A stretch of 56,865 nt of DNA. Source: an uncultured Bacilli bacterium (GTDB lineage Bacteria > Bacillota_I > Bacilli_A > RFN20 > CAG-288). The first letter of the stretch is position 1. Each line of letters starts with the position of its first letter. The DNA is taken from assembly GCA_944371605.1 (NCBI GenBank), contig CALVXU010000009.1:1-56865 (forward strand). Reading direction: 5' to 3'. Under the pieces are notes generated by a model that saw nothing but the letters and a program-made list of their open reading frames with translations, had not been told where the DNA came from and did no database searches. The position numbers and the translations under genes are program-made. Positions 1-56,865 of this stretch are shown here, one piece after another.

Positions 1-1139
1 CCGCACCTATCGAGATTGCTCCGGGTGAGGTGAAATCGGCTTCACTTGAGTTTGACGGCTGGAAAAATGGTAACGTGCTTAATGCCGTGGAACTTGTATC
101 GGAAGTATCGGAACTCAATCTCGGCATAATTAAAAATATTTCGGTGTTTGACCCTGCAACAAAGGAGTATGAGCTTAAACTGCTTGACGGTGCAACACTG
201 GAGGACGGAGAAACGTCGGGAATGTTCCGCGCAGGTGAAACTGTTAAACTCATCTATGACGTGGAAGGTTACATACTTACAGGTTGGCAAAATGCTGAAA
301 ATCCTTCCGAAACATATCCTGCCGACGGGTTTGTGATGCCTAAAAAGAATATCACGTTAAAACCTATAACGGTAAAGGATGAAGCGCATACCCTTACCGT
401 TCAGGGCGGCACGATATCGGGCGGAGGCTCAACGGGTAAATTTAATCCCAACGAAAAAGTTACCATTGTTTTAACCGGGGAGGTTCCCACAGGTAAGGTA
501 TTGGTCGGCTGGTATAACACCGCAGACAGAACGGAAATTTTCAAGGGAACGGATAATGTCTCAGAAATTACGATGCCTGCAAAAGACATAACCGTAGCTC
601 CACTGTTTGATGTTGAAACGTATTTCAATAAAGATATAAAGGTAGGAAAATTGTTGCCTGAAGGCGGCTTATACCGTGGCAAGGGAGCCGGTTGCTATCC
701 TGTTATAGCAGACACGACGGGCGCCGTGAAGAATGCCGACGGGGACTGTGAACTTGGCAATATTTATCATTTGAAGGGCGGCACGGAAAGTACGCCTGCC
801 AATAAGATAGAAACAGATTCGTGGTTCCTTGCAACGGCTATGAATAACTGGGGTACGGCGGGCAATATTTCTGAAGGTCGTACGGTGACTACGACTGCGG
901 AAAACCTCGGTGAAGAAGACATAACGCTGCGCTTTGCTCTTATTACGTCCAGCAGCAATCCTAACTCTCAGTATGGCGAAAAGACGGTAACCATAAAGGC
1001 CGGTGAAACCGTAAGTTTCAGTTTTGACGTAACTTATCTGCACAACAACTTCATGACGTGCATTATGGTGAAGGAGCATGCGGTAAGTGAATTGCATATT
1101 GGTATGTTCCAGTATATTTCTAATATTACGGCGCAGTAA
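1..1139 (+). CDS. Secreted InlB-type repeat protein, 3' part
   Basis: The open frame runs in from the window edge (codons from base 3) to a TAA at 1137-1139, so the N-terminus is missing. The GTG at 30 is probably internal. Counting from that GTG, two tandem divergent InlB/Listeria-Bacteroides-type repeats are visible at about residues 47-115 and 119-193. Each has a 'GG/DG-T...G.F..G..V' start, a 'GW.N' centre and a 'MP.K.ITL/V.P' end. The last ~170 residues are beta-rich, acidic and cysteine-poor, and I do not recognise them. Such repeats are usual in cell-surface or secreted proteins. Base composition is clearly GC-richer than the rest of the window (many GGC, ACG and GCC codons), suggesting transfer or a chimeric contig end. 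Substrate and function are unknown. Confidence 0.6.
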   Translation, partial: APIEIAPGEVKSASLEFDGWKNGNVLNAVELVSEVSELNLGIIKNISVFDPATKEYELKLLDGATLEDGETSGMFRAGETVKLIYDVEGYILTGWQNAENPSETYPADGFVMPKKNITLKPITVKDEAHTLTVQGGTISGGGSTGKFNPNEKVTIVLTGEVPTGKVLVGWYNTADRTEIFKGTDNVSEITMPAKDITVAPLFDVETYFNKDIKVGKLLPEGGLYRGKGAGCYPVIADTTGAVKNADGDCELGNIYHLKGGTESTPANKIETDSWFLATAMNNWGTAGNISEGRTVTTTAENLGEEDITLRFALITSSSNPNSQYGEKTVTIKAGETVSFSFDVTYLHNNFMTCIMVKEHAVSELHIGMFQYISNITAQ

Positions 1140-1167
1140 TAGTTATATTGTATAGTCAAAAACAAAA

Positions 1168-1187
1168 TTGAAGCTGGGCAGCTTCAA
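1168..1187. repeat. Perfect 9-bp inverted repeat
   Basis: TTGAAGCTG and CAGCTTCAA flank a GG spacer about 30 bp after the repeat-protein stop codon. It would form a strong hairpin but no T-run follows on either side. It may help to end the upstream transcript together with the next hairpin. Confidence 0.6.
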
Positions 1188-1217
1188 CTGATTCGCACTT
1201 GCTTGTTTTTAGCAAAG

Positions 1218-1260
1218 ATAGCGCTGCTGTATCCTAAAAATATGGTGGCGCTGTTTTTTT
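1218..1260 (+). terminator. Likely Rho-independent terminator of the InlB-repeat gene
   Basis: ATAGCGC (1218-1224) pairs with GCGCTGT (1248-1254) with one G-U wobble, and seven T residues follow (1254-1260). The loop is long (about 23 nt), which weakens it. It is the natural end for the gene stopping at 1139. Confidence 0.5.
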
Positions 1261-1322
1261 GCGTTTATAACCAGGGAGGGTAATTGTTCTGTTGGGGTTG
1301 TACGTCGGGAGGGGCTTTTCAG

Positions 1323-1916
1323 ATGAAGTACACTTTCGAGCAGAAGATGGAAGCCGTTCGACGCAAGCTTGACGGTTTACCAATCGTCTACCCGGAATCC
1401 TGTCAGAGAAATAGTGCCAAGCACTCTTACCAATATCATGTTAAGTTCTGGGTGGCAAAGTTTCAGAGCGGCGGAGAAGAAGCTTTACGACATGGTAAGA
1501 ACAGAAAAATTACAATCGAGCAAAAAATCATAGCCATTATGCCTATTCTTAATGGTGATATAAGCTTAACAAAACAGTCCCAGATATTAGGAATCGATAT
1601 AGGCACCCTAACTCATGGATTAAGCACTATGGCAAGAATGGTGTAAAGAATGTTCCAAAAGAGGAAGGAAACCCAAGAATATAGAACAAACAAAGGAAAC
1701 TGTTTGGATAACTCCAAAACAGAGAACCTGTTCTCAAAGATGAAGAATGAGATGTTCTCCGGACACGAAAAGGAATTCCCCAACTTCGAGGAATTCCGAA
1801 AAGCAATGATAGAATACGTTGAATGGTACAACAACGAACGGATAGTGAGTAGGCTGGGCGTAGCGCCTGTTGATGACAGGCGCTATTCAACCATTCCCTT
1901 GTTGTGCTATAGTTGA
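1323..1916 (+). pseudogene. IS3-family transposase, internally deleted and frameshifted
   Basis: The ATG at 1323 opens an OrfA-like helix-turn-helix protein (KYTFEQKMEAVRRKLDG...). The frame is lost around 1605-1616. In the shifted frame from 1616 it continues as WIKHYGKNGVKNVPKEEGNP and then hits TAG at 1682. From about 1680, back in the first frame, comes the C-terminus of OrfB: KGNCLDNSKTEN, then EMFSGHEKEF and EYVEWYNNERI, ending at 1916. This is the end of the rve integrase core, with the last Glu of the DDE triad (TEN). Roughly 200 codons of OrfB, including both catalytic Asp residues, are missing. It cannot be an active transposase. Confidence 0.85.
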
Positions 1917-1933
1917 TATATAGTCCAACAAAA

Positions 1934-1946
1934 TGGGTTCAGTACA
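1934..1946. repeat. IS3-family right terminal inverted repeat
   Basis: Read on the minus strand this is TGTACTGAACCCA, the typical end of IS150-group IS3 elements, starting with TG. It lies 18 bp after the transposase remnant stop and defines the right boundary of the element. Confidence 0.7.
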
Positions 1947-1967
1947 TCAATGACAAGCAGCTCTTTT

Positions 1968-3197
1968 TTAAATAGCCCAACGTCCTTGCTTGAAGATAAG
2001 AATCTCTTTACCATCTCGATCAGTGCCGACAATATCTAATGTCTCATCACCTATCATGAAATCGACATGAGTCGTCGAATCATTCAACGGATAAGCTTTG
2101 ATCTCTTCACTAGTTTTCATATCATAATCTTTGATCAACATCGGGAAAGCTTTACCAAAAGCCAAGTGACAGGAAGCGTTTTCATCATACAAAGTTGAAA
2201 AGAAAAGAATATTCGTTTGATTGATGGGTGAATCGATTGGAACAAGGGCACATTCGCCTAAATAACAACCATTTTCATTAGTATAGATAGCATCTTTTAG
2301 AACTTGTTCACCTTTCTTAGCATGCACTTCAATGATTTTACCTTCATGAAACCTGAGATAGAAATCTTCGACGATCTCACCCCTCAAGCTCAATGGTTTA
2401 GTCGCATATACGATTCCTTCAGTCTTGAATTTATCTGGCGAAGTAAAACATTCCTCGGTGGGTATATTCGGTTGGAAAGGTATCTTTTTGGTTTTCGTGC
2501 ATTCACCGCCAGCTTCAAAAATAACGTCAGGGATCAGTGTAACAGTTAAATCAGTTCCTTTTTTGGAAGTATAATGAAGTTTTCGCAAGTTCAAAGAGTT
2601 AAGTTTATTCATATGACTGACTAAAGCATCATTATGTTTTTTCCAATTCTCAATCGGATCACCTTCAAAAGCTCTTGACACTTTTAAGATCAGTTCTAAC
2701 AACGCTTCTTTGGCCTCTTCATCTTCTAAATTCGGATAAACTTTTTTAGCCCATTTTAATGATGGGAAACCAGCGATGCACCATTGGCATTCATCATCCC
2801 ATTTAGCTCTATAGGCCCAAATCTCTTTACTCTTATTGGAAAGAATACGACCATATTTGTTTTGATCGATTCCCTTTAAAGCATCAGGATCATCTGATTC
2901 AATAAAAATACGACATGGATGATTTTTTATAAAATGTTCTTGTTTTCCTATTTCCATCTCATTGAGATGTTTAAAATTTTCTTCATCTCCATATGCGATG
3001 TTTAATCTTTCTAACTCAGTGTCAGTAAAGTCAACAAAAACACGACTAGCACCTGCTGAATAACACTCTTTAGTGACAAGTCTGATGAAGTCTATGACCT
3101 CTATAGAACCAGTGATAAAGACTTCTTGTCCTTTTTGAACGTTGACTCCAGTTTTTACAATCAGCTTAGCATAATTTTCAATAATTTCTCTTTTCAT
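1968..3197 (-). CDS. M29 family metallo-aminopeptidase (AmpS type)
   Basis: A cytoplasmic metal-dependent aminopeptidase that removes N-terminal residues from peptides. Its 409 residues match the family length (about 410). Probable metal ligands of the family are seen in order in the C-terminal half: Glu in PTEECFTSP, Glu in LGECALVP, His in ASCHLAFG, then His377 and Asp379 in THVDFMIGD. The N-terminal half is the usual M29 alpha/beta domain. The start ATG is preceded by GAGGTG at good spacing. It is the last gene of the ileS-lspA-rluD block, 13 bp after rluD. The IS3 remnant begins 21 bp past its stop and may have removed the native terminator. Confidence 0.9.
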   Translation of the reverse strand: MKREIIENYAKLIVKTGVNVQKGQEVFITGSIEVIDFIRLVTKECYSAGASRVFVDFTDTELERLNIAYGDEENFKHLNEMEIGKQEHFIKNHPCRIFIESDDPDALKGIDQNKYGRILSNKSKEIWAYRAKWDDECQWCIAGFPSLKWAKKVYPNLEDEEAKEALLELILKVSRAFEGDPIENWKKHNDALVSHMNKLNSLNLRKLHYTSKKGTDLTVTLIPDVIFEAGGECTKTKKIPFQPNIPTEECFTSPDKFKTEGIVYATKPLSLRGEIVEDFYLRFHEGKIIEVHAKKGEQVLKDAIYTNENGCYLGECALVPIDSPINQTNILFFSTLYDENASCHLAFGKAFPMLIKDYDMKTSEEIKAYPLNDSTTHVDFMIGDETLDIVGTDRDGKEILIFKQGRWAI

Positions 3198-3210
3198 TTA
3201 AGCACCTCAT

Positions 3211-4128
3211 TTATTTAAAAAAATATCGAACTAATCTTTTAAAATATTCATCTAAGGGGGCATAGAAGGTTATACGTTTCAGACTTTGGGGATGTATCAA
3301 TGACAAAGAATACGCATGCAGACATTGCCCTTGCAATTTCAATCGACTATCTTGATGACCATAGAGTAAATCTCCGACTATCGGGTGCCCTATATAAGCT
3401 AAATGGGCTCGAATCTGATGAGTTCTGCCAGTGTCAAGAATACACTTCAATAACGAGACTTCTCCATTATTTCCTAGCAGAGTGCAATGAGTGATGGCTT
3501 CACGACCTTTGTATTCATCAACACGCGCTTTTCTATCAGTATGATTAGGTCTAGTAAGAGGAGCATCGATTCTAAATCTTTGATGTTTGATATCACCATA
3601 AACCAAAGCTAAATAACAGCGGTGAAAATCTTTCGTACGAATCTCTTCTTGTAATATTTTTTGGCTCTCTTTGTTCATAGCCACTGCTAACAAACCAGAA
3701 GTGTCTTTATCGATGCGATGAACGATGCCTGGCCTGATATCATCATTGTTTTCTGGGTCAAACGAAAAGTCGTCCTCTTGTGAAAACAGGTAGTTCACTA
3801 AGGTGTCATCTTGATGACCAGGAGCTGGGTGAACAACTAATCCGCGAGGTTTATTAACAATTGCGATGTTTTCATCTTTATATACATAACTGATTTCCCA
3901 ATCAGTTTTAGGCTTATCAAATGTTTTCTTATCATCAACCTGTGTGAATAAAATCTTTTGCGACGGTTTAATATTAAAAGAAGCTTGGTTGATGATTTTA
4001 CCATCAACTAAAACTTGATTCGCCTTGATAGCTTTAGATACTTGAGACCTCGAAATATTTAAAGCTTTACTTATGATGACATCTAATCTACCGCTTTCAT
4101 TAGCAATCAATTCTTCGACTTTATTCAT
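3211..4128 (-). CDS. rluD: RluD-family 23S rRNA pseudouridine synthase
   Basis: Converts uridines in large-subunit rRNA to pseudouridine. At 305 aa it has the standard layout: an S4 RNA-binding domain (about residues 12-65, 'SRSQVSKAIKANQVLVDG') and a PseudoU_synth_2 catalytic domain. The signature HRIDKDTSGLL gives catalytic Asp140. The RTHQIRAHLAYIGHPIVGD block near residue 245 confirms the family. The start has AAGGATGAG 6-7 nt upstream and overlaps lspA by 8 nt, the usual lspA-rluD pairing in Firmicutes. The exact target uridine (RluD versus YlyB/YjbO-type specificity) cannot be fixed from sequence alone. Confidence 0.9.
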   Translation of the reverse strand: MNKVEELIANESGRLDVIISKALNISRSQVSKAIKANQVLVDGKIINQASFNIKPSQKILFTQVDDKKTFDKPKTDWEISYVYKDENIAIVNKPRGLVVHPAPGHQDDTLVNYLFSQEDDFSFDPENNDDIRPGIVHRIDKDTSGLLAVAMNKESQKILQEEIRTKDFHRCYLALVYGDIKHQRFRIDAPLTRPNHTDRKARVDEYKGREAITHCTLLGNNGEVSLLKCILDTGRTHQIRAHLAYIGHPIVGDLLYGHQDSRLKLQGQCLHAYSLSLIHPQSLKRITFYAPLDEYFKRLVRYFFK

Positions 4129-4735
4129 TGTTTATCTCATCCTTTTTATCAGCAATTCTTTGAGCTAATTCTTCATCGCTAATCTCAGTTTTAACCACTG
4201 TTTCTTTCTTCTTGTCGAGATGTTCATTGATAAAAAGCACAATCGCGTAAATGATCAAAATAAAGATGCCGATCACAAGATAAGAATCAGCTAGATTAAA
4301 TACTGGGAACGATGTCCAAAAAGCAAACTGCAAAAAATCTATCACACCTTCTTTATAAATACCTAATGAAGCGGCATAGCCGATGCGATCGATCAGATTT
4401 CCATAAGCGCCAGCCACCATTAAAACTAATGCGATGATGACAGGTAGTTTAAGCTTTTTAAATCTATAGATTAAGAAAACTAAAATTGCCGTTCCTAAAA
4501 TAGCTGATGTCAAACATAGAAACACTTTTTGATCAGCTAGCATTCCCCAACCTGCCCCTTTATTGAAAACTAGTGTGAAATTGAAAAGATATGGAATGGC
4601 AGTGAAAGCTTCAAATTGGTTCAAATTATGAAAAGCGATATATTTTGTGACGATATCTAAAACGAGTAAAAGAGCGAACAAAAAAGCAAATAAAGCGATT
4701 TTTAGTTGAAAGCGATATTTATTTATAAACTTCAC
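4121..4735 (-). CDS. lspA: Lipoprotein signal peptidase II
   Basis: Membrane aspartyl protease that removes the signal peptide of diacylglyceryl-modified prolipoproteins. The catalytic aspartates are Asp116 in GNLIDR and Asp150 in FNLADS. Four hydrophobic segments fit (about residues 10-30, 70-90, 97-113, 148-170). Start is GTG with GGAG 7 nt upstream, overlapping the ileS stop as GTGA, so translation is coupled. A charged tail (residues 171-204) makes it about 40 residues longer than usual. Likely substrates in this window are the two LASC lipoproteins at 19741-23476. Confidence 0.95.
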   Translation of the reverse strand: MKFINKYRFQLKIALFAFLFALLLVLDIVTKYIAFHNLNQFEAFTAIPYLFNFTLVFNKGAGWGMLADQKVFLCLTSAILGTAILVFLIYRFKKLKLPVIIALVLMVAGAYGNLIDRIGYAASLGIYKEGVIDFLQFAFWTSFPVFNLADSYLVIGIFILIIYAIVLFINEHLDKKKETVVKTEISDEELAQRIADKKDEINNE

Positions 4736-7455
4736 TTATCTTCTCCTAAAGCAGTTGCGCAGCGATGACATAGGTGATTACCATCAATTTCGACGGTATC
4801 ATCAAAATAATTCCAACAGCGATCACATTTGATGCCTGGATGTTTTATGCCTTTAGTCTCATCAGAAATCACAAATTTAGATACTAATAGAAGACGAGCG
4901 ATTTCTTTTTCTCCTATCTCAGATATCAATTCTTTTTCAGTTGCATCAGGATGGTAATAAACTAATGCTTCGCTATTCGAACCGATAGTACCATCTTTTC
5001 TTAAAGGCTCAAGAACGATATTAACATGTGATTTTAAATTTAATAAAGTTTGATATTTGTTCATTAAACTTTCATCGACCACTAAATCAGCAGGATAATC
5101 CTCTAGCGCGACTGAAATCTTCTTATGTTCATCGTTTAAGTAAGAATAAACCTCTTCCATCGTAAAACATAAGATAGGCGAATATGCGATAGCTAAGTTT
5201 TTGACTATCTGATAAATTACATATTGAACATTTCTTCTAGCAGATGAATCTTTAGCCTCACAATACAAAGTATCTTTTGATAAATCTAAATAGAAGGAAC
5301 TCAAATCATTGATCAAAAAATTAGTTATCGCATCGCTGCTCGCACTGAAATTATAAGTATCATAGCCTCTCTTAACATCGAGTAAAACTTGATGCAATTT
5401 ATTTAAAATCATTTGATCAATCAAAGATAATTTTTCAGGAATATAAGATGAATCAAATCCATGTCCTTCATCATCGTCTAAAAGGTTAGCTAACATAAAC
5501 TTAAAAGTATTTCTGATCTTGCGATATTCATCAGCAACAGTTTTTAAAAGATCTTGTGAGAGACGGATTTCACTGGTTGAATAATCGATAGTAGTGGTCC
5601 ATAATCTCAAGATATCTGCACCGAAATTCTTACAAATCGTTGCAGGATCGATACCATTTTTCTTTGATTTAGAAAATTTCTCACCATTTTGATCAACTAA
5701 AAATCCATGTGTGAGTACTTGTTTGTATGGAGTAACACCTCGTGTAGCCACTGAAAGAATCATCGATGAATTATACCAACCGCGATATTGGTCATTTCCC
5801 TCTAAAATGACATCAGCTGGGAAAGGATGACCAAGTGCTATATCGCTCCCTAAAAAAGAGGACCCAGAATCAAACCATACATCCATGATATCTTTCTCTT
5901 TAGTAAACAATCCGTGAGGTGAATGAACAGAAGTATACCCTTCAGGCAAAAGATCTTTTGCATCTTTTTCATACCAAATATTAGAACCATATTGTTTGAA
6001 TAGTTCGATGACATGATCAAAGAGAACTCTATCTAATAGAGGCTCACCATCTTCGCCATAGAATATCGGGATTGGCACGCCCCATAAACGCTGACGTGAA
6101 ATGCACCAATCATCACGATTTTCTAACATATTTTTAAGTCTTTGTTTTCCCCAACTAGGAATGAATGCGACTTTATCAGCTTCACGAAGCAATTTGTCTT
6201 TGATTTTATCAATAGAGCAAAACCACTGTTTAGTAGCTCTGAAAATAGTTGGTTTTTTAGTTCTCCAATCGTGAGGATAAGCATGGATTATATCTTCGCT
6301 AGCTAATAAAGAACCATTATTCTTCAATATCTCTAAAACTTTTTCATTGCACTCTTGATAGAATAGTCCAGCTAATTCTGGACCAGCTTCTTCAGTCATA
6401 TAGCCTTTATCGTCAACCGGGCAAAGAGGTGGCAACCCATATTTCTTTCCCACGCGATAATCATCCAAACCATGTCCTGGTGCGATATGAACAACACCAG
6501 TACCAGAATCCGAGGTGACATAATCATCATTTATGACTAGCGAATCGCGCTCATAGAACGGGTGCTTACATACAATGCCTTCGACTTGTTGACCAGTGAA
6601 TTCTTTGAGCAATTGAACTTTAGAAAGATGTAATTTTTCTTTGATGCTGTCTTTTAAATCTTTTAAAAAGACTAAATGTCCCATCTCGGTGTCATAAAGC
6701 CCATAAGTAAAACGCGGATTTAAACATAAGCCTAAATTAGCTGGCAAAGTCCATGGTGTAGTTGTCCAAATAACAAAATAGTCTCCCTCAGATACCAAAT
6801 CATTTCCCTTAGTGACTAAAAACTTGACAAAAATTGTTGTGGATTTAACGTCTTTATATTCAATTTCAGCTTCAGCAAGAGCAGATTCACTAGATGGAGA
6901 CCAGTTGACTGGTTTCAATCCTTTATAAATCAAACCCTGAAGAGCCATATCACGGAACACTTCAACTTGATGAGCTTCATACTCTTTATTCAAAGTCAAA
7001 TAGGGATGGTCGTAATCACCTAATAGTCCCAATTCAAGCATTTGACTTCTTTGTCTATCGACTTGTGATAAAGCATAGGATGCACATTTTTTTCTGAATT
7101 CAACAGGCGGAGTTGTTCTTCGATCAACACCAGCTTTAGTGACACATAATTCGATAGGTAAACCATGACAATCCCAACCAGGTGTATATGGAACATAATA
7201 TCCTTCCAAGTTTTTGGAACGGATGATTATATCTTTTAAAATTTTATTTAAAGCATGCCCAGCATGGATTTCATTATTCGCATAAGGAGGACCATCATGG
7301 AGATAAAATGGTTTTTCCGGATTACGATTAGCTAATAGTTTTTCATAAAGATTTATTTTTTTCCAATTTTCAACAAAAACAGGTTCTTTTTGTGGAAGAT
7401 TGGCTCTCATTGAGAAAGTTCCTTTAGGCATCAATAACGTTTTCTTTAATTCCAT
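4732..7455 (-). CDS. ileS: Isoleucyl-tRNA synthetase
   Basis: Charges tRNA-Ile. Class I motifs are present: the HIGH-equivalent HAGH in PYANNEIHAGHALNK, the KMSKS loop as KFSKS in GEKFSKSKKNG, the editing (CP1) domain between them, and a C-terminal zinc finger with CDRCW and CHRCA. The length of 907 aa is normal. The start is the ATG at 7455: GAGGAG lies 9 nt upstream, whereas the ATG at 7464 is only 2 nt from it. It is the first gene of ileS-lspA-rluD-aminopeptidase. No T-box leader precedes it, unlike many Firmicutes ileS genes; the 94-bp gap to the upstream gene is too short for one. Confidence 0.97.
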   Translation of the reverse strand: MELKKTLLMPKGTFSMRANLPQKEPVFVENWKKINLYEKLLANRNPEKPFYLHDGPPYANNEIHAGHALNKILKDIIIRSKNLEGYYVPYTPGWDCHGLPIELCVTKAGVDRRTTPPVEFRKKCASYALSQVDRQRSQMLELGLLGDYDHPYLTLNKEYEAHQVEVFRDMALQGLIYKGLKPVNWSPSSESALAEAEIEYKDVKSTTIFVKFLVTKGNDLVSEGDYFVIWTTTPWTLPANLGLCLNPRFTYGLYDTEMGHLVFLKDLKDSIKEKLHLSKVQLLKEFTGQQVEGIVCKHPFYERDSLVINDDYVTSDSGTGVVHIAPGHGLDDYRVGKKYGLPPLCPVDDKGYMTEEAGPELAGLFYQECNEKVLEILKNNGSLLASEDIIHAYPHDWRTKKPTIFRATKQWFCSIDKIKDKLLREADKVAFIPSWGKQRLKNMLENRDDWCISRQRLWGVPIPIFYGEDGEPLLDRVLFDHVIELFKQYGSNIWYEKDAKDLLPEGYTSVHSPHGLFTKEKDIMDVWFDSGSSFLGSDIALGHPFPADVILEGNDQYRGWYNSSMILSVATRGVTPYKQVLTHGFLVDQNGEKFSKSKKNGIDPATICKNFGADILRLWTTTIDYSTSEIRLSQDLLKTVADEYRKIRNTFKFMLANLLDDDEGHGFDSSYIPEKLSLIDQMILNKLHQVLLDVKRGYDTYNFSASSDAITNFLINDLSSFYLDLSKDTLYCEAKDSSARRNVQYVIYQIVKNLAIAYSPILCFTMEEVYSYLNDEHKKISVALEDYPADLVVDESLMNKYQTLLNLKSHVNIVLEPLRKDGTIGSNSEALVYYHPDATEKELISEIGEKEIARLLLVSKFVISDETKGIKHPGIKCDRCWNYFDDTVEIDGNHLCHRCATALGEDK

Positions 7456-7499
7456 AAATATCATCTCCTCAATTTTTCACAAATTAAATTATATTGTAG

Positions 7500-7520
7500 A
7501 ATATATATAATTTATATATT
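7500..7520. repeat. AT-only inverted repeat upstream of ileS
   Basis: AATATATA (7500-7507) and TATATATT (7513-7520) with a 5-nt spacer, in the short gap between the hydrolase gene and ileS. It contains only A and T and could be chance in such composition, or part of an ileS promoter or regulatory site. No convincing -35/-10 pair was found here. Confidence 0.35.
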
Positions 7521-7558
7521 TAAACATATTTTTTATTATTTAATTAAACTAAATCATC

Positions 7559-8497
7559 TTATAGAGCTTCTTGATCCTGCTTTCTTTCCTCTTCAGCGTC
7601 AGGGTCAAGCTGATTAAATATTTCCAAAAAAGTTGGAATGGGCTCACCATCAACATCATATTTTATTTTCATCTTTTCATTTTTATCTTTATCAACTACT
7701 GCTAAAGCATCCGTCTCAGCGATGAAAGGCGTTCCAAAAGCAAAATGTAAGATGTCTTCATAAGCAACCTTGTTATCACGAATGGTTTTGAGCATACCAT
7801 GATCCATGGAGGGATAGCGATATAAGGCATTTTTCACTCGTAAATGTTTGCGTATTTTTTTGATCGAATGAGGAGTACAAAGCTCATCCTTTTCTCCTCT
7901 TAAAATCAATGTATCACACGTTATTTTCTTATAATATCCCCTGCAACATAAAATAGATTTTAAAATTGATAGCAGAAGACCGATCATGCCTTTGGTCGTA
8001 TTTCTCCCCATAGCTTTAGCGACCCTAGGTCCATATTTTTTGCTCAGTTTATGGAATTTAATGACATATTGGATATAGCCATTTATCATGCCGTTGACAA
8101 TCGTATCATATATCGGTGCTACTAAAATAAGTTTTTGAATATGTTTCGAATATTTATATTGCATTTTTGCAGCTAAAGAAGCTGAAAAAGAATATCCCAT
8201 CAAAACGATATCATAACCATCATCAATATATCTCTTAATAGCCGATTCTAAAATCTCTTCATAAAGATGGGCATGGTGAGTTTTTTTATCAGCAGGATGG
8301 AATAATTGAACAGGCATGACCTCACAGTTAGAAAATTCCGCTGCAAAATTCTGCTTAAAGTATTCAAGCATATTAGTCGCATCATGAATATCAGCGTTTT
8401 GGAATCCATTAGTGCATAATAAAACAGTTTTCTTACTGGATTTAGCGCTATCAAGTGAAGAATTCACTTCTTTAATAACTTGCGGTTTATCGGCCAT
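7559..8497 (-). CDS. Alpha/beta hydrolase, serine nucleophile
   Basis: A 312-aa protein with an alpha/beta-hydrolase core. The nucleophile elbow is GYSFS (Ser103), the acid is probably Asp204 in GEKDELCTP and the base His233 in SMDHGML, in correct order and spacing. There is no signal peptide, so it is cytoplasmic. The N-terminal ~20 residues and the acidic C-terminus (EEERKQDQ) look disordered. A lid-like insert (residues 135-190) separates the elbow from the Asp. The substrate is unknown; the fold covers esterases, lipases and thioesterases. The start has AAAAGGAG 5 nt upstream and sits 2 bp after the TrmH-type gene, hence the same operon. Confidence 0.75.
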   Translation of the reverse strand: MADKPQVIKEVNSSLDSAKSSKKTVLLCTNGFQNADIHDATNMLEYFKQNFAAEFSNCEVMPVQLFHPADKKTHHAHLYEEILESAIKRYIDDGYDIVLMGYSFSASLAAKMQYKYSKHIQKLILVAPIYDTIVNGMINGYIQYVIKFHKLSKKYGPRVAKAMGRNTTKGMIGLLLSILKSILCCRGYYKKITCDTLILRGEKDELCTPHSIKKIRKHLRVKNALYRYPSMDHGMLKTIRDNKVAYEDILHFAFGTPFIAETDALAVVDKDKNEKMKIKYDVDGEPIPTFLEIFNQLDPDAEEERKQDQEAL

Positions 8498-8499
8498 AC

Positions 8500-9219
8500 T
8501 TACTCCTTTTGGAAGCGATACATAAAGATACCACTTGAGACTGCGACATTTAAGGAATCTATACCACTCATATTTATTTTAAGCTGTTTTCCCATAGTTA
8601 AATGTTCTTTTCGAATACCAGTCCCTTCATTTCCAAACACGAGACAAAATGGTTCTTGTAAACAAGCTATTTTTCTCTCGTCTTCGCCAGCTAAAGTAGT
8701 CAAATAGATGTTGTATCCTTTCGATTTGAGTGATTCCAAATCTTCTCTTCCTATCGGCAAATGAAACAATGCACCCTTAGTGCTTTGAATCACTTTATTA
8801 TTATACAATGAAACGGCATCATTTGATAAGACTACTGCTGAATATGAAAACGCTAAAGCGGTTCTGATAATGGTTCCACAATTGCCTGGATCTTGTACGC
8901 CATCTAAATATATAACGCGCTTACCAAATTCCGAATCATAGTTTTTTTGACAAATGCTTATGACAGGAGGTAGAGATTTATAACTAGCTAGTTCACGATA
9001 GAGTGATTCTTTTAAAAAATATGTATCGATATTCAAATCATTTTTATATCCATATTTTTGCGATGGCAAAATAATCGCTTTGACTGCATGAGCTCTAATA
9101 GCTTCATCCAATAGATCCTCACCTTCAGCTAAAAATAGTCCCCTATCAGCACTTCCTTTTTTTAACTTGAGCAATTCTTTATAAAATGTATTCGCTTTAC
9201 TTTCTATCATTTTTATCAT
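8500..9219 (-). CDS. TrmH/SpoU-family RNA 2'-O-methyltransferase
   Basis: SAM-dependent ribose methyltransferase of the SPOUT class, acting on rRNA or tRNA. An N-terminal substrate-binding domain (about 1-85) precedes the trefoil-knot domain. Three SpoU motifs are seen: DGVQDPGNCGTIIRTA, FGNEGTGI and the C-terminal knot SLNVAVSSGIFMYR. The start is the ATG at 9219, 9 nt after GGAG; the longer frame to 9225 would begin with TTG. It overlaps the ygjP-like gene by 23 nt. Which nucleotide is modified cannot be told from sequence. Confidence 0.9.
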   Translation of the reverse strand: MIKMIESKANTFYKELLKLKKGSADRGLFLAEGEDLLDEAIRAHAVKAIILPSQKYGYKNDLNIDTYFLKESLYRELASYKSLPPVISICQKNYDSEFGKRVIYLDGVQDPGNCGTIIRTALAFSYSAVVLSNDAVSLYNNKVIQSTKGALFHLPIGREDLESLKSKGYNIYLTTLAGEDERKIACLQEPFCLVFGNEGTGIRKEHLTMGKQLKINMSGIDSLNVAVSSGIFMYRFQKE

Positions 9220-9898
9220 CGTCAAGTTCTCCTCTAAACCAACCTTTTTTTATCATATCAAATTTTCGATCATATTCTGGACAATACTTATATACTAAGT
9301 CATAGAACTTGCGTGAATGATTCAAATATATAATATGTGATAGTTCATGGACTATAATCGCATCAAACACTTCTGGTACATAAGCGAACAAGCGAAAGTC
9401 ATATTTGATAGTCTTTAAACTAGGACAGCAATTGCCATAGATTGAAATAAAGCGTCCGGCTTTGACTTGATATCCATCAAAAGAAATCCCCATCTCCTTT
9501 GCCCAACTAGATGTTTTTTGATATGCGTATTCAGTAAATTGTTTTTTATATGCATTGATAACATTATATGAACTGGGAACATAAAAGAAATCAGGATTAT
9601 TTTTATTTTTAGGATTGTCAGTTATCAATTTACGATTACCCTTAATAAAAACAAAACGATCATCAGATATAAAGTCGCGATTTAAGAAAGTGCCGGGATT
9701 CTTTTTTATAAAGCTGTTAACTAACTTATCGATTATCAAAGCATTAACATTTGGTTTGATATAAGCGACTAAATGCCCATATTGAGGTCGTAAAGAAACA
9801 AGTGTTCTCGTTCCATTAGCCCTTTGTAAATAAACGCTAAATTGTTCACCATTTTTTAATGAATATGTGCGCTTTCCAATCAATTCAGTATCATTCAT
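9197..9898 (-). CDS. YgjP-like (DUF45/WLM) zinc metallopeptidase
   Basis: A 233-aa protein of the YgjP/DUF45 group. The zinc motif HELSH lies at residues 184-188 with a third ligand at His194 (YLNHSRKFYDLV), followed by the typical Y.P.YD..F. segment. There is no signal peptide or TM segment. Family members are predicted metal-dependent hydrolases with unclear substrates. It is the first gene of a minus-strand operon with the TrmH enzyme and the alpha/beta hydrolase. No Shine-Dalgarno precedes ATG 9898, and a good -10 box ends 8 nt before it, so the mRNA is probably leaderless. Its promoter interleaves with that of tRNA-Leu(GAG). Confidence 0.8.
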   Translation of the reverse strand: MNDTELIGKRTYSLKNGEQFSVYLQRANGTRTLVSLRPQYGHLVAYIKPNVNALIIDKLVNSFIKKNPGTFLNRDFISDDRFVFIKGNRKLITDNPKNKNNPDFFYVPSSYNVINAYKKQFTEYAYQKTSSWAKEMGISFDGYQVKAGRFISIYGNCCPSLKTIKYDFRLFAYVPEVFDAIIVHELSHIIYLNHSRKFYDLVYKYCPEYDRKFDMIKKGWFRGELDDDKNDRK

Positions 9899-9906
9899 TG
9901 CAAAAT

Positions 9907-9935
9907 ATTGTATTTTTTCTTGATTTATGAAGCAA
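9907..9935 (-). promoter_or_regulatory. Sigma-A promoter of the ygjP-like operon
   Basis: Read on the minus strand: TTGCTT (9930-9935), 17 nt, TACAAT (9907-9912). The ATG at 9898 follows 8 nt later, implying an mRNA with almost no leader. The -35 hexamer lies inside the spacer of the opposing tRNA-Leu promoter. Confidence 0.65.
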
Positions 9936-9949
9936 GAGAGAGATATAAT
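9920..9949 (+). promoter_or_regulatory. Sigma-A promoter of tRNA-Leu(GAG)
   Basis: TTGATT (9920-9925), 18-nt spacer, TATAAT (9944-9949), 11 nt before the tRNA 5' end at 9961. It overlaps the divergent promoter at 9907-9935, so the two cannot be occupied at the same time. Confidence 0.7.
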
Positions 9950-9960
9950 TTTTTAGCTAT

Positions 9961-10040
<80 letters not shown>

Positions 10041-10516
10041 TTTTTTTGTACCAAAATTATGAATTCTTGTTAGTTGCATTTAGATACTTTATTTTCATTA
10101 TGAATTGCTATCATACGGATTAGATATTAAGAAATAGATGCTGATTTATCAGTTTATATAATTCGATTAATGATTTTTTAAGGTTTTCAACTTTTATCTT
10201 GTATAAATACTTTTTTAACCTGAGAATGTCATATTTATTTTTTTTGATTATTACATTTAGATATCAACCTGTTCATAAGTTCACATAGATATAAAGCATC
10301 ATAATATTTACTAACTGATAGTATGACAACAGACAGCTACTAAGGGTATAACTGTCTAATGTTTCATTATATTATAGTCCACACAAATAGATTTAATTTG
10401 CGTAAGCTCTTAACTTCTTTTCTTTCATTTTCAGTATCAAAAAGATATAATTTTATCGGATGTAACTCTTTTATATAAATCATCCAAAATAGGAAATACC
10501 TAAGAAAAGGACCCAA
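10041..10516. other. 476-bp AT-rich intergenic region
   Basis: Begins with a T7 run that may terminate the tRNA transcript. No ORF, RNA fold or mobile-element end was recognised. A weak 6-bp inverted repeat (AGACAG 10331-10336, CTGTCT 10352-10357) is present. A TATAAT at 10444-10449 without a good -35 could be the -10 of the downstream gene, whose AAAAGGA ribosome site lies 6 nt before ATG 10517. Confidence 0.5.
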
Positions 10517-12277
10517 ATGTTAACTAATCAAGATAAATTAAACATTTATGGTCTATTTGCAGAAAACTTTAAAAAGAATTCAACCATCCCATTGAATCAA
10601 GTCGAAATTTATTTAAAAAATCACGGACTTGATCCAAAAGAATTCGGTTATAAAAATATGTTAGCTCTCTTGAGAGACTTAGATGCATTTTTGACAATTA
10701 AAAAAGTTGATGCAAAAGATCATCCTACTATCATCTTTCATGATTTCGTGGACAACAAACAAATAAAACATGATAAAGTTTCGAGTAAAAGTTTTGATGC
10801 CAAAGAGAAGAAAAAAATATTTAATTTATTAATTTCTTACTTGCCACCTAACCAAGAATTTCCAATGGCATTAGTTTCAAAGTATTTATTAGACCATAAA
10901 ATCGATTATAAGAATTATGGTTTTAAGCAGATGAAAAATCTTTTATCGAGTCTCAGCGAATATCTTTCACTTAGAGAAGTGACTCAAAATGGCACTAAAC
11001 AACTGATGATAAAGATAAAACCTAAAAAAGCTAATGTACAGCATGGGAATGTCGCCAAAAATGAAAAACATATCCTAAAACAGGAAAGCGATATAGCTTT
11101 CTTTATTCCACAAAAGATTATCGCTTCCTTAAAAGAAATGTGCTCGTTAGGACTTGATGATGAAAACTTAAAAAAACTTATAGTAAAAGATTATCAAACA
11201 GCGCTCAAACAAAAGACCATAAAATCCAAAGACGACAATATCATCTTTTCATTATCCTTTAAAACGAGATCAGGAAAGAAGCTGATAGGAGCCATCAAAC
11301 ACGCTGATAATAATTGTGCTTATAAATATTTTTTAAACTATGTCGGAGATGAAGAGATAAAAGCGAGAGACGCTTTGAAAGAGTTTATTCAATTTCCGGA
11401 TTATGAAAAAAGCATCAAAGAATTAGCATCACTAGCAAAAAAAGAGAAATGGTGTTATCGTCACTCAAAAGACGAGTTTATAATTCTTAAAATATATCTG
11501 CAATATACTTTTGCAACAATTTGGAAACAAAAGCTATTTATATTTAACAATGACACTGGTTTCGGTGCTTTTAACACTGGTTTAGTCACTGATGATTATC
11601 AAGTTATCTATGGTATCGTTCAACGAAATAATCTTAAAGATTCTACAGTGCCATATTTATTTGAAGGATTTGCAACAGCTGGATCCCAAGGCTTAGGAAA
11701 AACTCTTGTGGAAAGTTTTAACCCTCTTCCTCATAAAGCCAAATATTTAACAGACATTAAAGATGCTTTCTTTGATCCAAATTCACTTGTCTATACAGAT
11801 TTCGAGCATATCATCAATGATAATCTAGATCGTTTTCCAATAGATTTTTTAAAGACAATATTTGTTCCATTCAAATCCGAATATCAATTATTATCTAAAG
11901 TCATCAAAGAAAATAACGAATTCAAGCGGCAGTTCTTATATAAAAAGATTTCTGAGTCGCTGAAGAAAAACGATTTATTATACAACCTTTTACATTCAGC
12001 ATTATATACCACTATTGAAAGATCTAAACGAATGGTTGAGCATGATTATCGTCTTGCACTTCCATCTTTCTTTCCGACTAGAAATGTCATGTCTATGATG
12101 TTGCCTCTAATTTTTGATACTAAAAAAGGAGTGCAAGCTGTCCTTTTAGTCGAGCATAATAATATCGGCAATTATCAAGGTCAAACTTTATTAACCCTTA
12201 AACAATGCTATGTCAATGCCCGTCTGATATCACCATTAGATCATTCCTTTTTAAATCCTGATGAGATCGAAGACTGA
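10517..12277 (+). CDS. OST-HTH/LOTUS-like plus DUF3825-like protein
   Basis: A 586-aa soluble protein. Two similar N-terminal modules (about residues 5-75 and 98-168) share a pattern: a hydrophobic helix, 'P..LV..YL..H.iD...yGfK.M..LL..L..yL.l..V'. This resembles the winged-helix OST-HTH (LOTUS) RNA-binding domain. Residues ~295-560 resemble the DUF3825 family, with YLQYTFATIWKQKL, AFNTGLVTDDYQVIYGIVQ (FNTGL 352-356) and HIINDNLDRFP (431-441). In published domain surveys, DUF3825 is found with OST-HTH in bacteria. The middle (175-295) is basic and unassigned. An RNA-binding or RNA-regulatory role is inference. The gene is coupled to a GNAT gene by TGATG. The assignment rests on pattern resemblance only. 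Confidence 0.6.
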   Translation: MLTNQDKLNIYGLFAENFKKNSTIPLNQVEIYLKNHGLDPKEFGYKNMLALLRDLDAFLTIKKVDAKDHPTIIFHDFVDNKQIKHDKVSSKSFDAKEKKKIFNLLISYLPPNQEFPMALVSKYLLDHKIDYKNYGFKQMKNLLSSLSEYLSLREVTQNGTKQLMIKIKPKKANVQHGNVAKNEKHILKQESDIAFFIPQKIIASLKEMCSLGLDDENLKKLIVKDYQTALKQKTIKSKDDNIIFSLSFKTRSGKKLIGAIKHADNNCAYKYFLNYVGDEEIKARDALKEFIQFPDYEKSIKELASLAKKEKWCYRHSKDEFIILKIYLQYTFATIWKQKLFIFNNDTGFGAFNTGLVTDDYQVIYGIVQRNNLKDSTVPYLFEGFATAGSQGLGKTLVESFNPLPHKAKYLTDIKDAFFDPNSLVYTDFEHIINDNLDRFPIDFLKTIFVPFKSEYQLLSKVIKENNEFKRQFLYKKISESLKKNDLLYNLLHSALYTTIERSKRMVEHDYRLALPSFFPTRNVMSMMLPLIFDTKKGVQAVLLVEHNNIGNYQGQTLLTLKQCYVNARLISPLDHSFLNPDEIED

Positions 12278-12777
12278 TGGAAATCTTAAAGACTAAAAGA
12301 TTGCGTCTGCGCAATTTCTATACTGAGGAAGCGCAAGAATTATTGAACTTTTATCACGATCCCAATATTGGAAAATATATGTATTGGGGAAAAATCAATT
12401 CTGCAGATATCAAGTATCTTATCGAGCATTCGTCTTCTCGAACACCTCTTGATAATGGTGCTTATGCCTATGCAGTGAGCTTTCTTAAAAGCGATCGTTT
12501 AGTCGGAGAGATTTATTTAGAAAAACACGCGACTGAATTTTTGCTAGGCTATGCTATCAAACCTGATAGACAAGGTCATGGATATGCGACTGAAATATTA
12601 AAAGCTCTTTTAAAATATTTAGATAAGTCATTTCCTGATATGAACGTGATTGCCATAGTTGATAAAAACAACTTAAAAAGCCAAGCTTTACTAAAAAAGC
12701 TCGGCTTTGTTAATGATATATATCAATTCGATGCATCACCATTTGTGATGTATTCATTATACGGCCAAATTCATTGA
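12277..12777 (+). CDS. GNAT acetyltransferase, RimJ/RimL-like
   Basis: 166 aa. Begins with the RimJ/RimL-type pattern 'LKTKRLRLRNFYTEEAQELLNFY', has the acetyl-CoA loop region (IKPDRQGHGYATEILKALL, a variant of Q/R-x-x-G-x-G/A) and ends with the family motif NLKSQALLKKLGF. It transfers acetyl groups to a protein N-terminus or a small molecule; the substrate is unknown. Its ATG overlaps the stop of the preceding gene (TGATG, 1-nt overlap), so the two are translationally coupled. Its 3' end overlaps the convergent mnmG by 7 bp, and a hairpin inside it (12675-12708) looks like the mnmG terminator. Confidence 0.85.
   Translation: MEILKTKRLRLRNFYTEEAQELLNFYHDPNIGKYMYWGKINSADIKYLIEHSSSRTPLDNGAYAYAVSFLKSDRLVGEIYLEKHATEFLLGYAIKPDRQGHGYATEILKALLKYLDKSFPDMNVIAIVDKNNLKSQALLKKLGFVNDIYQFDASPFVMYSLYGQIH
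12675..12708 (-). terminator. Probable suf-mnmG terminator inside the GNAT gene
   Basis: The arms 12677-12689 and 12696-12708 pair over 13 positions with one mismatch, with a 6-nt loop. On the minus strand the stem ends in TTTTT, then AAGTTGTTTTT. It lies 63 bp beyond the mnmG stop, in the codons for the conserved GNAT 'KKLGF' segment. A plus-strand function is unlikely because the T-run is on the minus side. Confidence 0.55.
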
Positions 12778-14648
12778 TGATTATACTTTTGCCTGACAAA
12801 GAAAGATAGAACATCAATATCAGATGGATGCACATTAGTGATTCTAGAAGCTTCACCAAGCGTCTTAGGCTTCAGCAACGCGAGTTTCTCTCTTGCCTCT
12901 AAAGAGAGTCCATCTAAATGCTTGTAATCTATATCAGATGGAAGAGGTAAGTTTTCATATTCGTTTCGACGCTTAACCTCCTTCAACTCAGCTTGAATAT
13001 AACCTTCATATTTAACTTCGACATCACATTTAAAAGCTTCTTCTTTATCCAATTTCACAAGGCTATTATCAGCGCATGAAAGCTTTTCATATGTGATGTT
13101 TTGCCTCTTTAAAATATGTTTTAATGTTTCATTACCATTCGGCTTTGAATATCCGTTATCCTCTAGGAGTTTTATAATTTTTTCATTGGAACCAACTTGT
13201 TTTTTATCTAATAACTCAATAGATTGTAAAACAAGATCGTTTCGCTTTTTTAATCTCTGATATTTCTCATCAGAAATCAGACCGATATCATATCCTTTTT
13301 TCATCAGTCTCTTATCAGCATTGTCACTCCTTGTGAGCAATCGATACTCACTTCTAGCACTCAATAATCGATATGGCTCATTAGTTCCTTTAGTCACCAA
13401 ATCATCAATCATAATCCCTATATAGGCTTCATCTCTTCTTAAGATTAATGGTGGCAAAGAATCCAAATAACGCGAAGCATTGATACCCGCCATCAATCCC
13501 AACGCTGCGGCTTCCTCATATCCTGAAGTGCATGCTATTTGTCCAGAGACAAAAAGCCCAGGAATAGTCTTGACCATCAATGAATGATCAAATTGAGTCG
13601 GTTCGATAGCATCGTATTCAATCGCATAGGCGTATTTAAGAAATTTAGCTCTTTCAAGCCCTTTAAGAGAGTGAACCATTTCTTCTTGAACATTCATCGG
13701 CATAGAAGTAGAAAAACCTTGGAGATAAATCGAGTCAAATTCTAATGATTCCGGTTCCAAAAATAACTGATGTCGAGGTTTATCAGCAAACCTGACTACT
13801 TTATCTTCGATAGAAGGACAGTATCTCGGGCCAATGCCTTTGACAACTCCGCCATACATCGCCGAGTCACTCAGATGGTTTCGGATGATTTGATGGGTAT
13901 GTTCGTTGGTATAAGTCAAATAGCACTTGATCATTTCTTCTTTTTTCATAAAAGAAGTCGTATCATACGAAAAAGCATTTTCACCATCGCTTCCTTCCTC
14001 GACTTCCATCTGTGAATAATCGATGCTTTTCGGGTCTAGTCTAGGCGGGGTTCCTGTTTTTAAACGCAAAATATTCAGACCTAATTTTTGTAGACATTTA
14101 GATAAACCATGGCTTGGCTTTTCACCATCTGGACCCTCTTCAGTGATCTGGTGACCTCTCAAAATATGTGCTTCCATATGAGTGCCAGTCGCTAAAACAA
14201 CAGCTCTCGCTTTGATAAAACTGCCATCAGAGATGATGATGCCAGCAACTTTATCATCAGATATGACTATCTCTTTAACTTCAGTTTCTAAAATGTCCAA
14301 CCCTTCCAATGTTTTAAGATAGTTTTGAACATTACGGGGGTAACCGCGTTTATCTTCTTGAGCTCGCAAACACCTCACTCCTGGCCCTTTAGAAGTGTTC
14401 AAAACTTTCATCTGCAAAAGTGATCCTTTTTGATCAGCTAATCTGCCCATTATGCCACCTAAAGCGTCGATCTCACGAACAACGATTCCTTTAGCTGAGC
14501 CACCGATTGAAGGGTTGCACGGCATGTTTGAGGCCATCTTAAAATTCAAACAAGTCAACAAGACTTTTTTATGTAAATGATAAAGGCTACTAGCTGCTTC
14601 TACACCAGCATGACCAGCGCCAACAACGATCGCATCATATTCTTTCAT
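12771..14648 (-). CDS. mnmG: tRNA uridine-5-carboxymethylaminomethyl enzyme MnmG (GidA)
   Basis: FAD-dependent subunit that, with MnmE, modifies U34 of tRNAs reading split codon boxes. 625 aa is the usual full length. Visible are the N-terminal FAD-binding Rossmann motif GAGHAGVEAA, the GidA signature around GGVVKGIGPRYCPSIEDK, the second nucleotide-binding region VLATGTHMEAHI, and the C-terminal helical MnmE/tRNA-binding domain ending in ITNVHPSDIDVLSFF. It follows sufB by 4 bp, with AGGTTAATATT before the ATG, so it is read with the suf operon. mnmE is not in the window. Confidence 0.97.
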   Translation of the reverse strand: MKEYDAIVVGAGHAGVEAASSLYHLHKKVLLTCLNFKMASNMPCNPSIGGSAKGIVVREIDALGGIMGRLADQKGSLLQMKVLNTSKGPGVRCLRAQEDKRGYPRNVQNYLKTLEGLDILETEVKEIVISDDKVAGIIISDGSFIKARAVVLATGTHMEAHILRGHQITEEGPDGEKPSHGLSKCLQKLGLNILRLKTGTPPRLDPKSIDYSQMEVEEGSDGENAFSYDTTSFMKKEEMIKCYLTYTNEHTHQIIRNHLSDSAMYGGVVKGIGPRYCPSIEDKVVRFADKPRHQLFLEPESLEFDSIYLQGFSTSMPMNVQEEMVHSLKGLERAKFLKYAYAIEYDAIEPTQFDHSLMVKTIPGLFVSGQIACTSGYEEAAALGLMAGINASRYLDSLPPLILRRDEAYIGIMIDDLVTKGTNEPYRLLSARSEYRLLTRSDNADKRLMKKGYDIGLISDEKYQRLKKRNDLVLQSIELLDKKQVGSNEKIIKLLEDNGYSKPNGNETLKHILKRQNITYEKLSCADNSLVKLDKEEAFKCDVEVKYEGYIQAELKEVKRRNEYENLPLPSDIDYKHLDGLSLEAREKLALLKPKTLGEASRITNVHPSDIDVLSFFVRQKYNHQ

Positions 14649-14652
14649 AATA

Positions 14653-16065
14653 TTAACCTATTGAACCTGACATATCTAATTTGATGAGCTGATTGAGCTC
14701 GACCGCATATTCCATCGGAAGCTCCTTACTGAATGGTTCTAAAAATCCCATGACGATTATTTGTGTGGCTTCTTGCTTAGATAATCCGCGGCTCATCAAA
14801 TAAAATAACTGATCTTCGTTGATTTTCGAAACCGAAGCCTCATGCTCTAAATAAGAAGAAGAATTATCTACAACATTGTGAGGAACAGTATCTGAAAATG
14901 ATTTATCATCTAAGATCAAAGTGTCACATTCTTCATGCGACTTGGAATTTAAAGCCGTCTTCGCGATAGAAATGCTACCTCTAAAATTGCTAGTCCCACC
15001 ATTTCTAGAAATTGACTTCGAAATGATAGAAGAAGTTGATTCTTCACCTATATGAATCATTTTAGCACCAGTGTCTTGAAATTGACCAGCGCCAGCAACT
15101 GCTACTGAAATGGTTGAACCATGCGATCTCTTTCCTTTTAAAACGCAGCATGGATATTTCATACAGAGCTTTGAACCGATGTTACCATCCACCCATTCCA
15201 TCAAGCCATCATCATCAACTATCGCTCTTTGAGTGACGAGATTAAGGATTGATCCAGACCAGTTTTGAATAGTTGTATAACGCATCTTAGCTCTCTTACC
15301 GACATAGATTTCCACGATTGCGGCATGCAAAGATTCTTCAGAATACATCGGAGCAGTACAACCTTCAACATAATTCAATTCTGCATCATCATCGACGATT
15401 ATCAAAGTTCTTTCAAACTGACCTGATCGTTTATTGTTGATGCGGAAATAAGATTGTAAAGGTTTATCGAGTTTAACACCTTTAGGAACATATATAAAGC
15501 TGCCACCAGACCAAACTGCTGAATTTAAAGCCGCATATTTATTGTCGCTTGGAGGGACTAATTTGCCGAAATATTTTTTAAATATCTCAGGATAAAGCCT
15601 TAAACCAGTGTCGGTATCCAAAAAAATCACACCTTTTTCATCAACTTCTTTCAACATATTAGAATAGACAGCTTCTGATTCATATTGTGTCGTCACACCA
15701 GCTAAAAACTTTTGCTCAGCCTCTGGGATGCCTAACTTGGTAAAAGTGTTTTTGATAGTTTGAGGCACTTTATCCCAGGAGTCATTCGTTTTGTCAACGA
15801 CTCTAGTGAAATAGGTGAAGTCCTGAAAATTGATAAAATCTAAATTTGGGCCGAATGTCGGTTGATGATGTTTAAAAAACTCCTCTAAACTTTTCAAGCG
15901 AAAATCTAACATAAACTCTGGTTCTTCTTTTAATCTTGAAATAGTTTTGACAGTATCTACATTCAATCCTTTAGGGGTTTTAAATATGGAGATATCTTGA
16001 TCTCGAAATTCGTATTCAGCTCTTTTATCATCATCAAAAAGGATTTTCTCAGTTTCTTCATTCAT
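14653..16065 (-). CDS. sufB: SUF Fe-S scaffold subunit SufB
   Basis: Core subunit of the SufBCD scaffold on which Fe-S clusters are assembled. The start is ATG 16065, 9 nt after AGAGG; the frame is also open to an ATG at 16083. The protein is 470 aa. It has the conserved beta-helix core, with the sulfur-accepting Cys380 in [14 protein letters not shown], and the C-terminal '[24 protein letters not shown]' block shared with SufD. It overlaps sufU by 8 nt. It is the last suf gene before mnmG, in the standard Firmicutes order sufC-D-S-U-B. Confidence 0.97.
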
Positions 16066-16507
16066 GCTTTTTATCCTCTTCATTCATCGCTTTTTCTAGT
16101 CCGCGCCATGAGATATTAGCACAGGTGATTCTCGATGGTTGCCGATTGACATTTTTGAAACAATTCGCCTCAGCTAGCAATTCTTCATCATAATCTTCAT
16201 TCGCCAGCATTTTATTGAATTCAGCCATCATCTTTTTGGCTTCTTCCTCAGTCTTGCCTTTGACCATTTCAGTCATGATAGAAGTGGAAGCAGAAGAGAT
16301 AGCACAGCCTTTTCCTGACCATTTGCAATCTTTGACCTTTCCGTCTTCAAAAAGAACATAGACATAGATGTCATCGATGCATGAAGCTGAATCCATATGA
16401 ATCGTGATATATCTTTGGTCTTCTACCTCTTCAAAATTTCTGGGATTTTGATAATTGTCTAAGATGATTTCCCTCATCATCATCGGATCTTTAATCGAAA
16501 AAGACAT
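16058..16507 (-). CDS. sufU: SufU zinc-dependent sulfurtransferase
   Basis: Receives persulfide from SufS and passes it to SufB. 149 aa. The zinc and sulfur ligands are in place: Cys43 and Asp45 (ASCIDD), Cys68 ([10 protein letters not shown]) and Cys129 ([10 protein letters not shown]). The 18-22 residue insertion between the second and third Cys regions separates Firmicutes SufU from IscU. The start ATG lies 9 nt after GGAGG and overlaps sufS by 17 nt. Confidence 0.95.
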
Positions 16508-17720
16508 CTAAGAAATCCTCCGCATGTTTGCAAGCTTCTACTAAAGCTTTGACATCTTCAACAGTATTATAGATATAAAAGCTTGCTCTGATAGTACTAT
16601 CGGTATGAATGAGATCTGGCGTCAGCTTAGAACAGTGTTGACCAGTTCTCACAAATACACCCTTTTCAGCTAAATAAGAAGCGGCATCTTGAGAAAACAC
16701 ATTTTTGATATTGAAAGTGATGATGCCAGTATCATTATCAGCATTGTAGATTTCAGCATTGCCATTAGCTAATAAGCCTTCGATAGCTAATCGCTTCAGT
16801 TTTAATTCATGGGCATGAATCTCATCAAAAGAAAATTGGTTTAAATACTCACATGCAGCTTCTAACCCAAGAGCTCCGGCGATGTTCTGTGTTCCAGCTT
16901 CAAATTTTAAAGGCGGTTCTTCTAAGGAGATATATCCGTCAGATTTAAATCTCGCATTCATTTCGCCACCATAGAGAAGAGGAGGTAAATCATCTAAAAG
17001 TTCACGCTTGCCATACATCACGCCAATCCCAGTAGGCCCTAACATTTTATGACCTGAAAAAGCAAGAAAATCGATGTCTAAGTCTTTGACATCAGTCTTG
17101 ATATGCGGGACTGATTGAGCGCCATCGACTACCATGATGGCATGATGTTTGTGAGCGATTTGAGCAATTTCCTTAATCGGTAACAGATATCCTAAAACAT
17201 TGCTGACCATCGCTAATGAAACGATTTTAGTTTTTTCGCTTATCGCTTTTTCTACTTCATCTAAATTCACGTGATTATCGCTTAAAGGTAAATATTTGAT
17301 TTTAGCACCAGTTCTTTGAGAGATGATAAACCAAGGCAAAATATTGGATGCATGTTCAGCCTCAGATAGCAAAATCTCATCACCCGGATGAAGTTTATGA
17401 CCTAAGCCGAAAGCGATCTGGTTTAGCGCCATGCTATCACCAGAAGTAAAAGCTATCTCATCTGTTCTAGCATTGATAAAATCAGCGATCGTTTTTCTCG
17501 CCTTTTCATATGCGACATCGACTTCATGGGCTAATGAATAATCACCGCGATGAGCATTAGCAGTGATGTCTTCATAATAATGCTCTTCAGACTTGATGAC
17601 GGCATATGGTTTAAAAGTAGTCGCAGCATTGTCTAAATAAATGAGAGGCTTATCACCAAATTTTCCGCCATGTTTGTGATACATGGGGAAATCACTGCGT
17701 ATTTTATATGGATCAATCAT
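16491..17720 (-). CDS. sufS: Group II cysteine desulfurase SufS
   Basis: PLP enzyme that takes sulfur from cysteine for Fe-S assembly. 409 aa. PLP-site features: HAEHASNILPW (His123 stacking), the aspartate in VVDGAQSVPH, and Lys225 in FSGHKMLGPTG, which forms the Schiff base. The persulfide-carrying Cys363 is in RTGQHCSKL. Its cysteine could come from the cysE/cysK pair at the right of this window. It overlaps sufD by 4 nt and sufU by 17 nt. Confidence 0.97.
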   Translation of the reverse strand: MIDPYKIRSDFPMYHKHGGKFGDKPLIYLDNAATTFKPYAVIKSEEHYYEDITANAHRGDYSLAHEVDVAYEKARKTIADFINARTDEIAFTSGDSMALNQIAFGLGHKLHPGDEILLSEAEHASNILPWFIISQRTGAKIKYLPLSDNHVNLDEVEKAISEKTKIVSLAMVSNVLGYLLPIKEIAQIAHKHHAIMVVDGAQSVPHIKTDVKDLDIDFLAFSGHKMLGPTGIGVMYGKRELLDDLPPLLYGGEMNARFKSDGYISLEEPPLKFEAGTQNIAGALGLEAACEYLNQFSFDEIHAHELKLKRLAIEGLLANGNAEIYNADNDTGIITFNIKNVFSQDAASYLAEKGVFVRTGQHCSKLTPDLIHTDSTIRASFYIYNTVEDVKALVEACKHAEDFLDVFFD

Positions 17721-18379
17721 AGCTTTCTATCCTGAAAGAAGTCATTGACTTCTTTAATCAAAGACTCATCATGCAATTTATTGATGATAGGAGAAAGGGT
17801 CCCTTTGATGATCAATTTTTGGCTCTCTTCTCTTGATATTCCGCGTGATGTCAAATAAAACAAAGCATCCGGATTATAAGCCCCAAGAGCAGCACCATGC
17901 GAAGCTTTCACATCATTGTCATTGATAAGCAGGACTGGTGATACTTCACTTTTAGCCGATGATGATAAATTGTTAATACGTCCTTCCTGCCGTGTTTCAA
18001 CCTTTTTTATTCCATTGGGAATCAGTGAAGTACCGATAAAAGTAAGCTTATTATCAGATGAATTAATTCCTGCAAACCTGACGAAAGAACTCGATGCATC
18101 ACCGAGATGCTTGACATATATATCAAAAGTTTTATTTAAATTTGAGTATTGAAAAGAAGCTATTGAAAGCGACAGATGGGCGTCACGTTTTAAATCGATT
18201 AAAAGTTTTAAATTGAATTTGCTAGATGAAAGATCAATCAATGTTAAATCTAAACTATGTGTTTCATCCACCACAAAATGATATTCGCCATCGTTTAACT
18301 CAGTGAATAGATATGCAGATGTTTGATCTGTGGATATGATTTCATCCGAAAGATAAGGATTTTTCTGAGAAGATGTCAT
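17717..18379 (-). CDS. sufD: SufD, half-length form
   Basis: Partner of SufB in the SufBC2D scaffold. Only 220 aa, whereas SufD is usually about 420-440, so the N-terminal helical domain and much of the beta-helix are absent. The C-terminal signature is intact: ETRQEGRINNLSSSAKSEVSP, the conserved His in DVKASHGAALG, and YLTSRGISREESQKLIIKGTL. The ribosome site (GGAG) and neighbours are normal and the overlaps with sufC (4 nt) and sufS (4 nt) are tight. It therefore looks like a naturally short gene rather than a truncated one. Confidence 0.88.
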   Translation of the reverse strand: MTSSQKNPYLSDEIISTDQTSAYLFTELNDGEYHFVVDETHSLDLTLIDLSSSKFNLKLLIDLKRDAHLSLSIASFQYSNLNKTFDIYVKHLGDASSSFVRFAGINSSDNKLTFIGTSLIPNGIKKVETRQEGRINNLSSSAKSEVSPVLLINDNDVKASHGAALGAYNPDALFYLTSRGISREESQKLIIKGTLSPIINKLHDESLIKEVNDFFQDRKL

Positions 18380-19185
18380 TTAGATATCGTCTCCTTAATA
18401 GCACAAGTATCAATGGAAACCTGCTCTTTCTTTTCAATGCTGATGTGATATTCTCTTTCCAAAAAAGAATAACCATTCTCTGATACTTTCTTAGTCAATG
18501 AAAAGTCACCTTCCAAAACAATCTTTCCATCGACCATGATAGCTGAGCGATTCGGCTTGATTAAATCATAGAGTTTATCATAATGGGAAATGATAATAAA
18601 TGTTGTACCTTGTGCACGCAAATCATTGATCACTTTAGCGATGAGATTTAAAGCATCGACATCCAATCCAGAATCGATCTCATCTAAAAACGCGATCGAA
18701 GGCTTCAGCAAAAGCATCTGTAAAATTTCATTACGTTTTTTTTCACCACCTGAATAACCTTCATTCAAAATGCGAGAAGCCATGTTTGAATTCAGTCCGA
18801 CTTGTTCATAAGCTTTAGTAGTCTCTTTATAAAAGTTATAAAGAGAAATCGGTTTTTCACTATGTGAATTAATGGCAGAACGAAAAAAATCCATTGTGAC
18901 TACACCAGGAACATCAGGTGGATTTTGAAAAGCTAGAAACATTCCTTTCTTACTTCTCAAATCAGGAGTGAGCGTCAAGATATCTTCCCCATCCAAAAAG
19001 GCCTGACCTTCAGTGACATGATAATGTGGTGAACCCATCAATGTGTTCAAAAGCGTCGATTTACCATGTCCGTTAGGCCCTAATAATGCTATGCAATCAC
19101 CGGCATGAATATTTAAATTCACCCCTTTTAATATTAGATTTGACTCAGCTTGACAGGATAAATTTTGGATAGATAACTCTTTCAT
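18376..19185 (-). CDS. sufC: SufC ATPase of the SUF scaffold
   Basis: ABC-type ATPase that drives SufB-SufD rearrangement. 269 aa. Walker A is GPNGHGKST (36-44), the signature is YSGGEKKRNEIL, Walker B is IAFLDEIDSGLD and the H-loop is IIISHYDKL. The EIDSGLD motif is diagnostic of SufC. The start lies 7 nt after AGGAGG. It is the first gene of sufCDSUB-mnmG, with a recognisable promoter just upstream. The C-terminal ~20 residues extend beyond the usual end. Confidence 0.97.
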   Translation of the reverse strand: MKELSIQNLSCQAESNLILKGVNLNIHAGDCIALLGPNGHGKSTLLNTLMGSPHYHVTEGQAFLDGEDILTLTPDLRSKKGMFLAFQNPPDVPGVVTMDFFRSAINSHSEKPISLYNFYKETTKAYEQVGLNSNMASRILNEGYSGGEKKRNEILQMLLLKPSIAFLDEIDSGLDVDALNLIAKVINDLRAQGTTFIIISHYDKLYDLIKPNRSAIMVDGKIVLEGDFSLTKKVSENGYSFLEREYHISIEKKEQVSIDTCAIKETISK

Positions 19186-19211
19186 ATCGCCTCCTAAAAT
19201 TAGCGTTTATT

Positions 19212-19240
19212 ATTTTAAATATAAAACAGATATTGAGCAA
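19212..19240 (-). promoter_or_regulatory. Promoter of sufCDSUB-mnmG
   Basis: On the minus strand: TTGCTC (19235-19240), 17 nt, TAAAAT (19212-19217). The sufC ATG at 19185 is 26 nt downstream, with AGGAGG between. No obvious operator palindrome was seen. Confidence 0.6.
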
Positions 19241-19256
19241 GGAATATGATAATAAA

Positions 19257-19667
19257 CTAAATACCTTTACGGATAGAATCGGCTAACAGAAGCAAATCAT
19301 GCTCACCGATCTTCTGTGGAGGTAAAGACAATTCAAGTCCATCGTTATCATAACGTGGGATTACATGGATATGAAAATGCATAACAGATTGTCCAGAAGA
19401 AGCCCCCACATTAGTGATGACATTAATTCCGGTCGCTCCCAATTGAGAAATCTGAGCTTGAGCGATGAGCTGAGCTACCGAGAACAGATGTGAAAGGATA
19501 TCTTTAGGGCAAGTGGTCATATCGCGAAAATGCTCTTTAGGTAAAACTAATGTATGACCTTTATTCGCCGGATTGATATCTAGAAAAGCTAAAGCGATAT
19601 CATCTTCATAAACCTTATAACAAGGTATTTCACCACGAGCGATTTTACAAAATACACAAGAATCCAT
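19257..19667 (-). CDS. hit: HIT-family nucleotide hydrolase
   Basis: Small phosphoramidase or nucleotidyl hydrolase of the histidine-triad family. The catalytic motif is HFHIHVIP and the N-terminal zinc-like CVFCKI pair is present. The start is ATG 19667, because CGGAGG (19677-19682) is 9 nt upstream and the protein then begins in the family manner (MDSCVFCKIARGEIP). An in-frame extension to 19709 has no support. 136 aa is typical. The terminator of the upstream lipoprotein gene ends only 5 bp before its ribosome site, leaving no room for a separate promoter. Confidence 0.92.
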   Translation of the reverse strand: MDSCVFCKIARGEIPCYKVYEDDIALAFLDINPANKGHTLVLPKEHFRDMTTCPKDILSHLFSVAQLIAQAQISQLGATGINVITNVGASSGQSVMHFHIHVIPRYDNDGLELSLPPQKIGEHDLLLLADSIRKGI

Positions 19668-19687
19668 TTTGATAAACCTCCGATTGT

Positions 19688-19717
19688 AAAAAGGAGAAGG
19701 CCTTATCACCTTCTCCT
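19688..19717 (-). terminator. Rho-independent terminator after the lipoprotein gene
   Basis: AGGAGAAGG (19692-19700) pairs perfectly with CCTTCTCCT (19709-19717) around an 8-nt loop, followed on the minus strand by TTTTT. It sits 24 bp after the stop at 19741 and immediately before the hit ribosome site, so it could act as an attenuator for hit. Confidence 0.8.
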
Positions 19718-19740
19718 ATATTTTAAGCTATAAATAAAGT

Positions 19741-21456
19741 TTATTGAAGAGAGATTGTCGGATATTGAGTCTCATCATCATAAGGTGATTCGGTGCGGAA
19801 AAGTTCAGGATAATTAGACTTCATATATTCTAAGAAACCATCATCAGAGTATTTGATATCTCTAACTCTTCTCAACCAGTAGACGATAGCCTCAGTTTTA
19901 TAAGAACCAGTAGTAGACATCACATAAGCGACTTCTCTACCGATCTGCTCTCTCTTTTCATCAGTGTCATAGATAGAAGTAGTGCTAGATTTGGACATCG
20001 ATTGAGTGTTGATGACATCTAAGATTCTGACTAAATAATAAGTGCGAGAATCCTTATCATAGAAGATGATATCATCAGGAGTAAGAGTGTCACCAGAACC
20101 AGGAGTAGCAACAGTGTTAGCAACAGTCAAATAACGATAACCATCTGCACCATAAGTGGTGATGTCGTAATTATTAGTGCCTGGATTAGCCTTCATGTTC
20201 GCGATTTCAGTCTTATCAATCGTGATATTAGTGGAGAAGATACGATCAGAGATAGAAGTAGGAATACCGCTGACGCCATCGCTTTGGAGATAGATGCCAT
20301 TTGTGACTAAATCAGTGGTGGCGATATCGTCGATAGCACGTCTGACACCAGTAGTGAAATCATAAGTATAAGAACCGGTATAAGTCGATTCTAAGGAAGT
20401 GTCAGCTAAGTTCATATTATTTTGACCATCGATGAGTTTCTTTTGATCATCAACGACCTTACCAGCTAAAGTACCATAATAGGTATAAGTGCTATCTTCT
20501 CCTGAATCAACGATGAGATTATGTTCTTTCATCCAATTCTCTTCTTCAGAGCTGAGTTTGACTGAATCATATCTATCTGAATATTGATCAGGATCTTCAT
20601 CGCCTTGATCGATATTATCAGCGACTTCTTGAGTGATTCCTTTCCATAATCTAGAAAGAATTTCAAAGCCAGCATCAGATCCTTTATCACCAAAAACATA
20701 ATCGTTGACATAAGCATCTAATAAAGATTTAGCAGCACCAGGTTGATCTTCACGGTCTGTCAAAGAAATGATCTCGACATTTCTAGCATTAGAGTTACCG
20801 ATAGAAGAGTAAGAGACAGTGTAGATATACTCAGAGACTAAATAATTGATGCGCATATCTTCATAGAGATATTTCTCCATATATTTGATATATGCTTCTT
20901 TATTCCCTTTGAAGACATCATCGAATTCAAGTTCAGGGGTGACTAAAACACCAGCTGGATCAGGGTTAGAAGTCAATGGATCTTCAGGAAGAGTAAAAGC
21001 TCTCTTCAAAGAATCAACATAAAGCTTTTCTTTGAACAGATTATCTTCTTCATAAGTGCCGTTCTTAGAAATGCTTAAGAGATTATCTTCAGCACGATTT
21101 AAAAGGTTATCTCCAGCATCAGTCGGATAAGTACCATCAGCGACCGATCCCTCATAATCATCGTTGATGACGTTGACGACATCCGAGCCATCAGTACCAC
21201 CAGTATTATCATGAGCGATAGTTGAAAGCTTTAATAAGGCTTGATTTAAAGTCTTCTTATAGACACTATCAGAATCAGTCAAATTGTCATAGTATTCTTC
21301 TTTGGTACCTTGAACGACATCATCAGATAAATTAGGGAATAGATTTTCTTCGTAATCAGAAGGTAATTTAATCTGTTCAGTGCTACAGGAAGCTAATGTG
21401 AAAAGAGCGATTCCTGATAACAGCAAGGATAACTTTTTCTTTTTATCTTTCAACAT
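19741..21456 (-). CDS. Large lipoprotein, partner of the PrsA-like protein
   Basis: The start is ATG 21456: GGAGG lies 9 nt upstream, and the product then begins with a classic lipoprotein signal (KKKK, hydrophobic stretch, LASC lipobox, Cys24). 571 aa, exported and acidic, rich in Asp, Tyr, Thr and Ser. The N-terminal region after the Cys (NLFPNLSDDVVQGTKEEYYDNL) is predicted helical. A late segment (DDIIFYDKDSRTYYLVRILDV) recalls the end of PrsA-type foldases. I see no parvulin domain. It overlaps the preceding PrsA-like gene by 14 nt and is coexpressed with it. A chaperone-like role beside PrsA is inferred only from that context. Confidence 0.7.
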   Translation of the reverse strand: MLKDKKKKLSLLLSGIALFTLASCSTEQIKLPSDYEENLFPNLSDDVVQGTKEEYYDNLTDSDSVYKKTLNQALLKLSTIAHDNTGGTDGSDVVNVINDDYEGSVADGTYPTDAGDNLLNRAEDNLLSISKNGTYEEDNLFKEKLYVDSLKRAFTLPEDPLTSNPDPAGVLVTPELEFDDVFKGNKEAYIKYMEKYLYEDMRINYLVSEYIYTVSYSSIGNSNARNVEIISLTDREDQPGAAKSLLDAYVNDYVFGDKGSDAGFEILSRLWKGITQEVADNIDQGDEDPDQYSDRYDSVKLSSEEENWMKEHNLIVDSGEDSTYTYYGTLAGKVVDDQKKLIDGQNNMNLADTSLESTYTGSYTYDFTTGVRRAIDDIATTDLVTNGIYLQSDGVSGIPTSISDRIFSTNITIDKTEIANMKANPGTNNYDITTYGADGYRYLTVANTVATPGSGDTLTPDDIIFYDKDSRTYYLVRILDVINTQSMSKSSTTSIYDTDEKREQIGREVAYVMSTTGSYKTEAIVYWLRRVRDIKYSDDGFLEYMKSNYPELFRTESPYDDETQYPTISLQ

Positions 21457-23476
21457 GACAAAGAGCCTCCATTTCACCATTTTGACCATAGGATCCGCTT
21501 TGGAAGTAAGAGACACAAACAGTCGGGACTACTCTCTTAGGAGCATAATCTTCAAAAAGGTTAAGTTGACGGATATAGCTTTCCCAAGAGGAATTTAAAC
21601 TATCGATATTGCTTGTCTCACTGCTCTCACGAGTATATTTGATGTAGTCTTCAATCAAAGTTTGAATCTCTTCTTTATTATCACCTAAAGCATCATAGAA
21701 AGAAGTGTTATTATGAGTTTCTTGATAAGTGGTGAGATTCTTTTCAAATAATTTGAAGTCATAGTTAGCATCAGAATCAGTGATTGATGTACGAACATTT
21801 TCGATACGAGAATTATAAGTGGTATTGGAATCGTGATCAGCTCTCACATAATTGACATAGGAAGGATGAGTGTTGTAATCAAAGGAATCAGCCTCTGAAG
21901 CGTCTTCAGCATTGGAAGGAACATTGACTCTCCAATATTTATAGGAGTTTTCTTTGTCCACAAATGGATTCTCTTTGACAACAATAAAGTGAATGCCTTG
22001 ATAACCAGAACTAGAAGAATCGTCTGAACTTGAACCAGTACCAGCTCTTGTGACGATGATCGGATCACCGTATTCATCAACTAATATCTGTTTGCTGCCA
22101 CTGACAGGAGAGATTTCAGCTGTTTTAGACTCACTATCTGCATAAGTATAGGCGACCAAATTATCAGATACATTAGTAACCGTTTTAAATTTGCTATCAG
22201 AAATGCGTCCGAATTGAGCCATGACATAATCGTATTCATTGATTCTGCTCATCAAAGCAGGATTAGAAGCTGCTTCAGCTCTCATCTCACTGATCTGAGT
22301 ATAGCTCTTGCCATAGACAGCATTGACATCTTTCAAGAAATTAGCCTCATAATCGGCTTTATCGTTATAGATGAAAGAGACAGAATGGTTATTGAAATAG
22401 TTGTTAAATAAAATATTTCTTGGATATTGTGTTTCAGAAGTATAGGAAACTCTTTCACCGCTATCAGCACTTTCTTGATTTGCGACATATCCGAGTCTAA
22501 ACGCAACTGACAAAGGAATTCCATACGCTTTACCTTGACCGATTTCAGTAGAACCGATATCAGTAGCGACTGGGCTATCATGTCCTTCGCCTGAAGCTGC
22601 GCCAGGAACTTGTAATGACACTTTCAAATCATCATCATCCTTAGTTTCAGGATTGATGAAGGCATCATATGCATATATACCTAATTTAAATTCGTTGACA
22701 TAGTTAGTGGTCTTTGTCAAAGCTGCACCAGATGAGCCGCCTAAATCACCATATGAATCAGAAGAAGAATCATCTGAATAATCTCTAGCGACATTACCAA
22801 AGGTAGTGGTCGAAGCTAACGATGAAACAACGGTGAAAATCTGGTTAGCATCTGTGCTTGAGATATGACCATCCCAAATACCAGTACCACTGGAAGTAGA
22901 ATCAGCATCTAATTGCACTAAGACATGTGAAACATGATATGGCGCGGACTCTTCGACAAATTCTTGGGTGTCTGCTTTAGAAATATAGTAATATCCACCA
23001 TCAGCATCATCGCTTCTAACATCGACATAATATGAAGTTGAATTGACTTCATTTTGTCTTTGAGCGATAAGCTTTGCACGATATTCGTCCATATTATCGA
23101 CATTTTCTTCTTCAAAAGTCGCCTCTTGTTCCTCTTTGTAAGAAGTGTTGTTAGTCTCAGCGTTATCTTTCCAAGTCTGTTCCTGGTCATCGATTTTACC
23201 ATCAACATAACTGGTGATAGCAGAGTTGACAGGTGTTACAATTTGAGCCAAAACATTTTTAGCTGTGTTGTAATAAGCTTGCGCAGAAGCTTGTTCACCG
23301 TCAAAAAGCTGATAAATCTCATCATAGGTGTACTCTTTGCCACCGATATTAACGATGACATTATCCTTCCAAGAAGCATCCGGATAAGTGTATTCGGATG
23401 TGCTACAGGAAGCTAGAACACCGGCGATAAGCACCACACTCATCGCTAAGGAAAAGGCCTTTGTCCCTTTATTCAT
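21443..23476 (-). CDS. PrsA-like parvulin foldase lipoprotein
   Basis: Surface-anchored folding factor. The signal peptide has an LASC lipobox (Cys24). A SurA/PrsA-type N-terminal segment (NVIVNIGGKEYTYDEIYQLF) follows. A parvulin-like stretch runs from about residue 178: HVSHVLVQLDAD..., then ANQIFTVVSSLASTTTFGNVARDYSDD and YGDLGG. These are the family's 'HILV', 'F..lA...S.D' and 'GDLG' elements, interrupted by Ser/Thr/Asp-rich insertions. 677 aa is more than twice the length of B. subtilis PrsA; the C-terminal half is unassigned. The start has GAGGAGG 6 nt upstream, and a strong promoter lies at 23525-23553. It probably assists secreted proteins after translocation. Confidence 0.75.
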   Translation of the reverse strand: MNKGTKAFSLAMSVVLIAGVLASCSTSEYTYPDASWKDNVIVNIGGKEYTYDEIYQLFDGEQASAQAYYNTAKNVLAQIVTPVNSAITSYVDGKIDDQEQTWKDNAETNNTSYKEEQEATFEEENVDNMDEYRAKLIAQRQNEVNSTSYYVDVRSDDADGGYYYISKADTQEFVEESAPYHVSHVLVQLDADSTSSGTGIWDGHISSTDANQIFTVVSSLASTTTFGNVARDYSDDSSSDSYGDLGGSSGAALTKTTNYVNEFKLGIYAYDAFINPETKDDDDLKVSLQVPGAASGEGHDSPVATDIGSTEIGQGKAYGIPLSVAFRLGYVANQESADSGERVSYTSETQYPRNILFNNYFNNHSVSFIYNDKADYEANFLKDVNAVYGKSYTQISEMRAEAASNPALMSRINEYDYVMAQFGRISDSKFKTVTNVSDNLVAYTYADSESKTAEISPVSGSKQILVDEYGDPIIVTRAGTGSSSDDSSSSGYQGIHFIVVKENPFVDKENSYKYWRVNVPSNAEDASEADSFDYNTHPSYVNYVRADHDSNTTYNSRIENVRTSITDSDANYDFKLFEKNLTTYQETHNNTSFYDALGDNKEEIQTLIEDYIKYTRESSETSNIDSLNSSWESYIRQLNLFEDYAPKRVVPTVCVSYFQSGSYGQNGEMEALCHVER

Positions 23477-23524
23477 GTGTGTCCTCCTCGTTGAATAGCT
23501 TAATCACAGAGAATAATCTTTACT

Positions 23525-23553
23525 AATATAGTAGTTTGCTACTCTCTTTTCAA
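23525..23553 (-). promoter_or_regulatory. Promoter of the PrsA-like lipoprotein operon
   Basis: On the minus strand: TTGAAA (23548-23553), 17 nt, TATATT (23525-23530). The spacer contains a small inverted repeat, AGTAG-tttg-CTACT (23530-23543), that could be an operator. Confidence 0.65.
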
Positions 23554-23566
23554 GAATAACATTTTC

Positions 23567-23595
23567 TTAAGATATCACATTAGCTATGCTAAAAT
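23567..23595 (+). promoter_or_regulatory. Extended -10 promoter of parAB
   Basis: TTAAGA (23567-23572, weak), 17 nt, then TGC-TAAAAT (23587-23595), an extended -10. Only 7 nt separate the -10 box from ATG 23603 and there is no Shine-Dalgarno, so transcription should begin at or next to the start codon. Confidence 0.55.
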
Positions 23596-23602
23596 AAATA
23601 TC

Positions 23603-24391
23603 ATGACTGAAATAATTACAATCACTAATCAAAAAGGTGGGGTCGGTAAGACGACAACTGCCTATAACTTAGCCTCCTCTCTCTCGCGCTATAACAAACG
23701 TATTTTATTAATCGATCTCGATCCACAAGGCAATTGTTCACAAGCGATCGGCATTGATTCTACTGTTTTAAAAAGAACCGCCACTGATTTATTATTGGGA
23801 ACTGCTGAACTGAGAAAGATCATTAAAAAAACGCCATTTAATAATATTTACCTCATTCCAGCGAATCTATCTTTAGCGATGGTTGAATCGACATTGATCA
23901 ACAATCATCAAGATACAAAAATCACTCTTCTAAAAGAGCGATTAAATGACAAAGAAATTCAACTGTATGATTTTGTCATCATCGATTGTCCACCTTCACT
24001 AGGATTTTTGTCTTTGAATGCTTTGACAGCTGCTGAAAGTCTAATCGTTCCAGTTCAATGCGAGTATTTCGCTTTGGATGCATTAGCGCAATTATTAGCA
24101 ACTATCAGCCGAATACAAAGAAACTCCAATCATGAATTGGAAATCATGGGCTTGCTTCTCACGATGTTTGATCCGCGAACTAAACTATCTACAGATATCG
24201 CTCAAGAAGTGCGAAATTCTTTTAAAGACCATGTCTTTACTTCGATAATCCCTAGAAATGTCTCCATCCCTGAAGCCATCGCTAAGGGTTTGCCTGTCAA
24301 TCAGTATAAACCTGGTTCATCTGGTTCTTTAGCCTATATGTCTTTAGCTAGAGAGGTCATGGCTTATGTCGAAAAAAAAGAGAAGAACTGA
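23603..24391 (+). CDS. parA: ParA/Soj chromosome-partitioning ATPase
   Basis: 262 aa. Deviant Walker A is QKGGVGKTTTAYNLA near the N-terminus, Walker A' is LLIDLDPQGN, Walker B is FVIIDCPPSLG. It lacks the extra N-terminal DNA-binding domain of plasmid ParA, so it is of the short chromosomal Soj type. It works with ParB in segregation and control of replication initiation. It overlaps parB by 26 nt. The start codon has no ribosome site and lies 7 nt from an extended -10 box, suggesting a leaderless mRNA. Confidence 0.95.
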   Translation: MTEIITITNQKGGVGKTTTAYNLASSLSRYNKRILLIDLDPQGNCSQAIGIDSTVLKRTATDLLLGTAELRKIIKKTPFNNIYLIPANLSLAMVESTLINNHQDTKITLLKERLNDKEIQLYDFVIIDCPPSLGFLSLNALTAAESLIVPVQCEYFALDALAQLLATISRIQRNSNHELEIMGLLLTMFDPRTKLSTDIAQEVRNSFKDHVFTSIIPRNVSIPEAIAKGLPVNQYKPGSSGSLAYMSLAREVMAYVEKKEKN

Positions 24392-25160
24392 GCTCAACCA
24401 ACTCATTGAAAAATATAAACGCTATTCATTAGTTGAAGAAGTTGAAAAGAGCTTACAGGAGAAGAAAGGGATTTTTTATTCTTCAAACGAATTATTCCTT
24501 TCAGATTTATATGAAGAAAAATACTATGATTTAAACGCTTATTCTTCTCTTTTAGAATCGATCAAAAAAGATGGCTTGCTCTATCCTTTAATCATCGTGA
24601 AACAAAACGATGGTTTTGAGATCATCAATGGCGCAAAGCGCTTTCTTTTAGCTAAAAAATTAGGCATTGAAAAATTGCCCTGTTTTTTAATCAATTTATC
24701 TGGAAAACGAAAAGTATCATACATCGTCGAAAATATCATCGCTGAAAATGATTCACCATTATTGAAAGCGCACTGCTTTTATACTCTGTCCCACAAATAT
24801 CATTATTCTGATATCGAAATCGCCAAAGAAGCCAATATTTCATTAGCACAAGAGAAAAATCTCAAACGGTTGCTCAACCTGCCTGAGTTTTTAAAAAAGG
24901 CACTGAATTCTTTTCAGCTCTCTTATAGTGAAGGAAGGGCCTTATTAGACTTACCTCTTGAAAAACAAAAACAGCTATTCGAGGAGCTAAAGGCTAATAA
25001 ATTATCAGTCAGAGACTTAGAAAGAGAGAGGCGTCAATATTTTGGAAAAAAAAGCACCACTAAAATCTCTTTGAATAATAAAACGATCAAAATAAAATTC
25101 ACAAGCGAAAAAGAAGCTGAAAAAGCTTTTAGCCGATTAAAGAAGCTTTATGTCGATTGA
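24366..25160 (+). CDS. parB: ParB/Spo0J-like protein with degenerate CTPase motifs
   Basis: 264 aa, directly after parA. The ParB N-terminal fold is visible (LLESIKKDGLLYPLIIVKQNDGFEIINGAKRFLLAKKLG), followed by a helix-turn-helix (about 147-170) and a small C-terminal dimer domain ([22 protein letters not shown]). The CTP-binding and hydrolysis motifs differ from standard ParB: GERRxRA reads GAKRFLLAK (residues 89 onward) and ENxxREDL reads ENIIAEND (122-129), losing the arginine. The usual box I (IPxxxIxPNPxQPR) is not recognisable. It either binds nucleotide differently or has lost CTP switching. The 3' end overlaps the convergent queH by 32 bp. No exact parS site was seen by eye in the window. 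Confidence 0.82.
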   Translation: MSKKKRRTELNQLIEKYKRYSLVEEVEKSLQEKKGIFYSSNELFLSDLYEEKYYDLNAYSSLLESIKKDGLLYPLIIVKQNDGFEIINGAKRFLLAKKLGIEKLPCFLINLSGKRKVSYIVENIIAENDSPLLKAHCFYTLSHKYHYSDIEIAKEANISLAQEKNLKRLLNLPEFLKKALNSFQLSYSEGRALLDLPLEKQKQLFEELKANKLSVRDLERERRQYFGKKSTTKISLNNKTIKIKFTSEKEAEKAFSRLKKLYVD

Positions 25161-25788
25161 CCCATTCTTCACGTTCTTTCAAAGAGACATAGCATCCGCA
25201 ATAATTCTGGCGATAAATATCATATTTTTTTGCGATTCTAATCCCTTTTAACTGCCCATCTTCTTTTTTGAAATCCGAATAAATATATTTAGTGCGATAT
25301 TGTTTTTCTAATTTTTCAGCTAATTCATTCAACTCTTTAGATGGCTTTTTACAAGAGACAGTCATCACGGTCGTAAAATAATCAAAATGATGTTTGTCAG
25401 CATAGCGATAAGCCTGTGACAAACGATAGGCATGACATAAAGAACAAGTCTTCCCGCCTTCATAATCATCGCTGCGATTTTTAAACAATTCTTTATATTC
25501 CTCAAATGGTTCATTGATTAAAACCACACGTGGTGCAAAATGTTCATCATCGCTATAATGCTTGACCAATTTTTCTAAATTGAACAATCTTTTTTGATAT
25601 TCGCTCTCAGGCTGAATATTCGGATTGATAAATCCGATAGTCAAATCAAAATGAGCAGCTAAAATAGACATCGGATATGCTAAGCATGGCCCACAACAAG
25701 CGTGTAAAAATAGGGTTGGCTTCACATTCACATCTTTTATTTTTTCGATGAAATTTTTAAATTCTTGATTATAGTCTCTCATCGTCAT
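25129..25788 (-). CDS. queH: Epoxyqueuosine reductase QueH
   Basis: Final step of queuosine synthesis: reduces epoxyqueuosine to queuosine in tRNA (the non-QueG enzyme, formerly DUF208). The Fe-S and metal cysteines are present as [15 protein letters not shown] and YCGCYVS. The ATG at 25788 is preferred over the TTG at 25812, but neither has a clear ribosome site; translation is probably coupled to queA, which it overlaps by about 20 nt. 219 aa from this start. It forms a block with queA and tgt. Confidence 0.92.
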
Positions 25789-26854
25789 CTGTGATAAACA
25801 TACTATCTCCAAAAGAGAAAAAACGATATTTTTCTTTAACCGCGTGAGCGTAAGCTTTTAAGATATAGTCACGTGAAGCTAAAGCCGATACGAGCATCAC
25901 GAGAGTTGACTTCGGAAGATGAAAGTTAGTGATCAGCCCAGATACAGCTTTGAATTTAAAACCAGGATAAATGAAAAGCTTAGTATCACCAGCACATTCT
26001 TTAAACGTGTGGTATTTATCTATAATCGTTTCCAAAGTTCGTGTGGATGTCGTGCCAATAGCGATGATTCTTCTACCTTCTTCTCTAGCCCGATTTAATC
26101 TAGCAGCAGTCTCCTCATCCATATGATAATATTCAGAATGCATGTCATGTTCACGGATATCATCGCTTTTAACCGGTCGGAAAGTTCCTAACCCGATATG
26201 AAGAGTGATATCTAAAACTTCAACGCCCATTTCTTCCAATTCTCTGAATAGCTCAGGTGTAAAATGAAAGCCAGCAGTCGGAGCAGCAGCAGAACCTTCG
26301 ATTTTTGCATAAACTGTTTGATAACGAGAATTATCACCTAGTTGTTTGTGAATATAAGGCGGTAAAGGCATCTTACCTAAACTGTCCAGAACCTCTAAAA
26401 AAATGCCTTGATACTCAAATTTAAACAACCTTAATCCTTCTTCTTTTATTTCTAAACAAGTCGCTAATAATTCATCGTGTTCACCAAATGATATCACGGT
26501 TCCGACTTTGACAACACGGGCATTGCCAACCAAGCATTCCCAAACATCTTTTTGACCTGCGATTTCATGCAAAAGAAGCACTTCGACATGAGCATGAGTC
26601 TCTTTTTTGAAACCTAGTAGTCGCGCCGGAATAACTTTGGTGTTATTTCTGACTAAGACATCACCCTTTCTCAAATAGTGTTTGATGTTATAAAAATGTT
26701 CTTCATCAGTTATTTTCCCAGTGTTTTTATTTAAAACCAACAGACGCGACTCATCTCTTTTATCAGCAGGAGACTGGGCGATCAATTCCTCAGGCAAATT
26801 ATAATCATAAGAAGAAAGCGAATAGATATCGTAATCAAATCCTTCAGTATTCAT
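25769..26854 (-). CDS. queA: S-adenosylmethionine:tRNA ribosyltransferase-isomerase QueA
   Basis: Adds the epoxycyclopentanediol part to 7-aminomethyl-7-deazaguanine in tRNA, using SAM. 361 aa. Family motifs: [21 protein letters not shown] at the start (seen in two pieces), [14 protein letters not shown], the conserved [26 protein letters not shown] and [17 protein letters not shown]. The start has an AGAGG-type ribosome site. It lies 3 bp after tgt. Confidence 0.97.
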
Positions 26855-26857
26855 AAA

Positions 26858-29430
<2,573 letters not shown>

Positions 29431-29431
29431 T

Positions 29432-30889
29432 TCACTTATCCCCCTTGACTAAATCTTTTAAGCCAGTGATTTCTTCAATCTCTTTAGCCATTCCCAAAAC
29501 ATATCCATCCTCAAATGTACGACCGGTTATATTGATGCCAAATGGTAATCCATCTTCAAACATCAATGGCAAAGTGATTGATGGAAAACCACCGAAATTA
29601 CCTAATCCTAAAATGTTATCTAAGAAATCAGGTTTAGTCGACCATGCTGTTGATAATTCCTTGATTTTCTTCGGCTTAGAATAACTGGCAGGCAAAATCA
29701 AATAATCCAGTCCATCGAAGAATTTATTCATGTTATCGACTATTAAACGACGTGCTTTTTGAGCGCGTGAAAACATTTCGAATTGATTTTGAGACAATAG
29801 TGAGAAAGATCCGATGACAAAACGTCTCTTGATCAAATCGGAAAAGCCTTTAGTGCGGCAAGCTTTCATATATTCCTCATAAGTCTTCGGATTGCCTTCA
29901 GCTATAGGACCGAAGCGAATACCATCCAAATTAGCATTATTAGATGTGGATTCAGCACATGAGATGATCATATAAGTCGGATATAGAGCATTTAGCAGAT
30001 CGACAGGATATTCATAACAGACGACTTCATATCCGTGATCTTTTAGTTTATCGAGCAACTCATGGTATTTAGATTTCAGTCTCTCATCTTCTATCGCATC
30101 ATTGACAGCTTTAAAATAGCCAATCTTTTTTAAAGACCTTTTATTGATGACATAATCTTGATAATGTTCCTTCTTTCTTGAAGAAGAAGACATATCTTTA
30201 GAATCTTTTCCTGCTAAAGCAGTGAGGACATAAGAAGCGTCTAACACATTTCTAGTGAAATATGCGATAGTATCCAATGATGGAGCAAAGGGAAACAGAC
30301 CGAATCGAGAAATTCTCCCCCATGTCGGTTTAAATCCGACCGTTGCTGAATAACTAGCTGGTTTTCTAACTGAATCACCAGTATCAGAACCCAAAGCTAA
30401 TGGTGCGATACCTAATGCTGTGCTGCTAGCAGATCCACACGATGAACCACCGACAATTCTCTCGTGATCATAAGGATTTAAAGTTGGCCCCTTATGACCA
30501 GAAGTTCCAGTACCACCCATCGCTAATTCATCCATAGTAGTTTTAGCTACCATAATCATGCCAGCTCTTTTCAATTTAGAAATCGCTGTAGCATCAAAAA
30601 GAGGTACATATCCGTTTAAAATGTTTGACGATGCTGTAGTTTCAATCCCCTTTGTCGAGTAATTGTCCTTAGCAAGAAAAGGAATACCCTTCAAGTATTC
30701 ATCTTCTTTGATCTCACCTATTTGTTCAGCCGCTTTTCTAGCCTCTTCAAAAGCGAGTGCTTCAAAAGAATTGCAATCATCAGCTTGGATGCCTTTGATA
30801 CAATCTTCGACTAATTCGAGCGGTGTCACCTGTTTTTTAACTAGTGCATCATGTAAATATGAGATGCTATGTTTATTCCATTTGGTCAT
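29432..30889 (-). CDS. gatA: Glu-tRNA(Gln)/Asp-tRNA(Asn) amidotransferase subunit A
   Basis: Amidase subunit that frees ammonia from glutamine. 485 aa. The Ser-cisSer-Lys amidase triad is in place: Lys in FLAKDNYSTKG, the glycine/serine-rich signature GGSSCGSASSTALGIAPLALGS with the cis-Ser, and the nucleophilic Ser in GSDTGDSVRKPAS. It overlaps gatC by 17 nt and has AGGTAATC before the ATG. Confidence 0.97.
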   Translation of the reverse strand: MTKWNKHSISYLHDALVKKQVTPLELVEDCIKGIQADDCNSFEALAFEEARKAAEQIGEIKEDEYLKGIPFLAKDNYSTKGIETTASSNILNGYVPLFDATAISKLKRAGMIMVAKTTMDELAMGGTGTSGHKGPTLNPYDHERIVGGSSCGSASSTALGIAPLALGSDTGDSVRKPASYSATVGFKPTWGRISRFGLFPFAPSLDTIAYFTRNVLDASYVLTALAGKDSKDMSSSSRKKEHYQDYVINKRSLKKIGYFKAVNDAIEDERLKSKYHELLDKLKDHGYEVVCYEYPVDLLNALYPTYMIISCAESTSNNANLDGIRFGPIAEGNPKTYEEYMKACRTKGFSDLIKRRFVIGSFSLLSQNQFEMFSRAQKARRLIVDNMNKFFDGLDYLILPASYSKPKKIKELSTAWSTKPDFLDNILGLGNFGGFPSITLPLMFEDGLPFGINITGRTFEDGYVLGMAKEIEEITGLKDLVKGDK

Positions 30890-31190
30890 TTTGATTACCT
30901 ACAACTTTCGGAAGTTTGACTTGATTTCCAAGTTTTGTATGACAATTAGCTAAAGCATCTTTAGCAGCTAATGGTTTTTTAGGTTCATCTTCTCGCATAT
31001 TCCTTTGATGGTCTTTATATGGAAAAGTCATCGGCTCAACTTCATCTACCCCAGGTATCGATTTCAAAAAATCTATCTGTGTGAGAACAGTTGCAAATTC
31101 CTCATAAATCAAATCTGTCTGCTGAGGAGTTAAGGCAAACATCAAATTTGAAGCGCATTTTTCAATAACTTCTTTTGTGATTTTTATCAT
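30873..31190 (-). CDS. gatC: Glu-tRNA(Gln)/Asp-tRNA(Asn) amidotransferase subunit C
   Basis: Small subunit that links GatA and GatB. 105 aa. It has the family pattern: a helical N-terminus (IEKCASNLMFALTPQQTDLIYEEFATVLTQIDFLKSI), the VDEVEPMTFPY segment and the REDEPKKPLAAKDALANC end. The start ATG follows AGGAG. It is first in gatC-gatA-gatB. Confidence 0.95.
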   Translation of the reverse strand: MIKITKEVIEKCASNLMFALTPQQTDLIYEEFATVLTQIDFLKSIPGVDEVEPMTFPYKDHQRNMREDEPKKPLAAKDALANCHTKLGNQVKLPKVVGNQNDQME

Positions 31191-31222
31191 GATAAGCTCC
31201 TAAAATTTAACAGAATAAAATT

Positions 31223-31243
31223 ATAATAAATAATATTTATTAT
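31223..31243. repeat. Perfect 21-bp AT-only palindrome between ligA and gatC
   Basis: ATAATAAATA, one A, TATTTATTAT. On the minus strand it lies at the end of ligA and 33 bp before the gatC start. It lacks a T-run, so it is not a standard terminator. It may overlap a gatC promoter (a TATAAT follows immediately on the minus strand). Confidence 0.45.
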
Positions 31244-31250
31244 ATCTATA

Positions 31251-35572
<4,322 letters not shown>

Positions 35573-35592
35573 AATATTTTTCTTTCTTGAAA

Positions 35593-35601
35593 ATTATAGC
35601 A
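35593..35601 (-). promoter_or_regulatory. Extended -10 promoter element of pcrA-ligA
   Basis: On the minus strand TGC-TATAAT, an extended -10, ending 20 nt before the pcrA ATG. No clear -35. The leader would be about 13-15 nt without a strong ribosome site. Confidence 0.45.
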
Positions 35602-35724
35602 AAATCGATAGCCTTTTTTTATCTTAAAATACGCTTTTTAATAAACTGATTTACAGATTCTAAAGTCCTTTTATTTCGTATAGTTTTATTTCAGCTAAAG
35701 ATATGTAAATCAACGATTTAAAAA

Positions 35725-38172
35725 TCACTCTATCGACTTTAAAGATTCAGTCATATTAATCTTCTTGCTTTTAAGATTTAAAACAAGAGAGACGAGCAAT
35801 GAAACCGCAAAAGCGATGACAAAAGCGAGAAGATATGTGTACCACTGAATATGATAAATAAATGTTAAAAGATTTGTTTGATTGACAACTAATACTAAAA
35901 CCATCAGCGGATAACCGACGAATACACCTATTAAAGAGCCTATCAGAACATCTAACATTATTTCATATGTCAATGTTTTTGAAATCTCTTTATACCTGAA
36001 TCCTAAAACTTTCATCGTAGCGATATCACGCGATCTCTCAGCGATATTTAAACTAGTCAAGTTATAAATGACGACAATGGATAGGAGAATAGCAAATATT
36101 TTTACGATGTCTGTCATCGTTGAAATAGTCGATAAAATATTATCAGCCTCTTTCAACACATCTTCCTTGCTCATCATAGAAAGAATATTGAAATTCGCCA
36201 TCAGTTCTTCTTCGAAAGCAGCTGAATCGACGCCATCATTCAAGTTTATATAATAACTTGAAGGAGCACTCAACTCTTCGGGATAATTCTTTTGTAAATC
36301 ATATATTCCACGCAAAAAAGCCGATTCAAAAACATATGTCACTTTTTTATTATAAACTTGTCCATTCATGACAATTCTCAATTCTTGCCCAGACTTGATG
36401 CCGAGCTGTTCAGCAGTAGTCGCATCGATGCTAACTCCATCATCGACGCCAACTGGTATCAAGAAATAATCAGAATTTTCTTCGAGTAATATCATATCTG
36501 TGTTTACTTGGCTTTCATAACTAGCGATAACTGAAAAATTATAATATGATTCAGCACGTTTTACTTCTGTCATGTCATTCACATCTGCTAAAAATTCATC
36601 TTTATTTTCATCAGTCACAACGACCATATCGAAGCTTTGGTTAACATTGAAATCTAAAGAGATATCATAGTTTAGAGTGTCCATAATACCAAAACCACAT
36701 ACTAATAAAGCAGAGCACCCTAAAGTACCTAAAATAACCATTAAAGATTTACCTTTATTGCGAAAAACATTTCTGATTGCCATTCTAAATTCAATGCTAG
36801 AATGTTTTTGAAAAAATGAGTTGCTATCGACAGGTTTAACTTTCTTAATAGTAACTTTTGGTCTCAAAGTGTCACACGGCTTTTCTTTTATTACATGATA
36901 TGACATCAGAAAAGCACAGAGGCCAGAAAGCACTAAAATGATGAATACGATTAATAACGTCAACGGATAGAAAAACTTAACTGGCAATTCTGGAATATCC
37001 CATAGTATTTGATATTTTATCCCTAAAACGTTAGGGATAAATAATGGTCCGACAAAAAATCCTAGGAGTGCACCAATAAAACATAAAACCACGCCATAAA
37101 GAGTGTAATGAGCATAAATCTTATATTTTGGAACACCGATAGCTTTTAAAGCACCGATCTGTGATCTTTCTTTGATTATCATCTGAGATAAAGTAGTCAA
37201 TATCACCAAGACTGAGACTAAAAAGAAGATGACAGGGAAAACAAAAGTTAAAGCCATCGCTTGATCACATTCTTGCTTTAACTCTTTATATTCAGACATC
37301 TCAGTGCCTAAGGAGCAAGATATCAGTTGGCCACTAGATAATAATTGCTGTATCTTTGTTTGAACTATATTTGGCTCTGAGCTCTTGATCACTAATTGAT
37401 TAGTCAGCTTAGAATACATTTCTTGAATAATATTTTCTAAATCAAAATCATTTCCAAATAAATGATAAATAGCATCGATAAGTTCCAAATTATAATTAGA
37501 TGAAATAGCTGCAGAAATCTGTTTTATCAAATAATTTGAATCGACATAAGCAGTAGATAAAGAAAAAGTCGAATTTTGAACAGCCTCTGGATGATACATC
37601 AAACCTGTTATTTCAAATGGAATTGAGATTTTACTCGAATTCAAAAAATCTTCTTTTCCTTCTCTCACGAATAGCTTAGCTAATCGTTTGATATTATCAT
37701 CGATTGAAAAATACGAGGAATCGATGCTCAATGTGATTGTCGAACCGATTTTTAATCCACGATTATTAGCATAAGTATCTGTTAATACCAGACCTCTAGT
37801 ACCATCTATTAGAAGAGGTGTTGATATAGTTGAATCCTCAGAGGCGCCGACTAAATATAAAATGCTTCCGCCATTATCAACTGGTAGATATAATCTCTCT
37901 TCAACTTTATCTACTTCAGCATAATTTGCGATAGTTGATTTCTCATCTTGGGTCAGTGAAGTAGTAGTGACATATAAATCCGCATAATTTGTTTGAGTGT
38001 ACAAATAATCCGCACGTTCTTGCAAATTTTTAGCATTAGAAGTCAATCCGCTGAATAAACAGATAGCTAAAAAAGAAATAGCGATAATAGATATCAACTG
38101 TTTCCAATTCTTAATCAATGAGCGGAAAAGATTTTTTAATAATAAAAATGACGTTCTGCTATGCTTTACCAT
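35725..38172 (-). CDS. ABC exporter permease with two FtsX domains
   Basis: 815-aa membrane protein. TM1 is near residues 27-45, a large extracytoplasmic domain follows (about 50-300), then an FtsX domain with TMs near 310-335, 355-385 and 405-430. A second unit comprises a TM near 480-500, an extracellular domain (to about 680) and three C-terminal TMs ('IAERSRDIATMKVLGF' between). This is the layout of large Firmicutes FtsX-type permeases (SalY/BceB-related or lipoprotein/peptide exporters). With the ATPase downstream of the same promoter it forms a complete transporter. The cargo is unknown, and no two-component system is nearby. Confidence 0.88.
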   Translation of the reverse strand: MVKHSRTSFLLLKNLFRSLIKNWKQLISIIAISFLAICLFSGLTSNAKNLQERADYLYTQTNYADLYVTTTSLTQDEKSTIANYAEVDKVEERLYLPVDNGGSILYLVGASEDSTISTPLLIDGTRGLVLTDTYANNRGLKIGSTITLSIDSSYFSIDDNIKRLAKLFVREGKEDFLNSSKISIPFEITGLMYHPEAVQNSTFSLSTAYVDSNYLIKQISAAISSNYNLELIDAIYHLFGNDFDLENIIQEMYSKLTNQLVIKSSEPNIVQTKIQQLLSSGQLISCSLGTEMSEYKELKQECDQAMALTFVFPVIFFLVSVLVILTTLSQMIIKERSQIGALKAIGVPKYKIYAHYTLYGVVLCFIGALLGFFVGPLFIPNVLGIKYQILWDIPELPVKFFYPLTLLIVFIILVLSGLCAFLMSYHVIKEKPCDTLRPKVTIKKVKPVDSNSFFQKHSSIEFRMAIRNVFRNKGKSLMVILGTLGCSALLVCGFGIMDTLNYDISLDFNVNQSFDMVVVTDENKDEFLADVNDMTEVKRAESYYNFSVIASYESQVNTDMILLEENSDYFLIPVGVDDGVSIDATTAEQLGIKSGQELRIVMNGQVYNKKVTYVFESAFLRGIYDLQKNYPEELSAPSSYYINLNDGVDSAAFEEELMANFNILSMMSKEDVLKEADNILSTISTMTDIVKIFAILLSIVVIYNLTSLNIAERSRDIATMKVLGFRYKEISKTLTYEIMLDVLIGSLIGVFVGYPLMVLVLVVNQTNLLTFIYHIQWYTYLLAFVIAFAVSLLVSLVLNLKSKKINMTESLKSIE

Positions 38173-38870
38173 TCTATGTCATCCAAAGTTTCTTTTTTTT
38201 CTAATTTTTTGTCTTCTAAGATTTGTCCATCACCGATACGAATCAATCTCGTCGCTGCTTGCGCCAATGATGAATTATGCGTGACGATTAAAACAGTTGT
38301 CTTAAATTTTGTTGATAAAGAATAAAGCAATTTAATGATCAATGAACCGGTTTTAGAGTCCAATGCTCCTGTCGGTTCATCACATAATAATAATTTTGGA
38401 TTTTTTACAATAGCTCGAGCAATCGAAACCCTTTGCTGTTCTCCACCAGATAACTGACCCGGAAAATTATTACTCCTTGTTTCGAGACCAACCTCCTTCA
38501 ACACTTCTTTAGTATCTAAAGGTTCTTTGACGATAGAAGCAGCTAAATCCACATTTTCAAATGCGGTTAAGTTATTCAATAAATTATAAAATTGAAAGAC
38601 GAATCCGATATCGTTTCTTCGAAACTCTTCAAGAGTTTTGGCGTCAGCCTTAGCGATGTCTTTTCCATCAAAAATATAGTTGCCACTAGTAGCGTTATCC
38701 ATCCCACCTAAAAGATTTAAGAGCGTGGTTTTACCAGCTCCTGAAGCGCCTAGAATGACGACGAATTCACCTTCTTCTATTGTGAACGAAACATTCTTTA
38801 GCGCATGAACTAATGCGGTTTTTTCACTACCATAATCTTTAGTTAAATTCTTAACTTCAATCAAGCTCAT
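38166..38870 (-). CDS. ABC transporter ATPase, LolD/MacB type
   Basis: ATPase partner of the FtsX-type permease (4-codon-scale overlap, 7 nt). From ATG 38870 (MSLIEVKNLTKDYG) it is 234 aa. Walker A is GASGAGKTT, Q-loop VFQFYNLL, signature LSGGEQQR, Walker B LLLCDEPTGALDSKTG, H-loop IVTHNSSLA. The EPTGALD Walker B is typical of LolD/MacB ATPases. The frame is open to an ATG at 38891, but a TATAAT overlaps that codon, so 38870 is the better start, although its ribosome site (GTGAG) is weak. Confidence 0.93.
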   Translation of the reverse strand: MSLIEVKNLTKDYGSEKTALVHALKNVSFTIEEGEFVVILGASGAGKTTLLNLLGGMDNATSGNYIFDGKDIAKADAKTLEEFRRNDIGFVFQFYNLLNNLTAFENVDLAASIVKEPLDTKEVLKEVGLETRSNNFPGQLSGGEQQRVSIARAIVKNPKLLLCDEPTGALDSKTGSLIIKLLYSLSTKFKTTVLIVTHNSSLAQAATRLIRIGDGQILEDKKLEKKETLDDIEW

Positions 38871-38889
38871 ATCAAAGTTCTCACAGACC

Positions 38890-38923
38890 ATTATAATTAT
38901 AGCGATTGTGAAATCTTTTTAAA
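38890..38923 (-). promoter_or_regulatory. Promoter of the ABC exporter genes
   Basis: On the minus strand: TTTAAA (38918-38923), 16 nt, TATAAT (38896-38901), with a second tandem TATAAT at 38890-38895. It sits back to back with the NERD-gene promoter. Confidence 0.45.
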
Positions 38924-38927
38924 CTCC

Positions 38928-38956
38928 TTTATATAAAATCATATTTCAGTTAAAAT
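38928..38956 (+). promoter_or_regulatory. Promoter of the NERD-domain gene
   Basis: TTTATA (38928-38933, weak), 17 nt, TAAAAT (38951-38956). ATG 38963 follows after 6 nt with no Shine-Dalgarno, so a leaderless mRNA is likely. Confidence 0.45.
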
Positions 38957-38962
38957 TAAATC

Positions 38963-39628
38963 ATGATCGCTTTATTAATTATCATATTGATCGTTGTCAT
39001 CGTTTTCATATTATTTTTAATCATTCATCATTTTTCAGATAAAAAGCACCCGACAAGTGCTGAAGACAAATTTCAAAATCGTAATGACGCTATAGGTAAA
39101 CAAGGTGAAGAGATTGTGAAACAATACATCAATAATTTCAAAGACAAAGATGAAGTATTGATTAACAATTTTTCATATAAGGATAAATATGATACTAGTC
39201 ATGAAATTGACCATATCTTTTGTAGTAAACGTGGTATTTTTGTTATTGAGACTAAAAATCGCGCTGGCATCATCAAACAAACAAGTGAAGATCAATTTGT
39301 TCAAATTCTTAAAGATGGTGAGATAAAACACCCTTTTCGCTCACCGATGAAGCAAAATGAGGGACATATCAAATCACTGACTTATCTACTAAAAGATAAT
39401 GGCATATATTTAACCTATGAAGAAAGTTCAACTATTTTTCATTCTATCATCGTTTTTATCAATAGCGATATCAGTTCAATCTCGGATTCATCATGCATCA
39501 ATCTCAAAGATTTAAAAGAAAAAATCGAATCTTATCCCATTTTGATAAATCAGCAGTTGATACAAGACATCTCAAACACTATTTTACTATTGCAAACTAA
39601 ACTGATGATAAATGATGATGCCAAATAA
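38963..39628 (+). CDS. Membrane-anchored NERD-domain protein
   Basis: 221 aa. One N-terminal TM segment (residues 2-22, almost all Ile/Leu/Val) is followed by a cytoplasmic NERD (nuclease-related) domain at about 44-165. The restriction-like core is visible: GKQGEEIV, EIDHIFCSKRGIFVIETKNRAG, giving Asp83, Glu96 and Lys98 as a PD-(D/E)xK-style set. NERD proteins are predicted nucleases often linked to DNA processing or mobile elements. It is alone on its strand and divergent from the ABC genes. There is no ribosome site, and the -10 box lies 6 nt from the start. Confidence 0.85.
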   Translation: MIALLIIILIVVIVFILFLIIHHFSDKKHPTSAEDKFQNRNDAIGKQGEEIVKQYINNFKDKDEVLINNFSYKDKYDTSHEIDHIFCSKRGIFVIETKNRAGIIKQTSEDQFVQILKDGEIKHPFRSPMKQNEGHIKSLTYLLKDNGIYLTYEESSTIFHSIIVFINSDISSISDSSCINLKDLKEKIESYPILINQQLIQDISNTILLLQTKLMINDDAK

Positions 39629-39645
39629 ACTTTTGAAGTGAAATC

Positions 39646-39691
39646 AAAAAATCCTCAGCATATTTATCAATCACTTGATAAAGACTGAGGA
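39646..39691 (-). terminator. Terminator of tRNA-Gln
   Basis: TCCTCAG (39652-39658) pairs with CTGAGGA (39685-39691), and an inner stem TTTATCA/TGATAAA extends it. On the minus strand six T residues follow (39646-39651). It lies 18 bp after the tRNA 3' end. Confidence 0.8.
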
Positions 39692-39708
39692 ACATATAAA
39701 CATAATTT

Positions 39709-39780
39709 CTGGGGTAATTGGATTCGAACCAATGCATCGCAGTTTCAGAGACTGTTGTCTTACCGCTTGACTATACCCCA
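39709..39780 (-). tRNA. tRNA-Gln(CUG)
   Basis: Read on the minus strand: acceptor TGGGGTA/TACCCCA, discriminator G, D-loop AAGCGGTAA, anticodon loop CTCTGAA with anticodon CTG, T-loop TTCGAAT. 72 nt, no encoded CCA. The first anticodon-stem pair (27-43) is an A-C mismatch; the other four pair normally. With gatCAB in the window, it is probably charged by Glu-tRNA amidation. Confidence 0.9.
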
Positions 39781-39794
39781 ATGACAGCATTAAA

Positions 39795-39823
39795 AATATA
39801 AAATCTCAACTCGTATTTGTCAA
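39795..39823 (-). promoter_or_regulatory. Strong promoter of tRNA-Gln
   Basis: On the minus strand TTGACA (39818-39823), 17 nt, TATATT (39795-39800), 14 nt before the tRNA 5' end. This is a consensus -35, directly adjoining the rlmH stop codon. Confidence 0.8.
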
Positions 39824-40297
39824 CTATTTATCATATGGCTTGTTGTTTCTGATCAAAAAAGAGCGATAAACTTGTTCTAAAACTAATAGCAAAGCATGAT
39901 AATGAGTAAAGGTTAAAGTGGAGAGAGAAAAAGAATAATCAGCTCGTTTTCTCAACTTATCTGAAATACCATTTGACGAGCCGATATAAAACACAAGATT
40001 ATTACTAGACACTGATATCTTTTCCATCTCATGAGCAAAGCTCTTAGAATCAAGCAATGAGCTATGAATATCAGCCAATATCAAAAAATCATCCTTTTTT
40101 AATGACTTCAAAACAATATTTGCCTCATCATCAAGAGCGTTTAGAATGTCTTTTTGTGAATCAGATTTAGGCGTTTCTTCTTTGATATATTGAAGATTCA
40201 CTTTAGCATACTTGCTGATTCTTTTTAAATAATCAGCATATAGTTCATTTAAACTATCTGATTTTTTCTTTCCAGGAATGATAAAACGAATGTTCAT
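39824..40297 (-). CDS. rlmH: 23S rRNA pseudouridine-1915 N3-methyltransferase
   Basis: SPOUT enzyme that methylates pseudouridine 1915 in 23S rRNA. 157 aa, the family length. The SAM-binding knot is seen as VFYIGSSNGIS, with LSTLTFTHYHALLLVLEQVYRSFLI following. The C-terminal tail reads NNKPYDK, close to the usual G.PYH(K/R). It overlaps walJ by 4 nt; RluD-type enzymes can make the pseudouridine substrate. Confidence 0.96.
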   Translation of the reverse strand: MNIRFIIPGKKKSDSLNELYADYLKRISKYAKVNLQYIKEETPKSDSQKDILNALDDEANIVLKSLKKDDFLILADIHSSLLDSKSFAHEMEKISVSSNNLVFYIGSSNGISDKLRKRADYSFSLSTLTFTHYHALLLVLEQVYRSFLIRNNKPYDK

Positions 40298-41052
40298 CTA
40301 TGGCCACCTTTGGTTGATTTACTCGCACTAGCTATCTTGACTTCCACATCCGGTATATAAGCCAACTGTCCCATCATCACTTTTTCATAAGTGCTAAGAG
40401 CTAATTCTGGAGTATTACATTCTTCTGATAAATGTGCTAAAACAACTTCTTTAGTATCACTTGTCATAAAAAGAGAAAGATAATACGCGCAATCGATGTT
40501 CGATAAATGTCCATAATCTGAAACAATTCTTTTAACGAGATAGTCCGGTCTTGATGATTCATAAAGCATTTTTGGATCATGATTACTCTCTAAAATATAA
40601 TAAGTTGCGCCAGTGAGAAATTGAAATGCTTTTTCAGGTATAAAGCCAGTATCTGTGATATACACTAATTTTTCATCTCCGCCTTTGATGACAAATCCTA
40701 AAGTATTTTTGGCATCATGCGATAAAGGGATAGTAAAAATCTCTAAGTTTTTAATCTTAAAAGTTTGATAAGGATACATGAGATGATCAGATAAAACTGT
40801 AATATCTTTTGGTAATGAGTCAGTCGAAGAAAACAATTTATCAACAGGTGCATTAAAAGCATTAGAAGCGTGATCTGAATGATCATGAGTAATCAAAAAA
40901 GCATCGATATCCGAAAAGCCTAAACCATATTCAGATAAAGCGGTGACAACTCTTTTTTTTGATATGCCAAAATCGATTAAAATAACAGTGTCTTCAAATA
41001 TGACTAAAGTGGCATTGCCTTTAGAACCCGAAGAAATAACATCAAAAATCAT
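40294..41052 (-). CDS. walJ: Metallo-beta-lactamase-fold protein, YycJ/WalJ type
   Basis: 252 aa. It has the MBL-fold metal motif ITHDHSDHAS, preceded by VISSGSKGNATLV and ILIDFGIS, typical of YycJ/WalJ. WalJ proteins are exonuclease-like and linked to the WalRK cell-wall regulon and to DNA replication timing. Here walRK itself is absent and the gene sits between dnaB and rlmH, overlapping dnaB by 11 nt. Confidence 0.9.
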   Translation of the reverse strand: MIFDVISSGSKGNATLVIFEDTVILIDFGISKKRVVTALSEYGLGFSDIDAFLITHDHSDHASNAFNAPVDKLFSSTDSLPKDITVLSDHLMYPYQTFKIKNLEIFTIPLSHDAKNTLGFVIKGGDEKLVYITDTGFIPEKAFQFLTGATYYILESNHDPKMLYESSRPDYLVKRIVSDYGHLSNIDCAYYLSLFMTSDTKEVVLAHLSEECNTPELALSTYEKVMMGQLAYIPDVEVKIASASKSTKGGHR

Positions 41053-42484
41053 GATCTTCTTCTACGATATTAAACGAACAGTGCGACTTATCAAAAATAA
41101 ATTTCAAGTCGCCTAAGCGGCCATTACGATTTTTGACAATGCTTACATCAACTTCTGAAATTGGATTAGAGTTGTCAGGTTGCTCAGCTAAGATATCATC
41201 ACCTTTTTTATTGCTGGCAGAATAATAGTCTGGACGATATAACATCATGATGATATCAGCATCCTGCTCAATAGAGCCAGAATCTCTGATATCAGAGATT
41301 TGCGGTCGATGGTTGTCACGTTTTTCAGTATCACGATTGAGCTGTGTCAAAGCGACAATCGGTATCTCTAAACTTTTAGCCATCAACTTGATCTGACGTG
41401 AAATCTCTGACACTTCTGATTGACGATTATCGTTTCGTCCAGATCCAGAAATCAAACCTAAATAGTCGATTGCGATAAGACCGACATTCGGAATCAAATT
41501 CTTCAGCTTTTTGCATTTTGCCATGATATCTAAAATTTTCGCACCTGGGTTATCATCAATAAATATTGGTAATTGCGACAATTCTATCAAACCATTCTGC
41601 AGTTTCTGAGCGATCATCGTATCTTCATCGGTCTGTGGATCGACTAAAATCGCTTCTTTAGTTGATCCATGTAAATAAGATAAAGAATTGATTTCCTCAG
41701 ATGTGAGATTAGAAACTAAAGAGAGAAGACGCATTGCGACTTCACGTGTACTCATTTCTAAGGTGAATAAAATAGCTGGAACACCTTTTTTAGCTACTTG
41801 ATAAATCAAATTTAGTGCAAAAGCAGTTTTACCGACTGATGGACGAGCACCAACGACAATCATCGCGCCTTTTTGCCAGCCCCTAGTCAAACGATCTAAC
41901 TCGGCAAAACCAGTCTCCTGTCCAGTGATGCCATCAGGCCTTTTACCTTTAGACTTAAACTCATCGGTCTGTTTAACTAGACTAGAGATAATCTCATCAG
42001 ATATCGTACCCATATTAGCGACATCAGCGACACGTCTTTGCTGAGTCACTTTTAGGATATTAGCTTCAGCCTCACCGATAAAATCGCTGATATCAGTGAT
42101 TGGCTTATCACTAGCATTTTTAGTGATGTTAGTTAAAGTCCCTAAAAATTTGCTCAGCAATGACTTATCTCTGATTGTATCGATATAGTTCTCAACTGGA
42201 GCAGTACCAATACCTTTTTCGATGATTGTATAAAGATAGTCAGGACCACCGATCGCATCTAACAGTTTTAAATTTGTCAACTCACTCAAAAGATTAGGAA
42301 CGTCAATGACCAGCTGTTTTTTATCCATCTCTAAAAAAGTTTGGAACAAAATCCTATTTCTAGAGTCCATGAAATCTTCGGGTGTGAGCTGAGTGGCAGC
42401 CGTCAGCAAAGTGTTAGAAGTGTCATCGTTTAAAATCTTGGCTAAGATTGATATTTCCGATAAGTCTATTTTATTAGCGGGCAT
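41042..42484 (-). CDS. dnaB: Replicative DNA helicase DnaB (DnaC in Bacillus)
   Basis: Hexameric fork helicase. 480 aa. N-terminal domain (about 1-110) with a helical linker, then the RecA-like core: Walker A GARPSVGKTAFALN, FTLEMSTREVAMRLL, Walker B LIAIDYLGLISG, ALTQLNRDTEKR, the arginine-finger region and a C-terminal 'SIVKNRNGRLGDLKFIFD'. No intein. It follows rplI by 1 bp, in the standard gdpP-rplI-dnaB order. Confidence 0.98.
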   Translation of the reverse strand: MPANKIDLSEISILAKILNDDTSNTLLTAATQLTPEDFMDSRNRILFQTFLEMDKKQLVIDVPNLLSELTNLKLLDAIGGPDYLYTIIEKGIGTAPVENYIDTIRDKSLLSKFLGTLTNITKNASDKPITDISDFIGEAEANILKVTQQRRVADVANMGTISDEIISSLVKQTDEFKSKGKRPDGITGQETGFAELDRLTRGWQKGAMIVVGARPSVGKTAFALNLIYQVAKKGVPAILFTLEMSTREVAMRLLSLVSNLTSEEINSLSYLHGSTKEAILVDPQTDEDTMIAQKLQNGLIELSQLPIFIDDNPGAKILDIMAKCKKLKNLIPNVGLIAIDYLGLISGSGRNDNRQSEVSEISRQIKLMAKSLEIPIVALTQLNRDTEKRDNHRPQISDIRDSGSIEQDADIIMMLYRPDYYSASNKKGDDILAEQPDNSNPISEVDVSIVKNRNGRLGDLKFIFDKSHCSFNIVEEDHDF

Positions 42485-42485
42485 T

Positions 42486-42944
42486 TTATTTCTTCTCTCT
42501 TAAAGAAACATGAATATTGACATCACCAAAAACGCCTTTGTGAAGTTCTAATTTTAAAGACGTTTTACCGAATCCATTTACTAAAACATTCTTCTCTACC
42601 AACATTTTTTTATCGACGACAATATCATATTTTTTCTTTAATGTTTCAGCTATTTCTTTGAAAGAAATATTGCCGATCATCTCTCCTCTTCTCCCAGCAG
42701 GCGCTTCAAATTCAAGGACTATGCCTTTCAATTTTTCAGCTAACTTTTGAGCTTCTAAAACACGTTTAGCCTCTTCTTGCTTTTCGATTTCTACTTCTTT
42801 GGCATAAGCTTTTTTAGCCTGTTCAGTAAATAAAACGCCATAGCCTTGAGGAATCACGTAATTAGCTCCATATCCATCGGAAACTTCGACAACTTCACCT
42901 TTTTTACCAACTTTTTTTAAATCTTTTTTCATCAAGACTTTCAT
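42486..42944 (-). CDS. rplI: 50S ribosomal protein L9
   Basis: The start is ATG 42944: AAAGGAG lies 9 nt upstream, whereas the in-frame ATG at 42953 directly follows that site. 152 aa. The N-domain motif VLMKKDLKKVGKKGEVVEVSDGYGANYVIPQG is split around residue 20 by the family's G.G..V.V..GYaRN-like region. The long central helix and C-terminal rRNA-binding domain follow. It begins right after the gdpP stop. Confidence 0.97.
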   Translation of the reverse strand: MKVLMKKDLKKVGKKGEVVEVSDGYGANYVIPQGYGVLFTEQAKKAYAKEVEIEKQEEAKRVLEAQKLAEKLKGIVLEFEAPAGRRGEMIGNISFKEIAETLKKKYDIVVDKKMLVEKNVLVNGFGKTSLKLELHKGVFGDVNIHVSLREKK

Positions 42945-42945
42945 G

Positions 42946-44979
42946 TTAATCATCTCCTTTTATCGTGTTTGAACGAGCGTCTTCTAAATAGTCACCAAGA
43001 ACTTTATATATTTTCTTTTTTACTTCATCCATCGTTTGATCAGTGAAGGTAGAAGCTGCCATAGCAAAATGACCTCCACCGCCTAATTTTTCCATCAAGA
43101 TCCCGCAGTTTATCGAACCATCAGATCTAGCAGACACTTTGATCGTATGTTCGTCAATTCTTCCATAAGCCAGTGAACACTGAACACCACGGATTTGAAT
43201 AGCATCATCAGCTACTAATGATAACATGACGGAAGCTATCACTTCATCATCGGGGGCCTTAGCCACTAATACGCCGCGATAAGGGATTTCAGAAGAATTT
43301 AGTATCAAAATCTTTTGTTTATATTCTTCATAATCCTCTTTTAAGAAGTCGTCTACTTTTGCCGAATCAGCATTATAAGATTTCAATTGACTGGCCGCTT
43401 CAAAAGTAGCGATAGAAGCTTTATCTTTAAAATTGTGCGTATCCATTGTGATGCCAGCTAATAAGAATGTAGCCGTTCTCTTATCGATAAAAATATCTTC
43501 AACATTATATGTGATATAAGAAGTGAGAATCTCAGAAGTTGAAGAAGCAGATGGGTCAATACAGTTGAATATTTGATTTTCAATAGTCTGTAAACCAGGA
43601 CGATGATGATCGATTAAAGCTATGTGTTCAGCCTTCTCTAAAATCATCGGAAACATCGTGATATTAGGGTTATTATGATCGACGATAATCAATAAAGTAT
43701 TCTCATCTAAATATTCACTAGCCTGTTTAAAATTATAGAAGATGTGTTCAAATTCAGTCTTGCGATCATAATTACTATTGATAGCGATGCGGCATTTGCT
43801 TTCAACTAATTGTTCTTCATAACAAATACGTGCATCAACCTTTGCATATTTACATAATAAATAAACGCCCAAAGATGAACCGATAGAGTCAAAATCCGCA
43901 TTAGTATGACCCATTATGAGAACTTTTCGATAGCTGCGAATAGTAGTCAAGAATGAATTAGACATCGTTCTTATCTTGACTCTATTTCTGCTCGGCTTTA
44001 ATTCGGTCTTGCCACCGATATAAATCATCTCATTACTGAAGGGATAGACAACAACTTGGTCACCACCTCTAGAAAGAGCGACATCAAGAGCAGAAGAAGC
44101 TAGTTCAGCTAGTTTAGCAAATTCTGGGAAACCAAAAGAAACGCCGACTGATAAAGTGAACCCATCATTCATGAGGCTTCTAACTTTATCTACGACATTA
44201 AATTTAGCTTGGAACATCGCCTCATAGTTTTCAAAAGTGGTGACGAAGAGATAACGATCATCTTTCACACTTCGCAAAAGAGCTTTATATGTCGATCCAA
44301 AAGTTGTGATTAAATTTCTCACAGAAGATAAAGCATCATTGAACTTTGCATCGTCTGAAACCTGCATCTGAACATCATAATAGTTATCGATAGCAATATA
44401 GCCGACGACTGGTGCTTGCTTTTTATTATCGAGATTCAAATTTTCCTTGTCTTGCGTATCTTTAAAGATAAATAAACGAGCATCTTTTAAATATTCGACG
44501 CTGAAGTAGTGATTGTCGACGAATATTTTTTCAAGGACATATTTTCTCTCGCCTTTATCATCACTAGCATCATTGCTTAGCAAACTACTGATTACAGAAA
44601 AGGTTTCAGTAATCGGTTTATCCACAATATCAGGAAAACAACTGAGAATAAAATCATTAGCCCACATAACGACATTATTAACATCAACGACGACTAATCC
44701 GACTCCACCAAATCGATAAGCCTCATCGATATCATTACCGATAATTTCAGCCGATGAAGTTTCAGTGGTCCCCTTTTTCTTTTGTATTCGAAGATTAAAA
44801 AGCATCGAAATAATCCCATTATATAAAGCAAAAATAGCTAAAAATACTAAGGTTAGAATAGGATATCTATCATAAGAAGGTACAAACACAATCAAAAGTG
44901 CTAGTATCCCGATTGCAATAAACTCAATAATCAAAGAAAGAGTGATCACTAATCGTTGTATCTTAAGCAATTTATACAT
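42946..44979 (-). CDS. gdpP: Cyclic-di-AMP phosphodiesterase GdpP (YybT)
   Basis: Hydrolyses cyclic-di-AMP, controlling osmolyte and cell-wall balance. 677 aa. Two N-terminal TM segments (about 10-60), a PAS-like domain (GLVVVDVNNVVMWANDFIL), a degenerate GGDEF domain (SVGVSFGFPEFAKLAELASSALDVALSRGGDQ), then DHH (GHTNADFDSIGSSLG, LIIVDHNNP, ALIDHHRPG) and DHHA1 with GGGGHFAMAAS. The start has TTGGAGA upstream. It is first gene of the gdpP-rplI-dnaB-walJ-rlmH block. Confidence 0.96.
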   Translation of the reverse strand: MYKLLKIQRLVITLSLIIEFIAIGILALLIVFVPSYDRYPILTLVFLAIFALYNGIISMLFNLRIQKKKGTTETSSAEIIGNDIDEAYRFGGVGLVVVDVNNVVMWANDFILSCFPDIVDKPITETFSVISSLLSNDASDDKGERKYVLEKIFVDNHYFSVEYLKDARLFIFKDTQDKENLNLDNKKQAPVVGYIAIDNYYDVQMQVSDDAKFNDALSSVRNLITTFGSTYKALLRSVKDDRYLFVTTFENYEAMFQAKFNVVDKVRSLMNDGFTLSVGVSFGFPEFAKLAELASSALDVALSRGGDQVVVYPFSNEMIYIGGKTELKPSRNRVKIRTMSNSFLTTIRSYRKVLIMGHTNADFDSIGSSLGVYLLCKYAKVDARICYEEQLVESKCRIAINSNYDRKTEFEHIFYNFKQASEYLDENTLLIIVDHNNPNITMFPMILEKAEHIALIDHHRPGLQTIENQIFNCIDPSASSTSEILTSYITYNVEDIFIDKRTATFLLAGITMDTHNFKDKASIATFEAASQLKSYNADSAKVDDFLKEDYEEYKQKILILNSSEIPYRGVLVAKAPDDEVIASVMLSLVADDAIQIRGVQCSLAYGRIDEHTIKVSARSDGSINCGILMEKLGGGGHFAMAASTFTDQTMDEVKKKIYKVLGDYLEDARSNTIKGDD

Positions 44980-45005
44980 GGCTCAAATCTCCAATAAACT
45001 TTATT

Positions 45006-45033
45006 ATTATATAAAATAATTGTTTATTATTAA
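45006..45033 (-). promoter_or_regulatory. Candidate gdpP operon promoter
   Basis: On the minus strand TTAATA (45028-45033), 16 nt, TATAAT (45006-45011), 26 nt before the gdpP ATG. The -35 is weak and the area is very AT-rich. Confidence 0.4.
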
Positions 45034-45048
45034 ATAAGAGAGCATCGT

Positions 45049-45115
45049 AAAAACTTAACCGAATGATTAATTTAAACCACTTTTTTCTAAAAAATTAATC
45101 GTTTAGTTAAGTTTT
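45049..45115 (-). terminator. Long AT-rich hairpin ending the comFA-comF transcript
   Basis: AAAACTTAAC (45050-45059) pairs with GTTAAGTTTT (45106-45115). An inner GATTAATTT/AAATTAATC stem extends it to over 20 base pairs with little interruption. On the minus strand TTTTT follows. The comF stop codon (45103-45105) lies in the stem base. The low GC of the stem is unusual, but its length should compensate. Confidence 0.6.
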
Positions 45116-45726
45116 CTTTGTTCGATCATAAAATTATCTAATAATATTAAACCTTTTATTGCTTTCACTTTGACATTTTTCAAAAGATTGACTGAAGATT
45201 TAAAAGTGTTACCGGTTGTAAAAATATCATCAAATAGAACAATTTTTTTATTTTCGAGTTGTTTTGGATCGATTATCAATTTGATACCAGCATCTGTATA
45301 TCTTTCGGTTCTAAGTTTCTCCTTCTGCTCATCTGTGCTTTTTTCAAACGCTCTTAAATAACTGAACTGATAAGATCTTAACATCTCTTCTAGATGCGAA
45401 AACCTCCGTTTTTCTTCTTTTTCTTTCGAAGAAGGTAACGGAATAAAAATATAGTTTCTATATAAGACTTTTAACAATGGAACAAATAGGAACAAAAAAC
45501 AGGGAGCTAGCTCGATATCAAAATTTCCCTTATATTGAAATAACCAATCTTTTAATGCTCCAGCATAAACAGATAAAAACAAAATAGATATATTAAAATG
45601 CTTTCTTTTATGCAAATCCACAACGATTTTGGCTAGACAATCATCACAAATAAAAGGTTCTTTCTCTATGAATGTTCGCAAATGACTAGTCTTGATAGGT
45701 CGAAAACAAACCCTACAGTATTTCAT
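45103..45726 (-). CDS. comF: ComF-family phosphoribosyltransferase-like protein
   Basis: 207 aa. N-terminal zinc-binding cysteines (CRVCF, CDDC), and the PRTase PRPP loop VLFDDIFTTGNTFKSSVNLL in the C-terminal half. ComFC-like proteins are needed for DNA uptake in competent Firmicutes and also have a wider DNA-repair role. Its ATG overlaps the comFA stop by 4 nt. No other competence genes lie in the window. Confidence 0.88.
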   Translation of the reverse strand: MKYCRVCFRPIKTSHLRTFIEKEPFICDDCLAKIVVDLHKRKHFNISILFLSVYAGALKDWLFQYKGNFDIELAPCFLFLFVPLLKVLYRNYIFIPLPSSKEKEEKRRFSHLEEMLRSYQFSYLRAFEKSTDEQKEKLRTERYTDAGIKLIIDPKQLENKKIVLFDDIFTTGNTFKSSVNLLKNVKVKAIKGLILLDNFMIEQRKLN

Positions 45727-46865
45727 CTGTGCTCGTTGTACTTTTTAATCTCATCTATCGCTTCAATCATTGGTCTTGAGACGTCAGATGATATAAATAA
45801 TACCTCTCCTGTCGTCGCGCCTATTTTACGTCCGACTCTTCCAGCAATCTGAACCAATGTTGCTTTGTCATAAATACTGTTATCGGCTTCAAATACGATG
45901 ACTTGTAAATTTTTCACTGTTACACCACGCTCTAAAATAGATGTTGTTACTAGATATTTTAGTTCTCCATTTTTGAATTTAGCAATATCTATTTTTCGCC
46001 TTTCCTCTTGTGAAGAAACAAAACTTCCATCTTTAATGAATATGTTTAAAAGTTTAAATAATTTTTTACCTATTTCTATAGTCGGAACAAAAATGAATAC
46101 TGGTTTATTATCCGCGATAAATCTCTTTAATTCTTTTAAACATGATGCGATTAAAAAATACTCCGGTTTTTCAATTATTCTTGGTACGATAAGCTTGCCT
46201 TTATGGTATCTTTCAAACAATTCTAAAACTTTTCCATCGCGTTTCATTCTGTCTAATACTTCTTGTGAAGGCGTCGCACTTAAAAGGATATAATTACCGC
46301 GAACTGCTCGATAAAAAAACGATTCCAATAGCCTGTTATCAGCATATGGAAATGCATCGATTTCGTCTAAAATCAAAAGATCAAAATAATGGTTATAACG
46401 ATATAACTGGTGTGTTGTTAAAACGATGATATCACCATTCAAACGCTTGGTATGTTCACCATATACTGCGATGACTCGTGCCTCTTTAAAAGCCTCTTGA
46501 ATCCTCGGCGTGAGGTCAATTACCACATCCTTTCTAGGTGTAGCAAAACCAACATGTAAGCCTAATGAAAGATACATCTCCATCGCCTTATAAACAAGTT
46601 CAGTTTTTCCAGCACCAGTGACCGCGTGTATCAAAACATTCTTCTTTTCTTTTAGGCATGTCACTACCTCATCAGAAACCTTGTTTTGTTTAGGACTCAA
46701 CGGATAATCTAGTGTCAATTTTATATTTCTTTTTATCCGATAATCATTCTTAGCATTTTCACCTTTGAATGGTAAACATAATCTACAGTATGGTTTATCA
46801 TTGATAAACCCGATATAACGATGATCTGAATTACCACATTTAGAACAAATAAATTTCTCTTCCAT
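45723..46865 (-). CDS. comFA: ComFA-like DEAD-box DNA helicase/translocase
   Basis: 380 aa. A Cys4 zinc finger (Cys7, Cys10, Cys27, Cys30) leads into the helicase core: HAVTGAGKTEL (80-90), the DEAD-type box ILDEIDAFPYAD, LSATPSQEVL, and the motif VI QIAGRVGRKIG. This is the ComFA layout (ATP-driven uptake of single-stranded DNA), though about 50-80 residues shorter than B. subtilis ComFA. There is no Shine-Dalgarno before ATG 46865; instead a palindrome ends 1 nt upstream. Confidence 0.88.
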   Translation of the reverse strand: MEEKFICSKCGNSDHRYIGFINDKPYCRLCLPFKGENAKNDYRIKRNIKLTLDYPLSPKQNKVSDEVVTCLKEKKNVLIHAVTGAGKTELVYKAMEMYLSLGLHVGFATPRKDVVIDLTPRIQEAFKEARVIAVYGEHTKRLNGDIIVLTTHQLYRYNHYFDLLILDEIDAFPYADNRLLESFFYRAVRGNYILLSATPSQEVLDRMKRDGKVLELFERYHKGKLIVPRIIEKPEYFLIASCLKELKRFIADNKPVFIFVPTIEIGKKLFKLLNIFIKDGSFVSSQEERRKIDIAKFKNGELKYLVTTSILERGVTVKNLQVIVFEADNSIYDKATLVQIAGRVGRKIGATTGEVLFISSDVSRPMIEAIDEIKKYNEHR

Positions 46866-46883
46866 ACAACTATTATTAGTTGT
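46866..46883. repeat. Palindrome abutting the comFA start codon
   Basis: ACAACT (46866-46871), 6-nt spacer, AGTTGT (46878-46883), 1 bp or less from the comFA ATG (46863-46865). It occupies the place where a ribosome site would be, in the 40-bp gap after the thioesterase gene. It could be an operator or an mRNA hairpin. Confidence 0.5.
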
Positions 46884-46905
46884 TTTGAAACCAATTGTTC
46901 AATCA

Positions 46906-47655
46906 TCAATAGATAATTTGTGCTTTATAAGAGATATCTTTATTATCTTTATATCCGATAAATTGTTCACATCGTTCATTTAGTGAATAGCTATAAGTGG
47001 TTAAAATCTCATCTAACAAACATTCCTTCTCAAAATTGATTTCAACTGATTTAAATCTCTCTTTATGTGAAAATCCATCTAATAATTTGGCATAAACAGC
47101 ATTATTGAGATGATGATTCACATCAATGTCAGCTTTAGTGACCTTATATGAATCATTTTTTAAAGTTGAAATCGATGGCAATATGATTTGTAATGATGAT
47201 AAATCCTCAGGAAAAACCCTTTTGATATTTTTCATCTCTTCTCTATATTGTTCACAAATATTCTGCAATTCTGTCATCAAAGTGATCTTTCTGCGAACAC
47301 TATCTAACATCACCCAAAGTGAAGACAAAGCAGCTACCTGTTCATTTTTACTATCATAGATAATCGCATCACGATATACATGTATCTTATTTGGATAAAA
47401 GGGAAAAGTGATCAATGAATATGTTTCCCCTTTATGAAACTCTTTATAAAATTGAATCCTCATTCGACAAATGACTATCAATAAATTATGCGCTTCTAAA
47501 AAACTATTGCCAAAACCTAATAATTCCGCGTGAGGAATCGCGGCTTTCTGGAAATTATCAAATATTTCAAAAAGAGATGGGTTCGAGTGTTCATCTAGTG
47601 TCTGAATTGAAAAATCTCTTTTATAGAATAGTTTACTGCTCAAATTCATTTCCAT
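46906..47655 (-). CDS. Acyl-ACP thioesterase
   Basis: Releases fatty acids from acyl-carrier protein. 249 aa with two hot-dog units: the first contains YKRDFSIQTLDEHSNPSLFEIFDNFQKAA and the ETYSLITFPFYPNKIHVYRDAII block, the second the conserved DIDVNHHLNNAVYAKLL with the catalytic Asn/His pattern. This is the bacterial FatA/FatB-like family of Firmicutes. The ATG at 47655 is 9 nt after GAGG and overlaps the HAD gene by 10 nt. No fatty acid synthesis gene is adjacent. Confidence 0.88.
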   Translation of the reverse strand: MEMNLSSKLFYKRDFSIQTLDEHSNPSLFEIFDNFQKAAIPHAELLGFGNSFLEAHNLLIVICRMRIQFYKEFHKGETYSLITFPFYPNKIHVYRDAIIYDSKNEQVAALSSLWVMLDSVRRKITLMTELQNICEQYREEMKNIKRVFPEDLSSLQIILPSISTLKNDSYKVTKADIDVNHHLNNAVYAKLLDGFSHKERFKSVEINFEKECLLDEILTTYSYSLNERCEQFIGYKDNKDISYKAQIIY

Positions 47656-48383
47656 AATCTGCCGCCTCTATATAATTCAATGACTTCTTTAAATGACGAA
47701 ACATCAACAAAACTAATCTTATTAAAATCATTGAGTTTAGAATAATCAGAAGAATTCTTATGTGAAGCATTCAACCAAATAACATTATTGAATCCAGAAA
47801 AAAACGCTCCGTTTATATCGGCATAAAAAGAGTCACCGATATAAATAGCGTTTTCTTTTTTAATTCCAGCTTTATTCAGTCCAGCATCAAAAAACAATTT
47901 ATTTGGTTTCTTCACACCGATTTCTGCAGACCCCAATAAAAATTGTAATCCATTATTCGGCAATAATTTATTGACTAATTTGAAAGTATCATCACTATCG
48001 TAAATAGTATTTGATAAAACAGCATGATAGATTCCATCTCGATTCAAAAGATCTAGAAACAAATCAGCATATGGAATAGCAGTAGGACTTAAGCTACTCA
48101 AAATCTCATGAACGCACTCTTTGATTGTGCAATCTAAGTTTAATTTGAAATTTATGACTATTAAATTTAAGAACTGCTCAGCTTGAATTTCATATAAGCT
48201 TCCACTTTGAAGATAGGATTTTAAAAATGAATTGGCAAACAAATTGATATCATTCCAGTCAACTTGTTTAGAATTTAAAGAATGCCTTCTCAAACAATCT
48301 ATATTCCATGTTGCAGTTTTCATCTTAAAACTTATCAATGTATCCCAACAATCGAAGAAAACAGCTTTTTTGTTCTCATTCAT
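47646..48383 (-). CDS. HAD-superfamily hydrolase
   Basis: 245 aa. Motif I is FFDCWDTL (nucleophile Asp and the +2 residue replaced by W in D-x-W/D-T; the second Asp follows the family's DxxDT variant), motif II a Ser/Thr in HAVLSNT, motif III Lys in GVKKPNKLFF, motif IV GDSFYADINGA. It is a cytoplasmic phosphatase-like enzyme with an alpha-helical C1 cap; the substrate is unknown. The start has GAGG 5 nt upstream. It is first gene of the HAD-thioesterase-comFA-comF block. Confidence 0.83.
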   Translation of the reverse strand: MNENKKAVFFDCWDTLISFKMKTATWNIDCLRRHSLNSKQVDWNDINLFANSFLKSYLQSGSLYEIQAEQFLNLIVINFKLNLDCTIKECVHEILSSLSPTAIPYADLFLDLLNRDGIYHAVLSNTIYDSDDTFKLVNKLLPNNGLQFLLGSAEIGVKKPNKLFFDAGLNKAGIKKENAIYIGDSFYADINGAFFSGFNNVIWLNASHKNSSDYSKLNDFNKISFVDVSSFKEVIELYRGGRLWK

Positions 48384-48424
48384 ATATACCTCGAATTTTT
48401 ATTTGAAATTAAAGTCGATAAAGA

Positions 48425-48453
48425 TTGAAAAAAACACTTGCATATTTTACATT
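48425..48453 (+). promoter_or_regulatory. Candidate promoter of a short RNA
   Basis: TTGAAA (48425-48430), 17 nt, TACATT (48448-48453). The predicted transcript would start near 48460 and meet the terminator at 48501-48533, giving an RNA of roughly 70 nt with no ORF. Confidence 0.4.
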
Positions 48454-48500
48454 ATTAATAGGAATAAACCAATAAATTCTATTGAATAGCACATGAAAAG

Positions 48501-48533
48501 CCTGCCAGATTATTTCTCAACTGGTAGGTTTTT
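48501..48533 (+). terminator. Rho-independent terminator with no gene upstream
   Basis: CCTGCCAG (48501-48508) pairs with CTGGTAGG (48521-48528, one G-U), 12-nt loop, then TTTTT and CTTTT. It is clearly plus-oriented, but no plus-strand gene precedes it. It either ends a small RNA or attenuates transcription of the gene at 48699. Confidence 0.65.
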
Positions 48534-48614
48534 CTTTTGTGATATAACTTGTTGCTATTGTCATTTATAAAGAAAGTTGTTTCTTATGTTTTTTTTATTT
48601 TTTTTAAATAATAA

Positions 48615-48644
48615 TTGCAAATAGTTTTTATATAGTGATAAACT
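48615..48644 (+). promoter_or_regulatory. Candidate promoter of the four-TM protein gene
   Basis: TTGCAA (48615-48620), 18 nt, TAAACT (48639-48644). The ribosome site CGGAGG (48686-48691) follows, 7 nt before ATG 48699. Confidence 0.4.
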
Positions 48645-48698
48645 AAATTAGATTTATAGGGATCTATGGTTTTTTAATCATTAGACGGAGGTCTCAAC

Positions 48699-50900
48699 AT
48701 GAGCAAACAAACAAATGTAGTTGCTAAAAGAAAGCAAGAAAAGTTAAAGCCACGTGCTATCAGTCTTGTTTTCACAATCCTTTTAGCCATCCTATTGTTA
48801 GTCGGTGTCGCTGCTGCTGTTATTATTTTTACACCTTTATTCAACTTTATAATGGAAGCATGCGGACAAGAAGTCGGTTCAGCCGTTTTAGAAAATGGTG
48901 CATTTACTACTTATGTACATGAACATCTTGTAACTGCTTATTCATTACCATGGCCATTTGTCATCGGAAGTGAAACATCATTATTCTTTAGCGCGATTGT
49001 CTATACTTTTATTTATTACATGGTCTTTGTTTTAGGACTAGCACTATGCTACTTCCCTTTCATGGCTATGGGTCATGTGAGATTAAAGAGAAAAGCGAAT
49101 AAAACGCATAGATATGTTTTAGAAATTATCAACTTCTTGATGATGTTTGTCTTATTCGGTAGCTTAATCATTTTTGCTTTCCAAAAAGAATTAGGTGATA
49201 TCGTCGGTTGGATTGATAACAGTTTTAGTTATTTATCTAATAATATTTTTGCTGATGGCAAACCTCTCCACATTTTATCTTTCTTCGGCAATCAGCCAGG
49301 AGCTAGTTTCCTTGCTGCTATTTTCTGGGTTTTCGTCGTATTCTTATTTATTTATATCATTCTTCATATCATTTCTCTCGCTGGTGGAAATCCAAAGAAA
49401 AATGCAGCTTCTTCAACCGCTTCCGATCAAGCTGAACTAGCTGGTAACGAAGATGAAAACATCATCCCTGGTGCTGTTCCAGCTGTTGCCGCTGTTCAAA
49501 TTAGTACTCCAGTCTTTATGGCTAGACCAGATGAAATTGAAAAAGCGACTGAGACTGCTGCTAAAATAGAGCAAGAAGAAAAGATTGCTAAAGATGAAGA
49601 ATTAAAAGAGAAAGTCAACAAAATTCTCAGTCGTAAAGAGCTAAAAAATATTCAGCCTACTGCTAGAGAAGTAGCTATCTTGAATGCCTTAGATAGATTT
49701 AAAAACACACCTTGCAACGCTCTACCTGGTATCTATGAATCTGACGTCGACATGATCTTAAACTCTTTAGAACCTAAGACTTTGACTTCTGTTGGTCACA
49801 CTCCTGATGAAGAAAAAGATGCTGCACGTGCTAAGCTCATCGCTGAAAGCTTAGATCCTGTTACACAGCCTGTGAGCGTCTTACCTGGTATCAGTGATAG
49901 CGATGAAATGCCTTGGAAAGAGACTGAAACTATTGAAGAGCCTGTTGAAAAAAAGGAAGAAACTACAATAGTTCAAGAAGAAACTCCAAAGGCAGAAGAA
50001 AAACTCGAAGACATCACAGTCGAGGCACAACCTGAGCCGATCACTGAACCTATTGTGACTGAAATTGTTCACGAAGAGTTGAAAAAGGAGATCGCTGAAA
50101 AATCTACAAAAGAAGAAGTTGCTGAAGAAATTGAAGATAAAGCCACTGTTATCGCTGTCAATGCTTTGAAAGATGACGAAAGAGTCAGCCCGATAATCGA
50201 ACAAGAACCTGTTGTAGATGAAGGCGACAAAGCTTCACGCTATGAAATGAGACAAACCGTCACCAATAATACTCATCGTAATGTGCCAGCATCTAAACCT
50301 GCAACTCCTAGAGTTGTTTATGTCCCTGTCAAGCCACTCGTAAAAGAAGAACCTATTGATTTAGGCGAAACTCAAACGATTGCTGATGAAACTCCTGAAA
50401 TCAAACCTGTCGAACCTCAAAAACGTGTCATCACTCCTATCGCTCCGATTGAAAGAAAAGATGATCAAAAAGTTGAAGAAAGACCTGATGAAAAGAAATT
50501 AGCTGCAATCTCCGGTCCTTTACATGCAATCAACAAACGCGCAAGACCTGAAATCAAGCCTGTTGAAGCTAAGAAAGTCAAATTTGACTTGAAGCAATAT
50601 CGTGTTAAGACTTATGAAGGCGAACTCACTGCTACAGAAGCTTTCTCCAAGGGTGTCACCAAAGTTCAACCTGTTGTCAATCCCGTGTATATCAATCAAG
50701 GAACTAACACCGATTGGCTGTCTAAAAAGAAAGAAGAAGAAAATAGGAAAGCTGGTTACACTAATCTCACCCAAGGCAAACTTGTCAAACCTACTAGACC
50801 ATTATCTGGACCTAAACAGCCTCAAAAGATCACTTCTATCAGAGATTTAGCTAAGAGAAATAGACAAGCTAAAGCTGAAGAAGAAAAAGAAAACGAATAA
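48699..50900 (+). CDS. Unrecognised four-TM protein with long charged cytoplasmic tail
   Basis: 733 aa. TM segments are at about residues 22-45, 95-121, 139-161 and 204-228. The positive N-terminus and the KRKANK loop (129-134) place both ends in the cytoplasm. Residues 229-733 form a low-complexity tail rich in Glu, Lys, Pro, Ala and Val, probably disordered, with a coiled-coil-like stretch near 275-310. A short repeat LPGI-x-x-SD occurs twice (around 342 and 390). The C-terminus is basic (SIRDLAKRNRQAK). No catalytic motif is visible. It is monocistronic between a promoter and a strong terminator. A scaffold role at the membrane or division site is a guess only. Confidence 0.7.
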   Translation: MSKQTNVVAKRKQEKLKPRAISLVFTILLAILLLVGVAAAVIIFTPLFNFIMEACGQEVGSAVLENGAFTTYVHEHLVTAYSLPWPFVIGSETSLFFSAIVYTFIYYMVFVLGLALCYFPFMAMGHVRLKRKANKTHRYVLEIINFLMMFVLFGSLIIFAFQKELGDIVGWIDNSFSYLSNNIFADGKPLHILSFFGNQPGASFLAAIFWVFVVFLFIYIILHIISLAGGNPKKNAASSTASDQAELAGNEDENIIPGAVPAVAAVQISTPVFMARPDEIEKATETAAKIEQEEKIAKDEELKEKVNKILSRKELKNIQPTAREVAILNALDRFKNTPCNALPGIYESDVDMILNSLEPKTLTSVGHTPDEEKDAARAKLIAESLDPVTQPVSVLPGISDSDEMPWKETETIEEPVEKKEETTIVQEETPKAEEKLEDITVEAQPEPITEPIVTEIVHEELKKEIAEKSTKEEVAEEIEDKATVIAVNALKDDERVSPIIEQEPVVDEGDKASRYEMRQTVTNNTHRNVPASKPATPRVVYVPVKPLVKEEPIDLGETQTIADETPEIKPVEPQKRVITPIAPIERKDDQKVEERPDEKKLAAISGPLHAINKRARPEIKPVEAKKVKFDLKQYRVKTYEGELTATEAFSKGVTKVQPVVNPVYINQGTNTDWLSKKKEEENRKAGYTNLTQGKLVKPTRPLSGPKQPQKITSIRDLAKRNRQAKAEEEKENE

Positions 50901-50916
50901 ACTCAGTCTTTATTTA

Positions 50917-50941
50917 GGGGGATGAATTAATCCCCCTTTTT
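50917..50941 (+). terminator. Rho-independent terminator of the four-TM protein gene
   Basis: GGGGGAT (50917-50923) pairs perfectly with ATCCCCC (50930-50936) around a 6-nt loop, followed by TTTTT. It is 16 bp after the stop codon and is the strongest terminator in the window. Confidence 0.92.
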
Positions 50942-50955
50942 CTGTGTAATATATC

Positions 50956-50985
50956 TTGCTTTTTGCCTTCATTAAGTGATACAAT
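50956..50985 (+). promoter_or_regulatory. Promoter of tRNA-Pro
   Basis: TTGCTT (50956-50961), 18 nt, TACAAT (50980-50985), 13 nt before the tRNA 5' end. Confidence 0.65.
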
Positions 50986-50998
50986 TTTCAAGCTAAAT

Positions 50999-51072
50999 TG
51001 AGGCGTGGTGCAGCTTGGTAGCACGCTTGGTTCGGGACCAAGAGGTCATGGGTTCAAATCCCATCGCTTCAA
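50999..51072 (+). tRNA. tRNA-Pro(CGG)
   Basis: Acceptor TGAGGCG/CGCTTCA (one G-T pair), anticodon stem-loop CTTGG-TTCGGGA-CCAAG with anticodon CGG, T-arm CATGGGTTCAAATCCCAT (T-loop TTCAAAT). Discriminator A, no encoded CCA, 74 nt. Confidence 0.92.
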
Positions 51073-51091
51073 TTTCTTTTGTTTTTGTTGT

Positions 51092-51115
51092 CCCATTCTG
51101 ATATGGGCTTTTTTT
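51092..51115 (+). terminator. Terminator of tRNA-Pro
   Basis: CCCAT (51092-51096), 6-nt loop, ATGGG (51103-51107), C, then seven T residues (51109-51115). It lies 19 bp after the tRNA. Confidence 0.75.
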
Positions 51116-51130
51116 ATACTAAAAATTTGA

Positions 51131-51136
51131 TATAAT
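51131..51136 (+). promoter_or_regulatory. -10 box of the CNNM gene pair
   Basis: A perfect TATAAT between the tRNA-Pro terminator and the ribosome site AAGGAG (51153-51158). The -35 is not convincing (T-rich tract). The leader would be about 25-28 nt. Confidence 0.45.
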
Positions 51137-51168
51137 CTTATTACGTGCTATTAAGGAGAGCACCAAAC

Positions 51169-52281
51169 GTGGACATAGACAGTAGTCCTTGCCTTCAAAA
51201 TTCCCAAGCAGTCACAAACCCAACTGTTTGGGGTATGCCTTTGTGGGTTTGCTGGGTCATCATCGCTATCCTCTTGTTGATCAGTGCAATTTATTCAGCT
51301 AGTGAGAACGCCTTTTCAAATTGTAATAAATTCCATTTTAAATCTTTAGCAGCCAAAGGAAACAGAACTGCTAAATTAATCACACGATTAGTCGATCATT
51401 TCGATGGTACTTTAATAACTGTGCTAGTAGGAAATAACATCATTCAAACATTGATGTCATTCCTTTCGGCTATGTTATTTTATAACATCTGTGAAATCTA
51501 TGGATTGGGCGATGGTGTAGAAGCCATTTTATCAACTGTAGTGATGGCTTTCTTAATTTATATCGTTTCTGATACTGTTCCAAAAATTGTTTCTAAAGCT
51601 ATGCCAAATAAGATGGCAATCTTTTTAACATATCCAGTAATTATCACCGAAATACTTTTATTTCCTGTCATCTTCATATTCAGATCTTTTCTAAAATTAG
51701 TGCATAAGCTTTTCAAAGTCAAAGAACAGAACTTGCTGTCAAAAGAAGACATATTACATTCCGTTTCTTTGGCAATAAATGACGAGAACAACGCCGATGA
51801 AGAAAATGAAGAAAAACTTTTTGAAAAAGATGAAACCCAAATTTTAGATAATGTCTTTTCATTTGACAAATTAGCAGTAAAAAAAGTTTATACCCCTAAA
51901 GAAAAGGTCTTTTCTTTGAGCGTCAATGATCTGAATACGAAAAAAGTTAATGAAGTTATTCTAAACACTAATTTTTCTCGTATCCCTGTTTATGATGGAG
52001 AAACTGATAACATCATCGGAATACTCGTCACTAAAATTTATTTTGAAGAATATGCCAAAGATAAGCATCTCAGCATTCCATCTATTTTGGAGCCAGCCGT
52101 CTTTTTAGAATCTTCTCTGCCATTAGACGAGGCTTTCGACACTCTAAATAGTGAAAAAGTGCATTTAGGAATAGTTAAGGAAAATGATCGCTATATCGGC
52201 ATTATCTCTATGGAAGATATTTTAGAAGAGCTAGTGGATGACATTGATGAAGCTCCTATTAAAAAAGGAGAAAAAGCATGA
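51169..52281 (+). CDS. CNNM/DUF21-CBS membrane protein without CorC domain
   Basis: The start is GTG 51169, 10 nt after AAGGAG; the frame also reaches a GTG at 51145, which lies before that site. 370 aa. An N-terminal hydrophobic DUF21 (CNNM) domain with about four TMs ('LLISAIYSASENAFSNCNKF' is the family's SASE motif) is followed by a CBS pair (TKKVNEVILNTNFSRIPVYDGETDNIIGILV and the second ending in MEDILEELVDDIDE). It stops after CBS2 and lacks the C-terminal CorC/HlyC domain. The family takes part in magnesium/cobalt efflux or ion homeostasis. It overlaps its paralogue by 4 nt (ATGA). Confidence 0.85.
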   Translation: MDIDSSPCLQNSQAVTNPTVWGMPLWVCWVIIAILLLISAIYSASENAFSNCNKFHFKSLAAKGNRTAKLITRLVDHFDGTLITVLVGNNIIQTLMSFLSAMLFYNICEIYGLGDGVEAILSTVVMAFLIYIVSDTVPKIVSKAMPNKMAIFLTYPVIITEILLFPVIFIFRSFLKLVHKLFKVKEQNLLSKEDILHSVSLAINDENNADEENEEKLFEKDETQILDNVFSFDKLAVKKVYTPKEKVFSLSVNDLNTKKVNEVILNTNFSRIPVYDGETDNIIGILVTKIYFEEYAKDKHLSIPSILEPAVFLESSLPLDEAFDTLNSEKVHLGIVKENDRYIGIISMEDILEELVDDIDEAPIKKGEKA

Positions 52282-53621
52282 GTCGCGAAACCTTGATTAT
52301 TGTTTATAGCATCGTCCTAGTCATCCTGTTTGGCTTAAGCTTTTTCTTTTCTTCATCGGACATGGCTTATGGCTCAGTTGATATTTTCCGCTTAGATAAA
52401 GCTTTGGAACAAAAACCTAGAAATAAAGGTATTTTAAAAGCAAAAAAACTATCGGTTGATTATTCAAAGACGATTTCTACTATTCTATTATGCAATGATA
52501 CTGTCAATGCTGGACTTGATTCACTGTCGACTTTAATCGGTGTAAATTTAGCCTATCTTGTGTTAGCAGACACTGGGATAGTCAGTCAAGAACTAGCTGC
52601 CACAGCTGAAAATTGGGGCTTAATCGCTTCGATGATCTGCTTAGTTTTAAAAATTGTTTTCGGAGAGATCACAGCTAAATCAATCGGTAAAATATACAAT
52701 TTTAAATTAACTATTTTATATTCAAGAATTTTAGATTTCTTGAGATATCTATTTTTACCGATAACTTTCGTCATTTCATCTTTAGGTGAATTGGTATCTA
52801 AACCGATTATCAAACATGTCGATGATATCGTCATCAATGAAGACGATTTGCACAACATGGTTGATGATATTGAAGACCATGGTCAAGTAGATGAAGAAAA
52901 AGCCAATCTTTTACATGAAACGATCAGATACACTCATACCGAAGCATATGAAGTCATGACCCCTCGTGTGGATCTCAACGCTATTGATGTCGAAGATGAT
53001 TTAGAGAGTATTATCGATAATCCAAACACTTACAAAAATAGCCGACTACCTGTTTATGAAGGGACTGTTGATAATATCATTGGATATGTCAGAAGCAAAG
53101 AATTAATGGTCGCTAAAATCAGCGGTGATAAAATTTCATTAAAAGACATCTTATTGAAGCCTCTACGTTTTCCACGCTCTACTGAAATCAATGATATTTT
53201 AAAAGTTTTCAAGCAGAAAAAAGAACATTTCGCAATTGTTATGGATGAATATGGTGGTGTCGAAGGAGTCATCACAATGGAAGATATTTTAGAAGAAATC
53301 GTCGGTGAAATCTGGGATGAAAAAGATGATCCTGAGGCGCGATATTCATTAAAAAAAGACGGCTCTTACATCATAGATGGCTCTTTAACATTAGAAGATT
53401 TCTGTGATCTTTTAAATATCGATTATGAAAAACTCGATACCGAGTATGTGACTATTGGTGGCTATATCATCGAGCTTTTAGACGATAAATTCGCCAAAGT
53501 TAACGATACTGTCACATTAGACGACTATCAAATAAAGGTAATAGCAGTTGACAAAAATGGTGCTGTCGAAAAACTCTTAGTCAAAAAAGTCATCACTGAT
53601 GAAAAGGATGATAATGATTGA
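52278..53621 (+). CDS. CNNM/CorC-family protein with CBS and CorC domains
   Basis: 447 aa, full-length member of the CNNM (HlyC/CorC) family. DUF21 membrane domain with 'LFGLSFFFSSSDMAYGSVD', a CBS pair around residues 215-350 ('NSRLPVYEGTVDNIIGYV', 'FAIVMDEYGGVEGVITMEDILEEIVGEIWDE') and the C-terminal CorC_HlyC transporter-associated domain ('YIIDGSLTLEDFCDLLNI... EYVTIGGYIIELL'). It probably handles magnesium efflux. Together with the shorter upstream paralogue it could form a heteromer. The stop is 4 bp from the convergent cysE stop. Confidence 0.92.
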   Translation: MSRETLIIVYSIVLVILFGLSFFFSSSDMAYGSVDIFRLDKALEQKPRNKGILKAKKLSVDYSKTISTILLCNDTVNAGLDSLSTLIGVNLAYLVLADTGIVSQELAATAENWGLIASMICLVLKIVFGEITAKSIGKIYNFKLTILYSRILDFLRYLFLPITFVISSLGELVSKPIIKHVDDIVINEDDLHNMVDDIEDHGQVDEEKANLLHETIRYTHTEAYEVMTPRVDLNAIDVEDDLESIIDNPNTYKNSRLPVYEGTVDNIIGYVRSKELMVAKISGDKISLKDILLKPLRFPRSTEINDILKVFKQKKEHFAIVMDEYGGVEGVITMEDILEEIVGEIWDEKDDPEARYSLKKDGSYIIDGSLTLEDFCDLLNIDYEKLDTEYVTIGGYIIELLDDKFAKVNDTVTLDDYQIKVIAVDKNGAVEKLLVKKVITDEKDDND

Positions 53622-53625
53622 TATA

Positions 53626-54447
53626 TTAGCGAGTCTCATCTTTAGGGACGATAGTTATATCTGTTTTTGTCAAATATACTAGTGAATGTTTTGGTACTGA
53701 ATGAGTCAAAAAAACATTTGCTCCGATGGTAGAATCTTCTCCGATGATAGTATCTCCACCAAAAATAGCTGCTGAAGAATAAATGGTACAATTATCTTCA
53801 ATCGTCGGATGGCGTTTTTGCCCCTTTAAGCGATTACCTTTTTTTAAAGATAAAGCCCCTAAAGTGACGCTCTGATATAGTTTGACATTATCGCCGATAA
53901 TACAAGTTTCACCGATGACGATTCCAGTACCGTGATCGATGAAAAAACGTTTTCCAATCTGAGCACCCGGATTGATATCGATGCCAGTAGAACGATGAGC
54001 ATCTTCAGTTATCAAGCGGGCGAGAAATTTTAAATTCATCTTATAAAAGAGATGGGCGATACGATAGTTGCTGATCGCATAGAATCCCGGATAACAATAA
54101 ATCACCTCTTGAATCGAATCGGAGGCAGGATCTCCTTCGAGAATAGCTTCAGCACTGCCTAACAGCAAGTTTCTGATATCAAGTAATGAGTTCATGAAGA
54201 ATTTCACTTTATTAGTGATATCGTCACTAGCAGAGTCTTCGAGGATCATCGCTAATTTATGTTCTATTTTTTTAACGAGCTCATCAACATCTTCAGAAGT
54301 GAAATCATTATTGATAAAATCAAGAACCAGCAGCTTTTTCACCTCAAAAAGAAAAGAATAAAAAAGTCCTTTATCAAAACGAAGTTTAGATTCACCTTTA
54401 TTTGAATCATATGAAGCGATAAAACTTTCACTTATACTTTTATTCAT
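53626..54447 (-). CDS. cysE: Serine O-acetyltransferase
   Basis: Makes O-acetylserine for cysteine synthesis. The start is ATG 54447, 5 nt after GGAAGG; the longer frame to 54570 runs through cysK in another frame and is not supported. 273 aa. An N-terminal helical domain is followed by the left-handed beta-helix of hexapeptide repeats (IDINPGAQIGKRFFIDHGTGIVIGETCIIGDNV in pieces), with the catalytic His in FIDHGTGIVIGE. The segment YCYPGFYAISNYRIAHLFY is the plant/EpsC-like pattern. It overlaps cysK by 8 nt. Confidence 0.95.
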   Translation of the reverse strand: MNKSISESFIASYDSNKGESKLRFDKGLFYSFLFEVKKLLVLDFINNDFTSEDVDELVKKIEHKLAMILEDSASDDITNKVKFFMNSLLDIRNLLLGSAEAILEGDPASDSIQEVIYCYPGFYAISNYRIAHLFYKMNLKFLARLITEDAHRSTGIDINPGAQIGKRFFIDHGTGIVIGETCIIGDNVKLYQSVTLGALSLKKGNRLKGQKRHPTIEDNCTIYSSAAIFGGDTIIGEDSTIGANVFLTHSVPKHSLVYLTKTDITIVPKDETR

Positions 54448-55363
54448 ATAAACCTTCCACCGAGAGATATCTCTCACCGTTATCTGGAAAAACAGTGACG
54501 ATATTCTTATATTTATACTTTTTAGCGATTTCAATCGCACCACACAGATTGCAGCCTGATGAAATACCACATAACAACCCTTCTTCTTTAGCTAAAATAC
54601 GAGTGAAATCATAAGCATCAGTATCTGAAATTGCTAAAATTTCATCGACATATTCTAGTTTGAGATTTCCAGGTTGAAATCCGGCTCCGATACCTTGTAT
54701 TTTATGTGGTCCCACCTTTCGTTTTAAAATATATGATGAGGATAATGGCTCTAATCCGATGATTTTAATCTCCGGTTTCTGTTCCTTCAAATATTTGGCA
54801 GTGCCCGAAAGAGTTCCACCCGTTCCAAAACCAGCGATAAAACAATCAATATTTCCATCAAGTGCCCGGTATATTTCTCTTGCAGTAGTCAAATAGTGAG
54901 CCTTTAAATTACTGAGGTTAGAGAACTGACCCACAACAAAAGAATTATCATGTTCTCTAATGTAATTATCGCTAGCTTCAACTGCTCCTGACATCCCTTT
55001 CTCAGCCGGTGTCAAAATCACCTCAGCACCATATGCTCTCATCATTTTGATTCTTTCGACTGAACAGCTAGCAGGCATAAAAATGACAAGCCTCATCTTT
55101 AGATATGCTGCTATCGCTGCTAAGCCGATGCCGGTATTACCTGAGGTCGGCTCTACTAAAACAGTATCTTGATTTATTTTTTTCTCCTCTAGAGCATCTA
55201 AAATCATCTGTTTAGCCGCTCGATCCTTGATTGATCCTGTCGGGTTTGTCCTTTCGAGCTTAGCATATATATCGGATTCTAAATGATACTTCTTTTTGAT
55301 GTTTTCTAAGCTGACTAGCGGTGTATCACCAATCAAATCGATTAAACCATGTTTTATGTTCAT
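54440..55363 (-). CDS. cysK: O-acetylserine sulfhydrylase (cysteine synthase A)
   Basis: PLP enzyme making cysteine from O-acetylserine and sulfide. 307 aa. Lys46 in NPTGSIKDRAAK binds PLP. EPTSGNTGIGLA binds the substrate carboxylate, and GFGTGGTLSGTAKYL holds the PLP phosphate. The cysK-cysE pairing gives a complete two-step route from serine. Its promoter carries a palindrome centred on the -35 box, suggesting regulation by a repressor. Confidence 0.97.
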   Translation of the reverse strand: MNIKHGLIDLIGDTPLVSLENIKKKYHLESDIYAKLERTNPTGSIKDRAAKQMILDALEEKKINQDTVLVEPTSGNTGIGLAAIAAYLKMRLVIFMPASCSVERIKMMRAYGAEVILTPAEKGMSGAVEASDNYIREHDNSFVVGQFSNLSNLKAHYLTTAREIYRALDGNIDCFIAGFGTGGTLSGTAKYLKEQKPEIKIIGLEPLSSSYILKRKVGPHKIQGIGAGFQPGNLKLEYVDEILAISDTDAYDFTRILAKEEGLLCGISSGCNLCGAIEIAKKYKYKNIVTVFPDNGERYLSVEGLYE

Positions 55364-55383
55364 ACTTTATTTTCCTATTCGAA

Positions 55384-55413
55384 ATTATAATATAATAAAT
55401 TGACTTTAATCAA
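55384..55413 (-). promoter_or_regulatory. Promoter of cysK-cysE
   Basis: On the minus strand TTGATT (55408-55413), 18 nt, TATAAT (55384-55389), 20 nt before the cysK ATG. AGGA lies between. Confidence 0.65.
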
Positions 55414-55419
55414 AAGTCA
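55401..55419. repeat. Palindrome over the cysK -35 box, possible operator
   Basis: TGACTTT (55401-55407), 5-nt spacer, AAAGTCA (55413-55419): perfect 7-bp arms covering the -35 hexamer. The position fits a repressor site such as that of a CymR-like Rrf2 regulator, but no regulator gene is in the window. Confidence 0.5.
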
Positions 55420-55484
55420 GTATTTATTATAAATAAATAATTGAAAACAAAATAAAAAAATGCTTAAATAATAAACGCGTCATT

Positions 55485-55493
55485 TGTTATAAT
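55485..55493 (+). promoter_or_regulatory. Extended -10 promoter of tRNA-Leu(CAA)
   Basis: TGT-TATAAT (55485-55493), an extended -10, 14 nt before the tRNA 5' end. The -35 (TTAAAT, 18 nt upstream) is weak. Confidence 0.6.
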
Positions 55494-55507
55494 AACTTTT
55501 GCGACTT

Positions 55508-55592
55508 GCCTTCGTGTTGAAATTGGTATACAAGGTGGACTCAAAATCCACTGGCCTGATAAGCCATGCCGGTTCAAGTCCGGCCGAAGGCA
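55508..55592 (+). tRNA. tRNA-Leu(CAA)
   Basis: Acceptor GCCTTCG/CGAAGGC, anticodon stem-loop GTGGA-CTCAAAA-TCCAC with anticodon CAA (reads UUG), class II variable arm, T-arm GCCGG-TTCAAGT-CCGGC. 85 nt, discriminator A, no encoded CCA. Confidence 0.93.
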
Positions 55593-55607
55593 TTATCTAA
55601 CAAAATT

Positions 55608-55632
55608 TCTGAGAATAATTCTCAGATTTTTT
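55608..55632 (+). terminator. Terminator of tRNA-Leu(CAA)
   Basis: TCTGAGA (55608-55614), 5-nt loop, TCTCAGA (55620-55626), then TTTTTT (55627-55632). It lies 15 bp after the tRNA. Confidence 0.88.
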
Positions 55633-55647
55633 ATTTTAAGGAGAATT

Positions 55648-56154
55648 ATGTCTGAATATCAAATTGTCAAAGGTGACATCACCGAATTAAAAGTAGATGC
55701 GATAGTCAATGCAGCTAATGAGACCTTGCTAGGCGGTGGAGGAGTTGATGGTGCTATTCATCGAAAAGCTGGTCCTGAATTATTAAAGGAATGTCGCTTA
55801 TTAAATGGTTGTCATACTTCTGAAGCTAAAATAACTAAAGGATATAGGCTAATGGCCAAGTATATCATCCATACTGTCGGCCCGATATATTTTGGGCTTG
55901 AGAGTGATGCTGATTCACTAAAAAATTGTTATATCAATTGCCTGAATTTAGCGATGAAATATGATATCCACTCTATCGCTTTTCCAGCGATTTCAACAGG
56001 TGCCTATCGATATCCTTCTAAAGCCGCTGCTAAAATCGCGATTGAAACAGTTAATAAATTCTTATCATCAAATCAAAATTACGACTTCCAAATCATTTTT
56101 TGTTGTTATGATGATGAAACATATCAAAATTATTTAGAGATAGCTAAAAAATAG
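55648..56154 (+). CDS. Macro-domain O-acetyl-ADP-ribose deacetylase
   Basis: 168 aa, a stand-alone macro domain of the YmdB/MacroD type. ADP-ribose-binding features: [23 protein letters not shown] (catalytic Asn/Asp and the Gly loop, seen in parts) and [13 protein letters not shown]. It removes ADP-ribose or deacetylates O-acetyl-ADP-ribose. The start is 4 nt after AAGGAG. No ADP-ribosyltransferase or sirtuin is next to it. Confidence 0.93.
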
Positions 56155-56194
56155 CCGTTATGTTGAGATCTTTTAAGCTTATCTATTCTATTTT

Positions 56195-56219
56195 TAATAA
56201 TTTTTATTTAAAATTATTA
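56195..56219. repeat. Perfect AT-only inverted repeat
   Basis: TAATAATTTT (56195-56204), 5-nt loop, AAAATTATTA (56210-56219), in the 87-bp gap between the macro-domain gene and the 152-aa gene. No T-run follows. It could overlap the next gene's promoter (TATAC at 56219 onward). Confidence 0.45.
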
Positions 56220-56241
56220 TACATTTTCTAAGGAGGGTAAT

Positions 56242-56700
56242 ATGGCTAAAGAAAAAAAGATTACCATGGCAGTTATCAGTTATCTTTATTATTCGAAAAA
56301 AGATAATGTGACATATTTATTTACTATTAATGATAACATCGGGGAAATGGGCGCAGAAATCAGTTACGATTATGCTAAACAAGATTGTTCTTCCACAACG
56401 GTAAAAGCCTTGAAAGGTAAAATTTGGCCACTATCAAAGCACTGGAGATATTACGTCAGTCGTCAAACGATCAAAAAATATTTACTCCCAAAAACTGATG
56501 AGTTTTTATCAACATTAAAGCAAGTAAAAAGCACTAAATCTTCTGATCATTATGTCTCAATATCAATCTTGTTAAGCGATGCCTCTACTTGCGATAAAAG
56601 AATCAGCTTGACAGAATTAAAAAAGCATCCGATTTTAACTGATATGATCAAAAATTTAGTTCCAGAAGAAGCAGAATTCCCCTCTTGGCTAGAAAGGTAA
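56242..56700 (+). CDS. Uncharacterised 152-aa protein
   Basis: Not recognised. The start is well supported: AAGGAGGG lies 6-7 nt before ATG 56242. The product is soluble and basic (net positive), with no signal peptide or TM segment. The N-terminal half looks like beta strands (ITMAVISYLYYSKKDNVTYLF), with two Trp (ALKGKIWPLSKHWRYYV), and the C-terminal half is helical, ending in EFPSWLER. It lies 4 bp before a PepV-like gene and is probably cotranscribed with it. Confidence 0.75.
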   Translation: MAKEKKITMAVISYLYYSKKDNVTYLFTINDNIGEMGAEISYDYAKQDCSSTTVKALKGKIWPLSKHWRYYVSRQTIKKYLLPKTDEFLSTLKQVKSTKSSDHYVSISILLSDASTCDKRISLTELKKHPILTDMIKNLVPEEAEFPSWLER

Positions 56701-56704
56701 AACT

Positions 56705-56865
56705 ATGAACGAAAAAATCAAAGAGATCAATGTCAAAAATACTATTTATCAGGAACTGATCAAGCCTTACGAAAAAGAAGCTTTAAACACTTTAAAAGAA
56801 TTGATAGCTATTCCTTCTGTCCACGATGAAAGTAGTATCACAAGTGATAAACCATTTGGGCAAGA
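56705..56865 (+). CDS. PepV-like M20 dipeptidase, 5' end
   Basis: Only the first 53 codons are in the window. The pattern EALNTLKELIAIPSVHDES... followed by DKPFG matches the start of M20-family dipeptidases of the PepV group (L..LI.I.SV...., then PFG). The ATG is 4 bp after the preceding stop, so it is coupled to the 152-aa gene. The catalytic metal ligands lie beyond the window edge. Confidence 0.65.
   Translation, partial: MNEKIKEINVKNTIYQELIKPYEKEALNTLKELIAIPSVHDESSITSDKPFGQ

Follow-up and report, generated by a model that had tools for sequence, protein, structure and literature searches.

A membrane protein family with a long peptide-bearing tail in Bacilli of the order RFN20: a possible tether or scaffold

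What might a large membrane protein do when most of its length is a charged tail and its sequence recalls no known family? The question is raised by a gene in the window, the whole 56,865-nucleotide stretch of contig CALVXU010000009.1 (assembly GCA_944371605.1) from an uncultured Bacilli bacterium of the order RFN20. On the forward strand an open reading frame with an ATG start (48699-50900) encodes 733 residues. From these letters alone, the original prediction described an orphan protein with four transmembrane (TM) helices, a probably disordered tail and repeated motifs that looked like docking sites, and considered a division or polar scaffold possible. Comparison with related genomes, structure modelling and tests of selection allow these proposals to be weighed.

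A four-helix membrane unit with a long tail

The gene upstream is divergent and a tRNA-Pro lies downstream at 50998, so the 733-residue gene is probably monocistronic. The terminator it was said to own is present as an 8-bp stem followed by T-rich sequence (Table 1), in a region (50901-50950) that folds with -16.3 kcal/mol (z -2.86). Two further observations concern the window at large. Positions 10517-12277 on the forward strand encode a protein with an OST-HTH/LOTUS domain and DUF3825. AGG is rare in 16 window ORFs (29/8826 codons, one of them in the 733-residue gene); a published study reports that one clade of the order RFN20 reads this codon as Met (PMC8629427), and nothing in the window requires an alternative genetic code.

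Table 1. Features of the locus (share, mean majority-residue share among 14 aligned genus members)
Feature	Position	Strand	Evidence
Divergent neighbour, HAD-type hydrolase, first in a HAD - thioesterase - ComFA - ComFC - GdpP series	47646..48383	-	Pfam; HAD adjoins the family gene in 13/15 genus genomes
Gene: four TM helices and 506-aa cytoplasmic tail	48699..50900	+	ORF; homologues in 16/59 related genomes including its own; dN/dS 0.11
Four-TM unit, residues 20-227, both termini predicted cytoplasmic	48756..49379	+	Hydropathy, AlphaFold2, K+R distribution
First conserved block, residues 320-355, with LPGIYESDVD	49656..49763	+	Share 0.53 (residues 316-355); predicted short helices 322-330, 350-357
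Second conserved block, residues 391-406, with LPGISDSDEMPW	49869..49916	+	LP[GA][IVL][DNS] with PW/PF in 13/17 ORFs; share 0.60 (residues 391-410)
Acidic E/K/P-rich variable middle tail, residues 411-600	49929..50498	+	28 KR, 49 DE; share 0.41 (residues 411-575)
C core, residues 605-668, with GxLTxxEAFxxGxTKV	50511..50702	+	Share 0.71; A2 profile containing the C core detects G017 and genus g22; predicted extended, short helices
SIRDL helix, residues 711-722	50829..50864	+	Share 0.72; motif in 15/17 ORFs; predicted helix 714-732
Intrinsic terminator	50916..50937	+	8-bp stem, T-rich tail

The compact membrane unit of the original prediction is borne out by four hydrophobic helices within residues 20-227, for which AlphaFold2 gives block-wise pLDDT values of about 63-87. 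Lysine and arginine number 7 in the N-terminus, 0 in the first external loop, 6 in the middle loop and 2 in the second external loop, a distribution that supports a predicted N-in/C-in topology. The external loops have some 35-50 residues. Among 14 aligned genus members no charged residue within the membrane is conspicuous for its conservation; the charged or polar columns in which 8/14 or more agree lie mostly at the ends and in the loops.

The tail comprises residues 228-733 (506 aa; E 14%, K 11%, P 8%) and changes character along its length, being acidic in residues 228-600 (49 KR vs 83 DE) and basic in residues 601-733 (28 KR vs 16 DE). Most of it has an AlphaFold2 pLDDT below 50. Short helices are predicted at residues 283-310, 322-330, 350-357, 369-384, 645-650, 672-684 and 714-732, and the rest is predicted to be disordered. 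Composition and model thus agree with the proposed tail of about 500 Glu/Lys/Pro-rich, probably disordered residues with a basic end.

Are there docking motifs in this tail? The sequence LPGI-x-x-SD, proposed as one motif used twice, is literally present (residues 342 and 395), but each site lies in a conserved block of its own (LPG[IL]YE..VD..I..LEP and LPGID.....PW), and the 'SD' of the second is not conserved. A single repeated docking motif was therefore rejected. What stands of the proposal is that, in the homologue search, the surroundings of LPGI and of SIRDLAKRN are conserved tail segments, and that they look like docking peptides. The motif that really is repeated is [IV]-[KTAQ]-P-[IVL], with 107 occurrences in 36 tails vs 12.0 expected from shuffles; the excess is descriptive, as the pattern was picked after viewing the sequences and the tails are related. 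GxLTxxEAF occurs in 16/17 ORFs, a set in which, as in Table 1, two ORFs of one genome (G011) are counted separately. Modelled alone, the C core gave a pTM of 0.21 and three short helices in no compact fold, as would be expected for docking peptides.

Known families offered little to compare. Pfam returned 0 families for the full protein, its N-terminal part or its C-terminal part, and only weak matches below cut-off for distant members; the SepF domain (PF04472) and the FtsK motor domain (PF01580) had no Pfam match in the protein, and the Pfam scans reported no EAGR box. The best NCBIfam match had an E-value of 0.022 and 15 bits against a cut-off of 165. Searches of PDB sequences gave a best E-value of 1.5 for the full protein and nothing for the C-terminal profile. 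Foldseek found no match to the four-TM domain at E<=0.001, and the best VIA-align match was a designed bundle (Z 6.2, rmsd 4.6, 134 aligned), with values of the order that helical bundles usually give. Titles and abstract openings in the literature searched contained no description of this family. The protein thus fits no recognised family, as had been expected, and Pfam, NCBIfam, PDB sequences and fold libraries gave no clear match to a transporter or enzyme family.

A family spread over three families of the order

The label of orphan did not survive: homologues are present in all 14 other sampled genomes of the genus, and more remote members occur in three of the order's families. Of 59 related genomes searched with the full protein, 16 gave a match, namely the window's own and all others of its genus (g1, 15/15 in total) and G017, which belongs to the same family but to a different genus. 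When only genus sequences were used to build a profile of the last 125 residues (A2), 20/279 order genomes matched: to the same 15 it added G017 (E 8.7e-32) and, in family f3, four genomes of g22 (E 1e-7 to 9e-7). With the G017 and g22 sequences added (A3), 5/395 class genomes matched at E<=0.01, these being the window's own, two from g22, and G300 (E 0.009) and G330 (E 0.005), which were marginal and were dropped. A profile of the N-terminal part built from f3 only (A4) matched 37/273 genomes at E<=0.01, among them 16 f3 genomes (E<=2.1e-39), G017 (E 9.2e-9) and three genomes of genus g47 in family f5 (E 4.0e-8 to 2.1e-5). The 17 weak matches of these 37 (E 3.5e-4 to 0.0095) were dropped before counting; four of them, read by eye (G096, G097, G080, G236), were two ABC transporters, a glycosyltransferase and a nuclease. 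G175 (E 0.046) was dropped as weak as well.

Fourteen A4-matched proteins that were read have the same layout in 422-784 aa (one open at a contig end), and simple hydropathy calls four TM helices in 10 of them, three in one, five in two and six in one. The layout is also specific. The window, taken together with loci L031-L045 and L131-L168, supplied 250 ORFs no shorter than 400 aa; 16 of these combined 3-6 TM calls with a tail of more than 250 aa that is at least 30% E+K+P, and all are family members.

Homology between the genus and f3 is carried by the C core, through which A2 finds g22, and by the G017 protein, whose C-terminus matches the genus and whose N-terminus matches f3. Compared directly, the N-terminal profiles of the two groups match weakly (hhalign probability 9.6%, E 0.0034), and A4 does not detect the N-terminal part of genus members, its sole match in the genus (G008, E 0.006) lying elsewhere.

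Outside the genus, gene order supports orthology. With names assigned by eye from sequence, the family gene follows oppF in G017, G031 (g14) and G057 (g26), follows feoB in g22 and two g14 genomes, and precedes ung in g22, two g14 and three g47 genomes. Within the genus it is divergent from a HAD - thioesterase pair in 13/15 genomes, with ComFA - ComFC - GdpP behind where the contig reaches; the gene that it directly faces in G011 and G014 is ComFA. A single contig of G017 has comFA, opp and the family gene within ~20 kb, an arrangement that may explain the two genomic settings. A functional link to Opp was considered and rejected: opp is a neighbour in g4, g14 and part of the remaining f3 genomes, and the genus has the gene without opp.

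Some loci are irregular. An ORF of G011 (L045:9524-15277) holds two four-TM units, and its tail is interrupted by two in-frame stops upstream of the C core; the gene may be disrupted or misassembled. By eye, the tails at L202 and L205 (g26) contain a repeated segment DPFAxYR...GYGAKKVPSFKE. In G017, an OppD-like ATPase ORF of 993 aa (L044:14949-17930) apparently carries a large insertion.

Conservation at short and long range

Against its nearest relative, which is 79% identical, the window protein has an overall dN/dS of 0.11. The ratio is lowest in the TM domain (0.046), followed by the C core (0.078) and the mid tail (0.157). These low ratios show that the gene is real and under selection. 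Across the genus the picture differs. In the alignment of 14 members, in which G011 is not included and G017 was left out, the majority-residue share averages 0.36-0.45 over the TM helices and the external loops of the membrane unit and 0.49 over its cytoplasmic loop. It reaches 0.53 in the LEP/LPGI block, and the best-conserved parts are the second LPG block (0.60), the C core (0.71) and the SIRDL helix (0.72). Judged from substitutions, then, selection acts on the whole protein at short range, and across the time depth of the genus the tail peptides alone retain their sequence. The TM domain being the most constrained part at short range, it may have more than an anchoring role.

From a transporter, channel or enzyme one would expect the opposite pattern. 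A poorly conserved anchor joined to well-conserved tail peptides fits a protein that docks its partners through those peptides better than it fits a transporter or enzyme. The four-TM and tail layout is itself kept in three families of the order despite the divergence of the sequences.

Candidate roles and partners

On these grounds there is roughly an even chance that the 733-residue protein is a membrane-anchored flexible tether or scaffold. The four-TM unit would mainly serve to hold it in the membrane, its two ends facing the cytoplasm, and the tail would be a flexible arm presenting several short docking peptides to cytoplasmic partners. Candidates for such peptides are the LEP/LPGI block, the LPGI...PW block, the GxLTxxEAFxxGxTKV core, the SIRDL helix and the [IV]xP[IVL] repeats. 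The computed features are topology, predicted disorder, purifying selection and a concentration of conservation in the tail peptides; that these peptides bind partners is what we infer from them. The computational tools used found no partner protein for the family. A membrane-bound filament system, MreB or FtsZ-FtsA, would be our guess, and a division or polar role is possible.

Could the protein be a small channel or transporter instead, or the sensor subunit of one, with a tail that is merely regulatory? Four TM helices with external loops of that length, the strong short-range constraint on the TM domain and the opp or feoB transporter genes that adjoin the family gene in g4, g14 and g22 genomes would suit such a protein, but across the genus few parts are less conserved than the TM domain, the genus lacks the opp and feoB neighbours, and neither a transporter-family match nor a clear fold match was obtained, so this reading is unlikely. 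Poorer still are the prospects of a split FtsK, in which the four-TM domain and linker would be encoded apart from the motor. In outline FtsK has four TM helices and then a long disordered linker; the FtsK proteins of these genomes share that plan, and the N-terminal part is what the window protein resembles. The window protein has no motor domain, however, the motor gene is present in 15/15 genomes tested, complete FtsK frames (G004, G041, G031) carry their own TM helices, and TM-domain profiles compared with three FtsK N-termini gave an hhalign probability of ~1%. A split FtsK was accordingly rejected and is very improbable.

The envelope genes of the carriers bear on a further proposal. All 15 genus genomes are without MraY (0/15) and SepF (0/15), in keeping with the earlier remark that the lineage is poor in envelope genes, and FtsZ is present in 15/15, in G002 only as a fragment at the end of a contig. 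Loss of FtsA, initially considered because most of the frames in the genus had ~330 aa, was discarded: ftsZ is preceded by a divergent ftsA, and the frames of ~330 aa turned out to be MreB, which was verified by NCBIfam for the window's genome (G000) and G017 only and is inferred elsewhere from the size of the PF14450 match. The genus thus seems to lack MraY and SepF yet to keep FtsZ, a divergent FtsA and MreB; in draft genomes 61-100% complete a single absence means little, and the pattern over 15 genomes means more. In G018 FtsZ is encoded by an ORF of 1190 aa (L149:9756-13328), whose very long extension is apparently a coiled coil.

Such a gene set would suit a dedicated Z-ring anchor that replaces SepF, its C-terminal peptides holding FtsZ or FtsA at the membrane. 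The FtsA C-termini at ftsA-ftsZ loci L131-L150 and L101-L130 show no obvious amphipathic helix in a short moment scan and by eye, a point in favour of such an anchor, but FtsA ends of non-carriers lack a clear helix too. Nor does the family track SepF, found in 7/26 carriers and 14/33 non-carriers among 59 genomes (p 0.28): g22 has SepF, FtsA and the family, and in g2, without SepF, no member was detected. Replacement of SepF is hence not supported and is rated a doubtful prospect. ZipA, with one TM helix and a folded C-terminal domain, SepF and FtsA would share with the working idea of a tether the task of keeping a filament membrane-bound by way of a flexible arm; unlike ZipA, the window protein has four TM helices and no predicted folded end domain, and it has no sequence relation to SepF. 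As to the FtsA ends themselves, many outside the genus finish in acidic residues, and several within it finish near FGR-like residues.

MreB shows a closer association with the family. A match of MreB size occurs in 25/26 carriers vs 9/33 non-carriers (59 genomes; Fisher p 3.6e-8), an association confounded by relatedness, as the carriers fall in two families with few independent events and most matches are called by size only. In family f5, 11/11 genomes in the set are without an MreB-sized match, and the family does occur in three f5 genomes beyond the set, those of g47. MraY shows no association with family presence (p 1.0, 59 genomes). Because the family is also present in walled genera, g22 and g14, where MraY is found, it is not tied to wall loss.

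A likeness in role may be found in Mycoplasma, a related wall-less lineage. One study (PMC9262362) describes acidic and proline-rich domains in the terminal-organelle proteins MG200 and MG386, and HMW3/MG317 as an anchor of the organelle core to the membrane. These proteins are cytoskeleton-linked and have acidic, proline-rich tails; the window protein differs in its four TM helices, and the likeness is one of composition and role only.

A bolder version of the tether or scaffold reading, and a long shot, is that the family is an order-specific cortical linker that ties MreB, or FtsA-FtsZ, to the bare membrane in wall-less Bacilli. The anchor would be free to evolve and the short tail peptides would hold the filament. 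If true, spectrin- or ERM-type membrane-cytoskeleton links would have a counterpart in bacteria. The question it touches is how cells without peptidoglycan maintain their shape and divide, and how MreB and FtsZ are attached to the membrane without their usual partners; for this the family offers a concrete, conserved candidate with defined peptides. It also represents a kind of protein that homology search easily misses, with an anchor that drifts past recognition and a core of ~60 residues that changes little, although no compact fold is predicted for it.
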